A stretch of 64,000 nucleotides of DNA from IMG/VR virus record IMGVR_UViG_3300023184_000070, positions 22,776 to 86,775 of that record; one strand, 5' to 3'. The stretch is from a virus. A model generated the notes under the pieces. That model ran no database searches, had not been told where the DNA came from, and was given only the letters and a program-made list of their open reading frames with translations. A program made the translations under genes and the position numbers. Positions 1-64,000 of the stretch are shown piece by piece (the stretch's first letter is position 1; the number at the start of each line of letters is the position of its first letter).

Positions 1-608
1 ATTGCGTTTTCTTGATTGGTTGAACTACCAACTGCTCCAGTGTCCACGGCAATAGTTGCTACTGTGGCTGTTGCGGCTGAGCCAGTGTTTGCACCAGTAA
101 TAGTCACTGTTGATCCTACTTTATGTCCAGATCCTGCTGTTGCTACTTGAATAGATTTTACACGATATGTCAGTGTTAGAGTACAACCTAGGCCTGCCAC
201 AGAGTCAGTTGTTGTGGCTTGAGCACCAGTTGCTAGTACTCCAGCAAATGTTCCACGTGTTAACGGTGCGGCTGCGGTTACTATACCGGCGCCGTCTGCT
301 GTTACTGTAAATGTTGCTACACCGCTGGCTGTAGTAACTGTTAAAATATCACCAGTAACATAGTTATCTGCACCGGCACCACCACCAGCTGTAACTACTG
401 CTGAAGCAACTTCTAATGTTGTTGTACCAGTTGCTGTAACTCCGTCTGGAAGGAAAGGTGTTACAGTTGCCGTTGGTCTAACTTGATATGTACCACCAGT
501 TGCTACTGTAAATGTTGCTACTGCACCACCACCAATACCATCATCGGTTGTGCCTGCGGCACCAATGTTTCTATTACCAAAATATTTTTTGTTTAAAGGA
601 CGTCCCAT
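1..608 (-). CDS. virion structural protein, N-terminal part (cut by window edge)
   Basis: The reading frame opens with ATG at 608 (MGRPLNKKYFGNRN) and stays open to base 1, so only the first 202 residues are present and the 3' end lies outside. The product is rich in Thr, Val, Ala and Gly, with alternating short beta-strand patterns and Gly-rich turns (for example GGGAGADNYVTGD). Such composition is usual for beta-structured virion proteins of T4-like environmental phages. The motif around residue 170 (GSGHKVGSTVTITG) resembles the GxGYxxxPxVTI pattern also seen in the giant baseplate gene at about 38040. A purine-rich GAGAG stretch precedes the start. The exact role is unknown; it is probably structural because it heads the head-gene side of the window. 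Confidence 0.6.
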   Translation of the reverse strand, partial: MGRPLNKKYFGNRNIGAAGTTDDGIGGGAVATFTVATGGTYQVRPTATVTPFLPDGVTATGTTTLEVASAVVTAGGGAGADNYVTGDILTVTTASGVATFTVTADGAGIVTAAAPLTRGTFAGVLATGAQATTTDSVAGLGCTLTLTYRVKSIQVATAGSGHKVGSTVTITGANTGSAATATVATIAVDTGAVGSSTNQENA

Positions 609-631
609 TTTATATCTCTCTTTCTTTATAA

Positions 632-1117
632 TTAAACTGGATTTGGATCTTGTGATGTAAACGACGTAATCCACCATGTGCCAGTTCCGGCATCAAATGT
701 GAAGGTCCAAACGGCATTTCCCCATTCACGACTGTAGTCAGTGGTGTCTTCAATAGTAGTTTCGCCGCCCGGTTGCATGTAGATGCTGTGATATGTTTGA
801 GCATTTACAGCGTCACGTTTGATAATGTATTGTTTTCCGTCTACCGCAGTTTGTGGTAGATATACAGTAGTGCCACGATAGGTTACTGGATTAACAATAA
901 CAAAGTGATCCGATGGCAGTAGAGTATATTCATAATCATCGTCATTTGCTGTAACTCTTGTAACTTGTACTACACCAGTTACGCCGCCTGCTGATACACC
1001 ATCGCTAACACGCAAAGCTGGTGTTGATGGATCATAAAACATGTCACCTGCGTGACCAACGTGAGTGTCGGCGTTGTCATTTACATGCTTGTAATGTATT
1101 TTTCTTGTGTTTGCCAT
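632..1117 (-). CDS. probable small virion structural protein
   Basis: This 161-residue protein is not recognised as a named family. It starts MANTRKIHYKHVNDN, then shows GDMFYDPSTPALRVSDG, a pattern common near the N-terminus of phage tail or decoration proteins in which a short segment describes a beta-strand pair. The C-terminal half (WTFTFDAGTGTWWITSF) is beta-rich. A strong ribosome binding site (AAGGAGAAAAC) lies just upstream of the ATG. A leader of about 87 bases separates the start from a late-promoter-like AATAAATA on the minus strand at 1212-1205. It lies 23 bases upstream of the structural gene cut by the left edge, so the two are likely cotranscribed. Confidence 0.6.
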   Translation of the reverse strand: MANTRKIHYKHVNDNADTHVGHAGDMFYDPSTPALRVSDGVSAGGVTGVVQVTRVTANDDDYEYTLLPSDHFVIVNPVTYRGTTVYLPQTAVDGKQYIIKRDAVNAQTYHSIYMQPGGETTIEDTTDYSREWGNAVWTFTFDAGTGTWWITSFTSQDPNPV

Positions 1118-1204
1118 TTTGTTTTCTCCTTGTGAAACACGGCGTTCTAGGCCGTACGCGGTTGGATTTCCGCATAAGACTCACACCATGTGAATCGTAC
1201 TAGA

Positions 1205-1212
1205 TATTTATT
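1205..1212 (-). promoter_or_regulatory. candidate late promoter (AATAAATA)
   Basis: Reading the minus strand gives AATAAATA, one base away from the T4 late consensus TATAAATA. It lies about 87 bases upstream of the gene ending at 632, partly inside the stop region of the pirin-like gene. This is a weak match in AT-rich DNA, so it is only a candidate. Confidence 0.3.
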
Positions 1213-1864
1213 AATTTAATTCAAAAAGCAGCAAATGGGGCCTACCAATTGGTACTACCAAACTTACCTGATCTATTTCTATTGCATCGCCCTCGTTTAA
1301 TACTGTATCGTTAACAGTACAACTACCTTCTAGTACCAACAAGTAACTAAAATCATTTGTTCTTAGATTTTGATCCAATACACCGGCCCAACAACTGAAT
1401 CTAGTGTTTTTGAATACAATTGGCAGCTGAGCAAAGCCAGGCTGGCGATCAATAAAATCGTATTTGGGAGTTCTATCCCAATCTATCGTATTGGGATATA
1501 CCCATATCTGTAGATATCTATTAGGCTCAATGCCTTCGTTAGATAGCTCGTGCCATATGCTGTTGCCGCACCAAAAATGTTGTATTTGCCCAGCCCGGGC
1601 TGTGTTGTCATTACCAATGTTATCCCGATGTCTACATTGACCGGCAATGACATAATTAATTATGTCTAGTCCACGATGTTCGTGCCAGCTGGTAATAAAT
1701 CCCGGTTGAGTGCGATCATCATTGATTGTTGTCACCGGGCCCCAATTGGTATATTTGGGATCACGATAATTCATGCAACTAAAACTACGATAACTTTGAT
1801 AATTGTCTTCGCCTAACCGATTGGTTGGTATAAATCCTCTAGTGGCAGCTGGTCTAATTTTCAT
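1211..1864 (-). CDS. pirin-family cupin protein
   Basis: The 217-residue product matches the pirin layout: an N-terminal cupin with HEHRGLDIINYVIAGQ (H61, H63) and GNSIWHELSNEG (H105), followed by LQIWVYP and a second, smaller cupin half. In pirins two His in HxHRG, a later His and a Glu bind iron. Here H61, H63 and H105 are kept, but the usual HSE triplet reads HEL, so the acidic ligand would be E106 or E110 and metal use is uncertain. Cellular pirins act as quercetin dioxygenases or redox-linked regulators; the phage role is unknown. It sits between two structural genes and has its own short upstream gap. A minus-strand terminator (1885-1910) separates it from the gene before it. Confidence 0.75.
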   Translation of the reverse strand: MKIRPAATRGFIPTNRLGEDNYQSYRSFSCMNYRDPKYTNWGPVTTINDDRTQPGFITSWHEHRGLDIINYVIAGQCRHRDNIGNDNTARAGQIQHFWCGNSIWHELSNEGIEPNRYLQIWVYPNTIDWDRTPKYDFIDRQPGFAQLPIVFKNTRFSCWAGVLDQNLRTNDFSYLLVLEGSCTVNDTVLNEGDAIEIDQVSLVVPIGRPHLLLFELN

Positions 1865-1884
1865 ATACAGTATTTAACAGCCGT

Positions 1885-1910
1885 AAAAAAGCCTACTATA
1901 AAAGTAGGCT
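1885..1910 (-). terminator. Rho-independent terminator
   Basis: A perfect 7-bp inverted repeat (AGCCTAC ... GTAGGCT, loop of 7) is followed on the minus strand by a run of six T. It lies just downstream of the gene ending at 1931 and upstream of the pirin-like gene. Confidence 0.8.
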
Positions 1911-1930
1911 TGATTTTAAATAACTATCAA

Positions 1931-2335
1931 TTAACAATCGTTAACGATACTGTAGCCTGTTAGTTCACCATTCCATACGCGACAGCTAGAACCGCATGCA
2001 GCATCAACAATCTCTTCAAGCGCAGCTACACGATATTGGTCTTGATTTTGTTGATTTTGTTGCTTGGTTACTGCATCAATGTTAAACGGTGCAGTGTTTG
2101 CTGACGCAATTACTGTAAACCAATCTCCGTCTGGAGCTCCAACTGCATAAAGCTCAATGCGTTGTTGCAATGCTTTAACTGCTTGCTCGTATAAGCTACC
2201 CGAATCTAGATAGTTGTTTTCAACGTTAGTCTGCATATCAACCTGGAAATACGATAGTTCACGTGTACCAAACTGTGAAGATGGTTGTGCTTTTTCGTAG
2301 TTTCTAGCGAAGTCTGTTCCTGTTAAATCTGGCAT
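1931..2335 (-). CDS. conserved-looking hypothetical protein, capsid-adjacent
   Basis: The 134-residue product is not recognised. It begins MPDLTGTDFARNYEKAQPSSQFGTRE and has a Gln/Asn-rich centre (KQQNQQNQDQ) and four C-terminal cysteines, two in CGSSC and the last at the terminus. The CGSSC pair could form a disulphide. A ribosome binding site (AAAGGAT) precedes the ATG. It lies directly downstream of the major capsid gene but behind that gene's terminator, with its own AATAAATA late-promoter-like element at 2369-2362, and is followed by a terminator. It therefore looks like a separate late single-gene unit, perhaps a minor virion component. Confidence 0.6.
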   Translation of the reverse strand: MPDLTGTDFARNYEKAQPSSQFGTRELSYFQVDMQTNVENNYLDSGSLYEQAVKALQQRIELYAVGAPDGDWFTVIASANTAPFNIDAVTKQQNQQNQDQYRVAALEEIVDAACGSSCRVWNGELTGYSIVNDC

Positions 2336-2361
2336 AATAAATCCTTTAAAGTTTATAATAT

Positions 2362-2369
2362 TATTTATT
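2362..2369 (-). promoter_or_regulatory. candidate late promoter (AATAAATA)
   Basis: Minus-strand AATAAATA preceded by G, the same nine bases as at 17111-17119 on the plus strand. It lies about 27 bases upstream of the ATG at 2335, the spacing seen for the perfect late-promoter matches in this window. Confidence 0.45.
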
Positions 2370-2379
2370 CAATTTCAAC

Positions 2380-2401
2380 AAAAAAGCGCCCTTAGGCGCT
2401 T
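2380..2401 (-). terminator. Rho-independent terminator after major capsid gene
   Basis: A perfect 7-bp stem (AAGCGCC ... GGCGCTT, loop of 4) is followed on the minus strand by a T-rich tail. It lies about 45 bases downstream of the major capsid protein stop codon. Confidence 0.85.
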
Positions 2402-2444
2402 TAATGTAACTTCCCATCCCGAGGGTAAAAAGTTGGTCCTACTA

Positions 2445-3623
2445 TTAATAGAACGATAGATTTGCAACTTCGATCTCAGAAACGTAGTCACCTGCGTTAC
2501 CTAGAGAACTTGCTGTGTTGGTCAACTCAACATATCCATAACGAGTCATAAAGCCTACGACTGGTTCGAATGTGTTTGGATCCAATACAACACCACTGCT
2601 CATCAAAGGAATGTATGGGCAATAGAATGCTGCTGCGTCTGCTTCGCTAGAACCTTTGTAGCCAACCAATACTGGTGTGCTGTCATTGGCATAGCTGTCA
2701 ACATAGATACGCATTGCACCGTTCAATGTACCAACAAACTTGGTGTTTGTAGGTGCTTCAAATGTACCTTCTGTGGTACGTGCAAAGGCACTGGTAGTAG
2801 CACTTTGTAGAACTGTCAATGCAGCTGGACTTACAATAGCCCAGTTACCAGCGCCACGACGTGTACGTTGTGCGATCAAGTTGGCACTACGATTGATCAA
2901 TACTGCAAGAGCAGCGTGCTCATCACCAACGAATGTAGCGGTACCGCTGACATTAGCTTGGTCATAAGTGAACTCAGGAGCAGCCAAGGCACGTAAAGAA
3001 CCTAGGATCTCTTGATCAATTTCAACTGTGATTTCTTGTGCAAGTGCAGCCATGATTTCTGCCTCAACGTCCAAACCATGCATGGCTTGTGCGTCTTGAG
3101 CAGCTTCAAAAGTCCAACGAGCAGACATTTTACGTGTCTTAGCTTCGACGACTTGTTTCATGATCTGTACGTTGATCTTACGACCTGGTACGCCTTCTAG
3201 ACTGCTGGTGCTAGTTGCGCGGCCAGTGCTAGAGTCGCCAGAATAAGCAACTGCAATCTTGAATGGGCTCAATGCTTCGTCACCAGCGGTTGTGTTGGTG
3301 CCATAGCTGCTGCCGTCATTCATGCTTTCAGCGTAACGAACACGTAGAGTGTGGATCTGTGCAACAGGTCCTGTCATTGGCTGAACGCCGATGATTTCGT
3401 TAGCGATAACTGTTGGCATTACACGACGGATAACTGGTAGAATAACACGGTTAAGTGTTGCTACGTTGCTAGCTTGTGTTGCGCCTAGAGTTGCATTTTC
3501 TTGCAAGTGCTTGCGTGTGTTTTCTAATACCACTGCCATTGATGTGCGGCGTGACCCTTGTAGGCCTTCCAGCAGGGCATCTTTAGTTTCGCCCCAACGG
3601 CTTTCCAATAGTTGTTGTGTCAT
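2445..3623 (-). CDS. 23: major capsid protein gp23
   Basis: This is the main shell protein of the T4-type head. The segment from about residue 59 (RVILPVIRRVMPTVIANEII, then GVQPMTGPVAQIHTLRVRYA) is the family hallmark. The product is 392 residues, clearly shorter than T4 gp23 (521). In T4 the prohead protease cuts gp23 after an (L/I)xE site near residue 65; here LQE at 40-42 is the best candidate, leaving a mature protein that starts at about residue 43 and just precedes the conserved core. A good ribosome binding site (AAAGGA) precedes the ATG. The gene follows gp22 on the same strand, as in T4, and ends in a strong terminator. Confidence 0.95.
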   Translation of the reverse strand: MTQQLLESRWGETKDALLEGLQGSRRTSMAVVLENTRKHLQENATLGATQASNVATLNRVILPVIRRVMPTVIANEIIGVQPMTGPVAQIHTLRVRYAESMNDGSSYGTNTTAGDEALSPFKIAVAYSGDSSTGRATSTSSLEGVPGRKINVQIMKQVVEAKTRKMSARWTFEAAQDAQAMHGLDVEAEIMAALAQEITVEIDQEILGSLRALAAPEFTYDQANVSGTATFVGDEHAALAVLINRSANLIAQRTRRGAGNWAIVSPAALTVLQSATTSAFARTTEGTFEAPTNTKFVGTLNGAMRIYVDSYANDSTPVLVGYKGSSEADAAAFYCPYIPLMSSGVVLDPNTFEPVVGFMTRYGYVELTNTASSLGNAGDYVSEIEVANLSFY

Positions 3624-3650
3624 TTTTCTTTTCCTTTAAGGTTAACTATT

Positions 3651-4745
3651 TTATTTTAGCCCTGCTAAACGCTTCAAATCAATGACATTTGTGTCAGAGT
3701 TCTGTGCAGATTTAGCAGATTTATCTCCAGTAACTTCACTTCTGCTTTCAGTTAGTGCGGTCTTTTCAGAACGCTTAACTGGTGCATTGTTCAGCACTGC
3801 TGGTAGATACTTTTCAAATGCAGACTGCAACTTATCAGTCTGTACATTTTCCAGAAGCTCTGTCATCACAGTAGCTTTTTCTTGATTAAGGGGTTTCAAT
3901 AAGCTGGACATTGCTGCACGGCGCTCCATTGATTCCTTAATAATACGCAGCTCACGATCCTTGCTCTCAACTACACGTTCCTTTGCAGTAACGGTACTGG
4001 AGATTGATGTAATCGCTTGCTTTTGTTTTTCAATTGTTTCATGTAGTTTGCGGATTTCTTTGTTCTCATTTAAGTGAGTAACTGAGAATTCGCTTGCAAA
4101 TGCTTCGAACAATCTACGTCCAAACATGTTCTCACGAGCAGTTTGAATGTCTTCTTTTAACTGGGTCAATTCAGTTTTTAGATTAGCGGCAACAGCTTCT
4201 TTAACTAGCTTGCTGCTACGGGCGATAAAACGTCCTTGCAGTTCATCTAGTTTAGCACGGGCAGTAGAGATCAAGCGAACTTTAGTTTCTACTACTTGCT
4301 TCTTGTCGGCAGCGAATTCTTTAATTTCCTCTGCAAGTGCATGTACTACGAATTTTTCTAGGCGTGCAAAGTTTTCAGTTTGACGCTTGCGATCACTACG
4401 TAGTTCTTGGATTTCTTCGCTCAACTTCTTAACTAAGAAGCTGTCAAATCGTCCAGCACTTTCCATCATGTGATTTTTAAATTTCACACGATCTTCGACC
4501 ATGGCTTGTTTTTCCCCTGCAAATTCTGCAATTTCAGCGGTCAAGCCTTCTGTTACCATTTTGTCCAAAGCTTCGACCATTACTTTTTTGTCATGCTCAT
4601 ATCGGCTAGCCATTTCTTCACGCAATTCAGCGCGAATATGCTCCCGTGCCTCAACTAGCTTGGTATCCCACGCTTCGCTGATCGCTGTACGAGTTTCCTC
4701 GTTGACAATGCTGGCATCTAACAATGGTTTCAATGTATCGAACAT
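3651..4745 (-). CDS. 22: prohead core scaffold protein gp22
   Basis: The 364-residue product is almost wholly alpha-helical, with long charged Lys/Glu/Arg-rich coiled-coil segments (residues 30-290). Its N-terminus (ISEAWDTKLVEAREHIRAEL, then REEMASRYEHDKK) is the conserved gp22 pattern. Gp22 forms the inner scaffold on which gp23 assembles and is later cut to small peptides by gp21. Its position between gp21 and gp23 is the T4 order. Several (L/I)xE sites suitable for gp21 cleavage are visible in the helical body. A strong ribosome binding site (CAGGAGA) precedes the ATG at 4745. Confidence 0.9.
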   Translation of the reverse strand: MFDTLKPLLDASIVNEETRTAISEAWDTKLVEAREHIRAELREEMASRYEHDKKVMVEALDKMVTEGLTAEIAEFAGEKQAMVEDRVKFKNHMMESAGRFDSFLVKKLSEEIQELRSDRKRQTENFARLEKFVVHALAEEIKEFAADKKQVVETKVRLISTARAKLDELQGRFIARSSKLVKEAVAANLKTELTQLKEDIQTARENMFGRRLFEAFASEFSVTHLNENKEIRKLHETIEKQKQAITSISSTVTAKERVVESKDRELRIIKESMERRAAMSSLLKPLNQEKATVMTELLENVQTDKLQSAFEKYLPAVLNNAPVKRSEKTALTESRSEVTGDKSAKSAQNSDTNVIDLKRLAGLK

Positions 4746-4844
4746 TGTGGTTCTCCTGTTCTAAACTGTTTACTTTTTAGTAATCATCTTGCAGTTTGGC
4801 AAGGTTTCAAATAACCCAATTTGGGTTACTGGAAATTTTTCACT

Positions 4845-5486
4845 CTATAATTTTAAATCAGCAATTACTTTTAATACTTCTTGTTTTAAATACTTTTGCA
4901 CTCTTGGATCAGTCTTAGCATCTCCTGCCATTTCTAAAATCTTATTGCCACCCGACATATTCATTAGGCCTTCATAGATGGCTTTTGGATATGCGTTAGG
5001 GGCACTAGGTTGTGCTACAATATCTACAGTTACTATTTCAAACTCGCTAACTTGTCCGTTACCTTCGTTGACATTGCCGCTACCTCTGCTGCTAACGCCC
5101 AACTTAACTCCGCTTTGCAACATGGTAATAACCAGTTGTCCCATTGGAGTAGGCAATATTTTTAACTTACCAAAGCCATTGGGGCCATCCATCCACATGT
5201 CAGTGATCATATGGCAAACACGATCCAAGTTGATTTTTAAGTCTTCAGGGTGATCTAACTCACCTAGAACACTGTAACCATCTTTGATCTGCTTGTCAAT
5301 TGTAGCCACTGCACGAGATATCTCATCAGTTGGGTAAACACGCTGGTTAGCATTTTTAACACCGCCTTGAATGAAGATACCTTTCATGTAGTAATTCTTA
5401 CCAGAGCTACCATCACTGGAAGCTTCCGCCAGGACTTCCATCCTGGCGTTGTCAAATGTAAGATGTTCTCTTAGATAAGCTACCAT
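4845..5486 (-). CDS. 21: prohead core protease gp21
   Basis: The 213-residue product is the serine protease that matures the T4-type prohead by cutting scaffold and capsid proteins after (L/I)xE. The herpesvirus-protease-like core is visible: GELDHPE with the catalytic His at about 79, and LGVSSRGSG with the catalytic Ser at 132 or 133, followed by the conserved VTVDIVAQPSAPNAYP. Length matches T4 gp21 (212 residues). It lies between the acidic core gene and gp22, the usual order. No strong Shine-Dalgarno precedes the ATG, and the gap to the upstream gene is only 9 bases, so translational coupling is likely. Confidence 0.93.
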   Translation of the reverse strand: MVAYLREHLTFDNARMEVLAEASSDGSSGKNYYMKGIFIQGGVKNANQRVYPTDEISRAVATIDKQIKDGYSVLGELDHPEDLKINLDRVCHMITDMWMDGPNGFGKLKILPTPMGQLVITMLQSGVKLGVSSRGSGNVNEGNGQVSEFEIVTVDIVAQPSAPNAYPKAIYEGLMNMSGGNKILEMAGDAKTDPRVQKYLKQEVLKVIADLKL

Positions 5487-5495
5487 AAGTGACTA

Positions 5496-6404
5496 TTAAC
5501 GAATTTTTCCGCCAACTACGCTCTTGCTAGTTACTGGCAATTTACCGTCAGTAGTTTCGCCTTCTTTGCCTTTAGCTTTTTCATAGCTGGTAGCACGAGT
5601 TGTGTAACCTTTGGTGTGTGCATTAGGGGTGTTCTCAAAAGAACCTGCGCCTTTTAATTCGCCACGACCTTTAGTGTACTGGTTGTTTGGTGTTGGAACT
5701 GGCTTACCATCAGCTGACTGCTCTGTACCACCTTTAAGCAAATCGTTAGAGTTGCTCATTCTGTTTGGCTTAGCTACAATGCTTTGCTTGTTAAGAGCAG
5801 GAGCGTCGCCGCCTTTACCGACAGTCTTGCCTTCACCAGTAGCTGGGGCTTGCTTGTAAACTTGTCCGTGATCTTCAACATACTCGCGCATGATGCTTTC
5901 GTCTTCGGCGCCAGGAGCACCAAATTCACCACCCATGTCGTCACCACCCATGTCGTCCATGCCACCCATGTCGTCACCACCCATGTCGTCACCACCTTTG
6001 CCCATTAACTGGTCAAATTCAGCTTTAAGTTCATCAAGAGCAGACTCTAGGTCCATGATGGTGTTTTCAATTTTTTCTTCTGGTGTGCCTTCTTCGCCGC
6101 CCATGTCGTCCATGCCGCCCATGTCGTCACCACCTAGATCGTCACCACCTAATTCGTCGGTGTCGCTATCCATTGGCTCATCACCTAATTCTTCTTCTTC
6201 TTGCATGCCAGATTCGTCAGTAGTAACATCGTTCATGATGCCCTGTACTTGGTTTCCGCCAATGCTTTCGTCGAAATCTTCTTCGTCAATGAGACTTTCA
6301 TAGATGTCGCGGCTTTTCTCAACCACCAATTGATGGAAAAGATCACGTGCTTTATCTTCTTGTTCATTGATAATAAATTCAATTAATTGTTCATACTTGT
6401 TCAT
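5496..6404 (-). CDS. acidic prohead core protein (gp67/gp68 position)
   Basis: The 302-residue product starts with a helical segment (MNKYEQLIEFIINEQEDKAR) ending in VVEKSRDIYESL, a conserved opening in environmental T4-like phages. It is followed by an extremely acidic Gly/Met/Asp stretch built from repeats of DDMGG and DDLGG (about residues 77-165), a short helix (IENTIMDLESALDELKAEF) between two repeat blocks, and a basic, low-complexity tail. T4 encodes two small core proteins, gp67 and gp68, between gp20 and gp21; this gene has that place, so a core role is inferred from position and composition. The repeated DNA could vary in length between relatives. A strong AAGGAG precedes the ATG. 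Confidence 0.7.
   Translation of the reverse strand: MNKYEQLIEFIINEQEDKARDLFHQLVVEKSRDIYESLIDEEDFDESIGGNQVQGIMNDVTTDESGMQEEEELGDEPMDSDTDELGGDDLGGDDMGGMDDMGGEEGTPEEKIENTIMDLESALDELKAEFDQLMGKGGDDMGGDDMGGMDDMGGDDMGGEFGAPGAEDESIMREYVEDHGQVYKQAPATGEGKTVGKGGDAPALNKQSIVAKPNRMSNSNDLLKGGTEQSADGKPVPTPNNQYTKGRGELKGAGSFENTPNAHTKGYTTRATSYEKAKGKEGETTDGKLPVTSKSVVGGKIR
5930..6150 (-). repeat. in-frame acidic Gly/Met/Asp repeats
   Basis: Two blocks of direct repeats (about 5930-6000 and 6090-6150) built from minus-strand GACGACATGGGTGG-like units encode DDMGG and DDLGG repeats within the prohead core gene. The blocks are separated by a helix-coding stretch. Confidence 0.8.
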
Positions 6405-6512
6405 GAGAACTCCTTGTTAATAATGAAGCTTGTACATTATTTACATAATATACAAATATTTTGGTTATAATGGGTGTTTTTTAATGGTTTTTGCGGACTA
6501 ATCCGTAAAACA

Positions 6513-6734
6513 TTATAAAGATGGGGCTTCAACAGGTGGTTTATACTGTGTAGCCACTGTTTTTAGCTTTTGTTCATGCTCAAGTTTACGCACATCATTC
6601 ATAATCCTAAGGCGGTTTAACTGTTCTAGACTAAGTCTACTTTTACGTAGATCACTTAATTTAAGAACAGTATTATCCTCTTTTTCTGTAGAGTATCCTG
6701 TAGGAGTAGGCGCGAATAGTTCAGTTACATACAT
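6513..6734 (-). CDS. small conserved-looking protein between core gene and portal
   Basis: This 73-residue product (MYVTELFAPTPTGYSTEKED...) is not recognised. A predicted charged helix occupies residues 25-60 (KLSDLRKSRLSLEQLNRLRI). T4 gp67 is a similarly short protein at the same place between gp20 and the core proteins, so this could be its counterpart, but no sequence motif proves it. No clear Shine-Dalgarno is present; the start lies 23 bases after the portal stop, so coupled translation is plausible. Confidence 0.55.
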   Translation of the reverse strand: MYVTELFAPTPTGYSTEKEDNTVLKLSDLRKSRLSLEQLNRLRIMNDVRKLEHEQKLKTVATQYKPPVEAPSL

Positions 6735-6757
6735 AGTGTTATTTAACTAAATTTCAA

Positions 6758-8500
6758 TTAAGTTGGCGCCGGGGCTGGCGCTGCTGCACCCATATCCCCG
6801 GGAGCGCCCCCTGGTGCAGAACCCGGCTCACCACCAACGCCTTCTTCCCCGCCTTCGGGGGGAGTGATTGCACCAAGATCTGAATCTAGTCCTCCGGGAG
6901 TAACGCCCACGCTGCGCAAACCTAAATCTTCTGTTGGGGCGTTTTCTGCATCGCCGCGCTCTTCTAGCCACATGTTTTCGTTTTCGCTCATTTCTTGCTC
7001 ACTCATGCCCAAATAGCGTTTCATCAAGAAACGTTTACTGAAGTAAGGGAAAGCTTCTAGCTGTGTAAATGTACCAATTCTAGCACCATCTACTTCAGCC
7101 TGGCGATACTGCGCAAAGTTTTGTGGCTCATTAAACATGAGATCAAACAACTGCCCATCAATGTTAATGCCACGCCAGCGCATGAACATCTTAAATTCTG
7201 TGTCAAATTTTTCAATAACCATCTTCTGCAACCGCTTGCAGTATTGGTTAAAGCGCCATTCTTGGATTAATGCTGTGCCTACTTTGCCATCATTATAGGT
7301 CTGACTGCCGTCATCTGTACCTGTAGGCAAGTAACTGCTGGGAATACGCAGGCCACGGAACAACTTGTTAGTGAAGAATCGCAAGTCTGTGATCTCGCCC
7401 AAGTTCTGCCCACCTTGTAAGACTTCAACTTTGCTGCCACGACCGTCTGCTGTTTGTGGGAAGAAGAAGTCTTCGTTGGTGCTCAGGGGATTGTAGGTAG
7501 CATCCATCATGTTGGTAGTACCGTTACCAGTTTGCGTAGGAATTCTGCGCTGTGCAATCTCGTTTTTAACACGCTCAACAAAGGCCATGGCCATGTGACT
7601 GGGCATGTTGCCTACGTCAATGTAAAACGCTCTACGCTCTGGCGCACGTTGCACACGATAGATAATGATGGAATCTTCAAGCAGTTCTTTTTGCTTGAAT
7701 ACCTTAAAGACATTTTCTAATGCACTGTTACCAAATGGCCAGAATGTGTCTAGTCCTTCTGTAAGTCCCACGTGGATTATGTGTTCTGCATTAATTACTG
7801 CTTCGTTCTGTGCATGACTAAATCTACTGCCGCCAGTATAGGGAGTTCTAGGCTGTGTGTAACTGCCGCCGCCTCCACCAGTTTGCGGACTGTTGGTATA
7901 TGTATCTGTAGTGCTCAACGCAGTGGCAGTCATGTTTTGGAAGTTAGGTTGCAAGTCTTTGATTACATACTGCTCAGGATTTTTACCCTCTGCTTCGTTT
8001 ACAATGATCTTGACCACTTTGCTCATCTCGGTCCAGTATAATTTAAATGTTTCTGGGTCACGGATAAACACTTGATCGCCGTACTTGATGGTATTACGCA
8101 TGATTTTGAACATGCGCTTGTTAAATTCATTTAGGGTAACCCACTGCTGTAGCTGCTCTTTGATAATTTTGATTTCGTTATCGGTGGGTTCTTCTTTGTA
8201 GTGTATATCAAATGGTAAATTGGTTTCTTCATGTGGCTGTGTGCTAAACTCAGCCAGGATGTCTAGGGCAGCGTTAACTTCGCTGTCCATGTCCATTTGT
8301 TCATATTGATTGTAGCGTTCTAGTCTATTGGGGTGACCAATGTAAATTTCTGGCAGCTGACTTTGATAGTTGCTGTACTTCATGTCCCCACCAGTACTGG
8401 TATTTGCGCCACTACCAATTGGACTCATGGCGTTGCCGGTACCGGCTGTACGGAAATACTTTTTCCAACTTCCGCCTGTTTGTGTTTTGGGTTCTGCCAT
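6758..8500 (-). CDS. 20: portal vertex protein gp20
   Basis: The 580-residue product forms the dodecameric portal through which DNA enters the head and to which the neck attaches. The conserved portal core is visible: LPEIYIGHPNRLERYNQYEQ with MDMDSEVNAALDILAEFSTQ at about residues 49-88, RNTIKYGDQVFIRDPETFKLYW near 140, YRVQRAPERRAFYIDVGNMP near 282, and LRIPSSYLPTGTDDGSQTYNDG near 390. The C-terminal 60 residues are a Gly/Pro/Ala-rich acidic tail. Length is a little above T4 gp20 (524). A perfect minus-strand TATAAATA lies 23 bases upstream of the ATG, so this begins a late transcript running through the head genes. Confidence 0.95.
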   Translation of the reverse strand: MAEPKTQTGGSWKKYFRTAGTGNAMSPIGSGANTSTGGDMKYSNYQSQLPEIYIGHPNRLERYNQYEQMDMDSEVNAALDILAEFSTQPHEETNLPFDIHYKEEPTDNEIKIIKEQLQQWVTLNEFNKRMFKIMRNTIKYGDQVFIRDPETFKLYWTEMSKVVKIIVNEAEGKNPEQYVIKDLQPNFQNMTATALSTTDTYTNSPQTGGGGGSYTQPRTPYTGGSRFSHAQNEAVINAEHIIHVGLTEGLDTFWPFGNSALENVFKVFKQKELLEDSIIIYRVQRAPERRAFYIDVGNMPSHMAMAFVERVKNEIAQRRIPTQTGNGTTNMMDATYNPLSTNEDFFFPQTADGRGSKVEVLQGGQNLGEITDLRFFTNKLFRGLRIPSSYLPTGTDDGSQTYNDGKVGTALIQEWRFNQYCKRLQKMVIEKFDTEFKMFMRWRGINIDGQLFDLMFNEPQNFAQYRQAEVDGARIGTFTQLEAFPYFSKRFLMKRYLGMSEQEMSENENMWLEERGDAENAPTEDLGLRSVGVTPGGLDSDLGAITPPEGGEEGVGGEPGSAPGGAPGDMGAAAPAPAPT

Positions 8501-8522
8501 GTGAAATTTCTATGTTAACTTG

Positions 8523-8530
8523 TATTTATA
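8523..8530 (-). promoter_or_regulatory. T4-type late promoter (TATAAATA)
   Basis: Perfect TATAAATA on the minus strand, 23 bases upstream of the portal start codon. This is the T4 late promoter -10 consensus recognised by gp55-bearing RNA polymerase. Confidence 0.75.
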
Positions 8531-8535
8531 TACAA

Positions 8536-10914
8536 TCAGTGCGAGTTGTAGACTAATTGCTGCTGTAAATCTTTGGATTCTCGTAAGTAACTCAATTGCT
8601 GTGTGGTGGTATCAATAAACTGTTTCATTAAATTAATTTGCTCTTGCATGAGGTCTGATGGGTCTTTTTTATTAGCGCCAGTTAACATAGACATGCCAGC
8701 ACCTAGCAATCCACCCACAGGGCCCATTGCAGATGCAGCGGTTGTAGCAGATTTACTGTTAATTATATCATTGATCATGCCAGATATATTTGTCATGTTT
8801 AGAGTAACTGGTATTGTGCGTCCACCTTCAAGCGGAACAATTGCTTCTGGGCCGTGTAGTTTTTCCATATAACCACTAGCAGGTCCGTCAGAAACACCTC
8901 CTAGTTTTTTGCCTTTTTCGCTAAAAAACATTTCCCTAACACCACCAAGCACACCGCCCACTACTGCACCTGCTGCACCCATACTTGCGCCACCAACTGC
9001 TGTCCCTGCCAGTGGTGCAATTGCAGTACCAACAGTTCCGCCTATCATCAGACCAGCAGTACCACCAGCAATAGCACCTTCGCCCACTGCTAGACCAACA
9101 CGTTTAACTTTATCCCACATGGATTCAGTTAATGACATTGTTGCACCTGCAATTGCATTCATTGTCTTTGCTGCTGCCAGCGCTTCAACAGCAAACGCTG
9201 TAATAGCTCCTGTTAATTGTTCTTGTAGTGCGACCTTAAGTTTTTGTACACCAATCTCAAGTGCAGCTACATTTACATCCAACGCTGCTTGATTATTAGC
9301 AGATTTATCAGCATTTTCTTTTGCTTTGTTTGCCGCTTCTTCTGTATAGTTAGTATGCAATATCAGTTTATTAGTAAACTCACCAAATTGACCAGCTAGC
9401 CCACCTACTAGTACGCCTGCGGTGTTAATAGTTGAATCCATGTTTCTCACTGATTCACCTAATTTACCGCCAGCAGCCAGAGTGTCCTGAGCCACTTGAT
9501 CTCCAGTTTTAGTTGAATTCAAGACATTGTTCATAGCTTCATCTAAATAAACACCAGCTTGTTTGTTATTGGCTAACAATATATTAGTGTTCTGATCTAT
9601 AACTGTGCCACCAGTTAATATCTTTTCAATAAATCCTTTTTGCAACTCTTCAGGCATAGATCTCAATGCACCCTGAAATCTTGCATTTTGCTCGGCTGTT
9701 AGCTTGCTGCTGACTTCAAGTCGCATGGCATCAGTTCTAGCTTTTTCTACTGCTTTTTTTGCATCTTTGCCAGTAATGTCAGATAGTATTTTTAGGCTTT
9801 TACCATATGACAATGTTTCCTTAGCAACTTCGGCATCAGTGCGAGCCCTATAGTCACCTGCTGCTTTTTGATTTGCCATCATGGATGCAGCTAGACTGGC
9901 TTGTTCTTCAAACCCATATCCCAGTTTGATTAACTGTGTATCAACCCCGGAATTTTTAATTGCAGCACCAACTTTAGATAATTTAGTTGATGCTTCACCA
10001 AACCCCATGCCTAAAAATACTAGATCGTCTTTGCTGTCCTTTAGTGTTTTAGCCCACTGCTCAACTGTTAGGCCAGCTTTACTGGCTTCTTTACGCATCT
10101 GCGTCATACCACCTGCTAGTACTATACCAGCGGCAGTAATGTCCATATAGCTCTTGCGCTGTTGCTCAAGTGCTGTTTTTAATATGTCTAGGCGTTTTTG
10201 CTCGGCTTCACTGGCTTTTTTAGCCACGTTTGCAGCAATTGCTCCATATATTTGCATGCCGGTACCAACTACTGCTGCGGCTATACCAAGTTTGCCTAGC
10301 ATACCCCGGGATCCAGCTAGCGCACCAAATGACGATATTGCACTACCAAGACCTCTAGTGAACTCAGCTGCTGCAACTGCTGCTTCGCCTTCGGCCTTGG
10401 CCAGTGCTATGCTGGCTTGACCGGCAATCTCTACACCACTGGCATTGCTCAATAAAGATTTTTGGAAGTCCAAACTGGCCATAGCCAGATTGAATGCAAT
10501 ATCTATAGATGCTACAGCAAAATTTGCCACAGCCGCAGTGGCATTACTTAGGGCAGCTCTTGCAGCTAACCCAACTTTTGCTCTATTGGCTACTGCTACT
10601 TTATTATCTCTATTGGCACGGCCCATTACATCATCTGTGGCATGTACAGTATCTTCAAGTGCTTTGATTTCGTCATCTAGCTTTTTCATTGCATCTGTGA
10701 CGTCAATCATGCCAGTTTTCTGACCGTCGGCAATGTTCAGTATGGTTTTGCTAACAGAAACCGATTCTCTCATCGATTTAGTGCCCTCTTTGATACGCTT
10801 GGTAAATTCTTCAACAGATTCACTAGCAGCACGTTCGGAGGGGCTGACGTGAGCATCCCCAAAGAATCTTGCAAAAAGTCTTTCCATCTGTTCAGATGTA
10901 ATTGGATCACTCAT
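8536..10914 (-). CDS. tail tape measure protein candidate
   Basis: This 792-residue protein is largely alpha-helical and Ala-rich. It has hydrophobic Gly/Ala segments at about 610-665 (GTAGLMIGGTVGTAIAPLAG and neighbours) and a short C-terminal motif at about 674-692 (GPASGYMEKLHGPEAIVPL). That motif is typical of phage tape measure proteins, which set tail length and are ejected with the DNA. T4 gp29 (590 residues) has this role, so the tail could be somewhat longer than T4's if length scales with the helical part. The gene is divergent from the gp26-family gene at 10967, which fits baseplate-hub association. Sequence identity with gp29 is not evident by eye. Confidence 0.7.
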   Translation of the reverse strand: MSDPITSEQMERLFARFFGDAHVSPSERAASESVEEFTKRIKEGTKSMRESVSVSKTILNIADGQKTGMIDVTDAMKKLDDEIKALEDTVHATDDVMGRANRDNKVAVANRAKVGLAARAALSNATAAVANFAVASIDIAFNLAMASLDFQKSLLSNASGVEIAGQASIALAKAEGEAAVAAAEFTRGLGSAISSFGALAGSRGMLGKLGIAAAVVGTGMQIYGAIAANVAKKASEAEQKRLDILKTALEQQRKSYMDITAAGIVLAGGMTQMRKEASKAGLTVEQWAKTLKDSKDDLVFLGMGFGEASTKLSKVGAAIKNSGVDTQLIKLGYGFEEQASLAASMMANQKAAGDYRARTDAEVAKETLSYGKSLKILSDITGKDAKKAVEKARTDAMRLEVSSKLTAEQNARFQGALRSMPEELQKGFIEKILTGGTVIDQNTNILLANNKQAGVYLDEAMNNVLNSTKTGDQVAQDTLAAGGKLGESVRNMDSTINTAGVLVGGLAGQFGEFTNKLILHTNYTEEAANKAKENADKSANNQAALDVNVAALEIGVQKLKVALQEQLTGAITAFAVEALAAAKTMNAIAGATMSLTESMWDKVKRVGLAVGEGAIAGGTAGLMIGGTVGTAIAPLAGTAVGGASMGAAGAVVGGVLGGVREMFFSEKGKKLGGVSDGPASGYMEKLHGPEAIVPLEGGRTIPVTLNMTNISGMINDIINSKSATTAASAMGPVGGLLGAGMSMLTGANKKDPSDLMQEQINLMKQFIDTTTQQLSYLRESKDLQQQLVYNSH

Positions 10915-10926
10915 GAGTTTGTAGCC

Positions 10927-10934
10927 TATAAATA
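10927..10934 (+). promoter_or_regulatory. T4-type late promoter (TATAAATA)
   Basis: Perfect TATAAATA in the 52-base divergent gap, 33 bases upstream of the ATG at 10967. It reads towards the gp26-family gene. Confidence 0.75.
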
Positions 10935-10966
10935 TAGTGTATCAATTATTTACCGGAATCAAAAAC

Positions 10967-11830
10967 ATGGAAACAACTACTTTACCGAATACCGCCGCTA
11001 ATCCCTTAGCCAAGTACTTTAGACAACCTGCAATTTACATTAAACTACCTGGGGCAGGCAAATTCTGGGCAGAAGGGTCACTGAATTTGCCAGTCAACGG
11101 TGAAATTCCCATTTATCCCATGACTACTAGGGATGAAGTTACGCTGAGAACTCCAGATGCACTCATGAATGGTAGCGGTGTGGTCAGTGTAATCGAAAGC
11201 TGCTGCCCAAACATTGTTGATGCGTGGAAAACCCCCACAGTAGATGTAGATGCTATATTGATTGCTATTCGCATTGCCAGCTACGGACAGCAGATGGATG
11301 TCGAAACCACTTGCCCGCACTGCAACGAAAAAAACAGTCATGCGCTGGATTTGATCAATTGTCTAGGCGGAATACAATGCCCCGATTATTCACACCCAAT
11401 TGCAATTGACGAATTAAAAATAAAACTTAAATCTCAAATCTATTTTGGGTCAAATCAGACTGATGCTATCAATTTTGAAGAACAAAAAATGATACAGGCC
11501 GTAAATGACTCTGCTATGGCAGAACCAGACAAGATGCAGCTAGTGGCCAAGAGCATGCAGCGCATAATTGAAATTGGGCTCGAGTCTGCTGCTCATTGCA
11601 CAGAATACATTGAAATTGAAGATGGTACTCGAGTACGTGATGTTGAGTACATCAAAGAGTTTTATAATAATGCCAAAGGCAGCATATTAAAAACAGTCAA
11701 GGATCACCTGACTAAGTTTAATCAACAGGGTGCAGTCCCATCCCAACCAGTAGCTTGCTATGAGTGTAAGAAAGAATTCACAGTACCATTACAGTTTGAT
11801 TACGCAAGTTTTTTCGCGCAAGGCTTTTGA
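10967..11830 (+). CDS. 26: baseplate hub protein, gp26 family
   Basis: The 287-residue product belongs to the T4 gp26-type baseplate family: an N-terminal PAIYIKLPGAGKFW segment, then IPIYPMTTRDEVTLRTPDAL and a helical core. It carries two CxxC pairs, CPHC at about 116-119 and CYEC at about 264-267, which can form a zinc ribbon. I chose the ATG at 10967 (METTTLPN); an in-frame GTG at 10937 would begin almost at the late promoter and is less likely. The family forms the central hub on which the tail tube starts. It is longer than T4 gp26 (208 residues). The next gene overlaps its stop codon. Confidence 0.85.
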   Translation: METTTLPNTAANPLAKYFRQPAIYIKLPGAGKFWAEGSLNLPVNGEIPIYPMTTRDEVTLRTPDALMNGSGVVSVIESCCPNIVDAWKTPTVDVDAILIAIRIASYGQQMDVETTCPHCNEKNSHALDLINCLGGIQCPDYSHPIAIDELKIKLKSQIYFGSNQTDAINFEEQKMIQAVNDSAMAEPDKMQLVAKSMQRIIEIGLESAAHCTEYIEIEDGTRVRDVEYIKEFYNNAKGSILKTVKDHLTKFNQQGAVPSQPVACYECKKEFTVPLQFDYASFFAQGF

Positions 11831-12045
11831 CATTAACCAATGATGAAATCGTAGCCTTGCTAGATGGCTACGATAAAGAGTCAAAAGCCCTAAAAAAAGA
11901 AGCACTTACACTAGCATGGTACATGCGCGGAGGATTAAGTTACGAGGAAGCCATGTATCTCAGTCAGAACGAACGAGAAACCATTGGTAGAATTATCGAA
12001 AGCAACATGGAAGTTGTTAAGAAAACAGGTATGCCATTCTTCTAA
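11827..12045 (+). CDS. small conserved protein following gp26, TTG start
   Basis: The 72-residue product (TLTNDEIVALLDGYDKESKA...) is helical and charged and ends ...TGMPFF. The only in-frame start that preserves the N-terminal domain is TTG at 11827, which overlaps the gp26 stop codon as TTGA and has AAGG five bases upstream; the first in-frame ATG would remove 27 residues. Genes of this type follow gp26 in related phages, in my recollection, with unknown function; they may assist hub assembly as gp51 does in T4, but nothing in the sequence proves that. Confidence 0.7.
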   Translation: MTLTNDEIVALLDGYDKESKALKKEALTLAWYMRGGLSYEEAMYLSQNERETIGRIIESNMEVVKKTGMPFF

Positions 12046-12120
12046 TCGCATAACTTATCCAATTTAACCTGCAGAATAAACTACTATACAATCAAGAAAC
12101 CCATCTACCTAAATAAATTT

Positions 12121-12135
12121 ACCACTAACAGTGGT
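12121..12135 (+). other. short hairpin before the ribosome binding site
   Basis: ACCAC TAACA GTGGT forms a perfect 5-bp stem-loop about 18 bases upstream of the start at 12154, just before the AAGGAGA ribosome binding site. It might protect the 5' end of the mRNA or tune translation. Confidence 0.4.
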
Positions 12136-12153
12136 TTATAAGGAGATTACAAG

Positions 12154-12387
12154 ATGGATATTCTTGCAAATGTAAAAAAATGGGCTAGCAATCTAGCAGA
12201 CGCAGGCGTGAGCGTAATTGCTCTAGCCATTGTACTGGAAATTTTATTTAAAGGGACTGTAATCCCATTTTTCCCAGTAGGTTCAGTTATCACTAACGTG
12301 ACCACAATCATCGGTGCTTTAGGTTCCCAAGGACTAGTAGGACTAGTTGCTATTTGGGTATTATACGGTATCTGGAAAAACAAGTAA
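12154..12387 (+). CDS. small membrane protein, holin-like candidate
   Basis: The 77-residue protein has a short amphipathic N-terminus (MDILANVKKWASNL), a hydrophobic segment at about 18-40, a polar Gly/Val/Thr turn, and a second hydrophobic segment at about 50-73 ending in the charged IWKNK. Two membrane passes with a charged C-terminus are typical of small holins, but no lysin gene is adjacent, so it could equally be another membrane or virion protein. A very strong AAGGAGA ribosome binding site precedes the ATG, the gene stands alone, and a hairpin terminator follows, which together suggest high expression. Confidence 0.6.
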   Translation: MDILANVKKWASNLADAGVSVIALAIVLEILFKGTVIPFFPVGSVITNVTTIIGALGSQGLVGLVAIWVLYGIWKNK

Positions 12388-12398
12388 ACTTGTATCTA

Positions 12399-12441
12399 GC
12401 AAAAGAAAGACAACATGCTCATTTGTGTGTTTCTTTCTTTA
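12399..12441. terminator. bidirectional terminator
   Basis: AAAGAAA-g-ACA pairs with TGT-g-TTTCTTT around a loop of about 13 bases. The plus strand runs on into TTTCTTTCTTT and the minus strand into TTTCTTTT, so the hairpin can end both the small membrane-protein transcript and any minus-strand transcript coming through the 12442-12849 region. Confidence 0.6.
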
Positions 12442-12849
12442 TCTCTATATAAGACTTCTTACAGAAGTCTGTTGTTTCGCTATCGCTCACAACATTATTC
12501 TCTATCTTTAATGGATTAGTATCATCCAGATTAACTGGTCATAATTCACCGTATGCACGGTGAATTGAAAAGGCATCATCCGAGTAGCCCAGTCATCTAT
12601 TCTAATGAGATTGCCTTGCGGCGCGGAGGCGGTTGACCGGTACCCCCTACTCAAGCTTCACATATCAACGGAACCCTAGTGATCCGGAATAGACCCAAAT
12701 CCTATAGGCTGAGGTTGCATCTTTTTCGCATAGCCTCAATCATTTATTACCTTAAGTTAGTAATTTTCTTTGGCATCCAAGATCCGGACCGGGTATCTCA
12801 CCGTTCCTCAATGGAGCGTGGCCTAACCACGCACAGCGCCTATGATGTA
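12442..12849 (-). ncRNA. candidate structured non-coding RNA region
   Basis: No reading frame here looks like a real protein, yet the stretch is rich in perfect inverted repeats: AGACTTCT/AGAAGTCT (12452-12470), AATTCACCGT/ACGGTGAATT (12543-12566), GCGTGG/CCACGC (12816-12832), GAGTAG (12582-12587) with CTACTC (12647-12652), TGAGG/CCTCA (12710-12738) and GCCT/AGGC (12613-12630). The segments at 12534-12540 and 12635-12641 can also pair over 7 bp, which would cross the GAGTAG helix as a pseudoknot. GATCCGGA occurs twice, exactly 100 bases apart. It is locally GC-richer than its surroundings. It lies directly behind the GIY-YIG gene and ends at a minus-strand-competent terminator, so I assign it to the minus strand; the strand is not certain. 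It does not match the group I intron, tRNA, tmRNA or RNase P core patterns I looked for. Confidence 0.5.
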
Positions 12850-13308
12850 TTAACTTGTTGGACTTTGTGTCTTTGGGAGATTGATTTTGTTTATAATGTG
12901 TGAGCCATGTACCCTGCAACTTATCTGTCCATTATAATAATCTTGTGACTCTAAGACCTTGCGGTCAAATTGTTCACGTGCTTCAATGTAGGAGCACAGG
13001 GCTTTTGATGAGCAGTAGCACAAGATCTCTCTCTGGAACTTGTCTGCCCCCAGCAATTCTACATCCCGCCGCAACTCATCGTTGCTGCCGTAGTATTCTT
13101 GCCAGTCACTGTCGATCTTGCTGCGTATCTTCTTTTTCTTCTTGATCCCGTTCTTTTGCTTGACCACACGATATGTGGTCTTGGCAAATTTGGCTAGCTT
13201 TTTGCCCACGTACTTTCTGTCTGTGGCGGTATTTGTGATAAGATACACAAAACCTACACAGTCTTCGGGTAATTGTTCAACGGGCATATTCTGATAGAAC
13301 CAAGTCAT
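12850..13308 (-). CDS. GIY-YIG family endonuclease
   Basis: The 152-residue product shows the GIY-YIG nuclease layout: GFVYLITN (19-26) and RKYVGKK (31-37) replace the name-giving GIY and YIG strands, EYYGSNDEL follows at 71-79, and YIEAREQF (107-114) carries the likely catalytic Glu at 109, with YYNG near 124. A Lys-rich loop at 51-62 is probably DNA-contacting. Free-standing genes of this type are common in T4-like phages and often behave as homing endonucleases. No Shine-Dalgarno is visible; the ATG at 13308 is preceded at once by a hairpin (13314-13332), and M8 is an alternative start. It is separated from gp46 by 59 bases. Confidence 0.85.
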   Translation of the reverse strand: MTWFYQNMPVEQLPEDCVGFVYLITNTATDRKYVGKKLAKFAKTTYRVVKQKNGIKKKKKIRSKIDSDWQEYYGSNDELRRDVELLGADKFQREILCYCSSKALCSYIEAREQFDRKVLESQDYYNGQISCRVHGSHIINKINLPKTQSPTS

Positions 13309-13313
13309 ATTTG

Positions 13314-13332
13314 ATACAGCAAGAGGCTGTAT
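13314..13332 (-). promoter_or_regulatory. hairpin at the start of the GIY-YIG gene
   Basis: ATACAGC and GCTGTAT form a perfect 7-bp stem with a 5-base loop ending 5 bases upstream of the ATG on the minus strand. It is not followed by a T run, so it is not a good terminator for gp46. It may limit ribosome access; T4 homing endonuclease genes are known to have start-masking hairpins. Confidence 0.45.
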
Positions 13333-13367
13333 TATAGTTATGACTCATGCAGTCTGACCTGCTAAAT

Positions 13368-15137
13368 TTATACAGTTTCAACATCGGTATTGTAGGTGGT
13401 AAACCCATTTTCTTTGACCACAGTCAAGATGTTGTTGACCCGCCCGGCTAGTTCATCTTTGTGACTGACCAGCCAAATGCTCTTGTGAGCTTCTCTGCTC
13501 ATGCGTTTTAGGATAGCCAGTGCGCTTTCCACACCCGATGCATCCATACCCGAGTCTACTAGTTCATCAATGAACAAAAGATTGACAGGTTGATACAAAC
13601 TTTCCCAAACATCACGGAACGCCCACGACAGACTCAGTATCAGTCTATTGCGCTCGCCCCGGCTGAGGTTGTCAAAGTCTAACTCTCTGCCCAATTCAGT
13701 TATGCTCACTGTGAGATCGTTGTTGAACTTGACCACATGTGGCAAGCCAATACGGTCCAAGTACTGCCCTAGTCTTGCGTTCAAATAACTTAAATTTTGA
13801 TCAATAATGCGTTTGCGTATAAAACTGTCTTTGTTGGTCAACAGTTTCAATAAAAATTCTTGATGATCCCGGACATTGCCTAACTCGTTGATAGTGTCGT
13901 AAGTAACAGTCTCTAAGGCCTGTGTGCTCATTTCTTCTATCTGTTCTGCATATGGATCTGCTTCTGCGTGTTTGCTGGCAATTTGGCTTAATATATTAGC
14001 CATGCTGCTGCGATGTTCAAATGCATCGCTCTCGCGATCGTAGTAGACTCGAGGCTGCGCACCTGCCGCGCCTATTTCTGCTAGCGCACCAGTCAGTTCA
14101 ATCCATTGACCGTTGGTGGCCAATACCTGTAGTGCAGCTTCTTGTAATTCTTTTTGTTTCTTGGTCATGGCAGTCGCATGATCACCATCGTGCAGATCCT
14201 GCCCACATGCATGACATCGGTGATCCTCTAGTGCTGCAATCTCACGTTGCAGTCGTTCAACTACTTTGTTTTCGCGATCCTCGTCCAGCTCGGCACGTTT
14301 AACGGCCTTGGTTAGGTCAGAGATATCTTTCACCTGCTGATTGTATTCTGTTAGCGCCTTGTGTGCTGCCAGCTCAGCTTCGATATCTATTAGACTCAAC
14401 TCGTCGTAGCCCTTTTGCAAGTATGCTAAATCGCTGTCGTGCTTCTTCTGCCACAACACCTGTCTACGCTTAAAACTTTCAATCTGTTCTTGTATGCGAT
14501 GGTTGGCATCTGTCACTGCTTTGATGCGGAACTCTTCTTGCTGTATAGCATCTTTAGTGGCTTTGTTTAGTTCTTTAAGACGCTCTGCTTTTTCGCTTAG
14601 TACTGTAATGCCCAGCAATTGTTCAATAATAGTGCGCTGATCGTTGGCTTTCAGGCTGAGAAACGGCTCGGTATAGGTGTTTAATGCTACGATATGGCGG
14701 AACATATCCCAGCTCATGCCCAGCATGCGTTCTATGTCTGCTTGAGTTTCTCTGCTGTCGCCCTGACTCTCGTCGGTGATCTCACGCTCAACATTGCCTA
14801 CATAAAAGGCCATGGTGTTGGGCTTGCGACCACGCTCAATACGATAGTCAGTGCCGTCCTTCTCAAACTCAACAGTGACAATCATGCCCTTGCCGTTGGT
14901 TTTGTTGATCAGGTTGTCTTTGCGTATGTTGGTCAGTGCAGCACCATACAGGGCATAGCTGAGTGCATTGATGATAGTGGTCTTGCCGGTACCGTTCCTA
15001 CTGCCAGAATCATCCCCGCCTAGATCAATGTTTTCACCCAGGACCAGTGTGAGATCCTTGCGGTCAAAGTCCACAGCCTGCGTGACATTGCCCACGCTCA
15101 TGAAATTCTTAACAGTCAAATTCTTGATACGGATCAT
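13368..15137 (-). CDS. 46: recombination endonuclease subunit gp46 (Rad50-like)
   Basis: The 589-residue product is the SMC/Rad50-type ATPase that pairs with gp47 to resect DNA ends for recombination-dependent replication and host DNA breakdown. The N-terminal Walker A is GSRNGTGKTT (45-54), the coiled-coil middle is broken by a CHAC zinc hook, and the C-terminus carries the ABC signature LSRGERNRL and Walker B LLFIDELVDSGMD with a D-loop. Length is close to T4 gp46 (560). It overlaps gp47 by ATGA, so the two subunits are translated together. Confidence 0.95.
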   Translation of the reverse strand: MIRIKNLTVKNFMSVGNVTQAVDFDRKDLTLVLGENIDLGGDDSGSRNGTGKTTIINALSYALYGAALTNIRKDNLINKTNGKGMIVTVEFEKDGTDYRIERGRKPNTMAFYVGNVEREITDESQGDSRETQADIERMLGMSWDMFRHIVALNTYTEPFLSLKANDQRTIIEQLLGITVLSEKAERLKELNKATKDAIQQEEFRIKAVTDANHRIQEQIESFKRRQVLWQKKHDSDLAYLQKGYDELSLIDIEAELAAHKALTEYNQQVKDISDLTKAVKRAELDEDRENKVVERLQREIAALEDHRCHACGQDLHDGDHATAMTKKQKELQEAALQVLATNGQWIELTGALAEIGAAGAQPRVYYDRESDAFEHRSSMANILSQIASKHAEADPYAEQIEEMSTQALETVTYDTINELGNVRDHQEFLLKLLTNKDSFIRKRIIDQNLSYLNARLGQYLDRIGLPHVVKFNNDLTVSITELGRELDFDNLSRGERNRLILSLSWAFRDVWESLYQPVNLLFIDELVDSGMDASGVESALAILKRMSREAHKSIWLVSHKDELAGRVNNILTVVKENGFTTYNTDVETV

Positions 15138-16150
15138 AGATTTCTATAGATGTCTAGCAGCAGATTTGAATTAAACTTGTCGCTGGTGATGTTGGTTATC
15201 TGGCTGGTAACAATCTGGTCAACACTTTCAAACTGTATGTTACCCAGCATAATGTTCTCGCCAAGATCAATTTCCTTTTGCGGAATCAAACTGATCTCTC
15301 GTAGACGATATGTGTCAATAAAAGTTTCTTTGATAAATGTAGCTTCTTCGTAGCTGATATCAATGTCGATATTGATTCTGCAATGCATACCTGGCAGCAG
15401 CATGGCTTCGGTGTGATTTAGCACGTCACTCAGCTTGAACACACGATACCGGGGTTGATCGGGCCAAGCATGATACACAGGGTCTTTACCCCATTCTAAA
15501 ATTGTAAGTCCACGATCGTCGTCACCAGCATCGGCATAGTTGTGCGGAAAGCAGTTGCCAATGTAGGTGATGTTCTTCTGTGTCTGTCGCTTGTGGAAGT
15601 GACCAGTAAACACATGATCAAAGTTGTTGAAGTGTTCTCTGCGCACCTCACCATGATCTGGCATGGCAACCATGGCGTTCATCAAGTATCCAGGCAGTTC
15701 AAAGTGCCCAAACATGTATTTGGCTGATAGCTTGGGGATTCGCTTGTGATCGTCCCCAACAAGCCAAGGAGCGATAACCACATCCCCACTAGCAAACCAA
15801 TCGTTAACAATTTGAATGTTCGGGAGGTGACGAGCCCAGTCAACCGATTGGATATCACGTTTATCGCGATAATACAGATCATGGTTGCCGGGAATAAAAT
15901 AAACACGATCAAAGTTATCATTTAAATGCTCTAGTGCCCTAAGACTATAGTTCAAGGTTACGATGTTGATGCTGGCTCTGTTGTTGTGCCAATCACCAAG
16001 AAACATGGCTGTTTCGCAACCTTCCGACTTGGCCTTGGCAGTGGCCCATTTGACAAAATTCAAACAGTCGTCGTTGTGTACTTGACTGTTGGACTTTAGA
16101 CCAAAGTGTATATCTGTAAAAATTGCGGCTTTTTTAAATAGATTAGTCAT
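15134..16150 (-). CDS. 47: recombination endonuclease subunit gp47 (Mre11-like)
   Basis: The 338-residue product is the calcineurin-type nuclease subunit. Metal-binding motifs are in order: FTDIHFG (D13, H15), LGDWHNNR (D53, H55), PGNHD (N89, H90, D91) and FTGHFH near 200. T4 gp47 has 339 residues. The ATG lies upstream of gp46 on the same strand and the stop TGA overlaps the gp46 ATG. The order gp55, gp47, gp46 on one strand resembles the T4 arrangement. Confidence 0.95.
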   Translation of the reverse strand: MTNLFKKAAIFTDIHFGLKSNSQVHNDDCLNFVKWATAKAKSEGCETAMFLGDWHNNRASINIVTLNYSLRALEHLNDNFDRVYFIPGNHDLYYRDKRDIQSVDWARHLPNIQIVNDWFASGDVVIAPWLVGDDHKRIPKLSAKYMFGHFELPGYLMNAMVAMPDHGEVRREHFNNFDHVFTGHFHKRQTQKNITYIGNCFPHNYADAGDDDRGLTILEWGKDPVYHAWPDQPRYRVFKLSDVLNHTEAMLLPGMHCRINIDIDISYEEATFIKETFIDTYRLREISLIPQKEIDLGENIMLGNIQFESVDQIVTSQITNITSDKFNSNLLLDIYRNL

Positions 16151-16195
16151 TGATACAAGTATAGCAGAAAACAGTGGCTAGAAGCGACGGACAAT

Positions 16196-17074
16196 TTACT
16201 CGTCTCCGCCCCCACCCCCACCACCCCGTCCCCAATCTGCTTGTCTTGAGTAGCTGGGGTTCATATTGTTCATTTCTAGGATGTCATCACGAAGATTCTG
16301 ATTACGTTTTTCAATATTAAGCACACGAGTAAAACTATTAGTAATGGCGGCGGTATAGTACGCAAAAGGATTCTGACTTTTGCTTTCATCGAATTGTAGT
16401 CCAATCTGGCTCAGTTGTAGCAGGGCTTGGCTGCGCATTTCATCGTTATAAGTGTAACCACGCCAGTTGCTGCGAGTAGCATAGCGCTCACACAGTTTCA
16501 TAAACATCAGGGCTAACTTTTTAGTCATTGCGCCGTGATCCCTGTTAAACTCTCCAGATATTAAATCACCACGCCAATGACTTTTACCTACACAAAATGG
16601 TTGAATAGCGTCATTGACTTTATAGTGTTGAAACGGGGGAAAGTTGCATTTGGTGTATTTGGTAGTGGCCAATACATCTTCGTCGTATTCGGTACGTACA
16701 ATATCTTCCTCCTCATCCTCTAAATCAAGTTTAGCTCTGGCTTTGGCACTTTTAACTTCATCTACTGGGATATGTTCCCAAGTCATAACTCGAAAAACCA
16801 CATCAGTATCTTTGATACTAGCAACGTCAATGCTAAAATCATCGAGTCTGCGTTTTTCTCCAGATGCAGCCACCGCTGCTTCGTGTGCTAGTTTGGCTAA
16901 ACGTTCGGATCTTGTCTCACGTGCTTCTAAAATACTTTTAGGAGTAATCTCAGTGACGTCATGCAAGATCATGTCGTAATCAGCATCTGTGGTTTCTAAA
17001 AACACACAGTATGTGGTTTTGCTCTTATGAATCTCTTTCAAGATGTCTTTGTTGTTGAGATAATTATGTTTGAT
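16196..17074 (-). CDS. 55: late transcription sigma factor gp55, probable ATC start
   Basis: The C-terminal part (about residues 180-270) matches the T4 gp55 sigma core: KKLALMFMKLCERYATRSNW with RGYTYNDEMRSQALLQLSQI and NPFAYYTAAITNSFTRVLNIEKR. It should direct polymerase to TATAAATA late promoters. The first conventional start is TTG at 17041, but the frame is open upstream and encodes KHNYLNNKDILKEI, which parallels the YNYVNNKELLQAI opening of T4 gp55. A perfect AAGGAGA (17087-17081) lies six bases before an ATC codon at 17074-17072, and no ATG is available. I therefore place the start at ATC, giving 292 residues. The protein ends in a Gly-rich WGRGGGGGGGDE tail. A long charged insert (about 50-150) is absent from T4 gp55. 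Confidence 0.85.
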   Translation of the reverse strand: MKHNYLNNKDILKEIHKSKTTYCVFLETTDADYDMILHDVTEITPKSILEARETRSERLAKLAHEAAVAASGEKRRLDDFSIDVASIKDTDVVFRVMTWEHIPVDEVKSAKARAKLDLEDEEEDIVRTEYDEDVLATTKYTKCNFPPFQHYKVNDAIQPFCVGKSHWRGDLISGEFNRDHGAMTKKLALMFMKLCERYATRSNWRGYTYNDEMRSQALLQLSQIGLQFDESKSQNPFAYYTAAITNSFTRVLNIEKRNQNLRDDILEMNNMNPSYSRQADWGRGGGGGGGDE

Positions 17075-17111
17075 GGTAGTTCTCCTTATAATATATGTAC
17101 ATTTTACATTG

Positions 17112-17119
17112 AATAAATA
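17112..17119 (+). promoter_or_regulatory. candidate late promoter (AATAAATA)
   Basis: GAATAAATA reads towards the baseplate gene starting at 17139 with a 19-base gap. The same nine bases occur upstream of the gene at 2335 on the other strand, which supports it as a late-promoter variant. Confidence 0.5.
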
Positions 17120-17138
17120 TTAAACACAAGAGGTTTTT

Positions 17139-18014
17139 ATGTCATTTTTAGATACTATTGGTAGCGCAGTTTCAGGTATTGCAAGTAGCAAATTTGGTGC
17201 TAGTGTTGGCAACATTTTAGACCCCAGTAATGCTCGACTGTCATTGACCAATTTACTCAAAGGTGGTACACAGAAAAAACCTAAAGTTGCTGAAACTCGT
17301 GTCAATGTCTTTGCTCCCGGATTGCCAAATGATGATTGGCGTATTAAAGTTACAGTTGGACAGAATTCTGGCATATTTTATCAAAACAGCGATGCTGGTA
17401 TTTTAACTCCATTGCAAAGCACCAAAGGTGTTGTATTTCCCTATACTCCGAGTATAACTACTAGTTTTAGTGCCGGATATACCGCACAAAAACTAACCCA
17501 CAGTAATTATCCTGCGTACTATTATGACAGCAGCGACACTGCCGCTATATCAATTACTGGCGACTTTACTGTACAAAATGTAACCGAAGGTCAATATCTG
17601 TTAGCATGTATTTATTTTTTCAGGGCTGCTACAAAAATGTTTTATGGATCTGGCAGTCACACCGGAAATCCGCCTCCTATATTATTTCTAGATGGGTATG
17701 GTAAACAGTATTTCCCGCATGTGCCTTGTGTGCTAACTTCCTTTACACATACCATGCCAGCTGACGTTGATTATATTCAAATTCCCGGATCCGAGCCGTT
17801 AACTGGTAAACCAAAGAGCGCACTGCAAGATCCACAACAAAGTTCCCAAGAAAATTTAATTAACACTGCTAGGACAGTTTCACAATTGACTCGAGTTCCA
17901 ACAAATAGCCAAATTCAAATAACATTACAACCGGTATACAGTCGCAGAAGCATTGCTGATTTTGACCTTGAACAATTTGCTCAGGGTCGGTTATTAGATC
18001 GAGGATTCCTATAA
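17139..18014 (+). CDS. baseplate tail-tube cap/initiator protein (gp48/gp54-like)
   Basis: The 291-residue product has an N-terminal Gly/Ser/Ala-rich segment, then DWRIKVTVGQNSGIFYQN, VVFPYTPSITTSFSAGYTAQ, LTHSNYPAYYYDSS and ISITGDFTVQNVTEGQYLLA (about residues 65-165), followed by YFFRAATKMFYGSG. This pattern belongs to the baseplate proteins that cap the baseplate and start the tail tube in environmental T4-like phages, often annotated as gp48. T4 has two such related proteins, gp48 and gp54, and I cannot tell which one this is. A good AAGAGG site precedes the ATG, and gp53 starts on its last base. Confidence 0.7.
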   Translation: MSFLDTIGSAVSGIASSKFGASVGNILDPSNARLSLTNLLKGGTQKKPKVAETRVNVFAPGLPNDDWRIKVTVGQNSGIFYQNSDAGILTPLQSTKGVVFPYTPSITTSFSAGYTAQKLTHSNYPAYYYDSSDTAAISITGDFTVQNVTEGQYLLACIYFFRAATKMFYGSGSHTGNPPPILFLDGYGKQYFPHVPCVLTSFTHTMPADVDYIQIPGSEPLTGKPKSALQDPQQSSQENLINTARTVSQLTRVPTNSQIQITLQPVYSRRSIADFDLEQFAQGRLLDRGFL

Positions 18015-18313
18015 TGGCGGTATATTCAAAAACAAGCCCGTATCACGAAACCCAACAATTTGGTCCTTTCTTAGATACTTTAACCTATCGTAGTATTCCT
18101 AAAAACATCAACGATACCAGTTATACCATAGATGAAATTTATAATTTAAAACCACAACTGTTGGCGTTTGACTTATACGGTGATCCTGCACTGTGGTGGG
18201 TATTTGCCAGCAGAAATCCAAACGTATTAATAGATCCACTTTTTAGTTTTGTATCGGGCACAACAATTTTTATTCCTTCTAAAGACACACTAATATCAAC
18301 CTTAGGCCTGTAA
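18014..18313 (+). CDS. 53: baseplate wedge protein gp53
   Basis: The 99-residue product is a short form of the T4 wedge protein gp53 (196 residues), which joins neighbouring wedges. The conserved pattern YTIDEIYNLKPQLLAFDLYG with DPALWWVFASRNPN and a C-terminal LysM-like tail (SGTTIFIPSK) is clear. The start ATG overlaps the previous stop (TAATG), and the next gene begins one base after its stop, so the three are cotranscribed. Confidence 0.9.
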   Translation: MAVYSKTSPYHETQQFGPFLDTLTYRSIPKNINDTSYTIDEIYNLKPQLLAFDLYGDPALWWVFASRNPNVLIDPLFSFVSGTTIFIPSKDTLISTLGL

Positions 18314-18314
18314 T

Positions 18315-21125
18315 ATGGACAATGGCGCTTATAAAAAATATTTAGAAAAACAAAGACAGGCCGAAATTAAAGCCAATGCTGAAAAAGGCAAAAAAGCCGC
18401 TGACGAAGAACGTAAAAAGTTAGCTTTAGAAAACGAACATAATAACCAACAGGCATCAGCAAGAATTAATCGTCAAGGCGCAGCTCAGTCCTTACCACCA
18501 CCATCAACCTCAACTAATTCTGCAGGCAAAGTTGGCGGCAGGAAAATCACTAAAGAAGAGTGGGACGCAGCAAAAGCAGCAGCAGGAGAACAGCAAACTA
18601 CCGACGCCGACGAATCTGCAGCCGAGACCGCTAGACTTGCAAGAAAAGAAAAAGAACTAGTAGTTGAGTCAAACAAATATGTAGAGTTTGAACCAAGATC
18701 AAATTTATTATTAGAATATGCAGACTACACCTATAGTTTAAGTTTACACATAATTCCACCTAAAAAGTATAACGATATGGTGTTAACACCGGGGTATGTT
18801 TATAATACCATGTGGGATCCATTTTTTACCAGCTCTTCAAAAAAATCTGGTGTTAGAAAAATTAGTAAAGAAGAATGGGATAGAGGAGTAGCAATAACTG
18901 ACGCCTCTACAGGAAACACTGGTACTTTGCAAGGCCTAGTGGGCACAGTGTTAATTTCCAGCGCCGGCCGCCGCGGCGATCAGTATAATAGACATCCTGC
19001 GTTTAAAGAAGATTTTTATTTTGAAAATCTAACAATGAAAACCATAGTAGGTATGAATGTCCGCACAAAAAATACCAATGCTATCGAAATGAGTTTTACT
19101 ATAATTGAGCCATATGGCGTGACTTTACTGGATCGCTTACTGGAAGTAACAAAACAAATTGGTACTAAAAGTTGGATGCAGATCCCTTACATGCTACAGG
19201 TGGACTTTTTAGGTAATAATTCCGCTGGTGAGTTATTGACGCCAATCCCAAATCAAACCAAATACATACCTATTAGAATACTTGCTTGTAAAATAAACAT
19301 TTCTACCAAGGGCGCAGAGTATCAAATACAAGCGGTGCCATTTGGTCAACAAGCATTCACTGAAAGTATTGGTAGCACTCCGGCTATATTAGAAGTACAA
19401 GCATCAACTGTTGGAGAATTTTTCAGTAGTAAAGGCAATGCCGGACAGGCCAGTTCTATAATTGCGGTGCAGCAATTAGATAAAGAACGTCTTGATGGAA
19501 TTTATAAAGAAGTTGCAGCTGAAAAAAAGAAAACCAATCCCGATGACAAGCGTGTGGCAGATTTGCAGTCAAAAGCCGATTCAGTTACCAAAGATCTAGC
19601 AAAAACTCCGTACATAGTCGGCAGCTATGCTGCGGCAATGAATAGTTACCAGTCCCAGCTGGCGACAACCGGACACTCACAACATGCCGAAATTTATGAA
19701 TTTGATATCCATCCTGACATAGCAAAATCAAAAATAGTAATACCAAAAACCACTACATCTGCAAGCACTGCAATGACAGACCCAGTTAAAGCATTGCGCA
19801 ACAATGCTAAAATATCCAACGTTGGTATTGATCAATCTAAATCGGGGTTCAGCATAAATGCCGGAACATCAATCATTGAAGTTATTAACATGGTTATGCG
19901 AGCCAGTGATCTTATAAGAGATCAAATTTACGATCCCGCTACAGATGCTAAAAAAATAACTAAAGATAAAAATGATCCCATGACATGGTTTAAAATAACC
20001 AGTACTGTGGAATTATTAGAGTTTGATTCTATTAGAGATACGTATAGTAAAAAAATTACATACCATATTATGCCTACGGCTATCTTTAATACAAAATTTC
20101 CAAATGCACCAAAGTCGGAACCAAAATCAGTTACTAAACAATATCATTATATGTATAGTGGCCAGAACGATAGTATCATTGAATTTAGTTTAGATTTTGA
20201 TACTATGTTTTATACTGCAATCACTGCTGATCGTAGTAAAATTCAACAAACCGAAGTGCAACAAGAAAATCCTGATGGCACTAGGCAATCGTTAAACAAT
20301 TCAACTGGCCCGGTACAAATAACCAACCATCAAATAAAATTAGTGGCGGGTCATGCAGATATACCTCGTGCAGCCAATCCTGATAGTAAAGCTGCATTAG
20401 TTACTGATTTTTATAAAAGCACGTTAAGCTCAAGTCGCGGGGATATGATCAACGTTAAACTTAAAATTTTAGGTGATCCAGAATTTATCAAACAAGATGA
20501 TATATTTTTTAATCCTCGAACCAACCCCGATCAAAACAGTGGTAAACTGATTGATAAAAACGGCAGTATAATGTTTGATAGTGCTGAACGATTTGTATTA
20601 CTAACCTTCAACACCCCAGTAGATGTAGACCCCGAATCAGGATTAATGGTAGTTGATTCAAAATATACTACCAGTGCATTTAGTGGTATATACAAAATTA
20701 TCACTGTCGACAATGAGTTTGCTGGTGGATCATTTACCCAGACTCTAGACCTTATTAGAATTTTTGAAAATTTTAACGGGGTCGAGCCTGAGGTACGCCA
20801 ACCTGAGTTAACTACTATACCTCAAAATAAAACTGAAGAAACCGCAGTTAGAACTGGTGTGAATTTAAGTAATACCACTAGTGGCAGCAGCCGCGGCAAA
20901 GTGAACCCTTCTTCTAGTCTAGAGTCTGCAGGATACCCAGAAGCATACAGCGATCCCATGGGCAGCGGTGACGGCGCAGCTATCATGCACGAGGCCAGGC
21001 AATCAACGCCTCCCCCACCTCCACCAAAACCAGTCAGTACAGGACTACCAGACCCAGTCAAAGATCCCAAAGGGTATAAAGCCGAAATCAATAGACGACT
21101 TAAAAACAAGTACGGTAGTAATTAA
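18315..21125 (+). CDS. large baseplate protein, possible hub (gp27-position) protein
   Basis: The 936-residue product starts with a Lys/Glu/Ala-rich helical region (1-120), followed by a beta-rich body. Residues about 230-360 (FENLTMKTIVGMNVRTKNTN, LQVDFLGNNSAGEL, IRILACKINISTKGAEYQIQ) and 700-830 (LKILGDPEFIKQDDIFFNPR, FSGIYKIITVDNEFAGGSFT) look like a two-part hub fold with a LysM-like C-terminus, as in gp27/gpD-type hubs, but this is inference. The last 100 residues are Pro/Ser-rich. A short motif RKI(T/S)KEEWD occurs twice, near residues 76 and 181. Position directly before gp5, which binds gp27 in T4, supports a hub role. Confidence 0.6.
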   Translation: MDNGAYKKYLEKQRQAEIKANAEKGKKAADEERKKLALENEHNNQQASARINRQGAAQSLPPPSTSTNSAGKVGGRKITKEEWDAAKAAAGEQQTTDADESAAETARLARKEKELVVESNKYVEFEPRSNLLLEYADYTYSLSLHIIPPKKYNDMVLTPGYVYNTMWDPFFTSSSKKSGVRKISKEEWDRGVAITDASTGNTGTLQGLVGTVLISSAGRRGDQYNRHPAFKEDFYFENLTMKTIVGMNVRTKNTNAIEMSFTIIEPYGVTLLDRLLEVTKQIGTKSWMQIPYMLQVDFLGNNSAGELLTPIPNQTKYIPIRILACKINISTKGAEYQIQAVPFGQQAFTESIGSTPAILEVQASTVGEFFSSKGNAGQASSIIAVQQLDKERLDGIYKEVAAEKKKTNPDDKRVADLQSKADSVTKDLAKTPYIVGSYAAAMNSYQSQLATTGHSQHAEIYEFDIHPDIAKSKIVIPKTTTSASTAMTDPVKALRNNAKISNVGIDQSKSGFSINAGTSIIEVINMVMRASDLIRDQIYDPATDAKKITKDKNDPMTWFKITSTVELLEFDSIRDTYSKKITYHIMPTAIFNTKFPNAPKSEPKSVTKQYHYMYSGQNDSIIEFSLDFDTMFYTAITADRSKIQQTEVQQENPDGTRQSLNNSTGPVQITNHQIKLVAGHADIPRAANPDSKAALVTDFYKSTLSSSRGDMINVKLKILGDPEFIKQDDIFFNPRTNPDQNSGKLIDKNGSIMFDSAERFVLLTFNTPVDVDPESGLMVVDSKYTTSAFSGIYKIITVDNEFAGGSFTQTLDLIRIFENFNGVEPEVRQPELTTIPQNKTEETAVRTGVNLSNTTSGSSRGKVNPSSSLESAGYPEAYSDPMGSGDGAAIMHEARQSTPPPPPPKPVSTGLPDPVKDPKGYKAEINRRLKNKYGSN

Positions 21126-21139
21126 TCAAGGACATCAAC

Positions 21140-23353
21140 ATGCGAGATAAAAGAATAGGCAAGAAACCACCAGATCATTTCTTACGGGAAGCGTCTAGTG
21201 CTAGATTAGACAGCGGCCCGTTTATTGGTAAGGTAAAAAATAATCTAGATCCTACTAGGAGCGGACGAATGGATGTTTGGATTGCTGATTTAGGAGCAGG
21301 TGATGAAGCTAATCCTGAAAATTGGCGTACAGTGTCTTATGCTAGTCCGTTTTTTGGTAGCACATATCAACCAGACACTACCAAAGCAAATTCCTACAGT
21401 AAAGTGCGGCATACTTACGGCTTTTGGGCCGTCCCTCCGGACATAGGAGTGTTTGTGCTTTGTACATTTGTTGCCGGAGATCCTGAGCGCGGCTTTTGGT
21501 TTGCCTGTGTACCAAATACCCTAGGAAATCATATGGTGCCCGGTATTGCTGGTAGTAGCAATAAAGATACATCAACTCTTGAAGATTCTTCTTTATTGGC
21601 ATCTATAGATAAAACAACTATTGTGGCAGAATTTAACGAAAACAGTGAACCAGACTGGACAAATTTTCCAAACATTAAAAAACCAGTACACGAACATCAA
21701 TTAAAAGTACTACGGGCACAGGGACTAGAAAAAGATTTTATTCGTGGTATAATATCCAGTAGTTCTCAGCGCGAAATGCCCAGCGCAGTTTTTGGTATAA
21801 GCACCCCTGGTCGCCCTATCAATGACCCAACACCAGACCCCGACTTCCAAAAAAAATTAGTATCTGGTGATCTAAATCCTGTAGACTATGCTGTTGCAGC
21901 CCGCCGAGGCGGTCATCAGTTTGTCATGGATGACGGAGATTTAAACGACAAAGATCGTTTAATTCGATTACGCACTGCCGGCGGTCATCAATTGTTAATG
22001 AACGATAGCGAAAAAATAATTTATATTGGCAACAGCAATGGCAGTGTGTGGGTTGAATTAACTGGAGAAGGCCACTTAAACATATACTCTGCAGATAGCA
22101 TTAATGTACGTGCAGGGGTTGATTTGAATTTTCATGCTGATAATAATATAAATTTTAATGCCGGTCAAAATATAAATGTCAGTGCAGGAAAAACTCTTGT
22201 TGCACAAAGCCCTGACATTAATTTAAATTCAGTTCAGGGATTAACAATGTATGGTGGCCAAGTAAATATTGGCAGCGATGGCGGATTAAATCTAAACGCG
22301 AATGGGGTAACTTCAATAAACGGTAGTGCCGGAACTAGGATTACTGGCGCTAAAGTAACGTTAAACGAGGGAGGAACCGTTGGAGTAGCACGACCCACAG
22401 CACTTAAAATTAATAAATTAAGTGATACTGGTAAACAAGGGTTGGTGTGGAAAAGTGTAGATGGAGCATTAGAAACTATAGTTCCGATAGCACCGACCCA
22501 CGAGCCATGGAAATTACATCAAACTATAGCACCAGTTACACAGGCAGTGGTTCCGGCAGCAACACCTGCCGCAACACCTGCTGCAACACCAGCCGCGACA
22601 CCTGCTGCAACACCAGCCGCGACACCTGCTGCAACACCAGCCGCGGCAGCACCTGTGGCTGCTAAACCTGCTAAAGCTAGCCCACTAGAAAAACCAATAC
22701 CGATAGTTGAGTGTGAAGGCAAAGGCGTTATTGCACTAGCAGATCAAGGTCCAAAAGCCGCAGTAGGAAAACCTGTGCGTAAGCCATTAAATAAAAAATA
22801 TCTAGCCAGGCCTGATGCCCCCAACCCACCAGCTGGTATTGGCCCACTACCAAAATCACATACCAAAGCAGTATTTGCACAGCTGGCTTGGAGCGAGAGT
22901 ACTTGGAATTACACAACAGTAAACGAATTAAACTATATAGGCAAATATCAAATGGGTGCAATTGCATTGACTACATTAGGATATATTAAAAATGATGCCT
23001 ATAAGCAGTACGGAAATAAGGCAATGAATTATACAACCAGCTGGACTACTAAAGCAAATACGGCAGGTATTGCGTCAAAAGAAGATTTTTTAAACAATCC
23101 TGCGTTCCAAGAAAAAGTAATGATGGAAAATACTTTGTTTAATTACAAAAGTTTGAGTCAAAAAGGCGCAATTAAAGAGGGCGATGATTTGTGTACAGTT
23201 GCTGGAATGATATGTGCAAGCCACCTAATTGGCGCCGGTGCGGCAAGTACCTGGCGTAAAACAGGCGAAGGTAGTGATGCTAATGGAACAACTGGTACTG
23301 ATTATTTTAATATGGGAAGATATGCGGTTGACGTTTTAGCAGCCACGACATAG
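21140..23353 (+). CDS. 5: baseplate hub/tail lysozyme protein gp5, lytic domain at C-terminus
   Basis: The 737-residue product has an OB-fold N-terminus (FIGKVKNNLDPTRSGRMDVW near 29, PPDIGVFVLCTFVAGDPERG near 99), a beta-helix spike region at about 295-415 (repeats of xINVxAGxxxNFxA type), a (PAAT)n linker at about 472-502 and a C-terminal lytic domain. The lytic part shows a catalytic-Glu motif LAWSESTWN (near 585) and GKYQMGAIAL (near 600), typical of transglycosylase/lysozyme folds. In T4 gp5 the lysozyme domain sits between OB fold and beta-helix; here it follows the helix. It would pierce the outer membrane and cut peptidoglycan during entry. AAGGA precedes the ATG. Confidence 0.88.
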   Translation: MRDKRIGKKPPDHFLREASSARLDSGPFIGKVKNNLDPTRSGRMDVWIADLGAGDEANPENWRTVSYASPFFGSTYQPDTTKANSYSKVRHTYGFWAVPPDIGVFVLCTFVAGDPERGFWFACVPNTLGNHMVPGIAGSSNKDTSTLEDSSLLASIDKTTIVAEFNENSEPDWTNFPNIKKPVHEHQLKVLRAQGLEKDFIRGIISSSSQREMPSAVFGISTPGRPINDPTPDPDFQKKLVSGDLNPVDYAVAARRGGHQFVMDDGDLNDKDRLIRLRTAGGHQLLMNDSEKIIYIGNSNGSVWVELTGEGHLNIYSADSINVRAGVDLNFHADNNINFNAGQNINVSAGKTLVAQSPDINLNSVQGLTMYGGQVNIGSDGGLNLNANGVTSINGSAGTRITGAKVTLNEGGTVGVARPTALKINKLSDTGKQGLVWKSVDGALETIVPIAPTHEPWKLHQTIAPVTQAVVPAATPAATPAATPAATPAATPAATPAATPAAAAPVAAKPAKASPLEKPIPIVECEGKGVIALADQGPKAAVGKPVRKPLNKKYLARPDAPNPPAGIGPLPKSHTKAVFAQLAWSESTWNYTTVNELNYIGKYQMGAIALTTLGYIKNDAYKQYGNKAMNYTTSWTTKANTAGIASKEDFLNNPAFQEKVMMENTLFNYKSLSQKGAIKEGDDLCTVAGMICASHLIGAGAASTWRKTGEGSDANGTTGTDYFNMGRYAVDVLAATT
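22555..22650 (+). repeat. 12-bp tandem repeat encoding (PAAT)n linker
   Basis: Successive 12-base units of the form ACACCTGCYGCR or ACACCAGCCGCG encode Pro-Ala-Ala-Thr repeats between the beta-helix and the lytic domain of gp5. Two alternating versions of the unit give a 24-base higher-order period. Confidence 0.9.
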
Positions 23354-23366
23354 GGTTAAATACATT

Positions 23367-23744
23367 ATGATCACGTATAAAGGTTTTAGTACTTACAATA
23401 GATTCAAAAAGTTTCGCTTAACTGATTTTGAACTGGCTAAACAAGATTTGTTTAATCATTTTCATATACGCAAGGGCGAAAAATTAATGAATCCCAACTT
23501 TGGCACCATAATATGGGATGTGCTGTTTGAGCCTTTCACTGAAGAAATTAAGCAATTAATTGTTAACGATGTAACTCGCGTGGCAAAGTACGACCCTAGA
23601 CTATCAATCAGTGATATTGTAGTAACACAATACCAATACGGGATACAAATTGAGTTAGCATTAACTTATATTCCAACAAATCAAACACAGGCAATGGCCG
23701 TTTCTTTCAATCAAAAGCTAAATTCTATGTCAGTTGACAATTAA
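23367..23744 (+). CDS. 25: baseplate wedge protein gp25
   Basis: The 125-residue product is close in length to T4 gp25 (132) and shows the family core: DLFNHFHIRKGEKLMNPNFG, TIIWDVLFEPFTEEIKQLIV and a beta-rich C-terminus. Gp25 nucleates the sheath and joins the wedge core with gp6 and gp53. It follows gp5 by 13 bases with AGGG upstream of the ATG. Confidence 0.94.
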   Translation: MITYKGFSTYNRFKKFRLTDFELAKQDLFNHFHIRKGEKLMNPNFGTIIWDVLFEPFTEEIKQLIVNDVTRVAKYDPRLSISDIVVTQYQYGIQIELALTYIPTNQTQAMAVSFNQKLNSMSVDN

Positions 23745-23763
23745 CTGCGTGTATTATAAATGC

Positions 23764-23771
23764 TATAAATA
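23764..23771 (+). promoter_or_regulatory. T4-type late promoter (TATAAATA)
   Basis: Perfect TATAAATA 20 bases upstream of the gp6 start codon. It would boost late transcription of gp6 and the long gene behind it. Confidence 0.75.
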
Positions 23772-23790
23772 TTAAATACCGGACAATACA

Positions 23791-26700
23791 ATGGCCATTA
23801 ACACAAGACAACACAGTTTACTAGTAGCTGACAATTGGAAGAAGATATATCAAACTTTCCAAGAAGCAGACTTTACTAGTTACGATTTTGAAACGCTGCG
23901 CAAAAGCATGATTGATTACCTCAGGATATATTACCCTGAGGACTTTAATGATTTTACTGAAAGCAGTGAGTTTATTGCCTTAATTGACTTGATCGCGTTC
24001 CTAGGACAAAGTCTAGCCTTCAGAGCAGACTTAAACACTAGAGAAAATTTTATCGACACCGCTGAACGCAGAGACAGCATATTAAAACTAGCTAGATTGG
24101 TAAGCTATAATCCTAAACGTAATATACCTGCAAGTGGACTATTAAAGATTGAAAGTGTAAACACCACCGAAACAGTATATGATAGCAACGGGCTTAATTT
24201 AAGCGGTTCTAATATCAATTGGAGCGACAGCAGCAACGATAACTGGTACGAACAATTTGTAACAATTTTAAATGCAGCATTAGCCACTAGCCAAGTAGTA
24301 GGCAAACCTGGAAATACGCAAACTATCAACGGGGTGCGTACAGAAGAGTACGGTTTAAATCTTATATCAAATATACTTGGAACTTATAAATTTGAAACTC
24401 AAATTGAAGGTAGCAAAATTGATTTTGAAGCAGTTAGCGCATCCAGCATTGGCAAGAATTATATTTACGAAGCGGCACCTAAGGCTAACTCGTTGTTTAA
24501 TATTTTATACCGCAACGACAATTACGGTAATGGCTCAAACAACACTGGATTTTTTATTTACTTTAAACAAGGCACATTAGACAGTCAAGATTTTTCATTA
24601 ACTGATTCAATCCCTAATAGGATAGTGGCGTTCAACAACAATAACGTTAACAATACTGACACATGGCTCTATAGCTTAACCACCAACGGAACTGTGCAGG
24701 ACTTATGGACTGGTGTACCGGCAGTGGCAGGAATAAATGTCATTTATAATAAATTATCTGCAAGGAACCTTTATCAAGTTAATTCTCGAGCAGGAGATCA
24801 AATTGATTTAGTTTTCGGAGACGGTAGCTTTGCTAATATCCCACAAGGAAACTTTAGGCTTTACTATAGAAGCAGCAACGGACTAAGTTATAAGATAACG
24901 CCCGATGAAATGCAAAACATTGTTATACCTTTTAATTATGTCAGCAGATCAGGCAGAGCTGAAACATTAATTATTCGTGCCAGCTTAAAGTATACAGTGA
25001 CTAACGCAGCAGCAAGGGAAACATCTGACGAAATACGTCAACGTGCGCCGCAAGCATACTATACTCAAAATAGAATGATTACTGGTGAAGACTATAACAT
25101 AGTACCATTTACCAGCTTCAGCAATATAATTAAAGTTAAAAGTATTAATCGCACCAGCTCGGGGATCAGCCGATTCTTGGATGCACTAGACACAACGGGG
25201 AAATTTTCAAGCACTAACATCATTGGCAGTGACGGCATATTGTATGCTAATTATTTTACAAGAAATTTTAAAACTAATTTAGTTTCATTTGCAGATATTA
25301 ATAAGATGATAACTCAAAAAATTGTCAGTGAGATAATTGCGTCAAATGAAACCAAGCATCTTTATTATTCTGAATTTCCTGCATATACATTAGCTGGATA
25401 TTCTTGGAATCTAAGCACCACTGGATCTAATAGTGCCACTGGTTACTTTGTTAAAAATTTAAAGCCGGCGCAAGTGGGCGGAGTAGTAAAAGACACCGCA
25501 ACTTATATTAGGAAAGGTGCAGTTATTAGATTTGATGCACCACCTAACTATTATTTTGACAGTAACAACAATTTATTACCGGGCCAGGCAACTCAGCTGT
25601 CGGATCATTATTATCTTTATGCTAATATTGTTGAACTATTGGGTGATGGTACCAACAACGGAGTAGGCAATTATACCACCGGAATTGGCCCAGTGACTCT
25701 TAACATAAAAGTGCCAACCAATGCAGTTATTGGCATGATATATCCTATTTTTAAAAATAACTTTAATAGCTCTTTCATATCAAAGTTAACTAACTTGTTA
25801 CAGGGCTTTATAACTTTTGGTTTAACATATAACAAAGTTAAACAAGACTGGCAAATAATAACTGAACAAAATATTGGATCTGGTGAATTTAGTCTAGCCA
25901 ATCAAGGGGACACCAGTAGTACCGGCATTGATAACAGCTGGATTATTAAAGCAGTGTTTGCCAATTCAAGTTATACCATATACTACAGGGGACTAGAGTA
26001 CATTTTTCAAAGTGCTAGAGAAACCACATTCTTTTACGATGGAAAAACTAGAGTTTACGATAGCAAAACCGGAACAGTATTAAGAGATCAAATCACTGTC
26101 TTGAAATCAAATTCACAGGCAGATTCTGCTAGTGCATTGGGACAAGATTATGTATGGTACATTGATAAGAATATAATTGAGAACGATGGATATTCAAACA
26201 ATGATAAAATTTTAGTCACTTTCCAAGACAGTAACAGCGATTCGTTGCCTGATAATCCTTTGTTATTTAAATCTATTGTAGCGCCTGACGTTAATCCCAA
26301 TAACAAATTAGTTTATTTTAAAATTGTTGATGGATATGAAAAATTCAGTGAATTAATCCCAGTTGACAGCAATCTAATTAGCAACAAATTTGCCACAGAA
26401 CAAGACATTATAGCCAGCGCTGGGGTGTTTTTACCTGGACAATTATTTTATGCAACTGAAGAAAAATTATTTTTCCAACTAACAGGTCCCCAAACAGTAA
26501 CACGCCAACACAATTATCAAGCTAAGATTGGAAGACAAAATATTTCGTTTCAGTACCGCCATAATAGTCCTGATTATAGAAGAATTGATCCTTCTAATAG
26601 CAATATAATTGATTTATACTTGCTAACAGCTACCTATCAAACCAGTTATCAAAATTGGATTAAAGATACCAGCAACAGCATTGCAAAACCAATTGCGCCT

Positions 26701-27162
26701 ACTAGCCAAGAATTATCTATGGATTTTAGTTCGTTGAATGATCAACGCAGCGTAAGTGATACTATAATTTTTAATAGTGCAGTGTTTAAACCAATTTTTG
26801 GTAATAAATCTGAGTCTAATCTACAGGCAACATTTAAAGTAGTTAAAAATTCATCATTATCAATTAGTGATAATGATGTTAAATCATCAGTAGTTAATGC
26901 AATCAATACTTACTTTGATATTAATAATTGGGATTTTGGGGAAACATTTTATTTCAGTGAATTAAGCGCATATCTACACCAAGCGTTAACGCCCACAATA
27001 TCATCAATTGTAGTAGTACCATCTAACCCTAATGTGGGTTTTGGTAATTTGTATCAAATCAATGCTGAGCCATATGAAATTATCATTAGCGCAGCAACCG
27101 TAGAAAACGTAGAAATTATAACTTCAATTACAGCATCTCAGCTAAACATGGGACTAAATTAA
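23791..27162 (+). CDS. 6: baseplate wedge protein gp6
   Basis: The N-terminus is the family signature: LRKSMIDYLRIYYPEDFNDF, TESSEFIALIDLIAFLGQSL, AFRADLNTRENFIDTAERRD and ILKLARLVSYNPKR (about residues 36-113). Later, ARETSDEIRQRAPQAYYTQN with RMITGEDYNIVPF marks the gp6/gpJ-type wedge core. Gp6 dimers link the six wedges into the inner baseplate ring. At 1123 residues it is far longer than T4 gp6 (660); the extra length lies in the middle and C-terminal beta-rich parts. It starts under its own late promoter. Confidence 0.93.
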   Translation: MAINTRQHSLLVADNWKKIYQTFQEADFTSYDFETLRKSMIDYLRIYYPEDFNDFTESSEFIALIDLIAFLGQSLAFRADLNTRENFIDTAERRDSILKLARLVSYNPKRNIPASGLLKIESVNTTETVYDSNGLNLSGSNINWSDSSNDNWYEQFVTILNAALATSQVVGKPGNTQTINGVRTEEYGLNLISNILGTYKFETQIEGSKIDFEAVSASSIGKNYIYEAAPKANSLFNILYRNDNYGNGSNNTGFFIYFKQGTLDSQDFSLTDSIPNRIVAFNNNNVNNTDTWLYSLTTNGTVQDLWTGVPAVAGINVIYNKLSARNLYQVNSRAGDQIDLVFGDGSFANIPQGNFRLYYRSSNGLSYKITPDEMQNIVIPFNYVSRSGRAETLIIRASLKYTVTNAAARETSDEIRQRAPQAYYTQNRMITGEDYNIVPFTSFSNIIKVKSINRTSSGISRFLDALDTTGKFSSTNIIGSDGILYANYFTRNFKTNLVSFADINKMITQKIVSEIIASNETKHLYYSEFPAYTLAGYSWNLSTTGSNSATGYFVKNLKPAQVGGVVKDTATYIRKGAVIRFDAPPNYYFDSNNNLLPGQATQLSDHYYLYANIVELLGDGTNNGVGNYTTGIGPVTLNIKVPTNAVIGMIYPIFKNNFNSSFISKLTNLLQGFITFGLTYNKVKQDWQIITEQNIGSGEFSLANQGDTSSTGIDNSWIIKAVFANSSYTIYYRGLEYIFQSARETTFFYDGKTRVYDSKTGTVLRDQITVLKSNSQADSASALGQDYVWYIDKNIIENDGYSNNDKILVTFQDSNSDSLPDNPLLFKSIVAPDVNPNNKLVYFKIVDGYEKFSELIPVDSNLISNKFATEQDIIASAGVFLPGQLFYATEEKLFFQLTGPQTVTRQHNYQAKIGRQNISFQYRHNSPDYRRIDPSNSNIIDLYLLTATYQTSYQNWIKDTSNSIAKPIAPTSQELSMDFSSLNDQRSVSDTIIFNSAVFKPIFGNKSESNLQATFKVVKNSSLSISDNDVKSSVVNAINTYFDINNWDFGETFYFSELSAYLHQALTPTISSIVVVPSNPNVGFGNLYQINAEPYEIIISAATVENVEIITSITASQLNMGLN

Positions 27163-27165
27163 TAT

Positions 27166-30100
27166 ATGGCCGCTAGCAGAACACTAAATTTTTTACCAGA
27201 AATATTTCAGACTGATACCAATAAAAAGTTTTTATCAGCTACCCTGGATCAATTGATATCTGAGCCGTCGTTCACTAGACTCAATGGTTATATCGGACGA
27301 AACTTTGCACCTGGATATAAATCAACTGACACGTATATTAGTGAGATAGATAGTAGCCGACAAAATTACCAACTTGAGCCTAGTATAGTAATAAAAAATG
27401 CAGCAGGCGAAATTGAACAGTATAGCGGATACTCTGATTTAATTAACAAAATACAATATTACGGTGGCGAAACTACAAATCACGACAGACTATTTTCTTC
27501 CGAATCTTATACCTATGATGGTTTATTTGATTTTGATAAATTTATTAATTACAGCCAGTATTACTGGGTTCCCAATGGGCTCGACCCAGTACCAGTTACA
27601 TCTGCAATTGTTAATAGTCAACAAACTTTTACTATAACAAAAAATACAAATACAAATCTTTTTGATATTGACAGCAACCTTAGCAATCCTCGACTGGTAG
27701 TAGTGCGCGGCGGCCTTTATAAATTTAAAGTAAACCAGCCTGGCTCTAAATTTTGGATACAGACCGAACCCAGTGAAACTGGTACTAGAATTGGACAACC
27801 AAAAATCAGCAGCAGAGATGTATTGGGAGTTAGCAACAACGGAGCAGATGTAGGAGTTGTTGAGTTTAGAGTTCCACTTATTGACGTGCAGGACAATTTC
27901 TTAGCAATGCCATTGTTGAGTTCCGTGGATTACGCAACCACTACCCCAATGAATCAAATAGTTGGACAACGTTTTCAGGATGTAGTTAATACCCTAGGCG
28001 GTATTGATGGTATAACTTTGTCACCTGGAAACAAAACTATAATTTTTATTACAGATGGCATGCCAACTGTTTGGAAAATTCGTATGACCACAGCTGGCGG
28101 ATCAAGTGATATTATTGCACTAGATGTGTTTCAAGCACTGCCGGAGAATCATAAAGTATACGTGAGATCCGGCAATACCTACGCTGGCAAAGAATTTTTT
28201 AATAAATCTGTAATTAATAAACTTACTCAAATTCCTGCACTAACTGCACAACTTAACAGATTATATTATCAAGATGCTACTAATCCTGCTGCTTATGGAA
28301 TTATTGACATTGTCAATGACGCGGTAGATTCGATTGATGTACATGATGAAATTATTGGTAATAGTAAATTTACTAGTCCTAATGGTGTACAATTTACTAA
28401 CGGACTAATGGTAACATTTGACAGTACAGTCACACCATCTAACTATGCAAATAAAACGTATGTTGTTGAAGGTGTAGGTAAAAGTATTTCTTTAGTGGCA
28501 TTTGCTAATTTAGTATGCCCAGAACCTGGAGTATTAACTAGTCAAGTGCCGTTTGACAAAGTACCATATGGTTCTGGGGCATTTGATGAGGTCTATCGTG
28601 GACCAGTTACTCCTGATTATATTTTGTGTAATCGAGCCAGCTTAGATTTAAGTCCATGGGCTAGGCAAAATCGTTGGTTTCACATTGATGTTATTGAGGC
28701 AACTGCTAGATATAATCAAACAGTACCAACATTTGATCAAGCCAGTCGCGCACAGAGACCAATCATTGAGTTTGATGCCAGCATACAATTAATTAATTCT
28801 GGACGAATCGGAAAACCACCTGTTGATATCATTGATACAACATTAACAGATGTATTTGGTATTTCAAATAAACGGACTGTTGATTTTATTAATGTAGGGT
28901 TAACCTACACATTAAATTTTACTCCTGACGCTGGTGACAAAATAACTGTTACTGCCGGCAATATACTAGTTCCAGAATCAGAATATAGCATTGTTGGTAA
29001 CGTGCTTACATTACACTCTGCGCAAATGGGATTTGATATTCGTGTTGAGTCTACCCGGCAATCTAGTGTGCAAAATAGCCGATCGCTAGCAGTAAACGAC
29101 ATTGAATTCAAACAAGGGCAGCGTGTACTATTTGCAGCAGATCATGATCCTTTGGTAAGAACTCAAGCATATACTGTACAATATTCTATACAAAATGATT
29201 CTACTAGATATTCATATTATGACGGAAAAGGTAGTGGCCAAATTACTATTGAACCATTTGATATTAGTTTTGTAAGTGTCAGCAATCCGGCCATAGACGA
29301 CAGTGATCCTGAATTGCCTAATAGGTATGTTTGGGAAGTAATAGGATCAAGTGATATACTAACTGCAACTGAAATTCGGGGACTTGATTACCCTGCAGGC
29401 GCAGCTATAGGAGTTGTAGATTCAGTTGTTAGCACCGGTAATAGACATTACTTAATTTATTTTACAACCAGTTATGAACTAACTGGTTATCAAATATTTG
29501 ATATCCAATTAATTGGCTCCAGTGGCAGTAACTATGTATTTGGTGGCAACACAAAATTTACTACTGATTTAAAAGTTGGTGGGGCTATGTATACCATGGA
29601 TGGTGTTTATATAGGTACTATCGCGCATATTAACACTGATACTAAATTGCGGCTTGAAGAAAAATCTAACGCAATACTCCTTGCACAAGAATACCAATAC
29701 AGGGATCCAAGAATTCAATTGATAGTATCAAAAGATTCAGAAGACACCTATGATGAATTTGATAGTATTGTGGCACTGTCAGGCCCATGGCAAGGCATAT
29801 CACTGTGGTATACTGGTACTGAATGGGTTAGATCACAGCAAAAAACTAAAGTTAATCAGCCACCAAAGTTTGATGTATTTGATTTAAATGATCGATCATT
29901 TTTGTCAAGCACATATACATCAAGTAAATTTGCTGGTACTGAAATTTTTTCTTATAGTGTAGGAACTGGCAACAATGACTCGGTGTTGGGATTCCCGTTA
30001 TCGTATAGAAATTTCAATTCACTAGCAGACATATTGTTTAATAACGATTTTGACAATGATCAATTTACCCATGTGCGCAACGGAAAAATTGTATCTAAAA

Positions 30101-33100
30101 ATGTTAATACTGGATACTTGCGCCAAAATACAAGTAGATTAGACTATACTAAACGAAATGTTTGGAGTACCCGGGACGAGTTAGATAAACAATATCAATC
30201 TATCAGCGCCACTTACACTGGCGATAGTACATACTTTGAAATTGATGTGTTGCCTGCTCCAGCTATCAATGTTCCTAATCTTAAAGTGTTTTTAAACAAT
30301 GTATTACTAAATTCAACCGATTACCAATTAGTAACAGTAGGAGCCAAGAAAGCTATACATGTTACTAAACAAATGTCCATTGGCGATATTGTTAACATTT
30401 TAATTTATAGTTTAGAACCCAGCACCATTGGCTTTTATCAGGTGCCACAAAATTTAGATTATAACAGTAAAAATTTGCCGCTAACAACACTAACACTTGG
30501 GCAACTTAGAAATCATGTTACTGTAGTTGGTCAAAATTCGATTGGAGTATCGGGGGCAGTTCCTGGTAATAGTAATTTAAGAGACATTGATTTAAAAAAT
30601 CATGGCGGCAATATATTGCAATCAGCTGCACCTACTATATACGCCAGTTTGTTTTTAATATCTAAGCAAGCTAATTTTATCAATGGTGTCGACTATGCAC
30701 GAAGAGAATACAGTAAATTTAAAAATAAATTTTTAGAAACTGCGCTAACTCTAAGTGGATTAGATTATAACAACCCATCAACCGCAGTTGATGTTATATT
30801 GCAAACAATTAATCAGGCGAAAAACCCATCGTTTCCCTGGAATTCCAGCGATATGGTGCCATATGGCACATATACTGCAACACGATATACGGTTGTAGAT
30901 CCATTGAACCGCCAATACAAAATAAACTCTATTTTTGATATAACACAATTACAAACTCGTGCTATACTAGTTTATAGCGGCTCCCATCAGCTGGTATATG
31001 GCAAAGACTATTACTTTCCTTTAGATCGTCCGGCGATTATCATTAATGACGCTGTTGATTTGATTGCCGGATCAATAATTGAAATAAGAGAATACAATAC
31101 CGAAGGTAATTATATACCTGAAACTCCTACTAAGCTAGGCCTATATCCTAAATTCTTACCTGCTATATTCAATGATAATACTTACTCAAATCCAATACAA
31201 GTAATACAAGGGCACGACGGTAGCTTAACTCCAATTTTTGGCGACTATAGGGATTTGTTTTTACTAGAATTAGAAACAAGAATTTATAATAATATCAAAA
31301 CCAATTACGGAAAATCTGGATTTGACCTAAGAGATTACATCCCCGGTCGCTTTAGAGAGACTGAATACACTCTAGAAGAATTTGACGCAATCAAAGCTAG
31401 ATCATTTATGAAATGGGCCGGCGCTAATCGTGTTAATTTTAATACTAATACCTATTATAAATCTGGTGACCCTTTCACTTACAATTATAAGTCTAGTACC
31501 GACGTTTTGTTTAATAAGTCGTTACCAGGCTGGTGGCGCGGAATTTATAACTATTTTTATGATACTAATCGCCCACACACACATCCATGGGAAATGTTGG
31601 GATTCACAGAAACTCCGTCGTGGTGGGTCGAAACATACGGTCCTGTGCCATACACAGCTGAAAACCAATCGTTGTGGAAAGACCTTAGTTTGGGTATAAT
31701 TCGTAAAGGTGCCCGCGCAGGCACTTATGCAAAATATGCCCGGGCAGAATTATTGTCAATTATCCCCGTAGACTTACATGGGAATTTATTACCACCACTG
31801 GGATTAATTGCAAAACAATTCAATGGTTCCCGTACAGCCGAAAGTTTTTCAATTGGCGACCAATCACCTGCTGAAAGTGCATGGATGCGCTCTAGTGATT
31901 ATCCGTTTGCATTGCAACAGATAGTAGCAGTCATGAAACCAGCTATGTATTTTGCCATGTTGTTCGACACCACCGTATATCAAAAAAATAATTATTTTAA
32001 CCAGTATCAAATACTTTCTACAGGGCAGCGATTAAATCCTACTGACATAACCATACACAGAGAAATAGTAAACGGATCTCCAGTCAACGCCGCAGGATAT
32101 ATTAATTACATTAGTGATTATTTAATTGGTCAAGGTATTAATGGACCTGCAACTATTAGATCATTGTTATCTAATCTTAATGTGCAACTGTGCTATAAAA
32201 CTGCTGGCTTCACTGATAAAAATTATTTAACAGTATTAGCCGAGCAATACAGCCCTGGTAGTATAAATGAATCAATTATTATACCAGATCAAAATTATCA
32301 AATATATCTGAATAAGAGTGTACCAATTGATCGTGTAACATACAGTGCGGTTATAATTGAAAAAACTGATACTGGATACTCAGTAACTGGATATGATAAC
32401 AACTCACCATTTTTTGTTATCATACCAAGTGATACCAACGGTGAAAGTTATAATATCAGTGTACAAAATATTGGCGCCACTATATATAAAAATTACCAAT
32501 TTGTTAAATTATCTATTCCGTATGGTCATGAATTCACTTCTAGACAGCAAGTAGTAGATTTTTTAGTTAGTTACCAACGCTATTTAAATAGTCAAGGCTT
32601 TATATTTGATGAATACAATCAAGATTTAGCAATGACACAAGATTGGGTTTTAAGTGCCCATGAATTCTTAACCTGGACTTTGCAAGGATGGAATTCTGGC
32701 AGCATGATGATTGTAAGCCCATGCAATAACAAGTTAAATTTAATCAGTTCATATTCTGTTGTTGACGAAATAACAAACGAATATTTAGGCAGCAGAATAC
32801 TTGATCCTAACTTCTCAGTAATTAAAAACGATAATTTATTCATTGTACGTGAAGCTGAAAATTTTGTAATACAAACTACTACTAACCAAACGATTGCGTA
32901 TGCAGAACTTGATTTAGTGCAGCACGAACACATATTAGTTTTTGATAATGTCACTATTTTTAATGATGTTATATACTCTCCTGAATTGGGCAGTAGACAG
33001 TATAGATTAAAATTAGTTGGCGAAAAAACTGCAAACTGGGATGGTTCTTTATACGCACCTGGATTTATATATAATTCTTCTAAAATTGCATTATGGAAAG

Positions 33101-36100
33101 CAAGTACAGATTATCACAAAGGTGATATTGTTGATTACAAAAATACTTACTATACAGCAATACAGGATACAGCAGCAACCGATACTTTTATTTTAAAAGA
33201 TTGGAAAATTATTAATAAAGAAGATGTTAAAACTGGTCTATTGCCAAACTTTGCTACCAATGCTGCAAAATTTAACGATTTATATGATGTCGATAGCAGC
33301 ACCACTAGCGAACAATTGCAAGAATTTGGCGCTGGATTAATTGGATTCAGAAAACGAGATTATCTGACAGATTTAAATCTCAGTGTAACAAGCCAAATTA
33401 AATTTTATCAGGGATTTATTAAAGACAAGGGTACTAAAAATGCAATTAATGCATTAAAAAATTCATTGTTTAATAATTTAAAAAATGATGTTACCTACTA
33501 CGAAGAATGGGGATTCCGAGTAGGCGAGTATGGCGCACAAAATAGCAACCACACAGTCGAACTTCAGCTCGATGAGTCGTGGAAATATACTGGAGATTTA
33601 GGACTAGCTATCATTGACAATGATGCAGAGCCCATTAATGGAATAATTTCTATCCGTGATCAAAATTTATATGCTAGACCTTTGCAAAGAGTCCCTGTAA
33701 ATTTCCTTAATAGAACACCTAATTCTTCAATTGAAGATGATATCCAATCAGCAGGATATGCAATCATTGATGATGTTGATGCTACAATTTTTGATAGTTC
33801 TACTTTTAATACTACTATCACAGATCTCAGTGTAATTACCAGCGGGTTTACAATATGGGTAGCAAAAGGTAACAACAGGGATTGGGATATCTATAGAGTC
33901 AACGAGACTAACAACATAATCACTGATATAGAATATGCATTAGATCTCCGCGGAAGAGTTAAAACTAAAAACCCACATAATTTTAAAGTAGGCGATATAG
34001 TACTCATTAAACAATTTAATGATTTGTTTAATGGATTTCAAGAAATAGTTGAAGTTGACACATTAACTTCTTTTGTAACCGCAACTACAATTGCACAAAA
34101 TTTACTGTTAAAAAATTCACCAATATCTGGAGCTGGAATCTTGTTTGTATTGAGTTCAATAAGATTCAATTCTCCAAAAGAAATTGCCAATGCAACACCG
34201 TTGCATACTTGGAAAGACGGTGATCTAACCTGGGTTGATGCCGATGAACACGGCAATTGGGTAGTTTATGAAAAGAGTTCGCCATGGCAATATGCTACTC
34301 TATTAGATATGCAGACCAGAGAACACATGGCGTACTCGCATTATGGTACCTCAGTTAAAATTAGTCCCGATGGAAAGTTCATCGCAGTTGGCTCTCCGGG
34401 GGATTACAGTGGAGTTGGGGCGCTGCACGTATTTAAAAACGATGCTACAAAAAAAGAAATAGCCGTCCTGCCATTGGCAAAATCTAATATCACTGCATTG
34501 GGGTCAACAGTTGATGCCAGTGACCAACACATAATAGTAGGCGCACCCGATACTAATTTAGATACAGGCAAGGTTGTTGTATATTCTGTAATTGATCCGG
34601 CATATGTACGCCCAGTGCAGATAATAGATAACCCCACTGGATTACCAGCATCAAAGTTTGGATCAAGCATATCAGTAAGTCAGAATGGACAATACCTTTA
34701 TATTGGTAGCCCCGGGGTTGATCGGGTATTTTGCTATAAATTAGTTGACCATACGTTTAATACCACAGCTTTTAAAGCAGTAATTGGTAAATCGTATACA
34801 TTACCGTATACAGTTGGAGCAGCCGAAAGTCTAGCAGTATATTATAAAAATGAATTATTAACCTTAGGTACTGATTACACAGTATCAAATAATTCAGTGG
34901 TTGTTAACTCATCAGTATTTAATATCAACGAGTTTGATATATTCACTGAGCAGGAGGATGGGTTTATAGTTATAACTCGCAGAGCATACTATCAATACCT
35001 AAGTGTTATACTTGGGGCAGAGGCTGGAGTTCTTTTTGGGCACAGCGTAAAAACTGAAAGTACAGGAAAAATTCTAGTAATTGGCGCCCCAAACTCTAGA
35101 GTAAATGGCAAACTATATGCCGGCGCAGCATACGTTTATAAAAACACTAATAATAGTATCAGTTTAGTAGAAAAAATTAAACCAGATGTGTCCACATATC
35201 GTGCAAATTTTGGAACAAGCGTTGAAGTTTCTAATAATGATTGCAACATCTATGTAGGTGCACCTGGCTATAGCTATGATGAATATTCGGGTGGTGCAGT
35301 TTTTAGATTTGTTAATACTGGGCTATTGCACGGCATTGTGGTATCCACACCAATTTCTGGTAATTTGTTATCAGGGAATATTGTTGTCAACGGTAATTTG
35401 ATTAATTTCCCTGGCGGGGTAATCAGCAACCTGGCCTCTGCAATAAATCAAGCTAATATAAAAGGAATAATAGCAACATCATCGCAGAATATACTAACTA
35501 TTAAATCTGCATTAACCACACCATTTAATAAATTAGAAGTATTACCAAACGGTAACTCACTAGATTACTATGGTATATCAGTATATAAATTAACAGAAAA
35601 AATAGTAAAACCATTTAAAGCCACAGGCGATAAATTTGGTAGTAAAGTAAGAACTTCTGCCAATGCTGAAACTTTGTTGATCAGCAGTATTAACGGGTCA
35701 ATTGAATTGTATGCCAACTTGGATAATGCAAAAACCACGTTTGATGGAAAAATTACAAGATTTATTGATTATTTTATGGGCACTGGGGCAGTGTACACAT
35801 ACGATTTTATGCCATCATCAATTAAAGATCTAGATCCCAACGGGCGCTTTAGTATGGCACAAGAATTTGGTACTGCTAATTTACGAGCTGGTGATTTGTT
35901 TGGAGACAGTGTTGATTTTAATTTAAATTCACTGGTAATCGGCGCAACCTTACACGACAATACTTTACCTGCTAAACAAGATGCTGGTCAAGTGTATTGT
36001 TACGAAAACGCAACTGGTAAAATTGGATGGAACAAAATAAAACATCAGTTACCAGCAGTTGATGTTAACGGTATTAATCGTATATTTTTATACGACGCTA

Positions 36101-39100
36101 AAACAAAATCTATGTTAACGTCATTGGACTACATAGATCCTGCAAAGGGTAAAGTGTTAGGGATAGCAGCACAAGATTTAGATTTTAAATCTAGTTACGA
36201 TCCTGCAAGTTACAACTCTGGTACGGCTGTTGACCAAACAAGATCTAACGAATACCACTGGAATGCTGCGCAAGTTGGCGTTACATGGTGGAATTTAAAT
36301 ACTCTTCGTTATATTGATTACGAGCAAGGGGATATCAATTACCGTTTAAAAAATTGGGGTAAATTATTCCCTGGCAGTGATGTAGCAGTATACGAATGGG
36401 TCGCAAGTAACTTACTACCTAGTGAGTATTCAACAGTTGAACAAGGAACTCCGTTGTACGCAGATAACAGTGCATATGTAACTACATATGGACTTGATAT
36501 AAACGGAGTAATCACCAGCACTTATTACTACTGGGTTAAGGGTCGCAGTGATGTTCCGCGCAACGGTAAAAGATTGCTCAGTGCAACTGGAATTGAAAAT
36601 GTTATTGCAAATCCAAAATTACAAAATATACCCTATGCTGAAATATTATCAGATCGCAGCATTGGTTTAGTCAACTGTGAAAAATACATATCAGGAACAA
36701 ATACAATTTTACAAGTTGATTATGACAGCGTGTTAAACACCAACGTTATGCACAACGAATTTGAATTGGTGCAACAAGGAAATGGTAATAGTATTTTACC
36801 TACTAGAATTAGTGATAAGCTAGTCGACAGTTTAAGTGGAGTAGATCGCTTGGGTATGGTTGTGCCTGATCCTAAATTGCGATATTCGCAACAGATAGGA
36901 CTGGGATTACGTCCACGCCAAACACTGGTTCGAAACAGAAATACAGCACTTAAAAATATAGTTGAGTATGCCAATTTAGTATTCTCCGGAACTACCGCGT
37001 CAACTAAAATACAAAGTACACATACTTACACATTGGCCAATTGGTTTGCTAAAGATCCAGAGCCGCCAGAATCTGAATATGACGTCAGAGCAGAAAATAT
37101 TACAGAATTGGGATATGTAAACCAGTTTGACGAAGTTGGTGATATATTGGTTGGTCTGCGAGTACTGGTAGCAGATGATCAAGACTATTACGGACTATGG
37201 ACACTACGAGAGCTTACAGCAGCCGGTGAATATGCAGTAGTTAAAAACCAACAATTTAATACTACGAAACTTTGGGGATTTGACACTTGGTACAGTAGCG
37301 AGTTCACCAGCGGTACTACAATAAACTATATAGTTGAACAATATTCTGATATTGAAAAAATTAATATTGTGGCCGGTGACATAGTAAAAGTATTAAATGG
37401 TCCTAAAAAAGGATTTGAAATTTACAAATTCTCTTCGGCAACCGATAGTGCATTGATTGCATTAGAGTTTGGCACATTAAAAATAAACGACTTAATTTGG
37501 AATACAGACATTAACGGGGTTGGATTTGATAATGCAGTATTTGATGGCAGTTCATTTGATAATGATTATAGTCAAGAAATTAGAAACATCTTAATTGGAT
37601 TGCAAAAAAACATATTAATTGAAGATCTAGCTGATGACTATAATAAGTTAATGTTTGTTGCAGTTGATTACATACTAAGTGAACAGAAAAATATTGATTG
37701 GGCGTTTAAAACCAGCTTCATTGATGTGTTACATCAGATACGCGATCTAGATCAGTTTCCTCTTTATGTTAAAGATAATACTTCGTACTATAAACAATAT
37801 TTAGAAGAAGTTAAACCTTACAGAACAAAGATACGCAATTACCGTGTGGGGTATACTGGCATGGATGTTGCATCTGCATACACATCTGATTTTGATTTGC
37901 CGGGCTATTACGATTCCGATCTAAAACGATTCCGTAGTCCAAGTACTGAATACTTTGCAAAAGACAGCAAATTATTTTTGCTACCAGAATATCAAGATTG
38001 GTATAATAATTATTTGAACAGCATTGCCAGCGTTACAGTTACTAACCGCGGGCAAGGATATACTGAAGCACCAGTAATTACTATCATTGACAGTGCCGGA
38101 TCCGGTACTGGTGTAGTAGCATACGCAACAATTGGAGAAATAGCAGGTACTATTGACAGTATTACTATCGTTAATCCTGGAAAAAATTTCCGTGGCGAAC
38201 CTAAAGTTCTTATCAGTGGAGTTGGTACTGGGGCAACCGCAGTTGCTAGACTATCTAACAATAAAGTTCGCAGTATTAAGACAACACTGAAGTTTGATAG
38301 GGTTGACTATTCTACAGATATAACTGAGTGGTTACCTAACACCAGCTACGCTAGTGGACGCCGTGTGAGTTATGGCGGTCAAGGTTACATGGCAACGGAT
38401 GCAGTCCCTGCAGGCCAATTGTTTAATTTTGCTTTGTTTGAAAAAATAGCAGATACTGATTACAAATCTGCTGTTGACAGAATTGCTTCAAGATACCAAC
38501 CAACCAAACATCAGGTGCCTAGAGAATTTGATCCTGCTACTGGGGTAATAAACTTATCTAGAATAGTTCCGGTCGCTGATTATCGTGTCAATGACAATAC
38601 TGAAATTTATAATGATACGTCGTTGGCCTCTCCAATGAACTATGATGATGCAACAGGTACAAATTTAACAGATATTAATTTATCAGGTGGTACTTTTGTT
38701 GAAGAAAAGATAGCTCGCGCCCCAGAAGAACTAATCCCCGGAACTACACTAGATACACTAGTAATGACTGTTATCACTGATATCAGTGCAAATATTGGAG
38801 CGCCAGGCAATGTTGCTTATCGAATGTTTAAAAGCATCGATGAAAATACCGAATACTACTCAGTGACTGGAAGCAATGTTAGTTTGTTAACTTCGACGTT
38901 GAATAGAACTGATACTACTGCTAATGTTGCAAGTGTATCGTTGGTGTTTGGTGGGGTAACTACTGGATCTGTGTTTATTAACGGCGAAAAAATTATCTAC
39001 CGTGACGTGGATTTTGAGAACAATCGATTGTTACATTTAAGTCGCGGTGTGGGCGGGACTCCAATTCCGGCTACTCACAGCGTTGACAGTAGAGTCGAAT

Positions 39101-39465
39101 CTGCAGGTCCTGATTTAGCTATACCCAATAGATTTGAAGAATATCGCACAAACTATACTTTTAAGAAAACCAATCCAAGTTTTACAACCGGTTTTATGGT
39201 AGCAGATCTATTGGAAGTAACAAAAAATCAATTGAGTGTGTATATTGATATAACTAAGTTACAGCTAGACATTGATTATACCTTATCAATAGCTAACTCT
39301 CGCGCAGTAATAACATTTACAGCAGATGCAGTGGCCCGCATTGCAAATGGTATTAGAGTAGTTGCCAAGTACCGTGAATATGCCCAATGGCAAGATTATA
39401 ATACCACTTTAGGTGATTCAACCACCCCTATAGCAGTATTTTTGAAGAGTAAACCCTATTATTAA
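27166..39465 (+). CDS. giant baseplate/tail protein (4099 residues) with beta-propeller and carbohydrate-binding-like modules
   Basis: This one gene takes almost a fifth of the window and sits where T4 has gp7 (1032 residues). N-terminal motifs (FLPEIFQTDTNKKFLSATLD, FDKFINYSQYYWVPNGLDPV) recur in long structural proteins of environmental myoviruses. Visible modules: a CBM5/12-like segment at about 1976-2016 (LWKASTDYHKGDIVDYKNTY), seven FG-GAP-like repeats at about 2393-2950 (starts near 2393, 2445, 2498, 2625, 2681, 2823, 2911, for example FGSSISVSQNGQYLYIGSPG), YLEEVKPYRTKIRNYRVGYT near 3545, a GQGYTEAPVITI motif near 3627, a second CBM5/12-like segment at about 3718-3765 and an INGEKIIY...LSRGVGGT motif near 3940. 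No stop or frame break is seen. It probably forms the outer baseplate and may touch host glycans; a gp7 identity is by position only. Confidence 0.8.
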   Translation: MAASRTLNFLPEIFQTDTNKKFLSATLDQLISEPSFTRLNGYIGRNFAPGYKSTDTYISEIDSSRQNYQLEPSIVIKNAAGEIEQYSGYSDLINKIQYYGGETTNHDRLFSSESYTYDGLFDFDKFINYSQYYWVPNGLDPVPVTSAIVNSQQTFTITKNTNTNLFDIDSNLSNPRLVVVRGGLYKFKVNQPGSKFWIQTEPSETGTRIGQPKISSRDVLGVSNNGADVGVVEFRVPLIDVQDNFLAMPLLSSVDYATTTPMNQIVGQRFQDVVNTLGGIDGITLSPGNKTIIFITDGMPTVWKIRMTTAGGSSDIIALDVFQALPENHKVYVRSGNTYAGKEFFNKSVINKLTQIPALTAQLNRLYYQDATNPAAYGIIDIVNDAVDSIDVHDEIIGNSKFTSPNGVQFTNGLMVTFDSTVTPSNYANKTYVVEGVGKSISLVAFANLVCPEPGVLTSQVPFDKVPYGSGAFDEVYRGPVTPDYILCNRASLDLSPWARQNRWFHIDVIEATARYNQTVPTFDQASRAQRPIIEFDASIQLINSGRIGKPPVDIIDTTLTDVFGISNKRTVDFINVGLTYTLNFTPDAGDKITVTAGNILVPESEYSIVGNVLTLHSAQMGFDIRVESTRQSSVQNSRSLAVNDIEFKQGQRVLFAADHDPLVRTQAYTVQYSIQNDSTRYSYYDGKGSGQITIEPFDISFVSVSNPAIDDSDPELPNRYVWEVIGSSDILTATEIRGLDYPAGAAIGVVDSVVSTGNRHYLIYFTTSYELTGYQIFDIQLIGSSGSNYVFGGNTKFTTDLKVGGAMYTMDGVYIGTIAHINTDTKLRLEEKSNAILLAQEYQYRDPRIQLIVSKDSEDTYDEFDSIVALSGPWQGISLWYTGTEWVRSQQKTKVNQPPKFDVFDLNDRSFLSSTYTSSKFAGTEIFSYSVGTGNNDSVLGFPLSYRNFNSLADILFNNDFDNDQFTHVRNGKIVSKNVNTGYLRQNTSRLDYTKRNVWSTRDELDKQYQSISATYTGDSTYFEIDVLPAPAINVPNLKVFLNNVLLNSTDYQLVTVGAKKAIHVTKQMSIGDIVNILIYSLEPSTIGFYQVPQNLDYNSKNLPLTTLTLGQLRNHVTVVGQNSIGVSGAVPGNSNLRDIDLKNHGGNILQSAAPTIYASLFLISKQANFINGVDYARREYSKFKNKFLETALTLSGLDYNNPSTAVDVILQTINQAKNPSFPWNSSDMVPYGTYTATRYTVVDPLNRQYKINSIFDITQLQTRAILVYSGSHQLVYGKDYYFPLDRPAIIINDAVDLIAGSIIEIREYNTEGNYIPETPTKLGLYPKFLPAIFNDNTYSNPIQVIQGHDGSLTPIFGDYRDLFLLELETRIYNNIKTNYGKSGFDLRDYIPGRFRETEYTLEEFDAIKARSFMKWAGANRVNFNTNTYYKSGDPFTYNYKSSTDVLFNKSLPGWWRGIYNYFYDTNRPHTHPWEMLGFTETPSWWVETYGPVPYTAENQSLWKDLSLGIIRKGARAGTYAKYARAELLSIIPVDLHGNLLPPLGLIAKQFNGSRTAESFSIGDQSPAESAWMRSSDYPFALQQIVAVMKPAMYFAMLFDTTVYQKNNYFNQYQILSTGQRLNPTDITIHREIVNGSPVNAAGYINYISDYLIGQGINGPATIRSLLSNLNVQLCYKTAGFTDKNYLTVLAEQYSPGSINESIIIPDQNYQIYLNKSVPIDRVTYSAVIIEKTDTGYSVTGYDNNSPFFVIIPSDTNGESYNISVQNIGATIYKNYQFVKLSIPYGHEFTSRQQVVDFLVSYQRYLNSQGFIFDEYNQDLAMTQDWVLSAHEFLTWTLQGWNSGSMMIVSPCNNKLNLISSYSVVDEITNEYLGSRILDPNFSVIKNDNLFIVREAENFVIQTTTNQTIAYAELDLVQHEHILVFDNVTIFNDVIYSPELGSRQYRLKLVGEKTANWDGSLYAPGFIYNSSKIALWKASTDYHKGDIVDYKNTYYTAIQDTAATDTFILKDWKIINKEDVKTGLLPNFATNAAKFNDLYDVDSSTTSEQLQEFGAGLIGFRKRDYLTDLNLSVTSQIKFYQGFIKDKGTKNAINALKNSLFNNLKNDVTYYEEWGFRVGEYGAQNSNHTVELQLDESWKYTGDLGLAIIDNDAEPINGIISIRDQNLYARPLQRVPVNFLNRTPNSSIEDDIQSAGYAIIDDVDATIFDSSTFNTTITDLSVITSGFTIWVAKGNNRDWDIYRVNETNNIITDIEYALDLRGRVKTKNPHNFKVGDIVLIKQFNDLFNGFQEIVEVDTLTSFVTATTIAQNLLLKNSPISGAGILFVLSSIRFNSPKEIANATPLHTWKDGDLTWVDADEHGNWVVYEKSSPWQYATLLDMQTREHMAYSHYGTSVKISPDGKFIAVGSPGDYSGVGALHVFKNDATKKEIAVLPLAKSNITALGSTVDASDQHIIVGAPDTNLDTGKVVVYSVIDPAYVRPVQIIDNPTGLPASKFGSSISVSQNGQYLYIGSPGVDRVFCYKLVDHTFNTTAFKAVIGKSYTLPYTVGAAESLAVYYKNELLTLGTDYTVSNNSVVVNSSVFNINEFDIFTEQEDGFIVITRRAYYQYLSVILGAEAGVLFGHSVKTESTGKILVIGAPNSRVNGKLYAGAAYVYKNTNNSISLVEKIKPDVSTYRANFGTSVEVSNNDCNIYVGAPGYSYDEYSGGAVFRFVNTGLLHGIVVSTPISGNLLSGNIVVNGNLINFPGGVISNLASAINQANIKGIIATSSQNILTIKSALTTPFNKLEVLPNGNSLDYYGISVYKLTEKIVKPFKATGDKFGSKVRTSANAETLLISSINGSIELYANLDNAKTTFDGKITRFIDYFMGTGAVYTYDFMPSSIKDLDPNGRFSMAQEFGTANLRAGDLFGDSVDFNLNSLVIGATLHDNTLPAKQDAGQVYCYENATGKIGWNKIKHQLPAVDVNGINRIFLYDAKTKSMLTSLDYIDPAKGKVLGIAAQDLDFKSSYDPASYNSGTAVDQTRSNEYHWNAAQVGVTWWNLNTLRYIDYEQGDINYRLKNWGKLFPGSDVAVYEWVASNLLPSEYSTVEQGTPLYADNSAYVTTYGLDINGVITSTYYYWVKGRSDVPRNGKRLLSATGIENVIANPKLQNIPYAEILSDRSIGLVNCEKYISGTNTILQVDYDSVLNTNVMHNEFELVQQGNGNSILPTRISDKLVDSLSGVDRLGMVVPDPKLRYSQQIGLGLRPRQTLVRNRNTALKNIVEYANLVFSGTTASTKIQSTHTYTLANWFAKDPEPPESEYDVRAENITELGYVNQFDEVGDILVGLRVLVADDQDYYGLWTLRELTAAGEYAVVKNQQFNTTKLWGFDTWYSSEFTSGTTINYIVEQYSDIEKINIVAGDIVKVLNGPKKGFEIYKFSSATDSALIALEFGTLKINDLIWNTDINGVGFDNAVFDGSSFDNDYSQEIRNILIGLQKNILIEDLADDYNKLMFVAVDYILSEQKNIDWAFKTSFIDVLHQIRDLDQFPLYVKDNTSYYKQYLEEVKPYRTKIRNYRVGYTGMDVASAYTSDFDLPGYYDSDLKRFRSPSTEYFAKDSKLFLLPEYQDWYNNYLNSIASVTVTNRGQGYTEAPVITIIDSAGSGTGVVAYATIGEIAGTIDSITIVNPGKNFRGEPKVLISGVGTGATAVARLSNNKVRSIKTTLKFDRVDYSTDITEWLPNTSYASGRRVSYGGQGYMATDAVPAGQLFNFALFEKIADTDYKSAVDRIASRYQPTKHQVPREFDPATGVINLSRIVPVADYRVNDNTEIYNDTSLASPMNYDDATGTNLTDINLSGGTFVEEKIARAPEELIPGTTLDTLVMTVITDISANIGAPGNVAYRMFKSIDENTEYYSVTGSNVSLLTSTLNRTDTTANVASVSLVFGGVTTGSVFINGEKIIYRDVDFENNRLLHLSRGVGGTPIPATHSVDSRVESAGPDLAIPNRFEEYRTNYTFKKTNPSFTTGFMVADLLEVTKNQLSVYIDITKLQLDIDYTLSIANSRAVITFTADAVARIANGIRVVAKYREYAQWQDYNTTLGDSTTPIAVFLKSKPYY

Positions 39466-39467
39466 TC

Positions 39468-40136
39468 ATGATAAATAATAACATGAACCCAATATCACAC
39501 CCTACCCAAGAAGTGCCTGCTAAGTTGCCAGATGAAAACTCTGGGGTATCAGTGCAAGGACATATCAAAATTTTTGATCCCAAGTCCGGAGAAGTATTTG
39601 TTAATAAGCGAAACGCTATTCATTATGAGAATATTAGTGAAGCGATGGCTTACAGTTTAGCCAACAAAGCAAATTCTTTTATAGCTGAAATGCATTTTGG
39701 TAACGGTGGAACTACAATTGACCCAACTGGTGTTATTAACTATTTGCCCCCAAACGTTAAAACTCAAAATAGTGATCTGTACAACCCTACATATTTTAAA
39801 ATTGTTGATAACAATAACATACACAATCAAGCACCAATGCACAACAAAATGACAATTGTGCATGTTCCTGGCACAGTGTATACTGATATTTTAGTTACTT
39901 GCCTGTTAGACTACGGTGAGCCCGAAACTGGTCAGCTGCCGTTTGATAATGCCCAAAATACCAATTACGATTATGTATTTGACGAATTAGGACTTAAAGG
40001 TTATAACGAAGCCGGTGCCGGCCTAGGCAAGTTACTGACGCACGTAATTTTTCACCCAGTACAAAAAAGTTTAAATCGCCAGATACAAATAGATTATACT
40101 GTTCGCGTACAGACAATCACTAATTTAACAAGTTAA
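39468..40136 (+). CDS. conserved structural protein behind the giant baseplate gene
   Basis: The 222-residue product is not assigned to a T4 gene. It has a disordered N-terminus followed by [39 protein letters not shown] and [20 protein letters not shown], a pattern I associate with virion proteins of environmental T4-like phages. Two in-frame starts (39468 and 39483) are possible and neither has a clear ribosome binding site; coupling to the giant gene, whose stop is 2 bases upstream, is likely. Confidence 0.65.
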
Positions 40137-40140
40137 TTAT

Positions 40141-41157
40141 ATGCCATACGTAGTACGAAAAACTAACGGAACAAATCTACTTACTATCCAAGATGGGGCA
40201 TTGGATTTTTCTACTGGATTGTACCTAATAGGTCGCAGTTATGCCGGGTACGGGGAAATTTTAGCTGATAACTTTGTACGATTGGCTGAAAATTTTGCTA
40301 ATATTGCGCCCCCGCAAAACCCGTTAGAAGGACAAGTTTGGTACGACAGTACAGCTAAAAAACTTAAAGTTTGGTCTCTTGATGCTAACAACTTTGGTGA
40401 TTGGCAAGCAGTAGCACAAGCAGGAAGTATAGGCCCACGTGGCGCTACGGGATTTACTGGACCCACAGGCCCCACAGGCCCCACAGGAGTCGGTGCAACT
40501 GGGGCAACTGGGGCAACTGGCGAAACAGGCCCAACTGGTAGAACTGGGCCCACCGGCACTCAAGGCCCAATTGGATTAACAGGTGCTACTGGTTCTACCG
40601 GACCCACTGGATTTACTGGTGCAACAGGACCCACAGGCCCCACTGGAATTGGTGCTACTGGTTCAACTGGACCTACAGGACCCACAGGACCATCCGGAAT
40701 TGGTGCTACTGGTCCTAAGGGAGATACAGGATCCACTGGGCCAACTGGACCACAAGGGCCCAACAGCGCATTTGATCCCGGAACACAAACAATTACTGGG
40801 ACAGATACTAATCAGCCCATTATATTAAACCCAAATGGCACTGGTGGGGTACAAATAGTAGGAACATCAAATGCTGCATTATATCCGTCGTTGAACGGCG
40901 GTCTTACCCTTGGTACCAGTGGTAAACGATGGAAAAGTTTGTATGTTAACACAGTTTTTTTCAATGACGGAACCAATACCACTAGTGGCGGCGCTATATT
41001 AGGGGTTCCTACTCCTGCTACTAGTTTTGGGGCAGCCGGGAACAAACGCGGAATGATATCGTTTGACTATACATATTTGTATTACTGTTCTGATGATTAC
41101 ACTGACGGATCGATAAGGATTTGGAGGCGAGTAGCATGGAGCACTGCAAACTGGTAA
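40141..41157 (+). CDS. collagen-like tail fibre protein
   Basis: The 338-residue product has three parts. The N-terminal domain (1-90; [20 protein letters not shown], then [10 protein letters not shown]) is shared with the next gene and probably attaches to the tail. Residues about 98-208 are an unbroken collagen-like Gly-X-Y repeat, mostly GPTG and GATG, with a single GPKGDTG. The C-terminal 130 residues are beta-rich ([20 protein letters not shown]) and would be the knob. Collagen-like stretches form trimeric triple helices in phage fibres. It is followed by a paralogous fibre gene. Confidence 0.85.
40435..40770 (+). repeat. collagen Gly-X-Y coding repeat
   Basis: About 36 consecutive Gly-X-Y codon triplets, largely GGA/GGC-CCC/GCA-ACA/ACT units, within the fibre gene. 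The repeated DNA produces mirror GPV-rich frames on the opposite strand, which are not genes. Confidence 0.9.
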
Positions 41158-41184
41158 ATAACATTAATTGCGGAGTATTTTAGA

Positions 41185-42420
41185 ATGGCATACAACATTA
41201 CATTATCAAACGGTGACTCTCTGGTAACCATAGCAGATGGCACCGCTGATGTAAACTACACTAGTTTAACGCTAGTTGGTAAAAATTACGCTGGCTACGG
41301 CCAGTTCATGAACGAGAATTTAGTAACTTTACTAGAAAATTTTTCTAATTCGGCGCCCCCAGTCAATCCACTAATTGGACAACTTTGGTTTGATTCAGAA
41401 AACCGCCAAATGAAAGTTTATACAGCCACTGGAACATGGAAAACAATCAGTGCTGCAACCGCAGCTAGATCAGCCCCCCCTGGGCCAGCAATTGGCGATC
41501 AGTGGTTTGACACGTTTAATAAACAATTGTTTATATGGTCAGGCGCACCACATAATTGGAGATTGATTGGCCCGCAATACACGCTACAACAAGGCATCAC
41601 CGGCGCAATACCTGACACATTAACTGACATTTCTGGTATTTCACATGTGGTTATTAAGTTTTATGTAAACGACGTGGTTGCTGGAATTTGGAGCAAGGAT
41701 TCTGAATACCAGCCAAATGAAGAAACTGCGGTTGCTGGATTCGGCAACATATTACCTGGACTAACACTTAGCGATCTAGCGCCAGTTACACAATTATTTA
41801 ATGGTACTGCTCAGGATGCATTGGGCTTACGCGATATCAATGGTGATTATCACCCAGAATCTAGTTATGTTCGCAACGATACTACAGATTTGCAAACCAT
41901 CATGGGACCAATTGAATTTGGTAGTGACTTGACTGTGACAGAAAATAATTTATATGATATCGGATCAAGTGGCTACAAGTTTGCTAGCGTGTATGCAACT
42001 ACATTCCATGGCACATCTACTAGCGCATTGTACGCTGACGTTGCAGAACGCTTTGCAGCTGACGACTATTACGCACCCGGTACAGTGGTTGCTTTAGGCG
42101 GCGCAAACGAAATTACTCGAGTAGCAGAAGAACTAAGTGACGATGTGTTTGGAGTTATTAGTACAGCACCTGCATACTTAATGAACGCTGGAGCAGGATC
42201 AAATACCACTCACCCACCAGTTGCAGTAAGCGGTCGTGTGCCAGTACAAGTTATTGGACGTATTAAAAAAGGCGATAGATTAGTTAGCGCAGGTAACGGT
42301 CTAGCCAGAGCAGCATCAAAAGCAGAAATTACTCCATGGAATGTAATTGGTAGAGCGTTAACCAGCAAAACAAATTCTGAAATTGGTACAATTGAAGCAA
42401 TTGTTAAATTGAGTTCATAA
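41185..42420 (+). CDS. tail fibre protein, paralogue of the collagen-like fibre
   Basis: The 411-residue product shares its N-terminal domain with the gene before it (YAGYGQFMNENLVTLLENFS, then NPLIGQLWFDS), followed by a second QWFD-type copy at about 105-125 (IGDQWFDTFNKQLFIW). The C-terminus (LYADVAERFAADDYYAPGTV, then ISTAPAYLMN and PVQVIGRIKKGDRLVSAGNG) resembles the domain found at the ends of many phage fibres, sometimes acting as a self-cleaving assembly chaperone; cleavage here is not shown. No collagen stretch is present. It probably assembles beside the collagen-like fibre. Confidence 0.78.
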   Translation: MAYNITLSNGDSLVTIADGTADVNYTSLTLVGKNYAGYGQFMNENLVTLLENFSNSAPPVNPLIGQLWFDSENRQMKVYTATGTWKTISAATAARSAPPGPAIGDQWFDTFNKQLFIWSGAPHNWRLIGPQYTLQQGITGAIPDTLTDISGISHVVIKFYVNDVVAGIWSKDSEYQPNEETAVAGFGNILPGLTLSDLAPVTQLFNGTAQDALGLRDINGDYHPESSYVRNDTTDLQTIMGPIEFGSDLTVTENNLYDIGSSGYKFASVYATTFHGTSTSALYADVAERFAADDYYAPGTVVALGGANEITRVAEELSDDVFGVISTAPAYLMNAGAGSNTTHPPVAVSGRVPVQVIGRIKKGDRLVSAGNGLARAASKAEITPWNVIGRALTSKTNSEIGTIEAIVKLSS

Positions 42421-42429
42421 GGATCACGT

Positions 42430-43446
42430 ATGACCTATGTAACTGGCGGATTAGTACAAGCCAATGATTATAATACAGCAAGCACAACCCTTGGTAATGT
42501 TTGGGGTATCGGCTCTGGCGCTTATGGGTATGGACAAGATACCACATATATAGCCCCGGTTGTTGCTGGTGATTTAATAAGAAATGCTGAGTGGAATAAT
42601 CTAGACGCTATCTTAGAATTAGCGACCCAACATCAAAACATTACAACATATAATCCTGCAAGTATTGATTCTGGATTTACATCAGTGATTGCTGGGACCA
42701 CAATCAAACCATATGGTCATTATGTTCCTTATATACAACAAGCAACTCGAAATACTGGAAATACATATGCAGTAACTGACAGTGTTGCCAGTACTACTAG
42801 TTATACTGGCATATGGGGGCATGATGCTGCAAGAACACTAAGTGTCACACAAACACTAACATTTGCCAGTGCCGATGCTGCTAGATATTATTTCAATGCA
42901 GGCGGAAAAATCAAATTGAATTTCACACACACTGGTGGTAATACTTCTAGGGATGTACTGTGGCGTAATCTATGCAATTCTGCAGGTACTATAGAAATTG
43001 GATATAGAAATACCAAAAGACTAGGTGGTGACCCACTAGCCACAAACTTTACCATTAGAAATCAAGGCAATGGTGGGTATTGGACAATTACTCCGGGAAC
43101 ACCAATTGAGCACTATAGACAATACCCAGCAGCTGGATATAGTGAATATTATGGTGGCGGCGGCTATAACTACAACTACCACTACAACTACAACTACATT
43201 GATACCCTAGACTATATACAAGTTTTGCTGACAACGTCTGGTAGCACTGGTTCTCATGGCGGGCTTGGTACTAATTTAATAATAACTACAAATTTTGTAA
43301 ATGGAACCATGATTACGCCCGCCGGAAACGATCACGTTTCAGGTACTACCGTTACTTCGTTAGTCAAGTCCAGCCCGGGTAGAACTTATCTCCCGATTAA
43401 TACATGGGGAACTGCTAGTTTTAATGGAGTGGCATCGCTTATTTGA
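42430..43446 (+). CDS. fibre or tail-tip structural protein
   Basis: The 338-residue product opens with VQANDYNTASTTLGNVWGIG and AGDLIRNAEWNNLDAILELA, a pattern used at the N-terminus of several phage fibre-associated proteins. A beta-rich body follows, then a Tyr/Asn/Gly-rich stretch at about 240-255 (alternating Y-N and H-Y) of low complexity. A good AAGGATC site precedes the ATG. It ends the run of fibre genes. Function is inferred from position. Confidence 0.65.
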   Translation: MTYVTGGLVQANDYNTASTTLGNVWGIGSGAYGYGQDTTYIAPVVAGDLIRNAEWNNLDAILELATQHQNITTYNPASIDSGFTSVIAGTTIKPYGHYVPYIQQATRNTGNTYAVTDSVASTTSYTGIWGHDAARTLSVTQTLTFASADAARYYFNAGGKIKLNFTHTGGNTSRDVLWRNLCNSAGTIEIGYRNTKRLGGDPLATNFTIRNQGNGGYWTITPGTPIEHYRQYPAAGYSEYYGGGGYNYNYHYNYNYIDTLDYIQVLLTTSGSTGSHGGLGTNLIITTNFVNGTMITPAGNDHVSGTTVTSLVKSSPGRTYLPINTWGTASFNGVASLI

Positions 43447-43477
43447 TTAAATACTAAACACTTGTTTAGGATCAATC

Positions 43478-43798
43478 ATGGAAGCCAAAAATCTCAAAAA
43501 TCTTGCCGATGCACAATTTGCAAGAACCGTATTTTTAAATAATCTCAAAGAAACGTACGAATCAAAACTCATAGTAGAACATCGCGGCGGCACGTTCTTA
43601 GCCAAACCCGAATTAATTGCTTTTTTGAACAGTTGGGGAGAAGAAGAAGTGCATGTTGAAGATATGTACAACAATCCAATATTGGCAAATAGGATCAGTT
43701 TATTGGAACAAATTAAAGTGGCCTATAGAACAGCATCAGCACATTGGGCATCAGAAATTCAACGAGTAAACTCAATCCAAAGAACAACAGATGTCTAA
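43478..43798 (+). CDS. conserved small protein behind the fibre genes
   Basis: The 106-residue product (MEAKNLKNLADAQFARTVFL...) is not assigned. It contains SKLIVEHRGGTFLAKPELIA and a helical C-terminus. The AGGATC site is good and the stop overlaps the start of the next gene (ATGTCTAA), which ties it to the sugar-transfer cassette. It might be a fibre assembly factor, but this is a guess from place alone. Confidence 0.6.
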   Translation: MEAKNLKNLADAQFARTVFLNNLKETYESKLIVEHRGGTFLAKPELIAFLNSWGEEEVHVEDMYNNPILANRISLLEQIKVAYRTASAHWASEIQRVNSIQRTTDV

Positions 43799-44627
43799 GG
43801 GTGTATTAATTTTTGCCTATAACAACGCTTTCGATTACGTAGAAATGGCCACAGCAGCCGCTAAACTAGTAAAAAAATTTTTAAACATTCCAGTTACTTT
43901 AGTTACAAATTCAATTGAAGTAACAGATCCTGTATTTGATACTATCATTGTACAGGATCTTGGAGAAAGTCAATTTGAGCGTGTGTTTAATTTTGGTAGT
44001 GCCAAAGAAAAAGTTGTATGGCATAATCAAAATAGGTCAAGTGCATATGATCTAAGTCCCTACGATCAAACATTACTAATTGATGCTGATTATTTAATGT
44101 TCGATGACCACTTAAAATATTTGTTTAATACCAATTTAGAAATTGCCTGCTATAATCGAGTAGTTGATATAAGTGGAAGTAACCAATTGCAGAAAGGTGC
44201 TAGGGTGGGATTTCCTGGTATTCCCATGCAGTGGGCAACAGTAGTTTACTTTACAAAAAGCAAATTGGCTGAATCAGTATTTGCTTTCATGAAAACAATA
44301 CGACGTAATTATTTGTATTATTCAACTGCATATAATTTTGATCCGCAACTGTTTAGAAACGATTATGCATTAAGTATTGCATTGCAAACCTTAACCGGTT
44401 ATAATATTAAAAAATTTACAGCGATTCCGGGGCCGCTCATGACTGCCAATACTACTGTTGCATTAGCTGAAGTTCGGAGATCTGGTGAACTAATATTTAA
44501 ATGGCAAACCAAACATGATTCAAAATATTTGATGATGCGGTTACGCGATACTAATATTCATATTATGAATAAACGTACAATCACAGATCCGGCAATAATT
44601 GAACAAATAACCGACTTTGCAGCATGA
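43791..44627 (+). CDS. GT-A-type glycosyltransferase-like protein
   Basis: The 278-residue product has a Rossmann-like N-terminus (GVLIFAYNNAFDYVEMATAA) and LLIDADYLMF with DAD at 98-100, the metal/nucleotide-sugar motif of GT-A glycosyltransferases. The rest (AIALQTLTGYNIKKF) is compatible with acceptor binding. It starts inside the stop of the gene before and overlaps the next by ATGA. Donor and acceptor are unknown; the adjacent fibres or a host surface glycan are the natural candidates. Confidence 0.65.
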   Translation: MSKGVLIFAYNNAFDYVEMATAAAKLVKKFLNIPVTLVTNSIEVTDPVFDTIIVQDLGESQFERVFNFGSAKEKVVWHNQNRSSAYDLSPYDQTLLIDADYLMFDDHLKYLFNTNLEIACYNRVVDISGSNQLQKGARVGFPGIPMQWATVVYFTKSKLAESVFAFMKTIRRNYLYYSTAYNFDPQLFRNDYALSIALQTLTGYNIKKFTAIPGPLMTANTTVALAEVRRSGELIFKWQTKHDSKYLMMRLRDTNIHIMNKRTITDPAIIEQITDFAA

Positions 44628-45466
44628 CACGCGGATATTTAACTTTTGTACAAAATTCCGGATCAGTGGACTATCTGACCATGGCCTATGTCCAGGCGTT
44701 AAGTATCAAAGCAACTCAAAAAATAAACAGTTATTCAATTGTAATTGACTGTGCCACTGAGCAGTTAGTAACTGATCAGCATCGTCGAGTGTTTGATTAT
44801 ATTATTCCCGTGCCCGGTGAAGATGATTCAGCAAATGATAAATGGAAATTAAAAAACGAATGGAAAGCATTACAAGCCAGCCCATATATAGAAACAATTA
44901 AAGTTGAAGCAGACATGTTGTTTACATCATCAGTGGATCATTGGTGGGATATACTAGCACTACAAGATGTTTGTTTTACTACTAACGTGGTTGATTACAC
45001 TGGGGAAATTTCCAGCAGCAGAGTATATCGGCAAGTGTTTGATTCTAATCATTTATTAAATGTCTATAGTGGATTTTATTATTTTAAAAAATCACCACTG
45101 GCTGAAGAATTGTTTAATTATGCTAGATTAATTTATACAAATTGGACGTTGTTTAGGGATCAAATATTAAAGTCATGTACTGAAAAAGAACCCAATACCG
45201 ATTTAGTATTTGCTATTGCAGCAAAACTATGTGGCAACACCAAATTACATAATCCAAAAACACAAATACCAAGATTTGTGCATATGAAAGGTGCGATCAA
45301 TGGGTGGGGAATTAATCAAGATTGGCAAACTATGGTATACCATCAATTTGACAAAACTACCTTAACTGTGGGGTTCACTCGACAAACCTTACCATTCCAT
45401 TATCACCAGAAAAATTTCATATCCAATGATATAATTAATCATTATGAACAACTACTTCGAAACTAA
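44624..45466 (+). CDS. glycosyltransferase-like protein, relative of the preceding gene
   Basis: The 280-residue product has the same general layout: GYLTFVQNSGSVDYLTMAYV at the N-terminus and TIKVEADMLF with EAD at 95-97 replacing DxD. Later YSGFYYFKKSPLAEELFNYA matches the YFTKSKLAESVFAF segment of the gene before, so the two are probably divergent copies. The Glu for Asp change could alter metal binding. ATGA coupling upstream and a 23-base overlap downstream place it in one operon. Confidence 0.6.
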   Translation: MTRGYLTFVQNSGSVDYLTMAYVQALSIKATQKINSYSIVIDCATEQLVTDQHRRVFDYIIPVPGEDDSANDKWKLKNEWKALQASPYIETIKVEADMLFTSSVDHWWDILALQDVCFTTNVVDYTGEISSSRVYRQVFDSNHLLNVYSGFYYFKKSPLAEELFNYARLIYTNWTLFRDQILKSCTEKEPNTDLVFAIAAKLCGNTKLHNPKTQIPRFVHMKGAINGWGINQDWQTMVYHQFDKTTLTVGFTRQTLPFHYHQKNFISNDIINHYEQLLRN

Positions 45467-45803
45467 TATACGAGCCAGCGTTAAGCACGTACCCGACGCG
45501 TCGGTGTACCGAGTGCATTACGATTTGGATACACAAATATGTACACATAAAACTAATTCGGAGTCTGATATCTCTGATAACTACATTGTAGTCGATAAAG
45601 AATTTTATAATTCCATAGATTTTTGTGGCAATTATCGAGTAGTAGATAAAAAATTAGAAAAACTTGTAATTGAATTTCAAGTACAAAATAAAAAATTGAT
45701 TCAAACTAATACTGGCGTATTCAAAACAACAAAAAATAACATGATTTTTGTAATCGACGATCATCCATATTTAAACGAAAGTGATAGCTGGGGTTACTCA
45801 TGA
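45444..45803 (+). CDS. hypothetical protein in the sugar-transfer cassette
   Basis: The 119-residue product is not recognised (MNNYFETNIRASVKHVPDAS...). It is beta-rich and polar, with no catalytic motif that I can see. It overlaps the preceding gene by 23 bases and the next by ATGA, so it is cotranslated with the glycosyltransferase-like genes and may be an accessory subunit. Confidence 0.55.
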   Translation: MNNYFETNIRASVKHVPDASVYRVHYDLDTQICTHKTNSESDISDNYIVVDKEFYNSIDFCGNYRVVDKKLEKLVIEFQVQNKKLIQTNTGVFKTTKNNMIFVIDDHPYLNESDSWGYS

Positions 45804-46699
45804 TAATAGATATAAAAGATTTAGATTGCATTTTTCTTACTTACAACGAACCTAAAAGAGAAGAATTTTGGAGTCAAATAAAATCCATGATACCATGGGC
45901 CGCTAGGGTTGATGGGGTTAAGGGAAGTGATGCTGCACACAAAGCAGCAGCCGCTGCTAGCGGTACTGAACGATTTATTTTAATTGATGGCGACAATATA
46001 CCAGACGCAGCATTTTTCCAACAGAGTTTAATTCTAAACGAAAAAAATGCAGATTGTGTATTTCGTTGGCGTGCTAAAAATAGTATTAATGGGTTAGTTT
46101 ATGGTAATGGCGGAATAAGCTGCTGGACTAAAACTCATATTAATAATATGCGTACTCACGAAAACAGTGACGGTAGCAACGAAACTCTAGTAGAATTTTG
46201 TTTTGATTCAAAATATATTCCTTTGTGGAATTGTTATTCAACTACATATCCAGATCAAAATCCTTTTCAAGCATGGCGGGCAGGATTCCGTGAAGGAGTA
46301 AAAATGTGCCTTGACCGGGGTCGAAGAGTTACCGTGCCAGAATTTGCAAACATGCGCAACTATCAAAATTTAGAATACTTAAATATATGGCACACTGTGG
46401 GAAATGACGTTGCGCACGGGTCATGGGCTACATATGGTGCAAGATACGGTACATATAAAGTCATGTTAGATCAAAATTGGGACTATACTCAGGTACAAGA
46501 TTTTGCTGCACTTGAAGAAATCTTTAAGACTGATATTTCTTCACAATTTGAAAAACGTCGTGCTCACTACCATTATATAACTGGCGAAATTAAAAACAAA
46601 TTAAAAATTCCTGTTGTAGAAATGGGCGCAGAGCAAAGCGCATTCTTTAAAAAATTCTATAGTAAAATTCATAGAAATAAGGACATAATGGCATCGTGA
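45800..46699 (+). CDS. glycosyltransferase-like protein (DGD motif)
   Basis: The 299-residue product opens LDCIFLTYNEPKREEFWSQI, then WAARVDGVKGSDAAHKAAAA and FILIDGDNIPDAAFF with DGD at 63-65. This is a GT-A-like core in which the first loop binds the nucleotide and DGD the metal. The order VDGV, AH-AAA, DGD, VYGNGGI and then FQAWRAGFREGVKMC recurs in the minus-strand gene 49526-50428, so the two are clear paralogues. GTGA coupling leads into the radical-SAM gene. Confidence 0.68.
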   Translation: MIIDIKDLDCIFLTYNEPKREEFWSQIKSMIPWAARVDGVKGSDAAHKAAAAASGTERFILIDGDNIPDAAFFQQSLILNEKNADCVFRWRAKNSINGLVYGNGGISCWTKTHINNMRTHENSDGSNETLVEFCFDSKYIPLWNCYSTTYPDQNPFQAWRAGFREGVKMCLDRGRRVTVPEFANMRNYQNLEYLNIWHTVGNDVAHGSWATYGARYGTYKVMLDQNWDYTQVQDFAALEEIFKTDISSQFEKRRAHYHYITGEIKNKLKIPVVEMGAEQSAFFKKFYSKIHRNKDIMAS

Positions 46700-47646
46700 T
46701 TACCAAACAAGAATACACGCGATTGGAGCATGCCGATCCTGTTAACGCCGAATGGTTTGTAGTCAATTGGTGTTTGGGTAACACCTGTAATTTTAGTTGC
46801 AGCTATTGTCCTGCGGCACTACACGATGGTAGCCGGCGCTGGCCAGAATTTGATGATATTAAACAATTCATACTCAAAGTAAAAGAACAACACCCAAATA
46901 AAAAATTGTATTTTGAGTTTACTGGTGGTGAAGTTACCATGTACAAGCATTTTATACCTTTATGCGAGTTTTGTCGCGAACAAGATGTTAAAGTAGGCAT
47001 GATTAGCAACGGCAGTAGAACCCTGCGTTGGTGGGAGGAAAACAAGCACTTTTTTGACCATGTATGCCTCAGTTTCCACCCTGAAGAAGGCGATGCGGAG
47101 CACTTTTTAAAGGTAGCGGGAATACTGCACGATATTGTTAAGGTGCATGTGAATGTAATGATGAGCCCGGACAAGTTTGATTACTGCTATTCGGTAGCCG
47201 AACGAGCAACCAAATTGACCAATATCAGTCTGGCACTACAACCGTTAATACACGATTTTGGGGACAAGTTGTATGATTACACTGACGAGCAAAAACGTAT
47301 TTTTGATCAACAGTACGCTTTGTTGGTGAGTAAAATAGTACACACTAAAAAGCAAAAAGTATATCGTGGTGGCATGCGTACAATTGGAAATAACAGCCAA
47401 ATTTTATCAGCGCATTCTTTTATTGCAAATAGCACTAATAATTGGTTTGGGTGGAACTGTTATGCTGGCGTTGAGCAATTGATTGTTGATATGGACGGTA
47501 GCATACATCGTGGTTGGTGCAAAGTTGGTGCAAAAATTGGATACATTTGGGATCAAGATTTGAAACTGCCAACTACGCCGGTTAAATGTAATAAAGTCAT
47601 GTGCCATTGCAATTTTGATATCATGAGCACTAAGGAACGTGTATGA
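46696..47646 (+). CDS. radical SAM enzyme with C-terminal cysteine cluster
   Basis: The 316-residue product carries the radical-SAM CxxxCxxC at C31, C35, C38 (CNFSCSYC), which binds the 4Fe-4S cluster that cleaves S-adenosylmethionine, and the FTGGEVTMY motif at 75-83. C-terminal cysteines at 255, 275, 298, 303 and 305 resemble a SPASM/twitch auxiliary cluster site. The start is GTG at 46696 overlapping the previous stop as GTGA. Substrate is unknown; SPASM-type enzymes often modify peptides or sugars. It sits between glycosyltransferase-like genes and a second radical-SAM gene. Confidence 0.85.
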   Translation: MITKQEYTRLEHADPVNAEWFVVNWCLGNTCNFSCSYCPAALHDGSRRWPEFDDIKQFILKVKEQHPNKKLYFEFTGGEVTMYKHFIPLCEFCREQDVKVGMISNGSRTLRWWEENKHFFDHVCLSFHPEEGDAEHFLKVAGILHDIVKVHVNVMMSPDKFDYCYSVAERATKLTNISLALQPLIHDFGDKLYDYTDEQKRIFDQQYALLVSKIVHTKKQKVYRGGMRTIGNNSQILSAHSFIANSTNNWFGWNCYAGVEQLIVDMDGSIHRGWCKVGAKIGYIWDQDLKLPTTPVKCNKVMCHCNFDIMSTKERV

Positions 47647-49013
47647 GCATGCTTAATACTGCCTGTAGTTCGGCTTGGAACTACCCAGTACTGGACATAA
47701 GTGGCAGGTCCTTGTGCAATTGTTGTAAGACTCCGCATAATAAAGTATCAACAAAAGATTTAGAACTAGGGACAGATCTTTTTAAAAAGTTTATACCTAT
47801 TAAAAACATAAAACGAGATTTATTAGAGGGTAAGAAAAACCCCAATTGCTCTGCATGCTGGGCCACCGAAGAAGTTGGTGGCGTATCTGCTAGGACTGGT
47901 TTTGATGACTTTGCTAGATTTATTAATGCAACAAAATGGGTCAGCTTAACATTAGATGAAACCAAAGATAGATTACTGAATTTGTCCAACGACGACAAAG
48001 AAGATTTAATTAATTGGGAACATCCTACACATATTGAAATTATGTTAAGCACCACCTGCGATCTAAAATGTGTATATTGTAGTCCACATTTCAGCAGTCA
48101 ATGGTATGTTGAAAAATTAAAATATAAAGAAATCCCTGTTAAGACAGCAACTACTAATATCGAAGAGTACGAAAATATTTGGTGGAATTGGTTTGAAGCA
48201 GTTGCATATAAAACTGTTAATCAAATTGGTTTTGTAGGTGGTGAGCCGCTATTGGATGATAAATTATATCAATACATTGAAAGAATATTAGAGATTCGAC
48301 AACTAAACAATATAACCACCACATTAAACATTAGCGTGGTTACCAATTTTAATACTCCAAAAAAGTACTTAGAAAAGTTTTTAAATATGGTACAACGTAT
48401 ATCAACAACGCCAGGTGTTGATATAGGTATTTGTATTAGTTTTGAAAGCACAGGCAATCAAAATGATTTTATTAGGAGCGGAGCCAGCTGGCAGTTGTTT
48501 CATAATAATATAAACCGATTGCTGGAATTTATTAACACTAACCGCTTAGAAAAAACAGTCATTTATATAGCACCCGCATTTTGCTCGTTAAGCATTAGTA
48601 GTATGCTGCCTTTCATTAAATATGTCATCATGATGATCGAAACAAATTCAAAATTTATTTGGACTTCTACTACACACGTTGCACATCCGCAATGGATGTC
48701 ACCATTTATACTAACTAGAGATTATAACAGATACATTGATGAAGTAATTGACTATTTGACAAATTTAAAACATAAAAAATTTAATCAAGAGCAATACTTT
48801 AAATTTGAAAACTGGAAGCAAATTTTCATTAACTACTTAACTACAATTAAAGCTGGAATAGATAACAGCAATTTAGATGTTGTTAAAACTGATAAGTTAA
48901 GAAAAGAATTTGTTTATAACATTGATAAATTATCATCAAGGCGCAATTTAGATTTTAATGCCACATTCCCCGAAATGGTTGAATTTTATAATTTGTGCAA
49001 ACAAATTACTTAG
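47643..49013 (+). CDS. twitch-type radical SAM enzyme
   Basis: The 456-residue product has an N-terminal cysteine-rich part (C8, C25, C27, C28, C69, C72), consistent with an auxiliary iron-sulphur site, then the radical-SAM CxxxCxxC at C139, C143, C146 (CDLKCVYC) and GFVGGEPLLD at about 197-206. Phages and surface-glycan loci carry related twitch-domain radical-SAM proteins with unknown substrates. It overlaps the preceding radical-SAM gene by ATGA, suggesting that the two act on one pathway. Its stop overlaps the stop of the convergent methyltransferase gene by 8 bases. Confidence 0.82.
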   Translation: MSMLNTACSSAWNYPVLDISGRSLCNCCKTPHNKVSTKDLELGTDLFKKFIPIKNIKRDLLEGKKNPNCSACWATEEVGGVSARTGFDDFARFINATKWVSLTLDETKDRLLNLSNDDKEDLINWEHPTHIEIMLSTTCDLKCVYCSPHFSSQWYVEKLKYKEIPVKTATTNIEEYENIWWNWFEAVAYKTVNQIGFVGGEPLLDDKLYQYIERILEIRQLNNITTTLNISVVTNFNTPKKYLEKFLNMVQRISTTPGVDIGICISFESTGNQNDFIRSGASWQLFHNNINRLLEFINTNRLEKTVIYIAPAFCSLSISSMLPFIKYVIMMIETNSKFIWTSTTHVAHPQWMSPFILTRDYNRYIDEVIDYLTNLKHKKFNQEQYFKFENWKQIFINYLTTIKAGIDNSNLDVVKTDKLRKEFVYNIDKLSSRRNLDFNATFPEMVEFYNLCKQIT

Positions 49014-49554
49014 TACCAATAACCATAAATCTAGTAAACGACCATTCAGGATAAACAAATTCTTTTGATCCCATAAACGCAATTGATGAAAGTTTATAGT
49101 TACTAATAAACTCTTCATTGCTATTGGATTTGACATAGTGGTCGTCGTGCGGCATGTTATTTCCTTGTAATATTACTCTAGTACCGGCTGGTAAATTTTC
49201 AAACCATGCATGTGATTCAAAATGTTCTGTACTGGTATTAATTACTAAGTCTACTACTGGTGGTTGTATTTCGTTGCAGTCGTAAGTCATTGCCTTAAAC
49301 TGCCATCTTTGCCAGACCCAAAGATTGTTGATAGTATCCGCTACTCTTTCGCACTCGGGGTCAATGTCGACACTGCGTATATTTTTAACTTTAAAAATGC
49401 CGCGGCTTAACAATAGGAATCCAGTAATACCATACCACCCGCCATATATGTAGGTGTAGTCGGATTCCCACCCTAGGCGTTCTAGTTCTTCGCAAAGCCA
49501 AATTTTGCTACCAATTTGGCCACTACTAAACGAGTCTGGATCTATAGGTATCAT
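49006..49554 (-). CDS. class I SAM-dependent methyltransferase-like protein
   Basis: The 182-residue product shows a glycine-rich SAM-binding loop (YIYGGWYGITGFLLL, about 35-49) and an acidic strand-2 end (RSVDIDPECERVAD, D63/D65), then VVDLVINTSTEHF and LPAGTRVILQGNN. Target is unknown; its neighbours suggest a sugar or lipid. It overlaps the preceding minus-strand gene by 29 bases, and its stop overlaps that of the converging radical-SAM gene. Confidence 0.72.
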   Translation of the reverse strand: MIPIDPDSFSSGQIGSKIWLCEELERLGWESDYTYIYGGWYGITGFLLLSRGIFKVKNIRSVDIDPECERVADTINNLWVWQRWQFKAMTYDCNEIQPPVVDLVINTSTEHFESHAWFENLPAGTRVILQGNNMPHDDHYVKSNSNEEFISNYKLSSIAFMGSKEFVYPEWSFTRFMVIGTK

Positions 49555-50428
49555 ATACTTTTCTTAACCAATCTTTATCATTAATTAATGATAATTTTTC
49601 TAAATCATTAGAGAATTTTTCACCGTACTTGCTTCCGTGTTTAGCACCATCGATGGCATCCATGCCGTATGGTTCTTGATGTCCGGTAGTTTGCCATACG
49701 TGGATTCTTTTAAGATTTTCTTGATGATTTGACTGAGCAATATTACCAGCTGCAAGTTTAGCACACTCTCTAAATGCACTCCTCCACGTATTAAACGCAT
49801 CAGTATTGAATGAGGTTATATTGCTTAGTTTTTCGATGATTATAAATTTATCACTGATGGATGTTGTAATATCAGTATTAGCAGTTCTAGTTATTATTGT
49901 TTGATGCTTGGGTAGTATTTTTATACCACCATATCCATATACTAATCTGTTGATGGGGTTAATAGATTGATAGACATATACAGCATCTCTATCAAATATG
50001 TCGGGTACGTAATTAAATTCAAAATCATCCAGTACATATGCATCACCATCAACCACATAAAACATATCAGTGCTGGATAATTCGGCTGCTGCCTGATGCG
50101 CTTCAAGTATACCCGTAACCCCGTCGACACGTTTAGCATTGGGTGCTTTAGTTAATAATCGTTGCCAATTTTTTTCGGCATTTGACTCATGATAACTCAA
50201 GAATATAACATCCAATTCTTTACCGTAAATTGGAGAAACATATCCCATGTCTTTGTCGCCTTGTTTTGATTCTGGGGATAAGATCCTCCACACCCATATT
50301 TTGCTATCGCCTTGGTGAAATTCGGGATCTAAATACCATATATGATCATATACAGCATCCCATGGCGGAATAGCATAATTTGGAAAATTAAAAATTAACG
50401 GAAGGCTGTCATTAAATTCTATTTTCAT
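49526..50428 (-). CDS. glycosyltransferase-like protein, paralogue of 45800-46699
   Basis: After a 68-residue N-terminal extension, the 300-residue product repeats the order seen in the plus-strand gene: LDVIFLSYHESNAEKNWQRL, AKRVDGVTGILEAHQAAAEL, FYVVDGDAYVL (DGD 127-129), VYGYGGI and FNTWRSAFRECAKLA. It therefore should be a GT-A-like transferase using a nucleotide sugar. The extension (PPWDAVYDHIWYLDPEFHQG) is not recognised. It overlaps the epimerase upstream by 17 bases and the methyltransferase downstream by 29, so it belongs to a coupled operon. Confidence 0.66.
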   Translation of the reverse strand: MKIEFNDSLPLIFNFPNYAIPPWDAVYDHIWYLDPEFHQGDSKIWVWRILSPESKQGDKDMGYVSPIYGKELDVIFLSYHESNAEKNWQRLLTKAPNAKRVDGVTGILEAHQAAAELSSTDMFYVVDGDAYVLDDFEFNYVPDIFDRDAVYVYQSINPINRLVYGYGGIKILPKHQTIITRTANTDITTSISDKFIIIEKLSNITSFNTDAFNTWRSAFRECAKLAAGNIAQSNHQENLKRIHVWQTTGHQEPYGMDAIDGAKHGSKYGEKFSNDLEKLSLINDKDWLRKVYDTYRSRLV

Positions 50429-51392
50429 TAATCTTGCCTTGCCAATATAGACTTTCAGTAAACCACTTGAAGTAATTTTGAAATCCTTCAGTTACATCTA
50501 CCTTGGGATCAAACCCAAAATCTCGACGAGCAGCATCAATGTTTAGTGCGCCGCGACTGGGAAAATCGGCATCCTTGTCACCAACTACTAGTTCACCACT
50601 GCCTGCTAGTTCTATTGCCATTTTTGCTGCCTGCAACAATGTAACACTATGGCTTTTTGTAATATTATATGTTTTGTTTGCAGTATTATTGCTTAATGCA
50701 GCAGCCACAATACCATCAGCAGCGTCATCCACATAAGTAAAGTCTAGCGTTTCTCTCGCTCCATTAACTCGGAGCACTCCGCCGCGCATTGCTGTGAGCA
50801 TGAATTTTGAGACCACTCGGTCCTCGACATCAAGTGGCCCATAAACAGCACTGGGGCGAATAACAGTATAACTAAAACAATCACGACGAGCATAGTCTTT
50901 GACAAGGTGTTCTCCTGCTAATTTCATAATACCATACTGTCCCTGTGGGCAACATACAGCATCTTCAGTTACATCATCAACGAAGTCTCCATAGACCATA
51001 CTGCTACTAATGTATAAGAATTTCTTTACTGCGGTGCGTTTGCTGGCTTCTAGTAGATTAAGCAAACCTTCCATCATTGTACGTGCGCCCAATGCTGGGT
51101 TGGCATTAACTACCTTTTGCCTAGGAAAGCTGGCCATATGTATAACCGTGTCAAACTTTTCAAATGTAAACAGATAATCTATATTTTTTTTATCTGCAAT
51201 ATCATATCTATAATAGGTAGACCGCTTGATTTTTTTCTTACGTTCAGACAATAGGTAATCAAGCTCACCCTGTGGAATGATACCGTAATTGGTTTCAGTA
51301 TCGGTTATAACTACACTGTGTCCTAAATTTTCAAGACGTGCAACCACATTGTGGCCTATTAGACCTAACCCACCAGTTACTAGTATTTTCAT
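50412..51392 (-). CDS. NAD-dependent sugar-nucleotide epimerase/dehydratase
   Basis: The 326-residue extended short-chain dehydrogenase has the NAD-binding TGGLGLIG (6-13, GxxGxxG), an active-site Ser run at 129-131 (YISSSMVYGD) and the catalytic pair Y153/K157 (QYGIMKLAGE). RPSAVYGP and the C-terminal part match the UDP-glucose 4-epimerase/dTDP-glucose dehydratase group. It would supply a modified sugar for the glycosyltransferase-like genes. The start ATG overlaps the thymidylate synthase stop as ATGA. Confidence 0.88.
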   Translation of the reverse strand: MKILVTGGLGLIGHNVVARLENLGHSVVITDTETNYGIIPQGELDYLLSERKKKIKRSTYYRYDIADKKNIDYLFTFEKFDTVIHMASFPRQKVVNANPALGARTMMEGLLNLLEASKRTAVKKFLYISSSMVYGDFVDDVTEDAVCCPQGQYGIMKLAGEHLVKDYARRDCFSYTVIRPSAVYGPLDVEDRVVSKFMLTAMRGGVLRVNGARETLDFTYVDDAADGIVAAALSNNTANKTYNITKSHSVTLLQAAKMAIELAGSGELVVGDKDADFPSRGALNIDAARRDFGFDPKVDVTEGFQNYFKWFTESLYWQGKINENRI

Positions 51393-52300
51393 ACAGCCAT
51401 GTCAGCTGACAGTGCAGGATGAGATGCATACCCAATCAGCCTTATATCTTTCATAGTAAATTTTGTAATGTCTTTGATAGTTCTATTAATCTCAAGTCCT
51501 GGACCAGGTAAGGGTTCGCGCTTCAGTTGTTCTTTTACCTGCTCTACGTGATTCAGATATATATGTGCGTCGCCAAGTACGTGAACGAACTCGCCTACCT
51601 CTAAATCGCACACTTGAGCGATTAAATGCGTTAGCAGACTGTAGCTGGCTATGTTAAAGGGTACACCCAAAAACATATCACAGGACCTTTGATACATCTG
51701 ACAGGACAGCCGATTACCGGCCACATAAAATTGTACAAAGCAGTGACACGGTGGCAGGGCCATGGAGTCAATCTCACCTGGGTTCCACGCTGTTAATATA
51801 TGTCGTCGTCCGTATGGGTCTGCTTGAATACCCTCAATCAGCGACTTTAGCTGATCAACTTCTTTAACATGTATACCACCCTGGCGGTTATACGTATTAC
51901 CAAACTCATCTTTAAATGTATCACTACGATGTATAACTGGCGTACGCCACTTACGCCATTGTACACCATATACTCTACCCAAGTCGCCCCGGAATTGTGC
52001 TAGATTTTTCCAATTTGGTGCTGTGGCATTATCAGTCCAGATGGTGGTCTTGTCCTCATCCCGCGTACCATGGAGAAGTTCAGCAAGGCGCCTCTCGTCC
52101 CCTGAACCTTCGATAATCCACAGCAACTCGCTAACTACGCTTTTCCATGCTAATTTTTTAGTAGTGACCGCAGGGAAACAGTCTTTTAGATCATATCTAA
52201 CTTGCCGACCGAATACGCTGAGTGTACCAGTGCCGGTTCGATCGTCTCGTTGTTGACCGTTATCTAAAATATCTTGTAGTAAGTCTAAATAGGGTTTCAT
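51389..52300 (-). CDS. thyA: thymidylate synthase ThyA
   Basis: The 303-residue product methylates dUMP to dTMP with methylene-tetrahydrofolate. All key motifs are present: RTGTGTLSVFG (21-31), PYGRRHILTAWNP (162-174), catalytic Cys at 185 in LPPCHCFVQFYV and QRSCDMFLGVPFNIASYSLL (204-223). Length is slightly above the bacterial enzyme. It is a usual nucleotide-supply gene in T4-like phages (T4 td). It is coupled by ATGA on both sides, which is odd for a gene set otherwise devoted to sugars; shared early expression is the likely reason. Confidence 0.96.
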   Translation of the reverse strand: MKPYLDLLQDILDNGQQRDDRTGTGTLSVFGRQVRYDLKDCFPAVTTKKLAWKSVVSELLWIIEGSGDERRLAELLHGTRDEDKTTIWTDNATAPNWKNLAQFRGDLGRVYGVQWRKWRTPVIHRSDTFKDEFGNTYNRQGGIHVKEVDQLKSLIEGIQADPYGRRHILTAWNPGEIDSMALPPCHCFVQFYVAGNRLSCQMYQRSCDMFLGVPFNIASYSLLTHLIAQVCDLEVGEFVHVLGDAHIYLNHVEQVKEQLKREPLPGPGLEINRTIKDITKFTMKDIRLIGYASHPALSADMAV

Positions 52301-52632
52301 AAATTTTTAAGTAATAAATCTGTCATTGGTTGCACCATTTTTGCAACCTCATCAACGCTAACATAAAAATCCACATTCTCTATATAAGAATCTAAATTTA
52401 TTAATTTATCATTAATGTAATCTTGAATCTCATCATGACTGATGCCTTGGGAGACCATTTCACTTATGCTAATATCTACTCTAGTGCCGTCAATTAAGTG
52501 TACTGCGATACTGTCTAGTACATTAACTGGAACATCAGATTTCTTAACACTTTTAACTATAGCTTCCCATTGCTCTCTTACTGTGAAATTAAGTTTTTTT
52601 AGCCGGGGCCTTTTTCTTGGTTGGTTTGGCAT
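52297..52632 (-). CDS. conserved phage protein with uncertain start or frameshift
   Basis: The product has a conserved-looking core: LNFTVREQWEAIVKS, VLDSIAVHLIDGTRVDISIS and LINLDSYIENVDFYVSVDEV. Related small proteins accompany the next gene in other T4-like environmental phages, as I recall them. The frame overlaps the end of the upstream gene by over 40 bases. In-frame starts are ATG 52632 or TTG 52653, neither with a ribosome binding site, and the conserved core begins right after a run of seven A. A +1 shift on that run would join the upstream protein to this core; an indel in the assembly would do the same. It ends by ATGA coupling with thyA. Confidence 0.6.
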   Translation of the reverse strand: MPNQPRKRPRLKKLNFTVREQWEAIVKSVKKSDVPVNVLDSIAVHLIDGTRVDISISEMVSQGISHDEIQDYINDKLINLDSYIENVDFYVSVDEVAKMVQPMTDLLLKNL

Positions 52633-53257
52633 TGGGTGTTGCAGTTGGGTCAAGGTCTAAGGCCTCTTTTGATAGTCTTTCAGCTTCGGCGAGTAGTTGT
52701 GCAGCACTGGCTTTCATTGCGTCAGCCTGTTGCAAACGGCTACGTGCAAGATCCGCATCAGTCAATACTCCGCCAGTATTCTCAGGAATCATTGCAGGTT
52801 GACTGCGACTCATGGGACTGACACCTAATTCCTTAGGCTCAGCTCTGGCCTTCTTACCACTCATGCCGCGATTGCTGTCAATCTCAGCCATACGATTAAC
52901 TGCTTCCTGTCCTTGCGCCATTTCGGTCAACAACTTGTTAAGTTCATCTAAACGAATTGAACTTGCCGGGGTTGGAGTCATGATAATTTGATTGCATTGT
53001 ACTTTCTTAATCAAATGACTTTTATGTAATGCTTCAAGACAGTTGACACCGTCGCTCATGAAGTTTCTAAACAATGCGTCGGCAAAGTTTTCGGCTTGTT
53101 GACCTACTGGGCTTTCCAATACAGTCATTACGCTGTCGTGATATATTCTTGGTAGTAGATCGCTATAGACCAATAAGGTCATGTGATCTTCATTTGGTAC
53201 TTGTCTGAACAATACCACTACTTTTTTGTCTCCGTGTTTGCCTACGTGTTTATACAT
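52589..53257 (-). CDS. conserved phage protein of unknown function
   Basis: The 222-residue product begins MYKHVGKHGDKKVVVLFRQV and contains EDHMTLLVYSDLLPRIYHDS and SPVGQQAENFADALFRNFM, an opening that I associate with a protein widely conserved in T4-like marine phages but without known function. The C-terminal 80 residues are helical and end in a Lys/Pro/Ala-rich basic tail. AAGGA precedes the ATG. The gene ends at a seven-A run (52589-52600 region) that is in the overlap with the next gene. Confidence 0.7.
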   Translation of the reverse strand: MYKHVGKHGDKKVVVLFRQVPNEDHMTLLVYSDLLPRIYHDSVMTVLESPVGQQAENFADALFRNFMSDGVNCLEALHKSHLIKKVQCNQIIMTPTPASSIRLDELNKLLTEMAQGQEAVNRMAEIDSNRGMSGKKARAEPKELGVSPMSRSQPAMIPENTGGVLTDADLARSRLQQADAMKASAAQLLAEAERLSKEALDLDPTATPNAKPTKKKAPAKKT

Positions 53258-53266
53258 ATTAAATCC

Positions 53267-53488
53267 TTATTCTGTGGCTGCTGGCGCAGCATCTTCGTCT
53301 TTAAGTACACCTGTACTTTGGACAAATGCGTTCAAGCGATCATAAAGACCGCCTACGCCCGAAAGCTCCTCTGCCCTAAATGCCCCACGTTGAGTGCAAG
53401 TATTAATTACTCTTAATACATTAACCAAATCTTGTATATTAAGACCTGGTCGATCCTCTGAGGCACTATCGCTAGTTACGTCGCTCAT
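53267..53488 (-). CDS. small conserved phage protein
   Basis: The 73-residue product (MSDVTSDSASEDRPGLNIQD...) has the core LNIQDLVNVLRVINTCTQRG, FRAEELSGVGGLYDRLNAFV. The start at 53488 is chosen because GGAG lies 6 bases upstream of it; an ATG four codons earlier contains that site. Similar short proteins occur next to the preceding gene family in related phages. Function is unknown. It follows a terminator, and 9 bases separate its stop from the next start. Confidence 0.65.
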   Translation of the reverse strand: MSDVTSDSASEDRPGLNIQDLVNVLRVINTCTQRGAFRAEELSGVGGLYDRLNAFVQSTGVLKDEDAAPAATE

Positions 53489-53501
53489 GTTTATCTCCAT
53501 T

Positions 53502-53535
53502 AAAAAGCTCTACACATATTTACTACGTGTAGAGC
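53502..53535 (-). terminator. Rho-independent terminator
   Basis: A perfect 9-bp stem (GCTCTACAC ... GTGTAGAGC, loop of 11) is followed on the minus strand by TTTTT. It closes the transcript from the VWA/metallopeptidase genes at 53558. Confidence 0.88.
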
Positions 53536-53557
53536 GGATGGAAAAAATTTCTGAGCC

Positions 53558-53851
53558 TTAAAACATCTGCCAAGACGTATTAATTTGATCTAGGTGTAGT
53601 GCAAAGTAAGTAATCTCGTATGGGCGCTCAAACGCCACAGTCTTACTCATGATCAATTGATCAGTTTCGGCATCTGTGTGATATTCGTCACCAATGTAAA
53701 ACCTGCCTGATAAGTTTTTATATATCCAATCAGTAACGGTCTTTTCTTCTGCACGAAGATCAAATCTAAAACGTTCAAAGTGGGGCGGGCAATGTTGTAA
53801 TTGCCGCAACCCAAATACGTTTAACGGATTAGCCTCACCTTGTGCTAGCAT
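53558..53851 (-). CDS. hypothetical protein downstream of the VWA gene
   Basis: The 97-residue product is not recognised. It contains HCPPHFERFRFDLRAEEKTV, TDWIYKNLSGRFYIGDEYHT and an aromatic C-terminus. It starts on the last base of the preceding stop (TAATG), so it is translated with it, and it ends before a strong terminator. This makes it the last gene of the transcript that includes the VWA/metallopeptidase gene. Confidence 0.6.
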   Translation of the reverse strand: MLAQGEANPLNVFGLRQLQHCPPHFERFRFDLRAEEKTVTDWIYKNLSGRFYIGDEYHTDAETDQLIMSKTVAFERPYEITYFALHLDQINTSWQMF

Positions 53852-54102
53852 TATTCGTAGATCCGGATCTTCATATCAACATCTTCTTCTTGGGGCAAGA
53901 CTAGTTTATCTTCCAATTGCTCTAGTGCTGTATGCATGAAGCTTTCTATCAAATGAATCTGTCGAGTCATGACAGCAATCTCACAAGAGCGAGCCAAGTC
54001 CTCTAATGCCTGCTCACGTGTCATGAGCCGCACTTGCAGGTCGTTAATGGTTTTACGAGCCTCTGCTAGTTTACGGATTTTGGTTGCGTCAATTACTTGC
54101 AT
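53851..54102 (-). CDS. small helical protein downstream of the VWA gene
   Basis: The 83-residue product (MQVIDATKIRKLAEARKTIN...) is helical and charged throughout with heptad-like spacing at 10-35, so a coiled coil is likely. I start it at ATG 54102, one base after the VWA stop with AAGGA upstream, rather than at the longer frame to 54225 that runs inside the VWA gene. Function is unknown; the tight link suggests a partner of the VWA protein. Confidence 0.65.
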   Translation of the reverse strand: MQVIDATKIRKLAEARKTINDLQVRLMTREQALEDLARSCEIAVMTRQIHLIESFMHTALEQLEDKLVLPQEEDVDMKIRIYE

Positions 54103-54103
54103 A

Positions 54104-55375
54104 TTAGTCCTTGTTACTGTCATCGTAATGTGCCCAAATGCCAAACTCGGGCTCGGCACTTTCGTTATCTTTAATAATCCAAACTGTGTCGCAATAGTCT
54201 TGCACTTGTTCCGGACTCCAACCAAAGAATTGGTAGTCAGTAAACATGATCAGTTTCTTAGGCTGAACATCATTCTCTTTGAGCCATTCCCAAACGCAAT
54301 GCGGGTCAGTGCCGCCACCGCCACCGGGTTCGTATTCGCTGATGTCAGTATTGCTGTCGGCAGTGAAGTCTTGCGGATTGTAGACCTCAGTATCCCAAGT
54401 CAGGACTTTGATACGGTAGTCTTGGTAGGCATCCATAATGCCTTTGACTTCGCTAAGGAAGTCACGCAGGTCGTTGTCGCTGATACTGCCCGAAGTGTCA
54501 ATTGCCACGCAGACGTCAATTGTTTCTTCGGGACGCATGCCCGGAAGAATAGCATCCATGTGCCAGCCGCGTCGGCTAGGACGTGCAAACGTAAAGTCAC
54601 TTTTAATAGTGCTTTGGATTTGTTGTTGCAACAATTCGCGCCAGCCAATTTGCGGGGCGGTCAAACTACCAATCATGCGTTGAACATTGCCAGGAACATT
54701 ACCTGCACCTGCTGCCTGTGCTGCCGCCAGTACTGCTTCTTTAACTTCATCGCGGATGGCTTTCTTTTCTTCAGCAGTCAACCGCGGCCGCCCGTTGCCT
54801 TCTTTATCCCCGTTGCCTTCACCGTCGCTGTCATCATCACCATCGCCGTCCATGTGCTCGTCCAGCAACATTTCGCTGAGTTTGCTGATATCAATCTTGT
54901 CGGCGTTCTTGTAGAGATCGTCGTAGACTTCTTCTGCACTCATGCCTTCGTACTTGCTGTTATACAGCACAGGCACCTTGGTGATCTTCTCACCAATGCG
55001 ATATTGGATTAAGTCTGCATTGACGCAGTAGTCGTCTGCAATGTTCCACAGGCGCGGCTCGCGTTCACCGCGACGTCCCATGTGATCGTATACCACGTGC
55101 AAGACTTCGTGCCCAAACAAGAACTCGCATTCTTTTAGGCTCAGTCGATTAATGAATTCGCTATTATAGAAGAAGTGACGTCCTTCGGTAGCCGCAGTAG
55201 GGCACCATGCGTCCGCGTTGGTCAATTTGAGACGGGTTGCAAGGTTACCAAAAAATGGTGCCTTGAGCAGTAGGCCCACACGGGCGGTAATCAGTTTATC
55301 AATCGCCGCCGCATCTGTTTTGGGATTGGTTACTGTACGTACTTTTGACTTATCTGCTAGTGTATTATCTGACAT
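54104..55375 (-). CDS. VWA-domain protein with N-terminal metallopeptidase-like domain
   Basis: The 423-residue product has two domains. The N-terminal part carries HEVLHVVYDH at 89-98 (HExxH zinc motif), and NIADDYCVNADLIQ follows, as in the DUF2201-type putative metallopeptidase domain. After an acidic Asp/Gly linker (172-195) comes a VWA domain with MIDAS residues DTSGS at 293-297, T356 in GGGTDP and D380 in MFTDYQF. Such proteins pair with MoxR-type AAA+ ATPases, which is the next gene upstream. Activity could be chaperone-like, or proteolytic if the HExxH is used. AAGGA precedes the ATG, and a separate promoter lies at 55396-55425. Confidence 0.88.
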   Translation of the reverse strand: MSDNTLADKSKVRTVTNPKTDAAAIDKLITARVGLLLKAPFFGNLATRLKLTNADAWCPTAATEGRHFFYNSEFINRLSLKECEFLFGHEVLHVVYDHMGRRGEREPRLWNIADDYCVNADLIQYRIGEKITKVPVLYNSKYEGMSAEEVYDDLYKNADKIDISKLSEMLLDEHMDGDGDDDSDGEGNGDKEGNGRPRLTAEEKKAIRDEVKEAVLAAAQAAGAGNVPGNVQRMIGSLTAPQIGWRELLQQQIQSTIKSDFTFARPSRRGWHMDAILPGMRPEETIDVCVAIDTSGSISDNDLRDFLSEVKGIMDAYQDYRIKVLTWDTEVYNPQDFTADSNTDISEYEPGGGGGTDPHCVWEWLKENDVQPKKLIMFTDYQFFGWSPEQVQDYCDTVWIIKDNESAEPEFGIWAHYDDSNKD

Positions 55376-55395
55376 AGTATTCCTTGTTATAGTAT

Positions 55396-55425
55396 ATTAT
55401 AGCACAGAAACAATACCCCGGACAA
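55396..55425 (-). promoter_or_regulatory. sigma70-like promoter for the VWA gene
   Basis: On the minus strand TTGTCC and TATAAT are 18 bp apart, 21 bases from the ATG at 55375. The -35 element overlaps the loop of the terminator at 55412-55438. Confidence 0.65.
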
Positions 55426-55438
55426 ATGCCGGGGTATT
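55412..55438 (-). terminator. terminator between MoxR and VWA genes
   Basis: A perfect 10-bp stem (AATACCCCGG ... CCGGGGTATT, loop of 7) lies just after the MoxR stop. The minus-strand tail is TTGTTTC rather than a pure T run, so some read-through is expected. The next gene's promoter is embedded in it. Confidence 0.75.
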
Positions 55439-55445
55439 TTCACAC

Positions 55446-56567
55446 TTAGTTTTTGCCGCTAGCTGCCACAACATATTTGCTGTACTTAGCATGGAATGCA
55501 TTGAAGCTGGCAATCTTGCTAGGTACAAACGGAAGGTTGTAAGTAGTCAACGCAACACGAGCGCCCATAACCACCAGCTCAGTAGTAAAGTTCTCCATCA
55601 TGAACTTGAAGAAGCAGTTGGCCTGTCCGTGCCAGTCGGCAATCTTGCCTGCCTTGTTCAACTTGACATAGCTGTCTTGCAGTTCGTAGCACAGGCTCAC
55701 AGTGAGTGAGTACATAGCTGAGATTTCTTTGGTCTTGAGCTCGGTCACTTTGCCAGCAAGAATGTCCACTGGGTCCGGCATTTGTGCAGACACTTTGCGG
55801 TGTGCCATGAACTTGACTGCCAGCCCTTCACCAACAGTACCCGCAATCAGGTCCATATTGGTATCTGCGCTTTCGTCGTCGTCTAGCAATTCGCTTACAA
55901 AGGTCCAAGAGCGCGGGGTAGCAAAGCTACGGCTAGAGCTACGTGGATCAAAGTCGTACAGGTCTTGCTTGGCAAAGGTCAAGTAACCCACAACGTCTTT
56001 GTGGACTTTGTGGTTAACTGCCCAAGTCTGCCAAGCGTCAAAGTCAGTACGCATTTCCAAGTGAACAAAACGGTTTGCCAGCGGGGTAGGCATGCGATAA
56101 GTAATACCCTTGTCGCTTTCGCGATTACCTGCTGCAACCACAACCACGTTATCAGGCAGTTTGTACTTGCCCACGCGACGGTTAAGAATCAGTTGGAACG
56201 CCGCGCCTTGTACAGCAGGAGCCGCTTGATTCATTTCATCAAGGAACAGGATAACGATGGGATGTTGTGCTGCCATTTCTTCATCGGGCAGTTCAATAGG
56301 AGGAGCCCAATCCATTTTGCCGTTGTCTTTGTTAAAGAACGGGATACCGCGGATGTCAGTGGGTTCCATTTGTCCCAGGCGCAGGTCAATAGTGATGCCA
56401 CCTAGTTCCTCACCAATGCTGGCAACCAGTTCGCTCTTGCCAATGCCGGGAGGACCCCAAAGGAAAATAGGGCGTTTAGTTTTGAAACAACGCAGAATGC
56501 CGCGCCGGGCTTCTACAGAAGTTACTGTACGAGTTTCGCTGACTGCGGGAGAAGATTTAGTAGCCAT
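55446..56567 (-). CDS. MoxR-type AAA+ ATPase
   Basis: The 373-residue product is an AAA+ ATPase of the MoxR group. Walker A is GPPGIGKS (38-45), Walker B ILFLDEMNQA (107-113, D110/E111), sensor 1 N148 in VVAAGNRES and the arginine finger R166 in TPLANRFVHL; the DLRLGQMEPTDIRGIPFF insert (61-78) is typical of the group. MoxR ATPases act with VWA proteins to remodel partner proteins. The matching VWA/metallopeptidase gene follows directly. It is preceded by its own promoter (56600-56628) and by AAAGGA before the ATG. Confidence 0.92.
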   Translation of the reverse strand: MATKSSPAVSETRTVTSVEARRGILRCFKTKRPIFLWGPPGIGKSELVASIGEELGGITIDLRLGQMEPTDIRGIPFFNKDNGKMDWAPPIELPDEEMAAQHPIVILFLDEMNQAAPAVQGAAFQLILNRRVGKYKLPDNVVVVAAGNRESDKGITYRMPTPLANRFVHLEMRTDFDAWQTWAVNHKVHKDVVGYLTFAKQDLYDFDPRSSSRSFATPRSWTFVSELLDDDESADTNMDLIAGTVGEGLAVKFMAHRKVSAQMPDPVDILAGKVTELKTKEISAMYSLTVSLCYELQDSYVKLNKAGKIADWHGQANCFFKFMMENFTTELVVMGARVALTTYNLPFVPSKIASFNAFHAKYSKYVVAASGKN

Positions 56568-56599
56568 TTAACAAGGTCCTTTATGTTACGTTATGCCTA

Positions 56600-56628
56600 A
56601 TTATAACACAAAACAATAACCCGTGCAA
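56600..56628 (-). promoter_or_regulatory. sigma70-like promoter for the MoxR gene
   Basis: On the minus strand TTGCAC and TATAAT are exactly 17 bp apart, about 33 bases before the ATG at 56567. The -35 element lies in the loop of the terminator at 56612-56644, the same arrangement as at 55396-55438. Confidence 0.65.
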
Positions 56629-56644
56629 GTGTAGGGTTATTGTT
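56612..56644 (-). terminator. Rho-independent terminator after the EH-motif gene
   Basis: A perfect 11-bp stem (AACAATAACCC ... GGGTTATTGTT, loop of 11) followed by TTGTGTTATAATT on the minus strand. It lies 22 bases after the stop at 56666. Confidence 0.78.
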
Positions 56645-56665
56645 TTTGTTGCACAAAAACAACAA

Positions 56666-57223
56666 TTACAGGGGAAAATGCTGGTAATGAGAGTCCAAGT
56701 TCCATGTAACCATGTCCACCGGGACGCCATCGTGCGTTTGTACAGTGACACCCAAGCTCTGATACCGCTGCCAAAACCAATAGATGTCGGGAGTGGTAGA
56801 CCCCAATCGAGTTGAGTTCAGTTTCTTGTGCTTGGCCTTGCTCAAGCGACACGTTGGGATGTTCATGGCTTCATCTACTGTGATGCGGCCCACAATCAGC
56901 AGATCACGTGCCACTGCCTGAGGAATGATGTGCTCGAACTCGGTCTTGGTGCCGGGCTTGAGCCCCATTTCAAAATAGTGAGCACCAATGTTTTCCTTGA
57001 TAGCATAATTATGATAGCGGCGTAACAGGAAGTCGATTGCATCGCGGATCAGTCGCGCAAATTGATCTTCTACCTTTAGCAGTCGGTACATTCGAACCAT
57101 AAAAGTAAGGCCGCGGCGCACGAATTTATTAGTGGCATCGTAACTGGGTCCGCCACGTTTGACTGGAGTGGGTTTCTTCTGTACGAAACCGTCCAGGCGC
57201 TGTTGTAGTGGTAGTGCTGCCAT
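56666..57223 (-). CDS. putative HNH-fold protein (EHxIP motif)
   Basis: The 185-residue product has a basic helical N-terminus and then TEFEHIIPQ (E97, H98, P101), followed by ARDLLIVGRITVDEAMNIPT and CRLSKAKHKKLN. The EHxIP with a downstream Cys and LSKxxHxxL is reminiscent of an HNH/ENDO VII-like nuclease core, but the second His/Asn pattern is not certain. I start it at ATG 57223, which overlaps the stop of the ParB-like gene as TAAAATG, with AAGGAC upstream; a longer frame to 57292 has no such signal. Coupling suggests a common function with the ParB-like protein. Confidence 0.6.
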   Translation of the reverse strand: MAALPLQQRLDGFVQKKPTPVKRGGPSYDATNKFVRRGLTFMVRMYRLLKVEDQFARLIRDAIDFLLRRYHNYAIKENIGAHYFEMGLKPGTKTEFEHIIPQAVARDLLIVGRITVDEAMNIPTCRLSKAKHKKLNSTRLGSTTPDIYWFWQRYQSLGVTVQTHDGVPVDMVTWNLDSHYQHFPL

Positions 57224-57224
57224 T

Positions 57225-58415
57225 TTAGAACAAGTCCTTGGCGTCAATAGCAAACACACTGAACGGTTGCTTGGGATAAGCAAAGTTAGCACCTTTAGGC
57301 GTGGCCCAGGTGACGCTCATCTGTTGCCAAAAGAACGCAATACCTTGTGGAGTATTCTTAGCATTGCGCGGGGGTTGGGGCCACAGGTGCTTGGGCATAC
57401 CTTTATGCATTTTATTATATGCATTGATGTTGGCGTTATGTACCTGAACCCAATATTCGCTCTTGGCATCAAAGTTTGCATCAAACAAGTCAATGCAATG
57501 ATTTGTTAAGTCAACGATTTCTTCATCTGAGTAGCTGATATCTTGCTGTTCGCACAAGTTCAAAAACTCCAGTATGATAGGACTCTCTTTGCTGTTGATG
57601 GCTCGTTGTTGCACATCTACTATGTGCCCGGCATAGATTGAGAACTTGCGTACCACTTCCACGCTAGACTCCATTATTCCCTCAAGACGACTCAGCGCAC
57701 CAATTGCGTTGGTGTTGTTGAACTTTTCGGCAGTCACAAACACACCAGCTGCATCGAGGTGTTGCCATTTAGCATGAGCATGTACCCACTCAAGTTGAGT
57801 GACACCATCAATTTCAACGCCATAGATCATCTGTTCAAAGATGTCAATAAGGTCTAGGGGCTTTTTACCTGCGTTCTTACCAGTGGTAGTGTTCATGTTG
57901 ATAAACAGGTTACGCAAGTCGGCACGGCTAGTAACATCATAGATGTTGGCAGGAACCATCACTGTGGTAAGGTCCAAGTTGAGTGCATCACGTGCAATCA
58001 AATACATGGCCAGTGCAGTATGCTGGCTGTCCCATGCGCCCCAACCAATGTCACGGCCAAACACCTGCATGGGTTGTGCCTGGTAGTCGCGGAAGTTAGT
58101 GATGATCTTGATGATCCACTGCAAGTCGGGTTCCCGTTGCATGGTGGTGTCAATCATGATATCCATTAAGGGAATATCTTGTGCCTGCACCAATCGAAAT
58201 ATTTTTCGATTTTTAAAATCTTTAACATTAGGGTAACTCTTCTTAAAGGCTTGTATGGCCTTTTTAAGACTCAGTGCCCAATTAGCCTTTGCCTGTGCAG
58301 TAGGCAAAGAGTTGATGGTGTTGTTTAACCGATCAACTAGAGTAATAAAGTGAGAAGTAGAGTTGCGAAATTTCGCATTACGCTGAGCCGCGTAGAGAGA
58401 GTTGGCCTTGGCCAT
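57225..58415 (-). CDS. ParB-like protein (DSQHT motif)
   Basis: The 396-residue product contains IPLMDIMIDTTMQREPDLQW and then GWGAWDSQHTALAMYLIARD (D129, Q131, H132). This follows the ParB/sulfiredoxin-fold pattern in which a DGQHR-type loop forms the nucleotide or nuclease site; the Gly is Ser and the Arg is Thr here. Related DGQHR proteins are often found beside HNH proteins, as here. The C-terminal 250 residues are helical with no motif I know. A good sigma70-like promoter (TTGACA, 17 bp, TATACT) lies 100 bases upstream. Confidence 0.65.
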   Translation of the reverse strand: MAKANSLYAAQRNAKFRNSTSHFITLVDRLNNTINSLPTAQAKANWALSLKKAIQAFKKSYPNVKDFKNRKIFRLVQAQDIPLMDIMIDTTMQREPDLQWIIKIITNFRDYQAQPMQVFGRDIGWGAWDSQHTALAMYLIARDALNLDLTTVMVPANIYDVTSRADLRNLFINMNTTTGKNAGKKPLDLIDIFEQMIYGVEIDGVTQLEWVHAHAKWQHLDAAGVFVTAEKFNNTNAIGALSRLEGIMESSVEVVRKFSIYAGHIVDVQQRAINSKESPIILEFLNLCEQQDISYSDEEIVDLTNHCIDLFDANFDAKSEYWVQVHNANINAYNKMHKGMPKHLWPQPPRNAKNTPQGIAFFWQQMSVTWATPKGANFAYPKQPFSVFAIDAKDLF

Positions 58416-58517
58416 AGTAGTTCCTTAAGTTGGTAGCGAATACAGCAATAGCGACCCAATGCCACTATCCCTGTTTTTATCACTAGCTAAAATAGGTTAA
58501 TTTCTTAACTTACACCA

Positions 58518-58546
58518 AGTATACAACAGAATCAGTTACTTGTCAA
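58518..58546 (-). promoter_or_regulatory. strong sigma70-like promoter
   Basis: Minus strand TTGACA, 17-bp spacer, TATACT. The -35 element is a perfect match. It drives the ParB-like gene with a leader of about 95 bases. Confidence 0.85.
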
Positions 58547-58566
58547 CTACTTTTGGGCGTATGCGG

Positions 58567-59307
58567 TTATTTTATAACACGCACAGCAACTTTTTGGTGC
58601 CTGCCTACTCGTCCAATGTACTCATAACGTACACCAAATGCCCTTACATGCTCTTGCCAGGCCCTAAACTCATCCAGCTGCCATCCGGGATAATTCATGT
58701 ACTCGTCAAAGATGATTACAGTACCGGGCACGATTTGGTCCTTGAGCCTGCTGAGTACAGTGGCGGCACTGCTATACAAATCGCAGTCAACATGCAGTAG
58801 AGCAATGGGTTGGTTATGCGCCTGCACAAAGCCTGGTAAGGTCTCATTGAACCAACCCACTACTAGTTCGCAGTTGCGGCGTACCGCAGGCAAGTTGCTC
58901 CTGGCAAAGAATCCTTTCTGCATCCTGCTGGTCCAATCCTCAGGAAGACCTTTGAATCCATCAAAGCCATATATGGTCTTAAATGGTAGTACTCTACCAA
59001 AATGGTTAAGTGTGCGTCCAGTAGCTACACCAAACTCCAGTACCAAACCATGCTCTAGTAGTTCTAGATCCAATTGTGACTTGGCGATCCAATCATGTAA
59101 GTCGTAGTCGGTATCAAAGTTAGGAACTGTTCGCATGTTGGCAATAACATAGCGAGCAGACTCTTCACTGGCCAGTCTTGTGGCAGTAAAATCAACGTCA
59201 ATGACATCAGTGTATTGACCTAGTAAAGTCTTTTGTGATCGACTTGGCTGCGGATAGCGCAACCATTCTTCAATGCGATCCAGTGTGCGGTAGAATTTAT
59301 TAATCAT
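58567..59307 (-). CDS. TylF-like O-methyltransferase
   Basis: The 246-residue product is a SAM methyltransferase of the macrocin O-methyltransferase group: VLEFGVATGRTLNHFG (about 88-103) binds SAM, IYGFDGFKGLPEDW follows, and IALLHVDCDLYSSAATVLSR with PGTVIIFDEYMNYPGW (about 168-207) holds the metal-binding acidic residues. These enzymes methylate sugar or sugar-like hydroxyls. It could serve the glycan cassette at 43.8-51.4 kb although it is encoded 7 kb away. Its ATG overlaps or abuts the preceding stop (TAATATG). Confidence 0.85.
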   Translation of the reverse strand: MINKFYRTLDRIEEWLRYPQPSRSQKTLLGQYTDVIDVDFTATRLASEESARYVIANMRTVPNFDTDYDLHDWIAKSQLDLELLEHGLVLEFGVATGRTLNHFGRVLPFKTIYGFDGFKGLPEDWTSRMQKGFFARSNLPAVRRNCELVVGWFNETLPGFVQAHNQPIALLHVDCDLYSSAATVLSRLKDQIVPGTVIIFDEYMNYPGWQLDEFRAWQEHVRAFGVRYEYIGRVGRHQKVAVRVIK

Positions 59308-59308
59308 A

Positions 59309-59668
59309 TTATGTAATCAGTATTTTTTGTTTGTCTCGTCGATCGCTATACATCTTATTCCCTCGTGCGCGGATTAGTTCAGCAGACCCTTGCGGATCCA
59401 GCTCAAACATGTCACGCAGATCTTGTTCGGTGACTGTGCTGTCTACTAGGATGGTATAAATTTCGTAGTGACGCTGCGTGTTGAACTTGGCACGTAGAGT
59501 AATTGCTTGAACGATACTGTTGAGATCATGCCCACGACCTTGATCTTTCCGATCGGCTAGTATATCCCACATACGCTTGCGATCAAGATCGCTGGCATTG
59601 ATACAGGCTTCTAAGCCTTCTTGGTCCCAGCTTAATAGGAAAATGTCACCACCTAATTCTTCTGTCAT
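59309..59668 (-). CDS. hypothetical protein
   Basis: The 119-residue product (MTEELGGDIFLLSWDQEGLE...) is mainly helical and charged, with DLDRKRMWDILADRKD and RHYEIYTILVDSTVTEQDLR. No family is recognised. ATGA coupling upstream and near-contact with the TylF-like gene downstream place it in one operon. Confidence 0.6.
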   Translation of the reverse strand: MTEELGGDIFLLSWDQEGLEACINASDLDRKRMWDILADRKDQGRGHDLNSIVQAITLRAKFNTQRHYEIYTILVDSTVTEQDLRDMFELDPQGSAELIRARGNKMYSDRRDKQKILIT

Positions 59669-59904
59669 GCTCGTTTGCCTGCAAATAGTTTACGATCTGA
59701 GAACTCACGTGACATATAGAACTTCAACAATTCTTCCGAAGCATATGTTCTTACATCTGTATTAGGTGGGCAATAGAAGACCACAGGACATTTACCCCAA
59801 GTGCCGGTACGATGAAACTGTGTTACATAGCGTCTATGATCAATGTTCTCAGGATTAAAGAACACCACTTGTCGTTTATAAACATCTAATACAGTTGCGG
59901 TCAT
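59665..59904 (-). CDS. hypothetical protein, first gene of an operon
   Basis: The 79-residue product (MTATVLDVYKRQVVFFNPEN...) is not recognised. I start it at ATG 59904 because a sigma70-like promoter ends at 59929, so a longer frame starting at 59937 would begin inside the promoter. The leader is about 18 bases and lacks a clear Shine-Dalgarno. The stop overlaps the next start as ATGA. Confidence 0.6.
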   Translation of the reverse strand: MTATVLDVYKRQVVFFNPENIDHRRYVTQFHRTGTWGKCPVVFYCPPNTDVRTYASEELLKFYMSREFSDRKLFAGKRA

Positions 59905-59928
59905 GATAGTTATTACAGTTAAAAATAT

Positions 59929-59957
59929 ATTGTACAAGGAATAGTTTAGTTTGTCAA
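59929..59957 (-). promoter_or_regulatory. strong sigma70-like promoter
   Basis: Minus strand TTGACA, 17-bp spacer, TACAAT, just after the stop of the gene at 59960. It starts the operon 59904-58567. Confidence 0.85.
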
Positions 59958-59959
59958 GC

Positions 59960-60328
59960 CTAGTGATTGTCTAAGTCATCAAGATATTTGGCCAAGTTGC
60001 TGTTGTGTAGTGTTAACATAACCGCAGTCTCTTCATCAAATACCACAATGGACTTTATACTATCTATATAGTATGGATAATGGATATGTCTTTCTAATCT
60101 CAGTAACACCCGGGCCACAATGGTTTTAGGTAATTCAAATTCATATGAAGTAAACTTCAATTGGTTACATAAGTACAACCACCCGGTTTTAGTTAATCGC
60201 ATGCTGCGTATGTTGGTTGGATTATACCATAGTACCCCACGTGCTGTAGCTCTGCCGGCAATGCCGTCTGGATCTAGCTCACAGAATTTCGCAATCCACT
60301 CAAGCTGATCGGGGGAATATTTGGTCAC
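59960..60328 (-). CDS. hypothetical protein, GTG start
   Basis: The 122-residue product (start GTG; TKYSPDQLEWIAKFCELDPD) is not recognised. It has a helical N-terminus and a beta-rich centre. It overlaps the preceding gene by 29 bases. The motif ELDPxGxAxxxxARGxxxYN resembles the ELDPQGSAELIRARGNKMY end of the gene at 59309-59668, so the two may share a short conserved segment. Confidence 0.55.
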   Translation of the reverse strand: MTKYSPDQLEWIAKFCELDPDGIAGRATARGVLWYNPTNIRSMRLTKTGWLYLCNQLKFTSYEFELPKTIVARVLLRLERHIHYPYYIDSIKSIVVFDEETAVMLTLHNSNLAKYLDDLDNH

Positions 60329-60596
60329 CTTGTGTCAGCAATACCACAGCAAATTTATCAGTCTTGTACTGCTGATTTAATTTCTTTGCCAAGTTAATTG
60401 CATGTCCGGGGTTACTGAAGCTGACCTTCTTGTACTTGGGTCCTGGATAGGCCACTAAAATATTATGTGACTTCAAATTGATGGGTTTAGAGTCATAGAA
60501 TACAGCCCATATACCTTCGCTATTAAGCACTTGGTCGCACTTGTAGTTGACCTTATTCAGGTGTTCAAGTATAACAGTTGGTTTAGGTCTTGACAT
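60300..60596 (-). CDS. hypothetical protein
   Basis: The 98-residue product (MSRPKPTVILEHLNKVNYKC...) is a mixed alpha/beta protein with ILVAYPGPKYKKVSFSNPGH and KLNQQYKTDKFAVVLLTQGD. No family is recognised. A GATAAATA element lies about 20 bases upstream on the minus strand, close to the late consensus, but the evidence is weak. It overlaps the next gene by 29 bases. Confidence 0.55.
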   Translation of the reverse strand: MSRPKPTVILEHLNKVNYKCDQVLNSEGIWAVFYDSKPINLKSHNILVAYPGPKYKKVSFSNPGHAINLAKKLNQQYKTDKFAVVLLTQGDQIFPRSA

Positions 60597-60647
60597 AATA
60601 TCGCTCGATGTACTTTTATTTATCTCGGTTTTGTGTGTAGTTAATGA

Positions 60648-61112
60648 TTATTTTGCTGGAATTGCAGTTTTTGCTTGTTCTTCAGTAATAAACGGACCCA
60701 GGTATTTGTATCTGTTGAGAGTAATAGACTTAGGACAAAATTGCGTAACCCAGCGACGATTGATCAGTAGTGCATAGTGCCCTGCACAAAATTGACTCTT
60801 GCTTTTAGGAGTTTTAGTATAAAACGGCAGTTGACGCTTGACATCATAAACTTCGTTGTAGCTATTTCCGCTGACAGGGAATCCATATATGTCTTTGTGT
60901 GCAACTTTTTTTACAGGCTGTGCTAGCTTACGCGATATTTGAATATTGTATCTGGCACTTAGTAATTTAATTGACGGAAAAGGTTCACGCCATTCATCAT
61001 GTACCAGTACTACTCCTGTAGGGCTAGCCTGTATGGTAGCTACTGGTTGACCATTATTTTCTACAATCCAAAATTTATTTTTAATTACTGGTTTGGCAAT
61101 CATTGAATTCAT
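60648..61112 (-). CDS. conserved phage protein of unknown function
   Basis: The 154-residue product contains VIKNKFWIVENNGQPVATIQ, DIYGFPVSGNSYNEVYDVKR, LPFYTKTPKSKSQFCAGHYA and FCPKSITLNRYKYLGPFITE. I recall proteins with this ordered pattern (FTKT-KSK, FCPK-ITLNRY) in many T4-like marine phages, where they have no known function. The start has AAGGAAAT upstream and follows the SGNH hydrolase stop by 9 bases. Confidence 0.7.
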   Translation of the reverse strand: MNSMIAKPVIKNKFWIVENNGQPVATIQASPTGVVLVHDEWREPFPSIKLLSARYNIQISRKLAQPVKKVAHKDIYGFPVSGNSYNEVYDVKRQLPFYTKTPKSKSQFCAGHYALLINRRWVTQFCPKSITLNRYKYLGPFITEEQAKTAIPAK

Positions 61113-61121
61113 ACTATTTCC

Positions 61122-61529
61122 TTATTTTGTTGCTGCTGCAATTTGTTTATATCCTGCCCAACTGGGATGAACACCATCTGGTTGTAACTGTGAAATGGGT
61201 ATTACTGTGTCGCCAAATCCTGCTGCTACTTCTCGTACTATAGCTTGTATATCGGGTTTAATGGCAGGCAATATCCAAAATACTCTTTTAGCTCGTACTG
61301 CTAATCGTATTCTTGAAATTTCTTCTAATGTTTTAACACCTTTGTGATCATTGGATCCAAGACTAATAATCATAGTTTCGGCAACGAGATTGTTACCTTG
61401 ATCTCGTTCAAGATAATCCTTGCGCCACTGCCAACTGTTTATACCACCCCGAGCATAGGCCACACACTCAGGTCTGTACTTAGCTGTGCCGACTGCGATA
61501 CTATCACCTATGATCAAACAATCAAGCAT
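61122..61529 (-). CDS. small SGNH/GDSL hydrolase-like protein
   Basis: The 135-residue product shows the SGNH blocks in order: IIGDSIAVG with Ser at 10, the RGG of block II (YARGGINS, near 28), SLGSNDH with Asn at 60, and DGVHPSWAGY with Asp118 and His121. These form the catalytic set of GDSL esterases/acylhydrolases. At 135 residues it is a minimal form. It could remove acyl or acetyl groups from surface glycans; substrate is unknown. It overlaps the DNA glycosylase gene by 8 bases. Confidence 0.85.
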   Translation of the reverse strand: MLDCLIIGDSIAVGTAKYRPECVAYARGGINSWQWRKDYLERDQGNNLVAETMIISLGSNDHKGVKTLEEISRIRLAVRAKRVFWILPAIKPDIQAIVREVAAGFGDTVIPISQLQPDGVHPSWAGYKQIAAATK

Positions 61530-61932
61530 ACACTTCTTCCTCTAGATATCGTACAAGTTCTTTATCCGTTGGCTCAACAGCGTAGTTGTGCTTGAAGAAT
61601 ATTTCATAACTGTCACTACCGTATTTGCCAATGCCATACAGCATCGTAGCATCATCGCCGTCCCAAGTCAAATAATCATGACTCATGCCCACCAGTCGCC
61701 GGTATCTAACATTGGTCATGCCCAAGGGAGAGATAATGCTTTTGACAAAATCTTCGTCGGCTGCAATTAAGGCTTCAGGTGTAGGGAACCAATATAGGAA
61801 TTCGGGCAGCGTGGTCTTGACTGGCTTGCGGCCAGTCTGGTTCAGCATGATCACGCCCACCATGTGTTCCCAACTGTTGGAGATCTGTTGTTGTACCATT
61901 AGATCATCACGCAAGGGTTTAAACCATTTCAT
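61522..61932 (-). CDS. MBD4-like HhH-GPD DNA glycosylase
   Basis: The 136-residue product resembles the glycosylase domain of MBD4: WEHMVGVIMLNQTGRKPVKT (21-40), FPTPEALIAADEDFVKSIIS, PLGMTNVRYRRLVGMSHDYL and GIGKYGSDSYEIF (100-112) with the helix-hairpin-helix and the catalytic Asp at 107. This group removes T or U from mismatches with G. It lacks an iron-sulphur cluster. It could guard phage DNA against deamination damage. Its start overlaps the stop of the small gene before it as ATGA. Confidence 0.88.
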   Translation of the reverse strand: MKWFKPLRDDLMVQQQISNSWEHMVGVIMLNQTGRKPVKTTLPEFLYWFPTPEALIAADEDFVKSIISPLGMTNVRYRRLVGMSHDYLTWDGDDATMLYGIGKYGSDSYEIFFKHNYAVEPTDKELVRYLEEEVYA

Positions 61933-62096
61933 GTACGTGACTCCTGTAGCAATCGTTTGAACTCGGACATGTGTGCTAGCTGTATGGTATGCAGGTAAAC
62001 ATACAGTTTAGTATCTGCAGGCCAGTTTTTTACCTTTTCGACAAATGCAGGGCTAACCTGTAGTTCTAAAAAATCAACGTAATCTTCTAAGGTCAT
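61929..62096 (-). CDS. small protein (55 residues), ATGA-coupled
   Basis: A 55-codon frame (MTLEDYVDFLELQVSPAFVE...) exactly fills the space between two coupled genes: its ATG overlaps the stop of 62093-62281 and its TGA overlaps the ATG of the DNA glycosylase, both as ATGA. The product is helical and acidic at the N-terminus. No family is recognised; the double coupling is good evidence that it is real. Confidence 0.75.
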   Translation of the reverse strand: MTLEDYVDFLELQVSPAFVEKVKNWPADTKLYVYLHTIQLAHMSEFKRLLQESRT

Positions 62097-62281
62097 TCTT
62101 TTGCTCCAAAGTGCATGTCAATTAGTCGATCAATGCTGCGCCCAAGTGGATTGTTGGCTCGTGCTACGACAGCAACACATTCTTGAATAATTAACTCTGC
62201 ATATTTTTCGTGATTAAATCTCAGTCCAAATTCACTCATTTCCCAGCATTGGGGTTCAAGTTGTTGTATTAATTTTCTCAT
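62093..62281 (-). CDS. small paralogue family protein (FAELI family), short member
   Basis: The 62-residue product (MRKLIQQLEPQCWEMSEFGL...) shares IKQLEPQCWExxEFGLxFNxxKxAELI with the gene 63561-63929 and the KFAELI(I/V)xE core with two more neighbours. It ends IDMHFGAKE, a His-Phe-Gly end also found in HFGCTE of 62869-63159. This is a family of small proteins duplicated within the phage; function is unknown. ATGA coupling occurs on both sides. Confidence 0.7.
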   Translation of the reverse strand: MRKLIQQLEPQCWEMSEFGLRFNHEKYAELIIQECVAVVARANNPLGRSIDRLIDMHFGAKE

Positions 62282-62373
62282 TGTCTATCTACCCTAGAAT
62301 CTATATTGGAACGATGGCACATATACAGTACTCCTACAATGTATCCTAACAAAAACCCCCAGAAGAAGGTCAT
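62278..62373 (-). CDS. 31-residue single-pass membrane peptide
   Basis: A 31-codon frame (MTFFWGFLLGYIVGVLYMCH...) has a hydrophobic stretch at 3-18 and a charged C-terminus (RSNIDSRVDRQ). Its ATG overlaps the stop of 62370-62660 and its TGA overlaps the start of 62093-62281, both as ATGA, and it fits the gap exactly. It is probably a small inner-membrane peptide. Confidence 0.7.
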   Translation of the reverse strand: MTFFWGFLLGYIVGVLYMCHRSNIDSRVDRQ

Positions 62374-62660
62374 TCTAAAACTCCATATTCTGCTTGAAGG
62401 TCGTACAATGCTTTACGTACCTTTACTGCCACAGGTTTATACTTATCAGGATGTATAGGATGATAGGTATATTCCATACCCGCCCATGTCTTGCTACCTG
62501 TCAATAGTTTATCAACCTCTACTAGAATTTGAAATCTAGGATCAGCCCACATCTTAATTACATTATCGGGAACAGTGGGCATCTGAATTTTAACTGGTCC
62601 GCATACATGAGCAGTATCGCCTGTACCCTTGTCATCATATCCGCATTTATCACATTTCAT
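62370..62660 (-). CDS. small zinc-finger-like protein
   Basis: The 96-residue product starts MKCDKCGYDDKGTGDTAHVC with C3, C6, H18 and C20, a plausible zinc site. The rest is helical and includes PDNVIKMWADPRFQILVEVD. No family is recognised. It is ATGA-coupled to the zinc-ribbon gene before it and the membrane peptide after it. Confidence 0.68.
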   Translation of the reverse strand: MKCDKCGYDDKGTGDTAHVCGPVKIQMPTVPDNVIKMWADPRFQILVEVDKLLTGSKTWAGMEYTYHPIHPDKYKPVAVKVRKALYDLQAEYGVLE

Positions 62661-62872
62661 ATTGGAGGATTACCTTCTACAAAATTGGTTAACTTAAAAT
62701 TATCAAAACATTTTGGGCAAAGAGCATTATGACTTGGCCCACCGTGTCCACTGATAACGGCTTTACAATCATGGCAAATAATAAATGCCGCAGTGTAAAT
62801 GTAGCCACGAGGTTGAATAATAGGTTTCCAAGTATCTTTACTTGTTTTGGCGTAGCCTAAAATATCACTCAT
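62657..62872 (-). CDS. small zinc-ribbon-like protein
   Basis: The 71-residue product has CHDC at 33-36 and CPKC at 52-55, a four-cysteine zinc-ribbon pattern, after a beta-rich N-terminus. I start it at ATG 62872, which overlaps the preceding stop as ATGA, rather than three codons earlier. Function is unknown; it may bind nucleic acid or a protein. Confidence 0.68.
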   Translation of the reverse strand: MSDILGYAKTSKDTWKPIIQPRGYIYTAAFIICHDCKAVISGHGGPSHNALCPKCFDNFKLTNFVEGNPPI

Positions 62873-63159
62873 TCTGTACATCCAAAATGTGTTCTAATCT
62901 TATCCAGTAGAACAATGATTTCACTTTTCCTACCTACCCTAATTCCAACATCTCTAGTGTTCTCACCTTCTGTATCTACTGGCATATTATTAAGTTCATA
63001 CCACTCTGTTTTCATAATGTACAGGTGTTCCCGCACAATCAACTCGGCGAACTTTTCTTTATTGAATGTTTCAACTTTCGTAGCATACAATCTCCACCCA
63101 TCGTCCTCGTAAGTAGTTGTAGTAGCCTGTTCAGCAAGTTCTCGAATTCGTTCGTTCAT
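62869..63159 (-). CDS. small paralogue family protein (FAELI family)
   Basis: The 96-residue product (MNERIRELAEQATTTTYEDD...) has FNKEKFAELIVREHLYIMKT at about 31-50 and ends TRDVGIRVGRKSEIIVLLDK plus HFGCTE. The MNERIxxL opening and KFAELI core are shared with three neighbouring genes. The start at 63159 is chosen because it overlaps the previous stop as ATGA. Confidence 0.7.
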   Translation of the reverse strand: MNERIRELAEQATTTTYEDDGWRLYATKVETFNKEKFAELIVREHLYIMKTEWYELNNMPVDTEGENTRDVGIRVGRKSEIIVLLDKIRTHFGCTE

Positions 63160-63422
63160 TCTGTTTTTCCTCTTCTTCTGATTGCTGCTTGCAATGCACA
63201 AAAATCGTCATGTGCTTTACGGGTTGTCTCCGCGTGTTTGTTGCTATGGCAATGAATAGACCACCACTTTCGTGCAAATTCTTCAACCTCCCTAGCACAC
63301 TCCTCTATAATCAACTCGGCGAACTTTTCTGCATTGAGCAGCCGAATCTTAGTATCTGGGTCAGCCATATTAGGCACCCATTCCATCGCCTGTTCTTTTA
63401 ATAGTTTAATATGTTCGTTCAT
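63156..63422 (-). CDS. small paralogue family protein (FAELI family)
   Basis: The 88-residue product (MNEHIKLLKEQAMEWVPNMA...) has LNAEKFAELIIEECAREVEE in its first half and a His/Cys-containing C-terminus. The start at 63422 matches the family opening; it overlaps the end of the upstream 51-residue gene by 17 bases. Function is unknown. Confidence 0.7.
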   Translation of the reverse strand: MNEHIKLLKEQAMEWVPNMADPDTKIRLLNAEKFAELIIEECAREVEEFARKWWSIHCHSNKHAETTRKAHDDFCALQAAIRRRGKTE

Positions 63423-63561
63423 TATAGTTTCCCGGAGTTTGCACCACACTCAACTGTTCGATTCGTTCTGCCGCCATCAACAACAGCATTTCAAGAGCAA
63501 TGTTATCTTTCGCACTCCTGGCAGCAGTTTTTAATGTTTCTGCTAATTCATAGTCTGTCAT
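63406..63561 (-). CDS. 51-residue helical protein
   Basis: A 51-codon frame (MTDYELAETLKTAARSAKDN...) continues IALEMLLLMAAERIEQLSVV. Its ATG shares one base with the preceding stop (TAATG), and its end overlaps the next start. The amphipathic helical pattern and the tight spacing support it as a real small gene; function is unknown. Confidence 0.68.
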   Translation of the reverse strand: MTDYELAETLKTAARSAKDNIALEMLLLMAAERIEQLSVVQTPGNYNERTY

Positions 63562-63929
63562 TATTGTTTCTTCTTAGGTTTGTTATACGATTCCCAACTG
63601 CCATAACTAATATGAGGTAAATTCTCTTTCTGTTGTTGAGCAACATACTTTTTATATTCCTCGATCTGGTTGATGGCTGTGTCAAGCATAGCGGTCGTAA
63701 TCTCGTTTGGATTTACTCCGAAATGTTTTAGTATATTCTGCTCACAATGAACAGGTATGTACGTTACTGAATCTAGAACCCAATCTCTTTCTGGAGTATG
63801 CGGTAGAGTTTTAGCAACTAAAGCACATTCTTTCACAATCAACTCGGCGAACTTTTTGTAATTGAAAGTTAGGCCAAATTCATTGTGTTCCCAGCATTGG
63901 GGTTCAAGTTGTTTGATTCGTTCGTTCAT
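63561..63929 (-). CDS. small paralogue family protein (FAELI family), long member
   Basis: The 122-residue product (MNERIKQLEPQCWEHNEFGL...) has KKFAELIVKECALVAKTLPH and a C-terminal part that includes LKHFGV, a helical segment and a basic PKKKQ end. Its first 40 residues are very close to the gene at 62093-62281, so one is a truncated copy of the other. Its start overlaps the preceding stop as ATGA. Confidence 0.72.
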   Translation of the reverse strand: MNERIKQLEPQCWEHNEFGLTFNYKKFAELIVKECALVAKTLPHTPERDWVLDSVTYIPVHCEQNILKHFGVNPNEITTAMLDTAINQIEEYKKYVAQQQKENLPHISYGSWESYNKPKKKQ

Positions 63930-64000
63930 TTTTTATCTATACGTTTAATTAGATTATTCAATAGAGGACTAGGAGCCCGTGGATTAAATATCTGGAAACC
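63926..64000 (-). CDS. C-terminal end of a gene cut by the right edge
   Basis: The last 24 codons of a minus-strand frame (GFQIFNPRAPSPLLNNLIKR...) run from the window edge to a TGA at 63926-63928 that overlaps the next start as ATGA. The segment is too short to identify. Confidence 0.55.
   Translation of the reverse strand, partial: GFQIFNPRAPSPLLNNLIKRIDKK

Follow-up and report, generated by a model that had tools for sequence, protein, structure and literature searches.

A probable structured RNA with twin heptamers that change in concert in freshwater T4-like phages and its relationship to the bacterial Polynucleobacter-1 motif

Directly 3′ of a GIY-YIG nuclease gene in a freshwater T4-like phage, we find a conserved, structured non-coding RNA that is very probably encoded by the minus strand and related to RNAs bearing the Rfam family RF01718 (Polynucleobacter-1). 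Within each such RNA a heptamer occurs twice; its letters are arbitrary, yet the two copies are identical and change together from one phage to another. The phage is represented by a 64,000-nt stretch of an IMG/VR record (the window), and the features discussed here are collected in Table 1.

Table 1. Positions of the RNA, its structural elements and the flanking genes in the window
Feature	Position	Strand	Remarks
Gap in the freshwater T4-like phage	12388..12849		between two intact genes
77-aa gene	12154..12387	+	left flank of gap; convergent with the GIY-YIG gene
SegE-like GIY-YIG gene	12850..13308	-	PF19835, E 2.5e-32; directly upstream of the RNA, same strand
Conserved structured non-coding RNA, subtype A (probable)	12518..12849	-	reads 12849 down to 12518
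Hairpin at RNA 5′ end (GCGUGGUUAGGCCACGC)	12816..12832	-	covarying pairs 93-95 x 108-110
Hairpin of subtype A 5′ domain	12706..12740	-	columns 191 x 217: C-G, G-C, U-A; 41/41 paired
Long-range helix a, UCUAUUC x GAAUAGA	12687..12693 x 12596..12602	-	compensatory changes at all 6 modelled pairs
Pseudoknot GUUGA x UCAAC	12665..12669 x 12632..12636	-	loop of hairpin c to 5′ side
Helix b, UGAG x CUCA	12650..12653 x 12606..12609	-	around hairpin c; UGAG/CUCA to AGAG/CUCU swaps
Hairpin c, GGGG (12646-12643) x CCUC (12629-12626)	12626..12646	-	near-invariant loop UACCGGUCAACCG
First heptamer GGAUGAU	12575..12581	-	box ACUC-N7-G (plus 12574-12585)
Hairpin g (AAUUCACCGUGCAUACGGUGAAUU)	12543..12566	-	between the two heptamers; GCCC...GGGC stems instead in subtype B
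Second heptamer GGAUGAU	12521..12527	-	box AUCU-N7-A (plus 12520-12531)
Tail hairpin, recurrent loop UGAGCGAUAGCGAAA	12471..12493	-	tail shared by most phages and by the chromosomal RF01718 loci
Terminator-like hairpin	12452..12470	+	end of convergent plus-strand operon; only such site in the gap

None of the ORFs of the gap matches a Pfam family, stop codons are present in all six frames, and the lengths of the aligned homologues spread over all three values modulo three. A conserved open frame is not kept and the gap is non-coding, as the original prediction had it in stating that no credible gene is present. That prediction, of a structured and pseudoknotted non-coding RNA beside a GIY-YIG gene, is also borne out by folding, in which the gap beats 100/100 dinucleotide shuffles on either strand (z of -3.8 for plus and -3.6 for minus), and by the homologues and covariation presented below. 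The Infernal search against Rfam that it had proposed matched no known class: neither RF01718 nor any other family is represented in the gap by a hit at the gathering threshold, or at E≤10 over positions 11800-13400. Its statement that group I intron, tRNA, tmRNA and RNase P cores are lacking agrees with the absence of ARAGORN or Rfam matches to any of these; group II introns can likewise be set aside, there being no Rfam intron match and the gap lying between two intact genes. Its label of “undescribed” holds for the RNA of the window, with no Rfam match at that cut-off, but not for sister phages, which carry RF01718 as the 5′ domain. The window as a whole contains no tRNA genes. A second structured RNA, the freshwater-2 RNA of Rfam (RF02980; 71.4 bits), lies before an ORF at window positions 1115-1195 on the minus strand.

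Homologues of the RNA are found in well over 100 viral contigs. By blastn, the gap sequence is present in about 60 of the first 80 IMG/VR loci recruited via the nuclease protein, and a scan of IMG/VR with a pattern of the core GGCGGTTGNCCGGTACC yielded at least 120 stretches. The sequences were grouped into subtype A (43 sequences, including the window), subtype B (90 sequences) and a few remote members, with one copy in each phage genome examined. The 3′ half of subtype B is recognised by the subtype A profile, and window positions 12671-12519 conversely by that of subtype B (E 1e-14). Overall, the sequence comparisons show a modular RNA superfamily with a common 3′ domain and exchangeable 5′ domains. 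Against cultured phages, neither subtype gave a blastn match other than a trivial one of 27 bases, and the cultured-phage relatives of the GIY-YIG gene are without a comparable gap. Matches of the core pattern in cell genomes were discarded, as their number approximates the chance expectation and almost all are without profile support.

Several smaller sets of loci were also observed. Those designated L011, L075 and L079, lying downstream of GIY-YIG, form a third phage subtype, which starts near GGTTGGCAGGCCGG, has another 5′ part and displays ACAUGAA twice. The common 3′ domain of L090, L095 and L104 is preceded by yet another 5′ domain, with UGUUUGGUCGAGG.UGCUCGACUC or a close variant, which is a further case of 5′ domain exchange. 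L122 and L143 hold the core in a distinct, mutually similar context with GTACAGGCAGTTTCCACAGA upstream; no N7 boxes were found in L122, and the core of these two is possibly that of another RNA with the same hairpin, or a chance occurrence.

The assignment to the minus strand, which we hold with high confidence, rests on comparative folding. RNAalifold gives -149 kcal/mol for the minus strand of subtype A as against -125 for the plus strand, and -147 against -129 for subtype B. The ratio of G-U to A-C cells is 579:40 on the minus and 299:128 on the plus strand in subtype A, and 889:192 and 547:318, respectively, in subtype B, whereas the excess of G-U with the structure held fixed is smaller and modest (157 G-U vs. 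85 A-C). For instance, the G-U of hairpin c in subtype A would be an A-C on the plus strand. Moreover, in subtype B the minus-equivalent strand is the one recognised by the RF01718 model, whose scoring takes G-U pairs into account. The original prediction had folded the plus strand; an RNA so drawn was rejected, since its comparative fold is less stable and its A-C mismatches are more numerous. The subtype A profile recovers the window at E 1e-108 with nhmmer, the window being one of its 43 seed rows, and the covariance model R1 scores 117.6 bits over 12712-12518 of the minus strand, the window being one of its 63 seed rows. Against the minus strand speaks the failure to find a convincing promoter for the RNA there.

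Compensatory changes, on whose presence in homologues the original prediction had been made to depend, are abundant. Under a tree-simulated null, which follows R-scape in simplified form and gives approximate E-values, subtype B has more than 15 canonical pairs at E<0.1, subtype A has nine at E<2, of which seven are at <0.1, and helix b covaries (columns 275 x 324) at an E of about 0. In the named structure of the 3′ domain, with its two pseudoknots, 83.6% of the cells are paired, and its covariation score is 0.313, compared with 0.156 ± 0.006 for shuffled and at most 0.122 for slid controls. Helix a runs from the loop of an upstream hairpin, and hairpin c is paired in 99.6% of cells with exchanges between A-U, U-A and G-U. 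The pseudoknot takes the forms GUUGA/UCAAC, GUUGU/ACAAC, GUCA/UGAC and GUCG/CGAC.

The particular helices drawn originally fared less well. That between 12534-12540 and 12635-12641 is paired in just 239/301 cells, even with the wobbles of both strands allowed. The other, between 12582-12587 and 12647-12652, is paired in 239 of the 248 subtype A cells but is not general in subtype B, and it is unsupported because 12650-12652 are also claimed by helix b, where compensatory changes occur. The reported exact repeat of GATCCGGA is present at 12681 and 12781, but both copies vary among homologues; the window contains this sequence five times against 0.4 expected. Finally, the terminator placed at the far end corresponds to the hairpin 12816-12832, which is without a U-run; the terminator-like site is instead the plus-strand hairpin 12452-12470.

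Beyond the second heptamer, the RNA may extend via the tail hairpins to about 12452. The recurrent loop of the tail hairpin, UUUCGCUANCGCUCA on the plus and UGAGCGANAGCGAAA on the minus strand, ends phage and chromosomal copies alike. T-runs are found on the plus side in 48/138 tails of homologues and on the minus side in 15/138. This bias counts against the minus strand, but we read the plus-side runs as terminators of the convergent operon.

Polynucleobacter-1 was put forward as a candidate motif from Burkholderiales and from fresh water or estuary (Weinberg et al. 2010, PMC2864571), the only paper naming it in the open-access literature that we searched. Its Rfam covariance model comprises 141 nt only and coincides with the first 141 nt, the 5′ domain, of subtype B, whose genomic site and strand are those of subtype A. 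RF01718 scores above the gathering threshold in the sister phages L153 (120 bits, E 2e-26), L159, L144, L119 and L063, the other scores recorded being 111, 110, 82 and 77 bits. The RNA of the window shares with the RF01718 RNAs the 3′ domain and the twin identical heptamers in ACUC-N7/AUCU-N7 boxes, whereas the 5′ domains are unrelated in sequence, that of subtype A having no demonstrable relation to RF01718. The chromosomal RF01718 loci, too, continue into the 3′ part, with an ACCGCC element, two N7 boxes and similar tail hairpins. This comparison shows that the published motif would be just the 5′ part of a longer predicted RNA.

In bacteria, the RF01718 cut-off is exceeded in three of 399 Burkholderiales genomes and in 19/186 genomes of one genus. 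A gene for a DUF6641 protein adjoins the RNA in 27/27 chromosomal loci (L409, L410, L411 and L413-L435, with the weak L412 included), and the two are divergent in the loci inspected; the window RNA, in contrast, has no DUF6641 nearby, and neither the 202 phage loci nor the phage genome pieces gave a DUF6641 profile match at E≤1. DUF6641 has no PDB relative detectable by sequence and no PADLOC match, and it is absent from the open-access literature searched. Judging from this gene context, DUF6641 and the RNA are an accessory two-part module of bacteria. Within one Burkholderiales genus, about 10% of species carry the pair. In L409 it is flanked by tyrosine recombinase genes (19-525 and 2289-2885), which suggests a location on a mobile island.

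An unexpected feature of the superfamily is the rule obeyed by its heptamers. They are identical in 130/130 distinct phage RNAs found with the box pattern, in seven variants, where 23 identical pairs would be expected, and with no pattern imposed, all 131 readable rows of the alignment are identical, two rare words included. The N7 has undergone about 47 parsimony changes while the flanks of the boxes stay different. Among the pairs of the whole domain, the strongest covariation is that of the three varying heptamer columns, and it is not Watson-Crick: the same base stands on both sides (A/A, G/G or U/U), with no exceptions. The copies are separated by 47-61 nt in most RNAs, with a full range of 47-79. 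With a box pattern that presupposes the flanking letters, the remote phage words UGGUAAU (L090), ACGAAAU (L172) and AUGAAGA (L104) each occur twice, and 22 of the 25 chromosomal RF01718 copies are exact (AGCGAAA, AACAAAA, AUCAAAA, AGAGAAA, GGAGAAA or GGCGAAA), the remaining three differing by one or two letters. By chance the rule is rarely satisfied: 2.8 Mb of strand, in which about a dozen true RNAs are located, gave 15 matches. We know of no described counterpart of two identical but arbitrary heptamers.

That the copies are identical although their flanks are unlike and their spacing varies speaks against their pairing with each other. It also speaks against gene conversion, as the flanks (ACUC/G and AUCU/A) differ right at the borders. 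A target-site duplication left by an inserted hairpin is contradicted by the expectation that its copies would diverge and not change in concert. Nor does a CsrA-type GGA sponge fit, since GGA is not kept and AGA is present in nearly half the RNAs. Local folding places the first copy in a hairpin loop in 29/129 RNAs, compared with 10 with shuffled flanks, and lends no support to such a placement of the second; the idea that both heptamers lie in hairpin loops is thus weak for the former and without support for the latter. In the phage RNAs there is no complement of the heptamer at a fixed position in cis. Across 13 phage genomes or parts thereof no third site covaries, just the two boxes do, which speaks against a phage-encoded partner site with conserved flanks; and the own heptamer of a phage is not enriched genome-wide (observed/expected of 1.01 vs. 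1.09 for other heptamers), which speaks against a promoter- or iteron-like word. These searches having revealed no partner, the candidates left are a host-encoded one and a protein. DUF6641 itself is unlikely to be the reader of the word, because the chromosomal heptamers differ from locus to locus while the DUF6641 proteins encoded there share 80-90% identity.

With moderate confidence, we regard a trans-acting RNA, whose twin identical heptamers would be recognition elements for one changing partner, as the best explanation of these patterns as a whole. The mechanism proper, in which both heptamers engage a single partner, is a tentative proposal to which we give slightly less than even credence. 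The RNA would act in trans as a stand-alone molecule, perhaps released from a read-through transcript of the operon, and the two heptamers, serving as short seeds or baits for recognition, would each contact the same partner. This would most likely be a host RNA with which they base-pair; alternatively, they would be bound by two protomers of a single protein. Hosts would differ in the partner, so that both copies would be forced to change together. Since host bacteria carry a like RNA together with DUF6641 in accessory regions, competition with the host DUF6641-RNA module, or its subversion, is a possible role of the phage RNA.

Phages do possess decoy and antisense RNAs with paired short recognition segments, such as the c4 antisense RNA and the solitary CRISPR-repeat anti-CRISPR RNAs. 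The likeness would be one of working principle alone, namely a small phage RNA whose short recognition elements act in trans; here the candidate recognition heptamers are identical instead of being two different complements, and the searches above gave no target. The GOLLD and ROOL RNAs, with which the original prediction had drawn a parallel, belong to different families, as no covariance-model match to them was obtained. They are alike in being large phage RNAs with multiple pseudoknots, and GOLLD has a conserved 3′ region and a variable 5′ region (PMC12286853), resembling the conserved 3′ domain and variable 5′ domain of the present RNA, which differs from both in being smaller (330-400 nt) and in the absence of tRNA genes from the window.

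The precedent of such RNAs raises an alternative without any outside partner, in which the heptamers contact each other or a second molecule of the same RNA in an RNA-only assembly like those of GOLLD, ROOL and OLE. All seven positions are identical in parallel register, the searches in cis and in phage genomes gave no partner, and large phage RNAs do form homo-oligomers, with OLE having a symmetric intermolecular A-A helix (PMC12286853). Nevertheless, homo-pairing of words as arbitrary as GGAUGAU, AUGAAGA and AGCGAAA, none of them self-complementary, corresponds to no known motif, and the spacing of the copies varies from 47 to 79 nt; we consider this alternative improbable. Co-evolving direct repeats are also typical of protein-bound DNA sites, and some chromosomal copies are near tyrosine recombinases, with integrase genes flanking the RNA of L409; the heptamers could accordingly be paired DNA sites, iteron-like or a recombinase overlap, for a sequence-specific protein in the RNA-encoding region. 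A spacing that in most cases ranges over 47-61 nt is not fixed to the helical turn, the boxes sit in a domain whose flanks show RNA covariation, and the lytic-type phage loci have no integrase beside the RNA in the genes compared, all of which makes DNA sites quite improbable. A region inactive in trans could instead stabilise or attenuate the gp46-GIY operon from its 3′ UTR, or terminate the convergent operons in both directions, a role that would suit the position between convergent transcripts and the terminator-like hairpins of the tail. Such a role requires neither the extent of the conserved tertiary structure nor the twin-heptamer rule, and the RNA is also found in other contexts (L090, L172, L095), the inspected chromosomal copies being divergent to DUF6641 and not in its 3′ UTR; it is, in our estimation, unlikely.

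The least probable reading, and one that is strongly disfavoured, makes the RNA a guide or cofactor of the GIY-YIG nuclease, in the manner of the omega RNA of IscB or TnpB. The stop codon of the nuclease gene marks the start of the RNA, which is on the same strand, the gene is found at 153/159 testable RNA loci, and a structured RNA abutting a nuclease gene recalls the HEARO-type omega RNAs. The order at the syntenic site is gp47-gp46-GIY-RNA followed by the hub operon, and since other neighbours are similarly constant (o72 in 115/118, hub in 105/108 and gp46 in 87/95), synteny suffices to explain the linkage. In L104, L145, L163, L090 and L172 the RNA occurs without the gene, in L009, L014, L054, L055, L058, L100, L154, L190 and L198 about 1-2 kb lie between the two, both intact, the GIY-YIG family occurs without the RNA in cultured phages (e.g., Melnitz), and the chromosomal relatives adjoin DUF6641. 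The obligatory nuclease linkage of an omega-type guide RNA is therefore not seen: the nuclease is dispensable and belongs to another family, and the RNA has two identical internal 7-mers in place of a variable guide at its end. The GIY-YIG gene is a syntenic neighbour and not a required partner. PHROG 447 and many GenBank records label the SegE-like GIY-YIG protein (12850-13308 and homologues) “NAD synthetase”, apparently a propagated mis-annotation.

Returning to the trans-acting RNA with twin recognition heptamers, its broadest form would be a new kind of RNA common to phages and an accessory bacterial DUF6641-RNA module, one that displays a freely variable 7-nt word twice and is retargeted in concert, with the phage copy opposing the host's module or replacing it; this is a possibility that we raise with considerable doubt. 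A motif that has been an orphan since 2010 nonetheless gains relatives in many freshwater phages, a constant DUF6641 neighbour in its chromosomal copies and the heptamer rule. The latter provides a search handle for members missed by sequence or covariance models and makes the function of the RNA directly testable.
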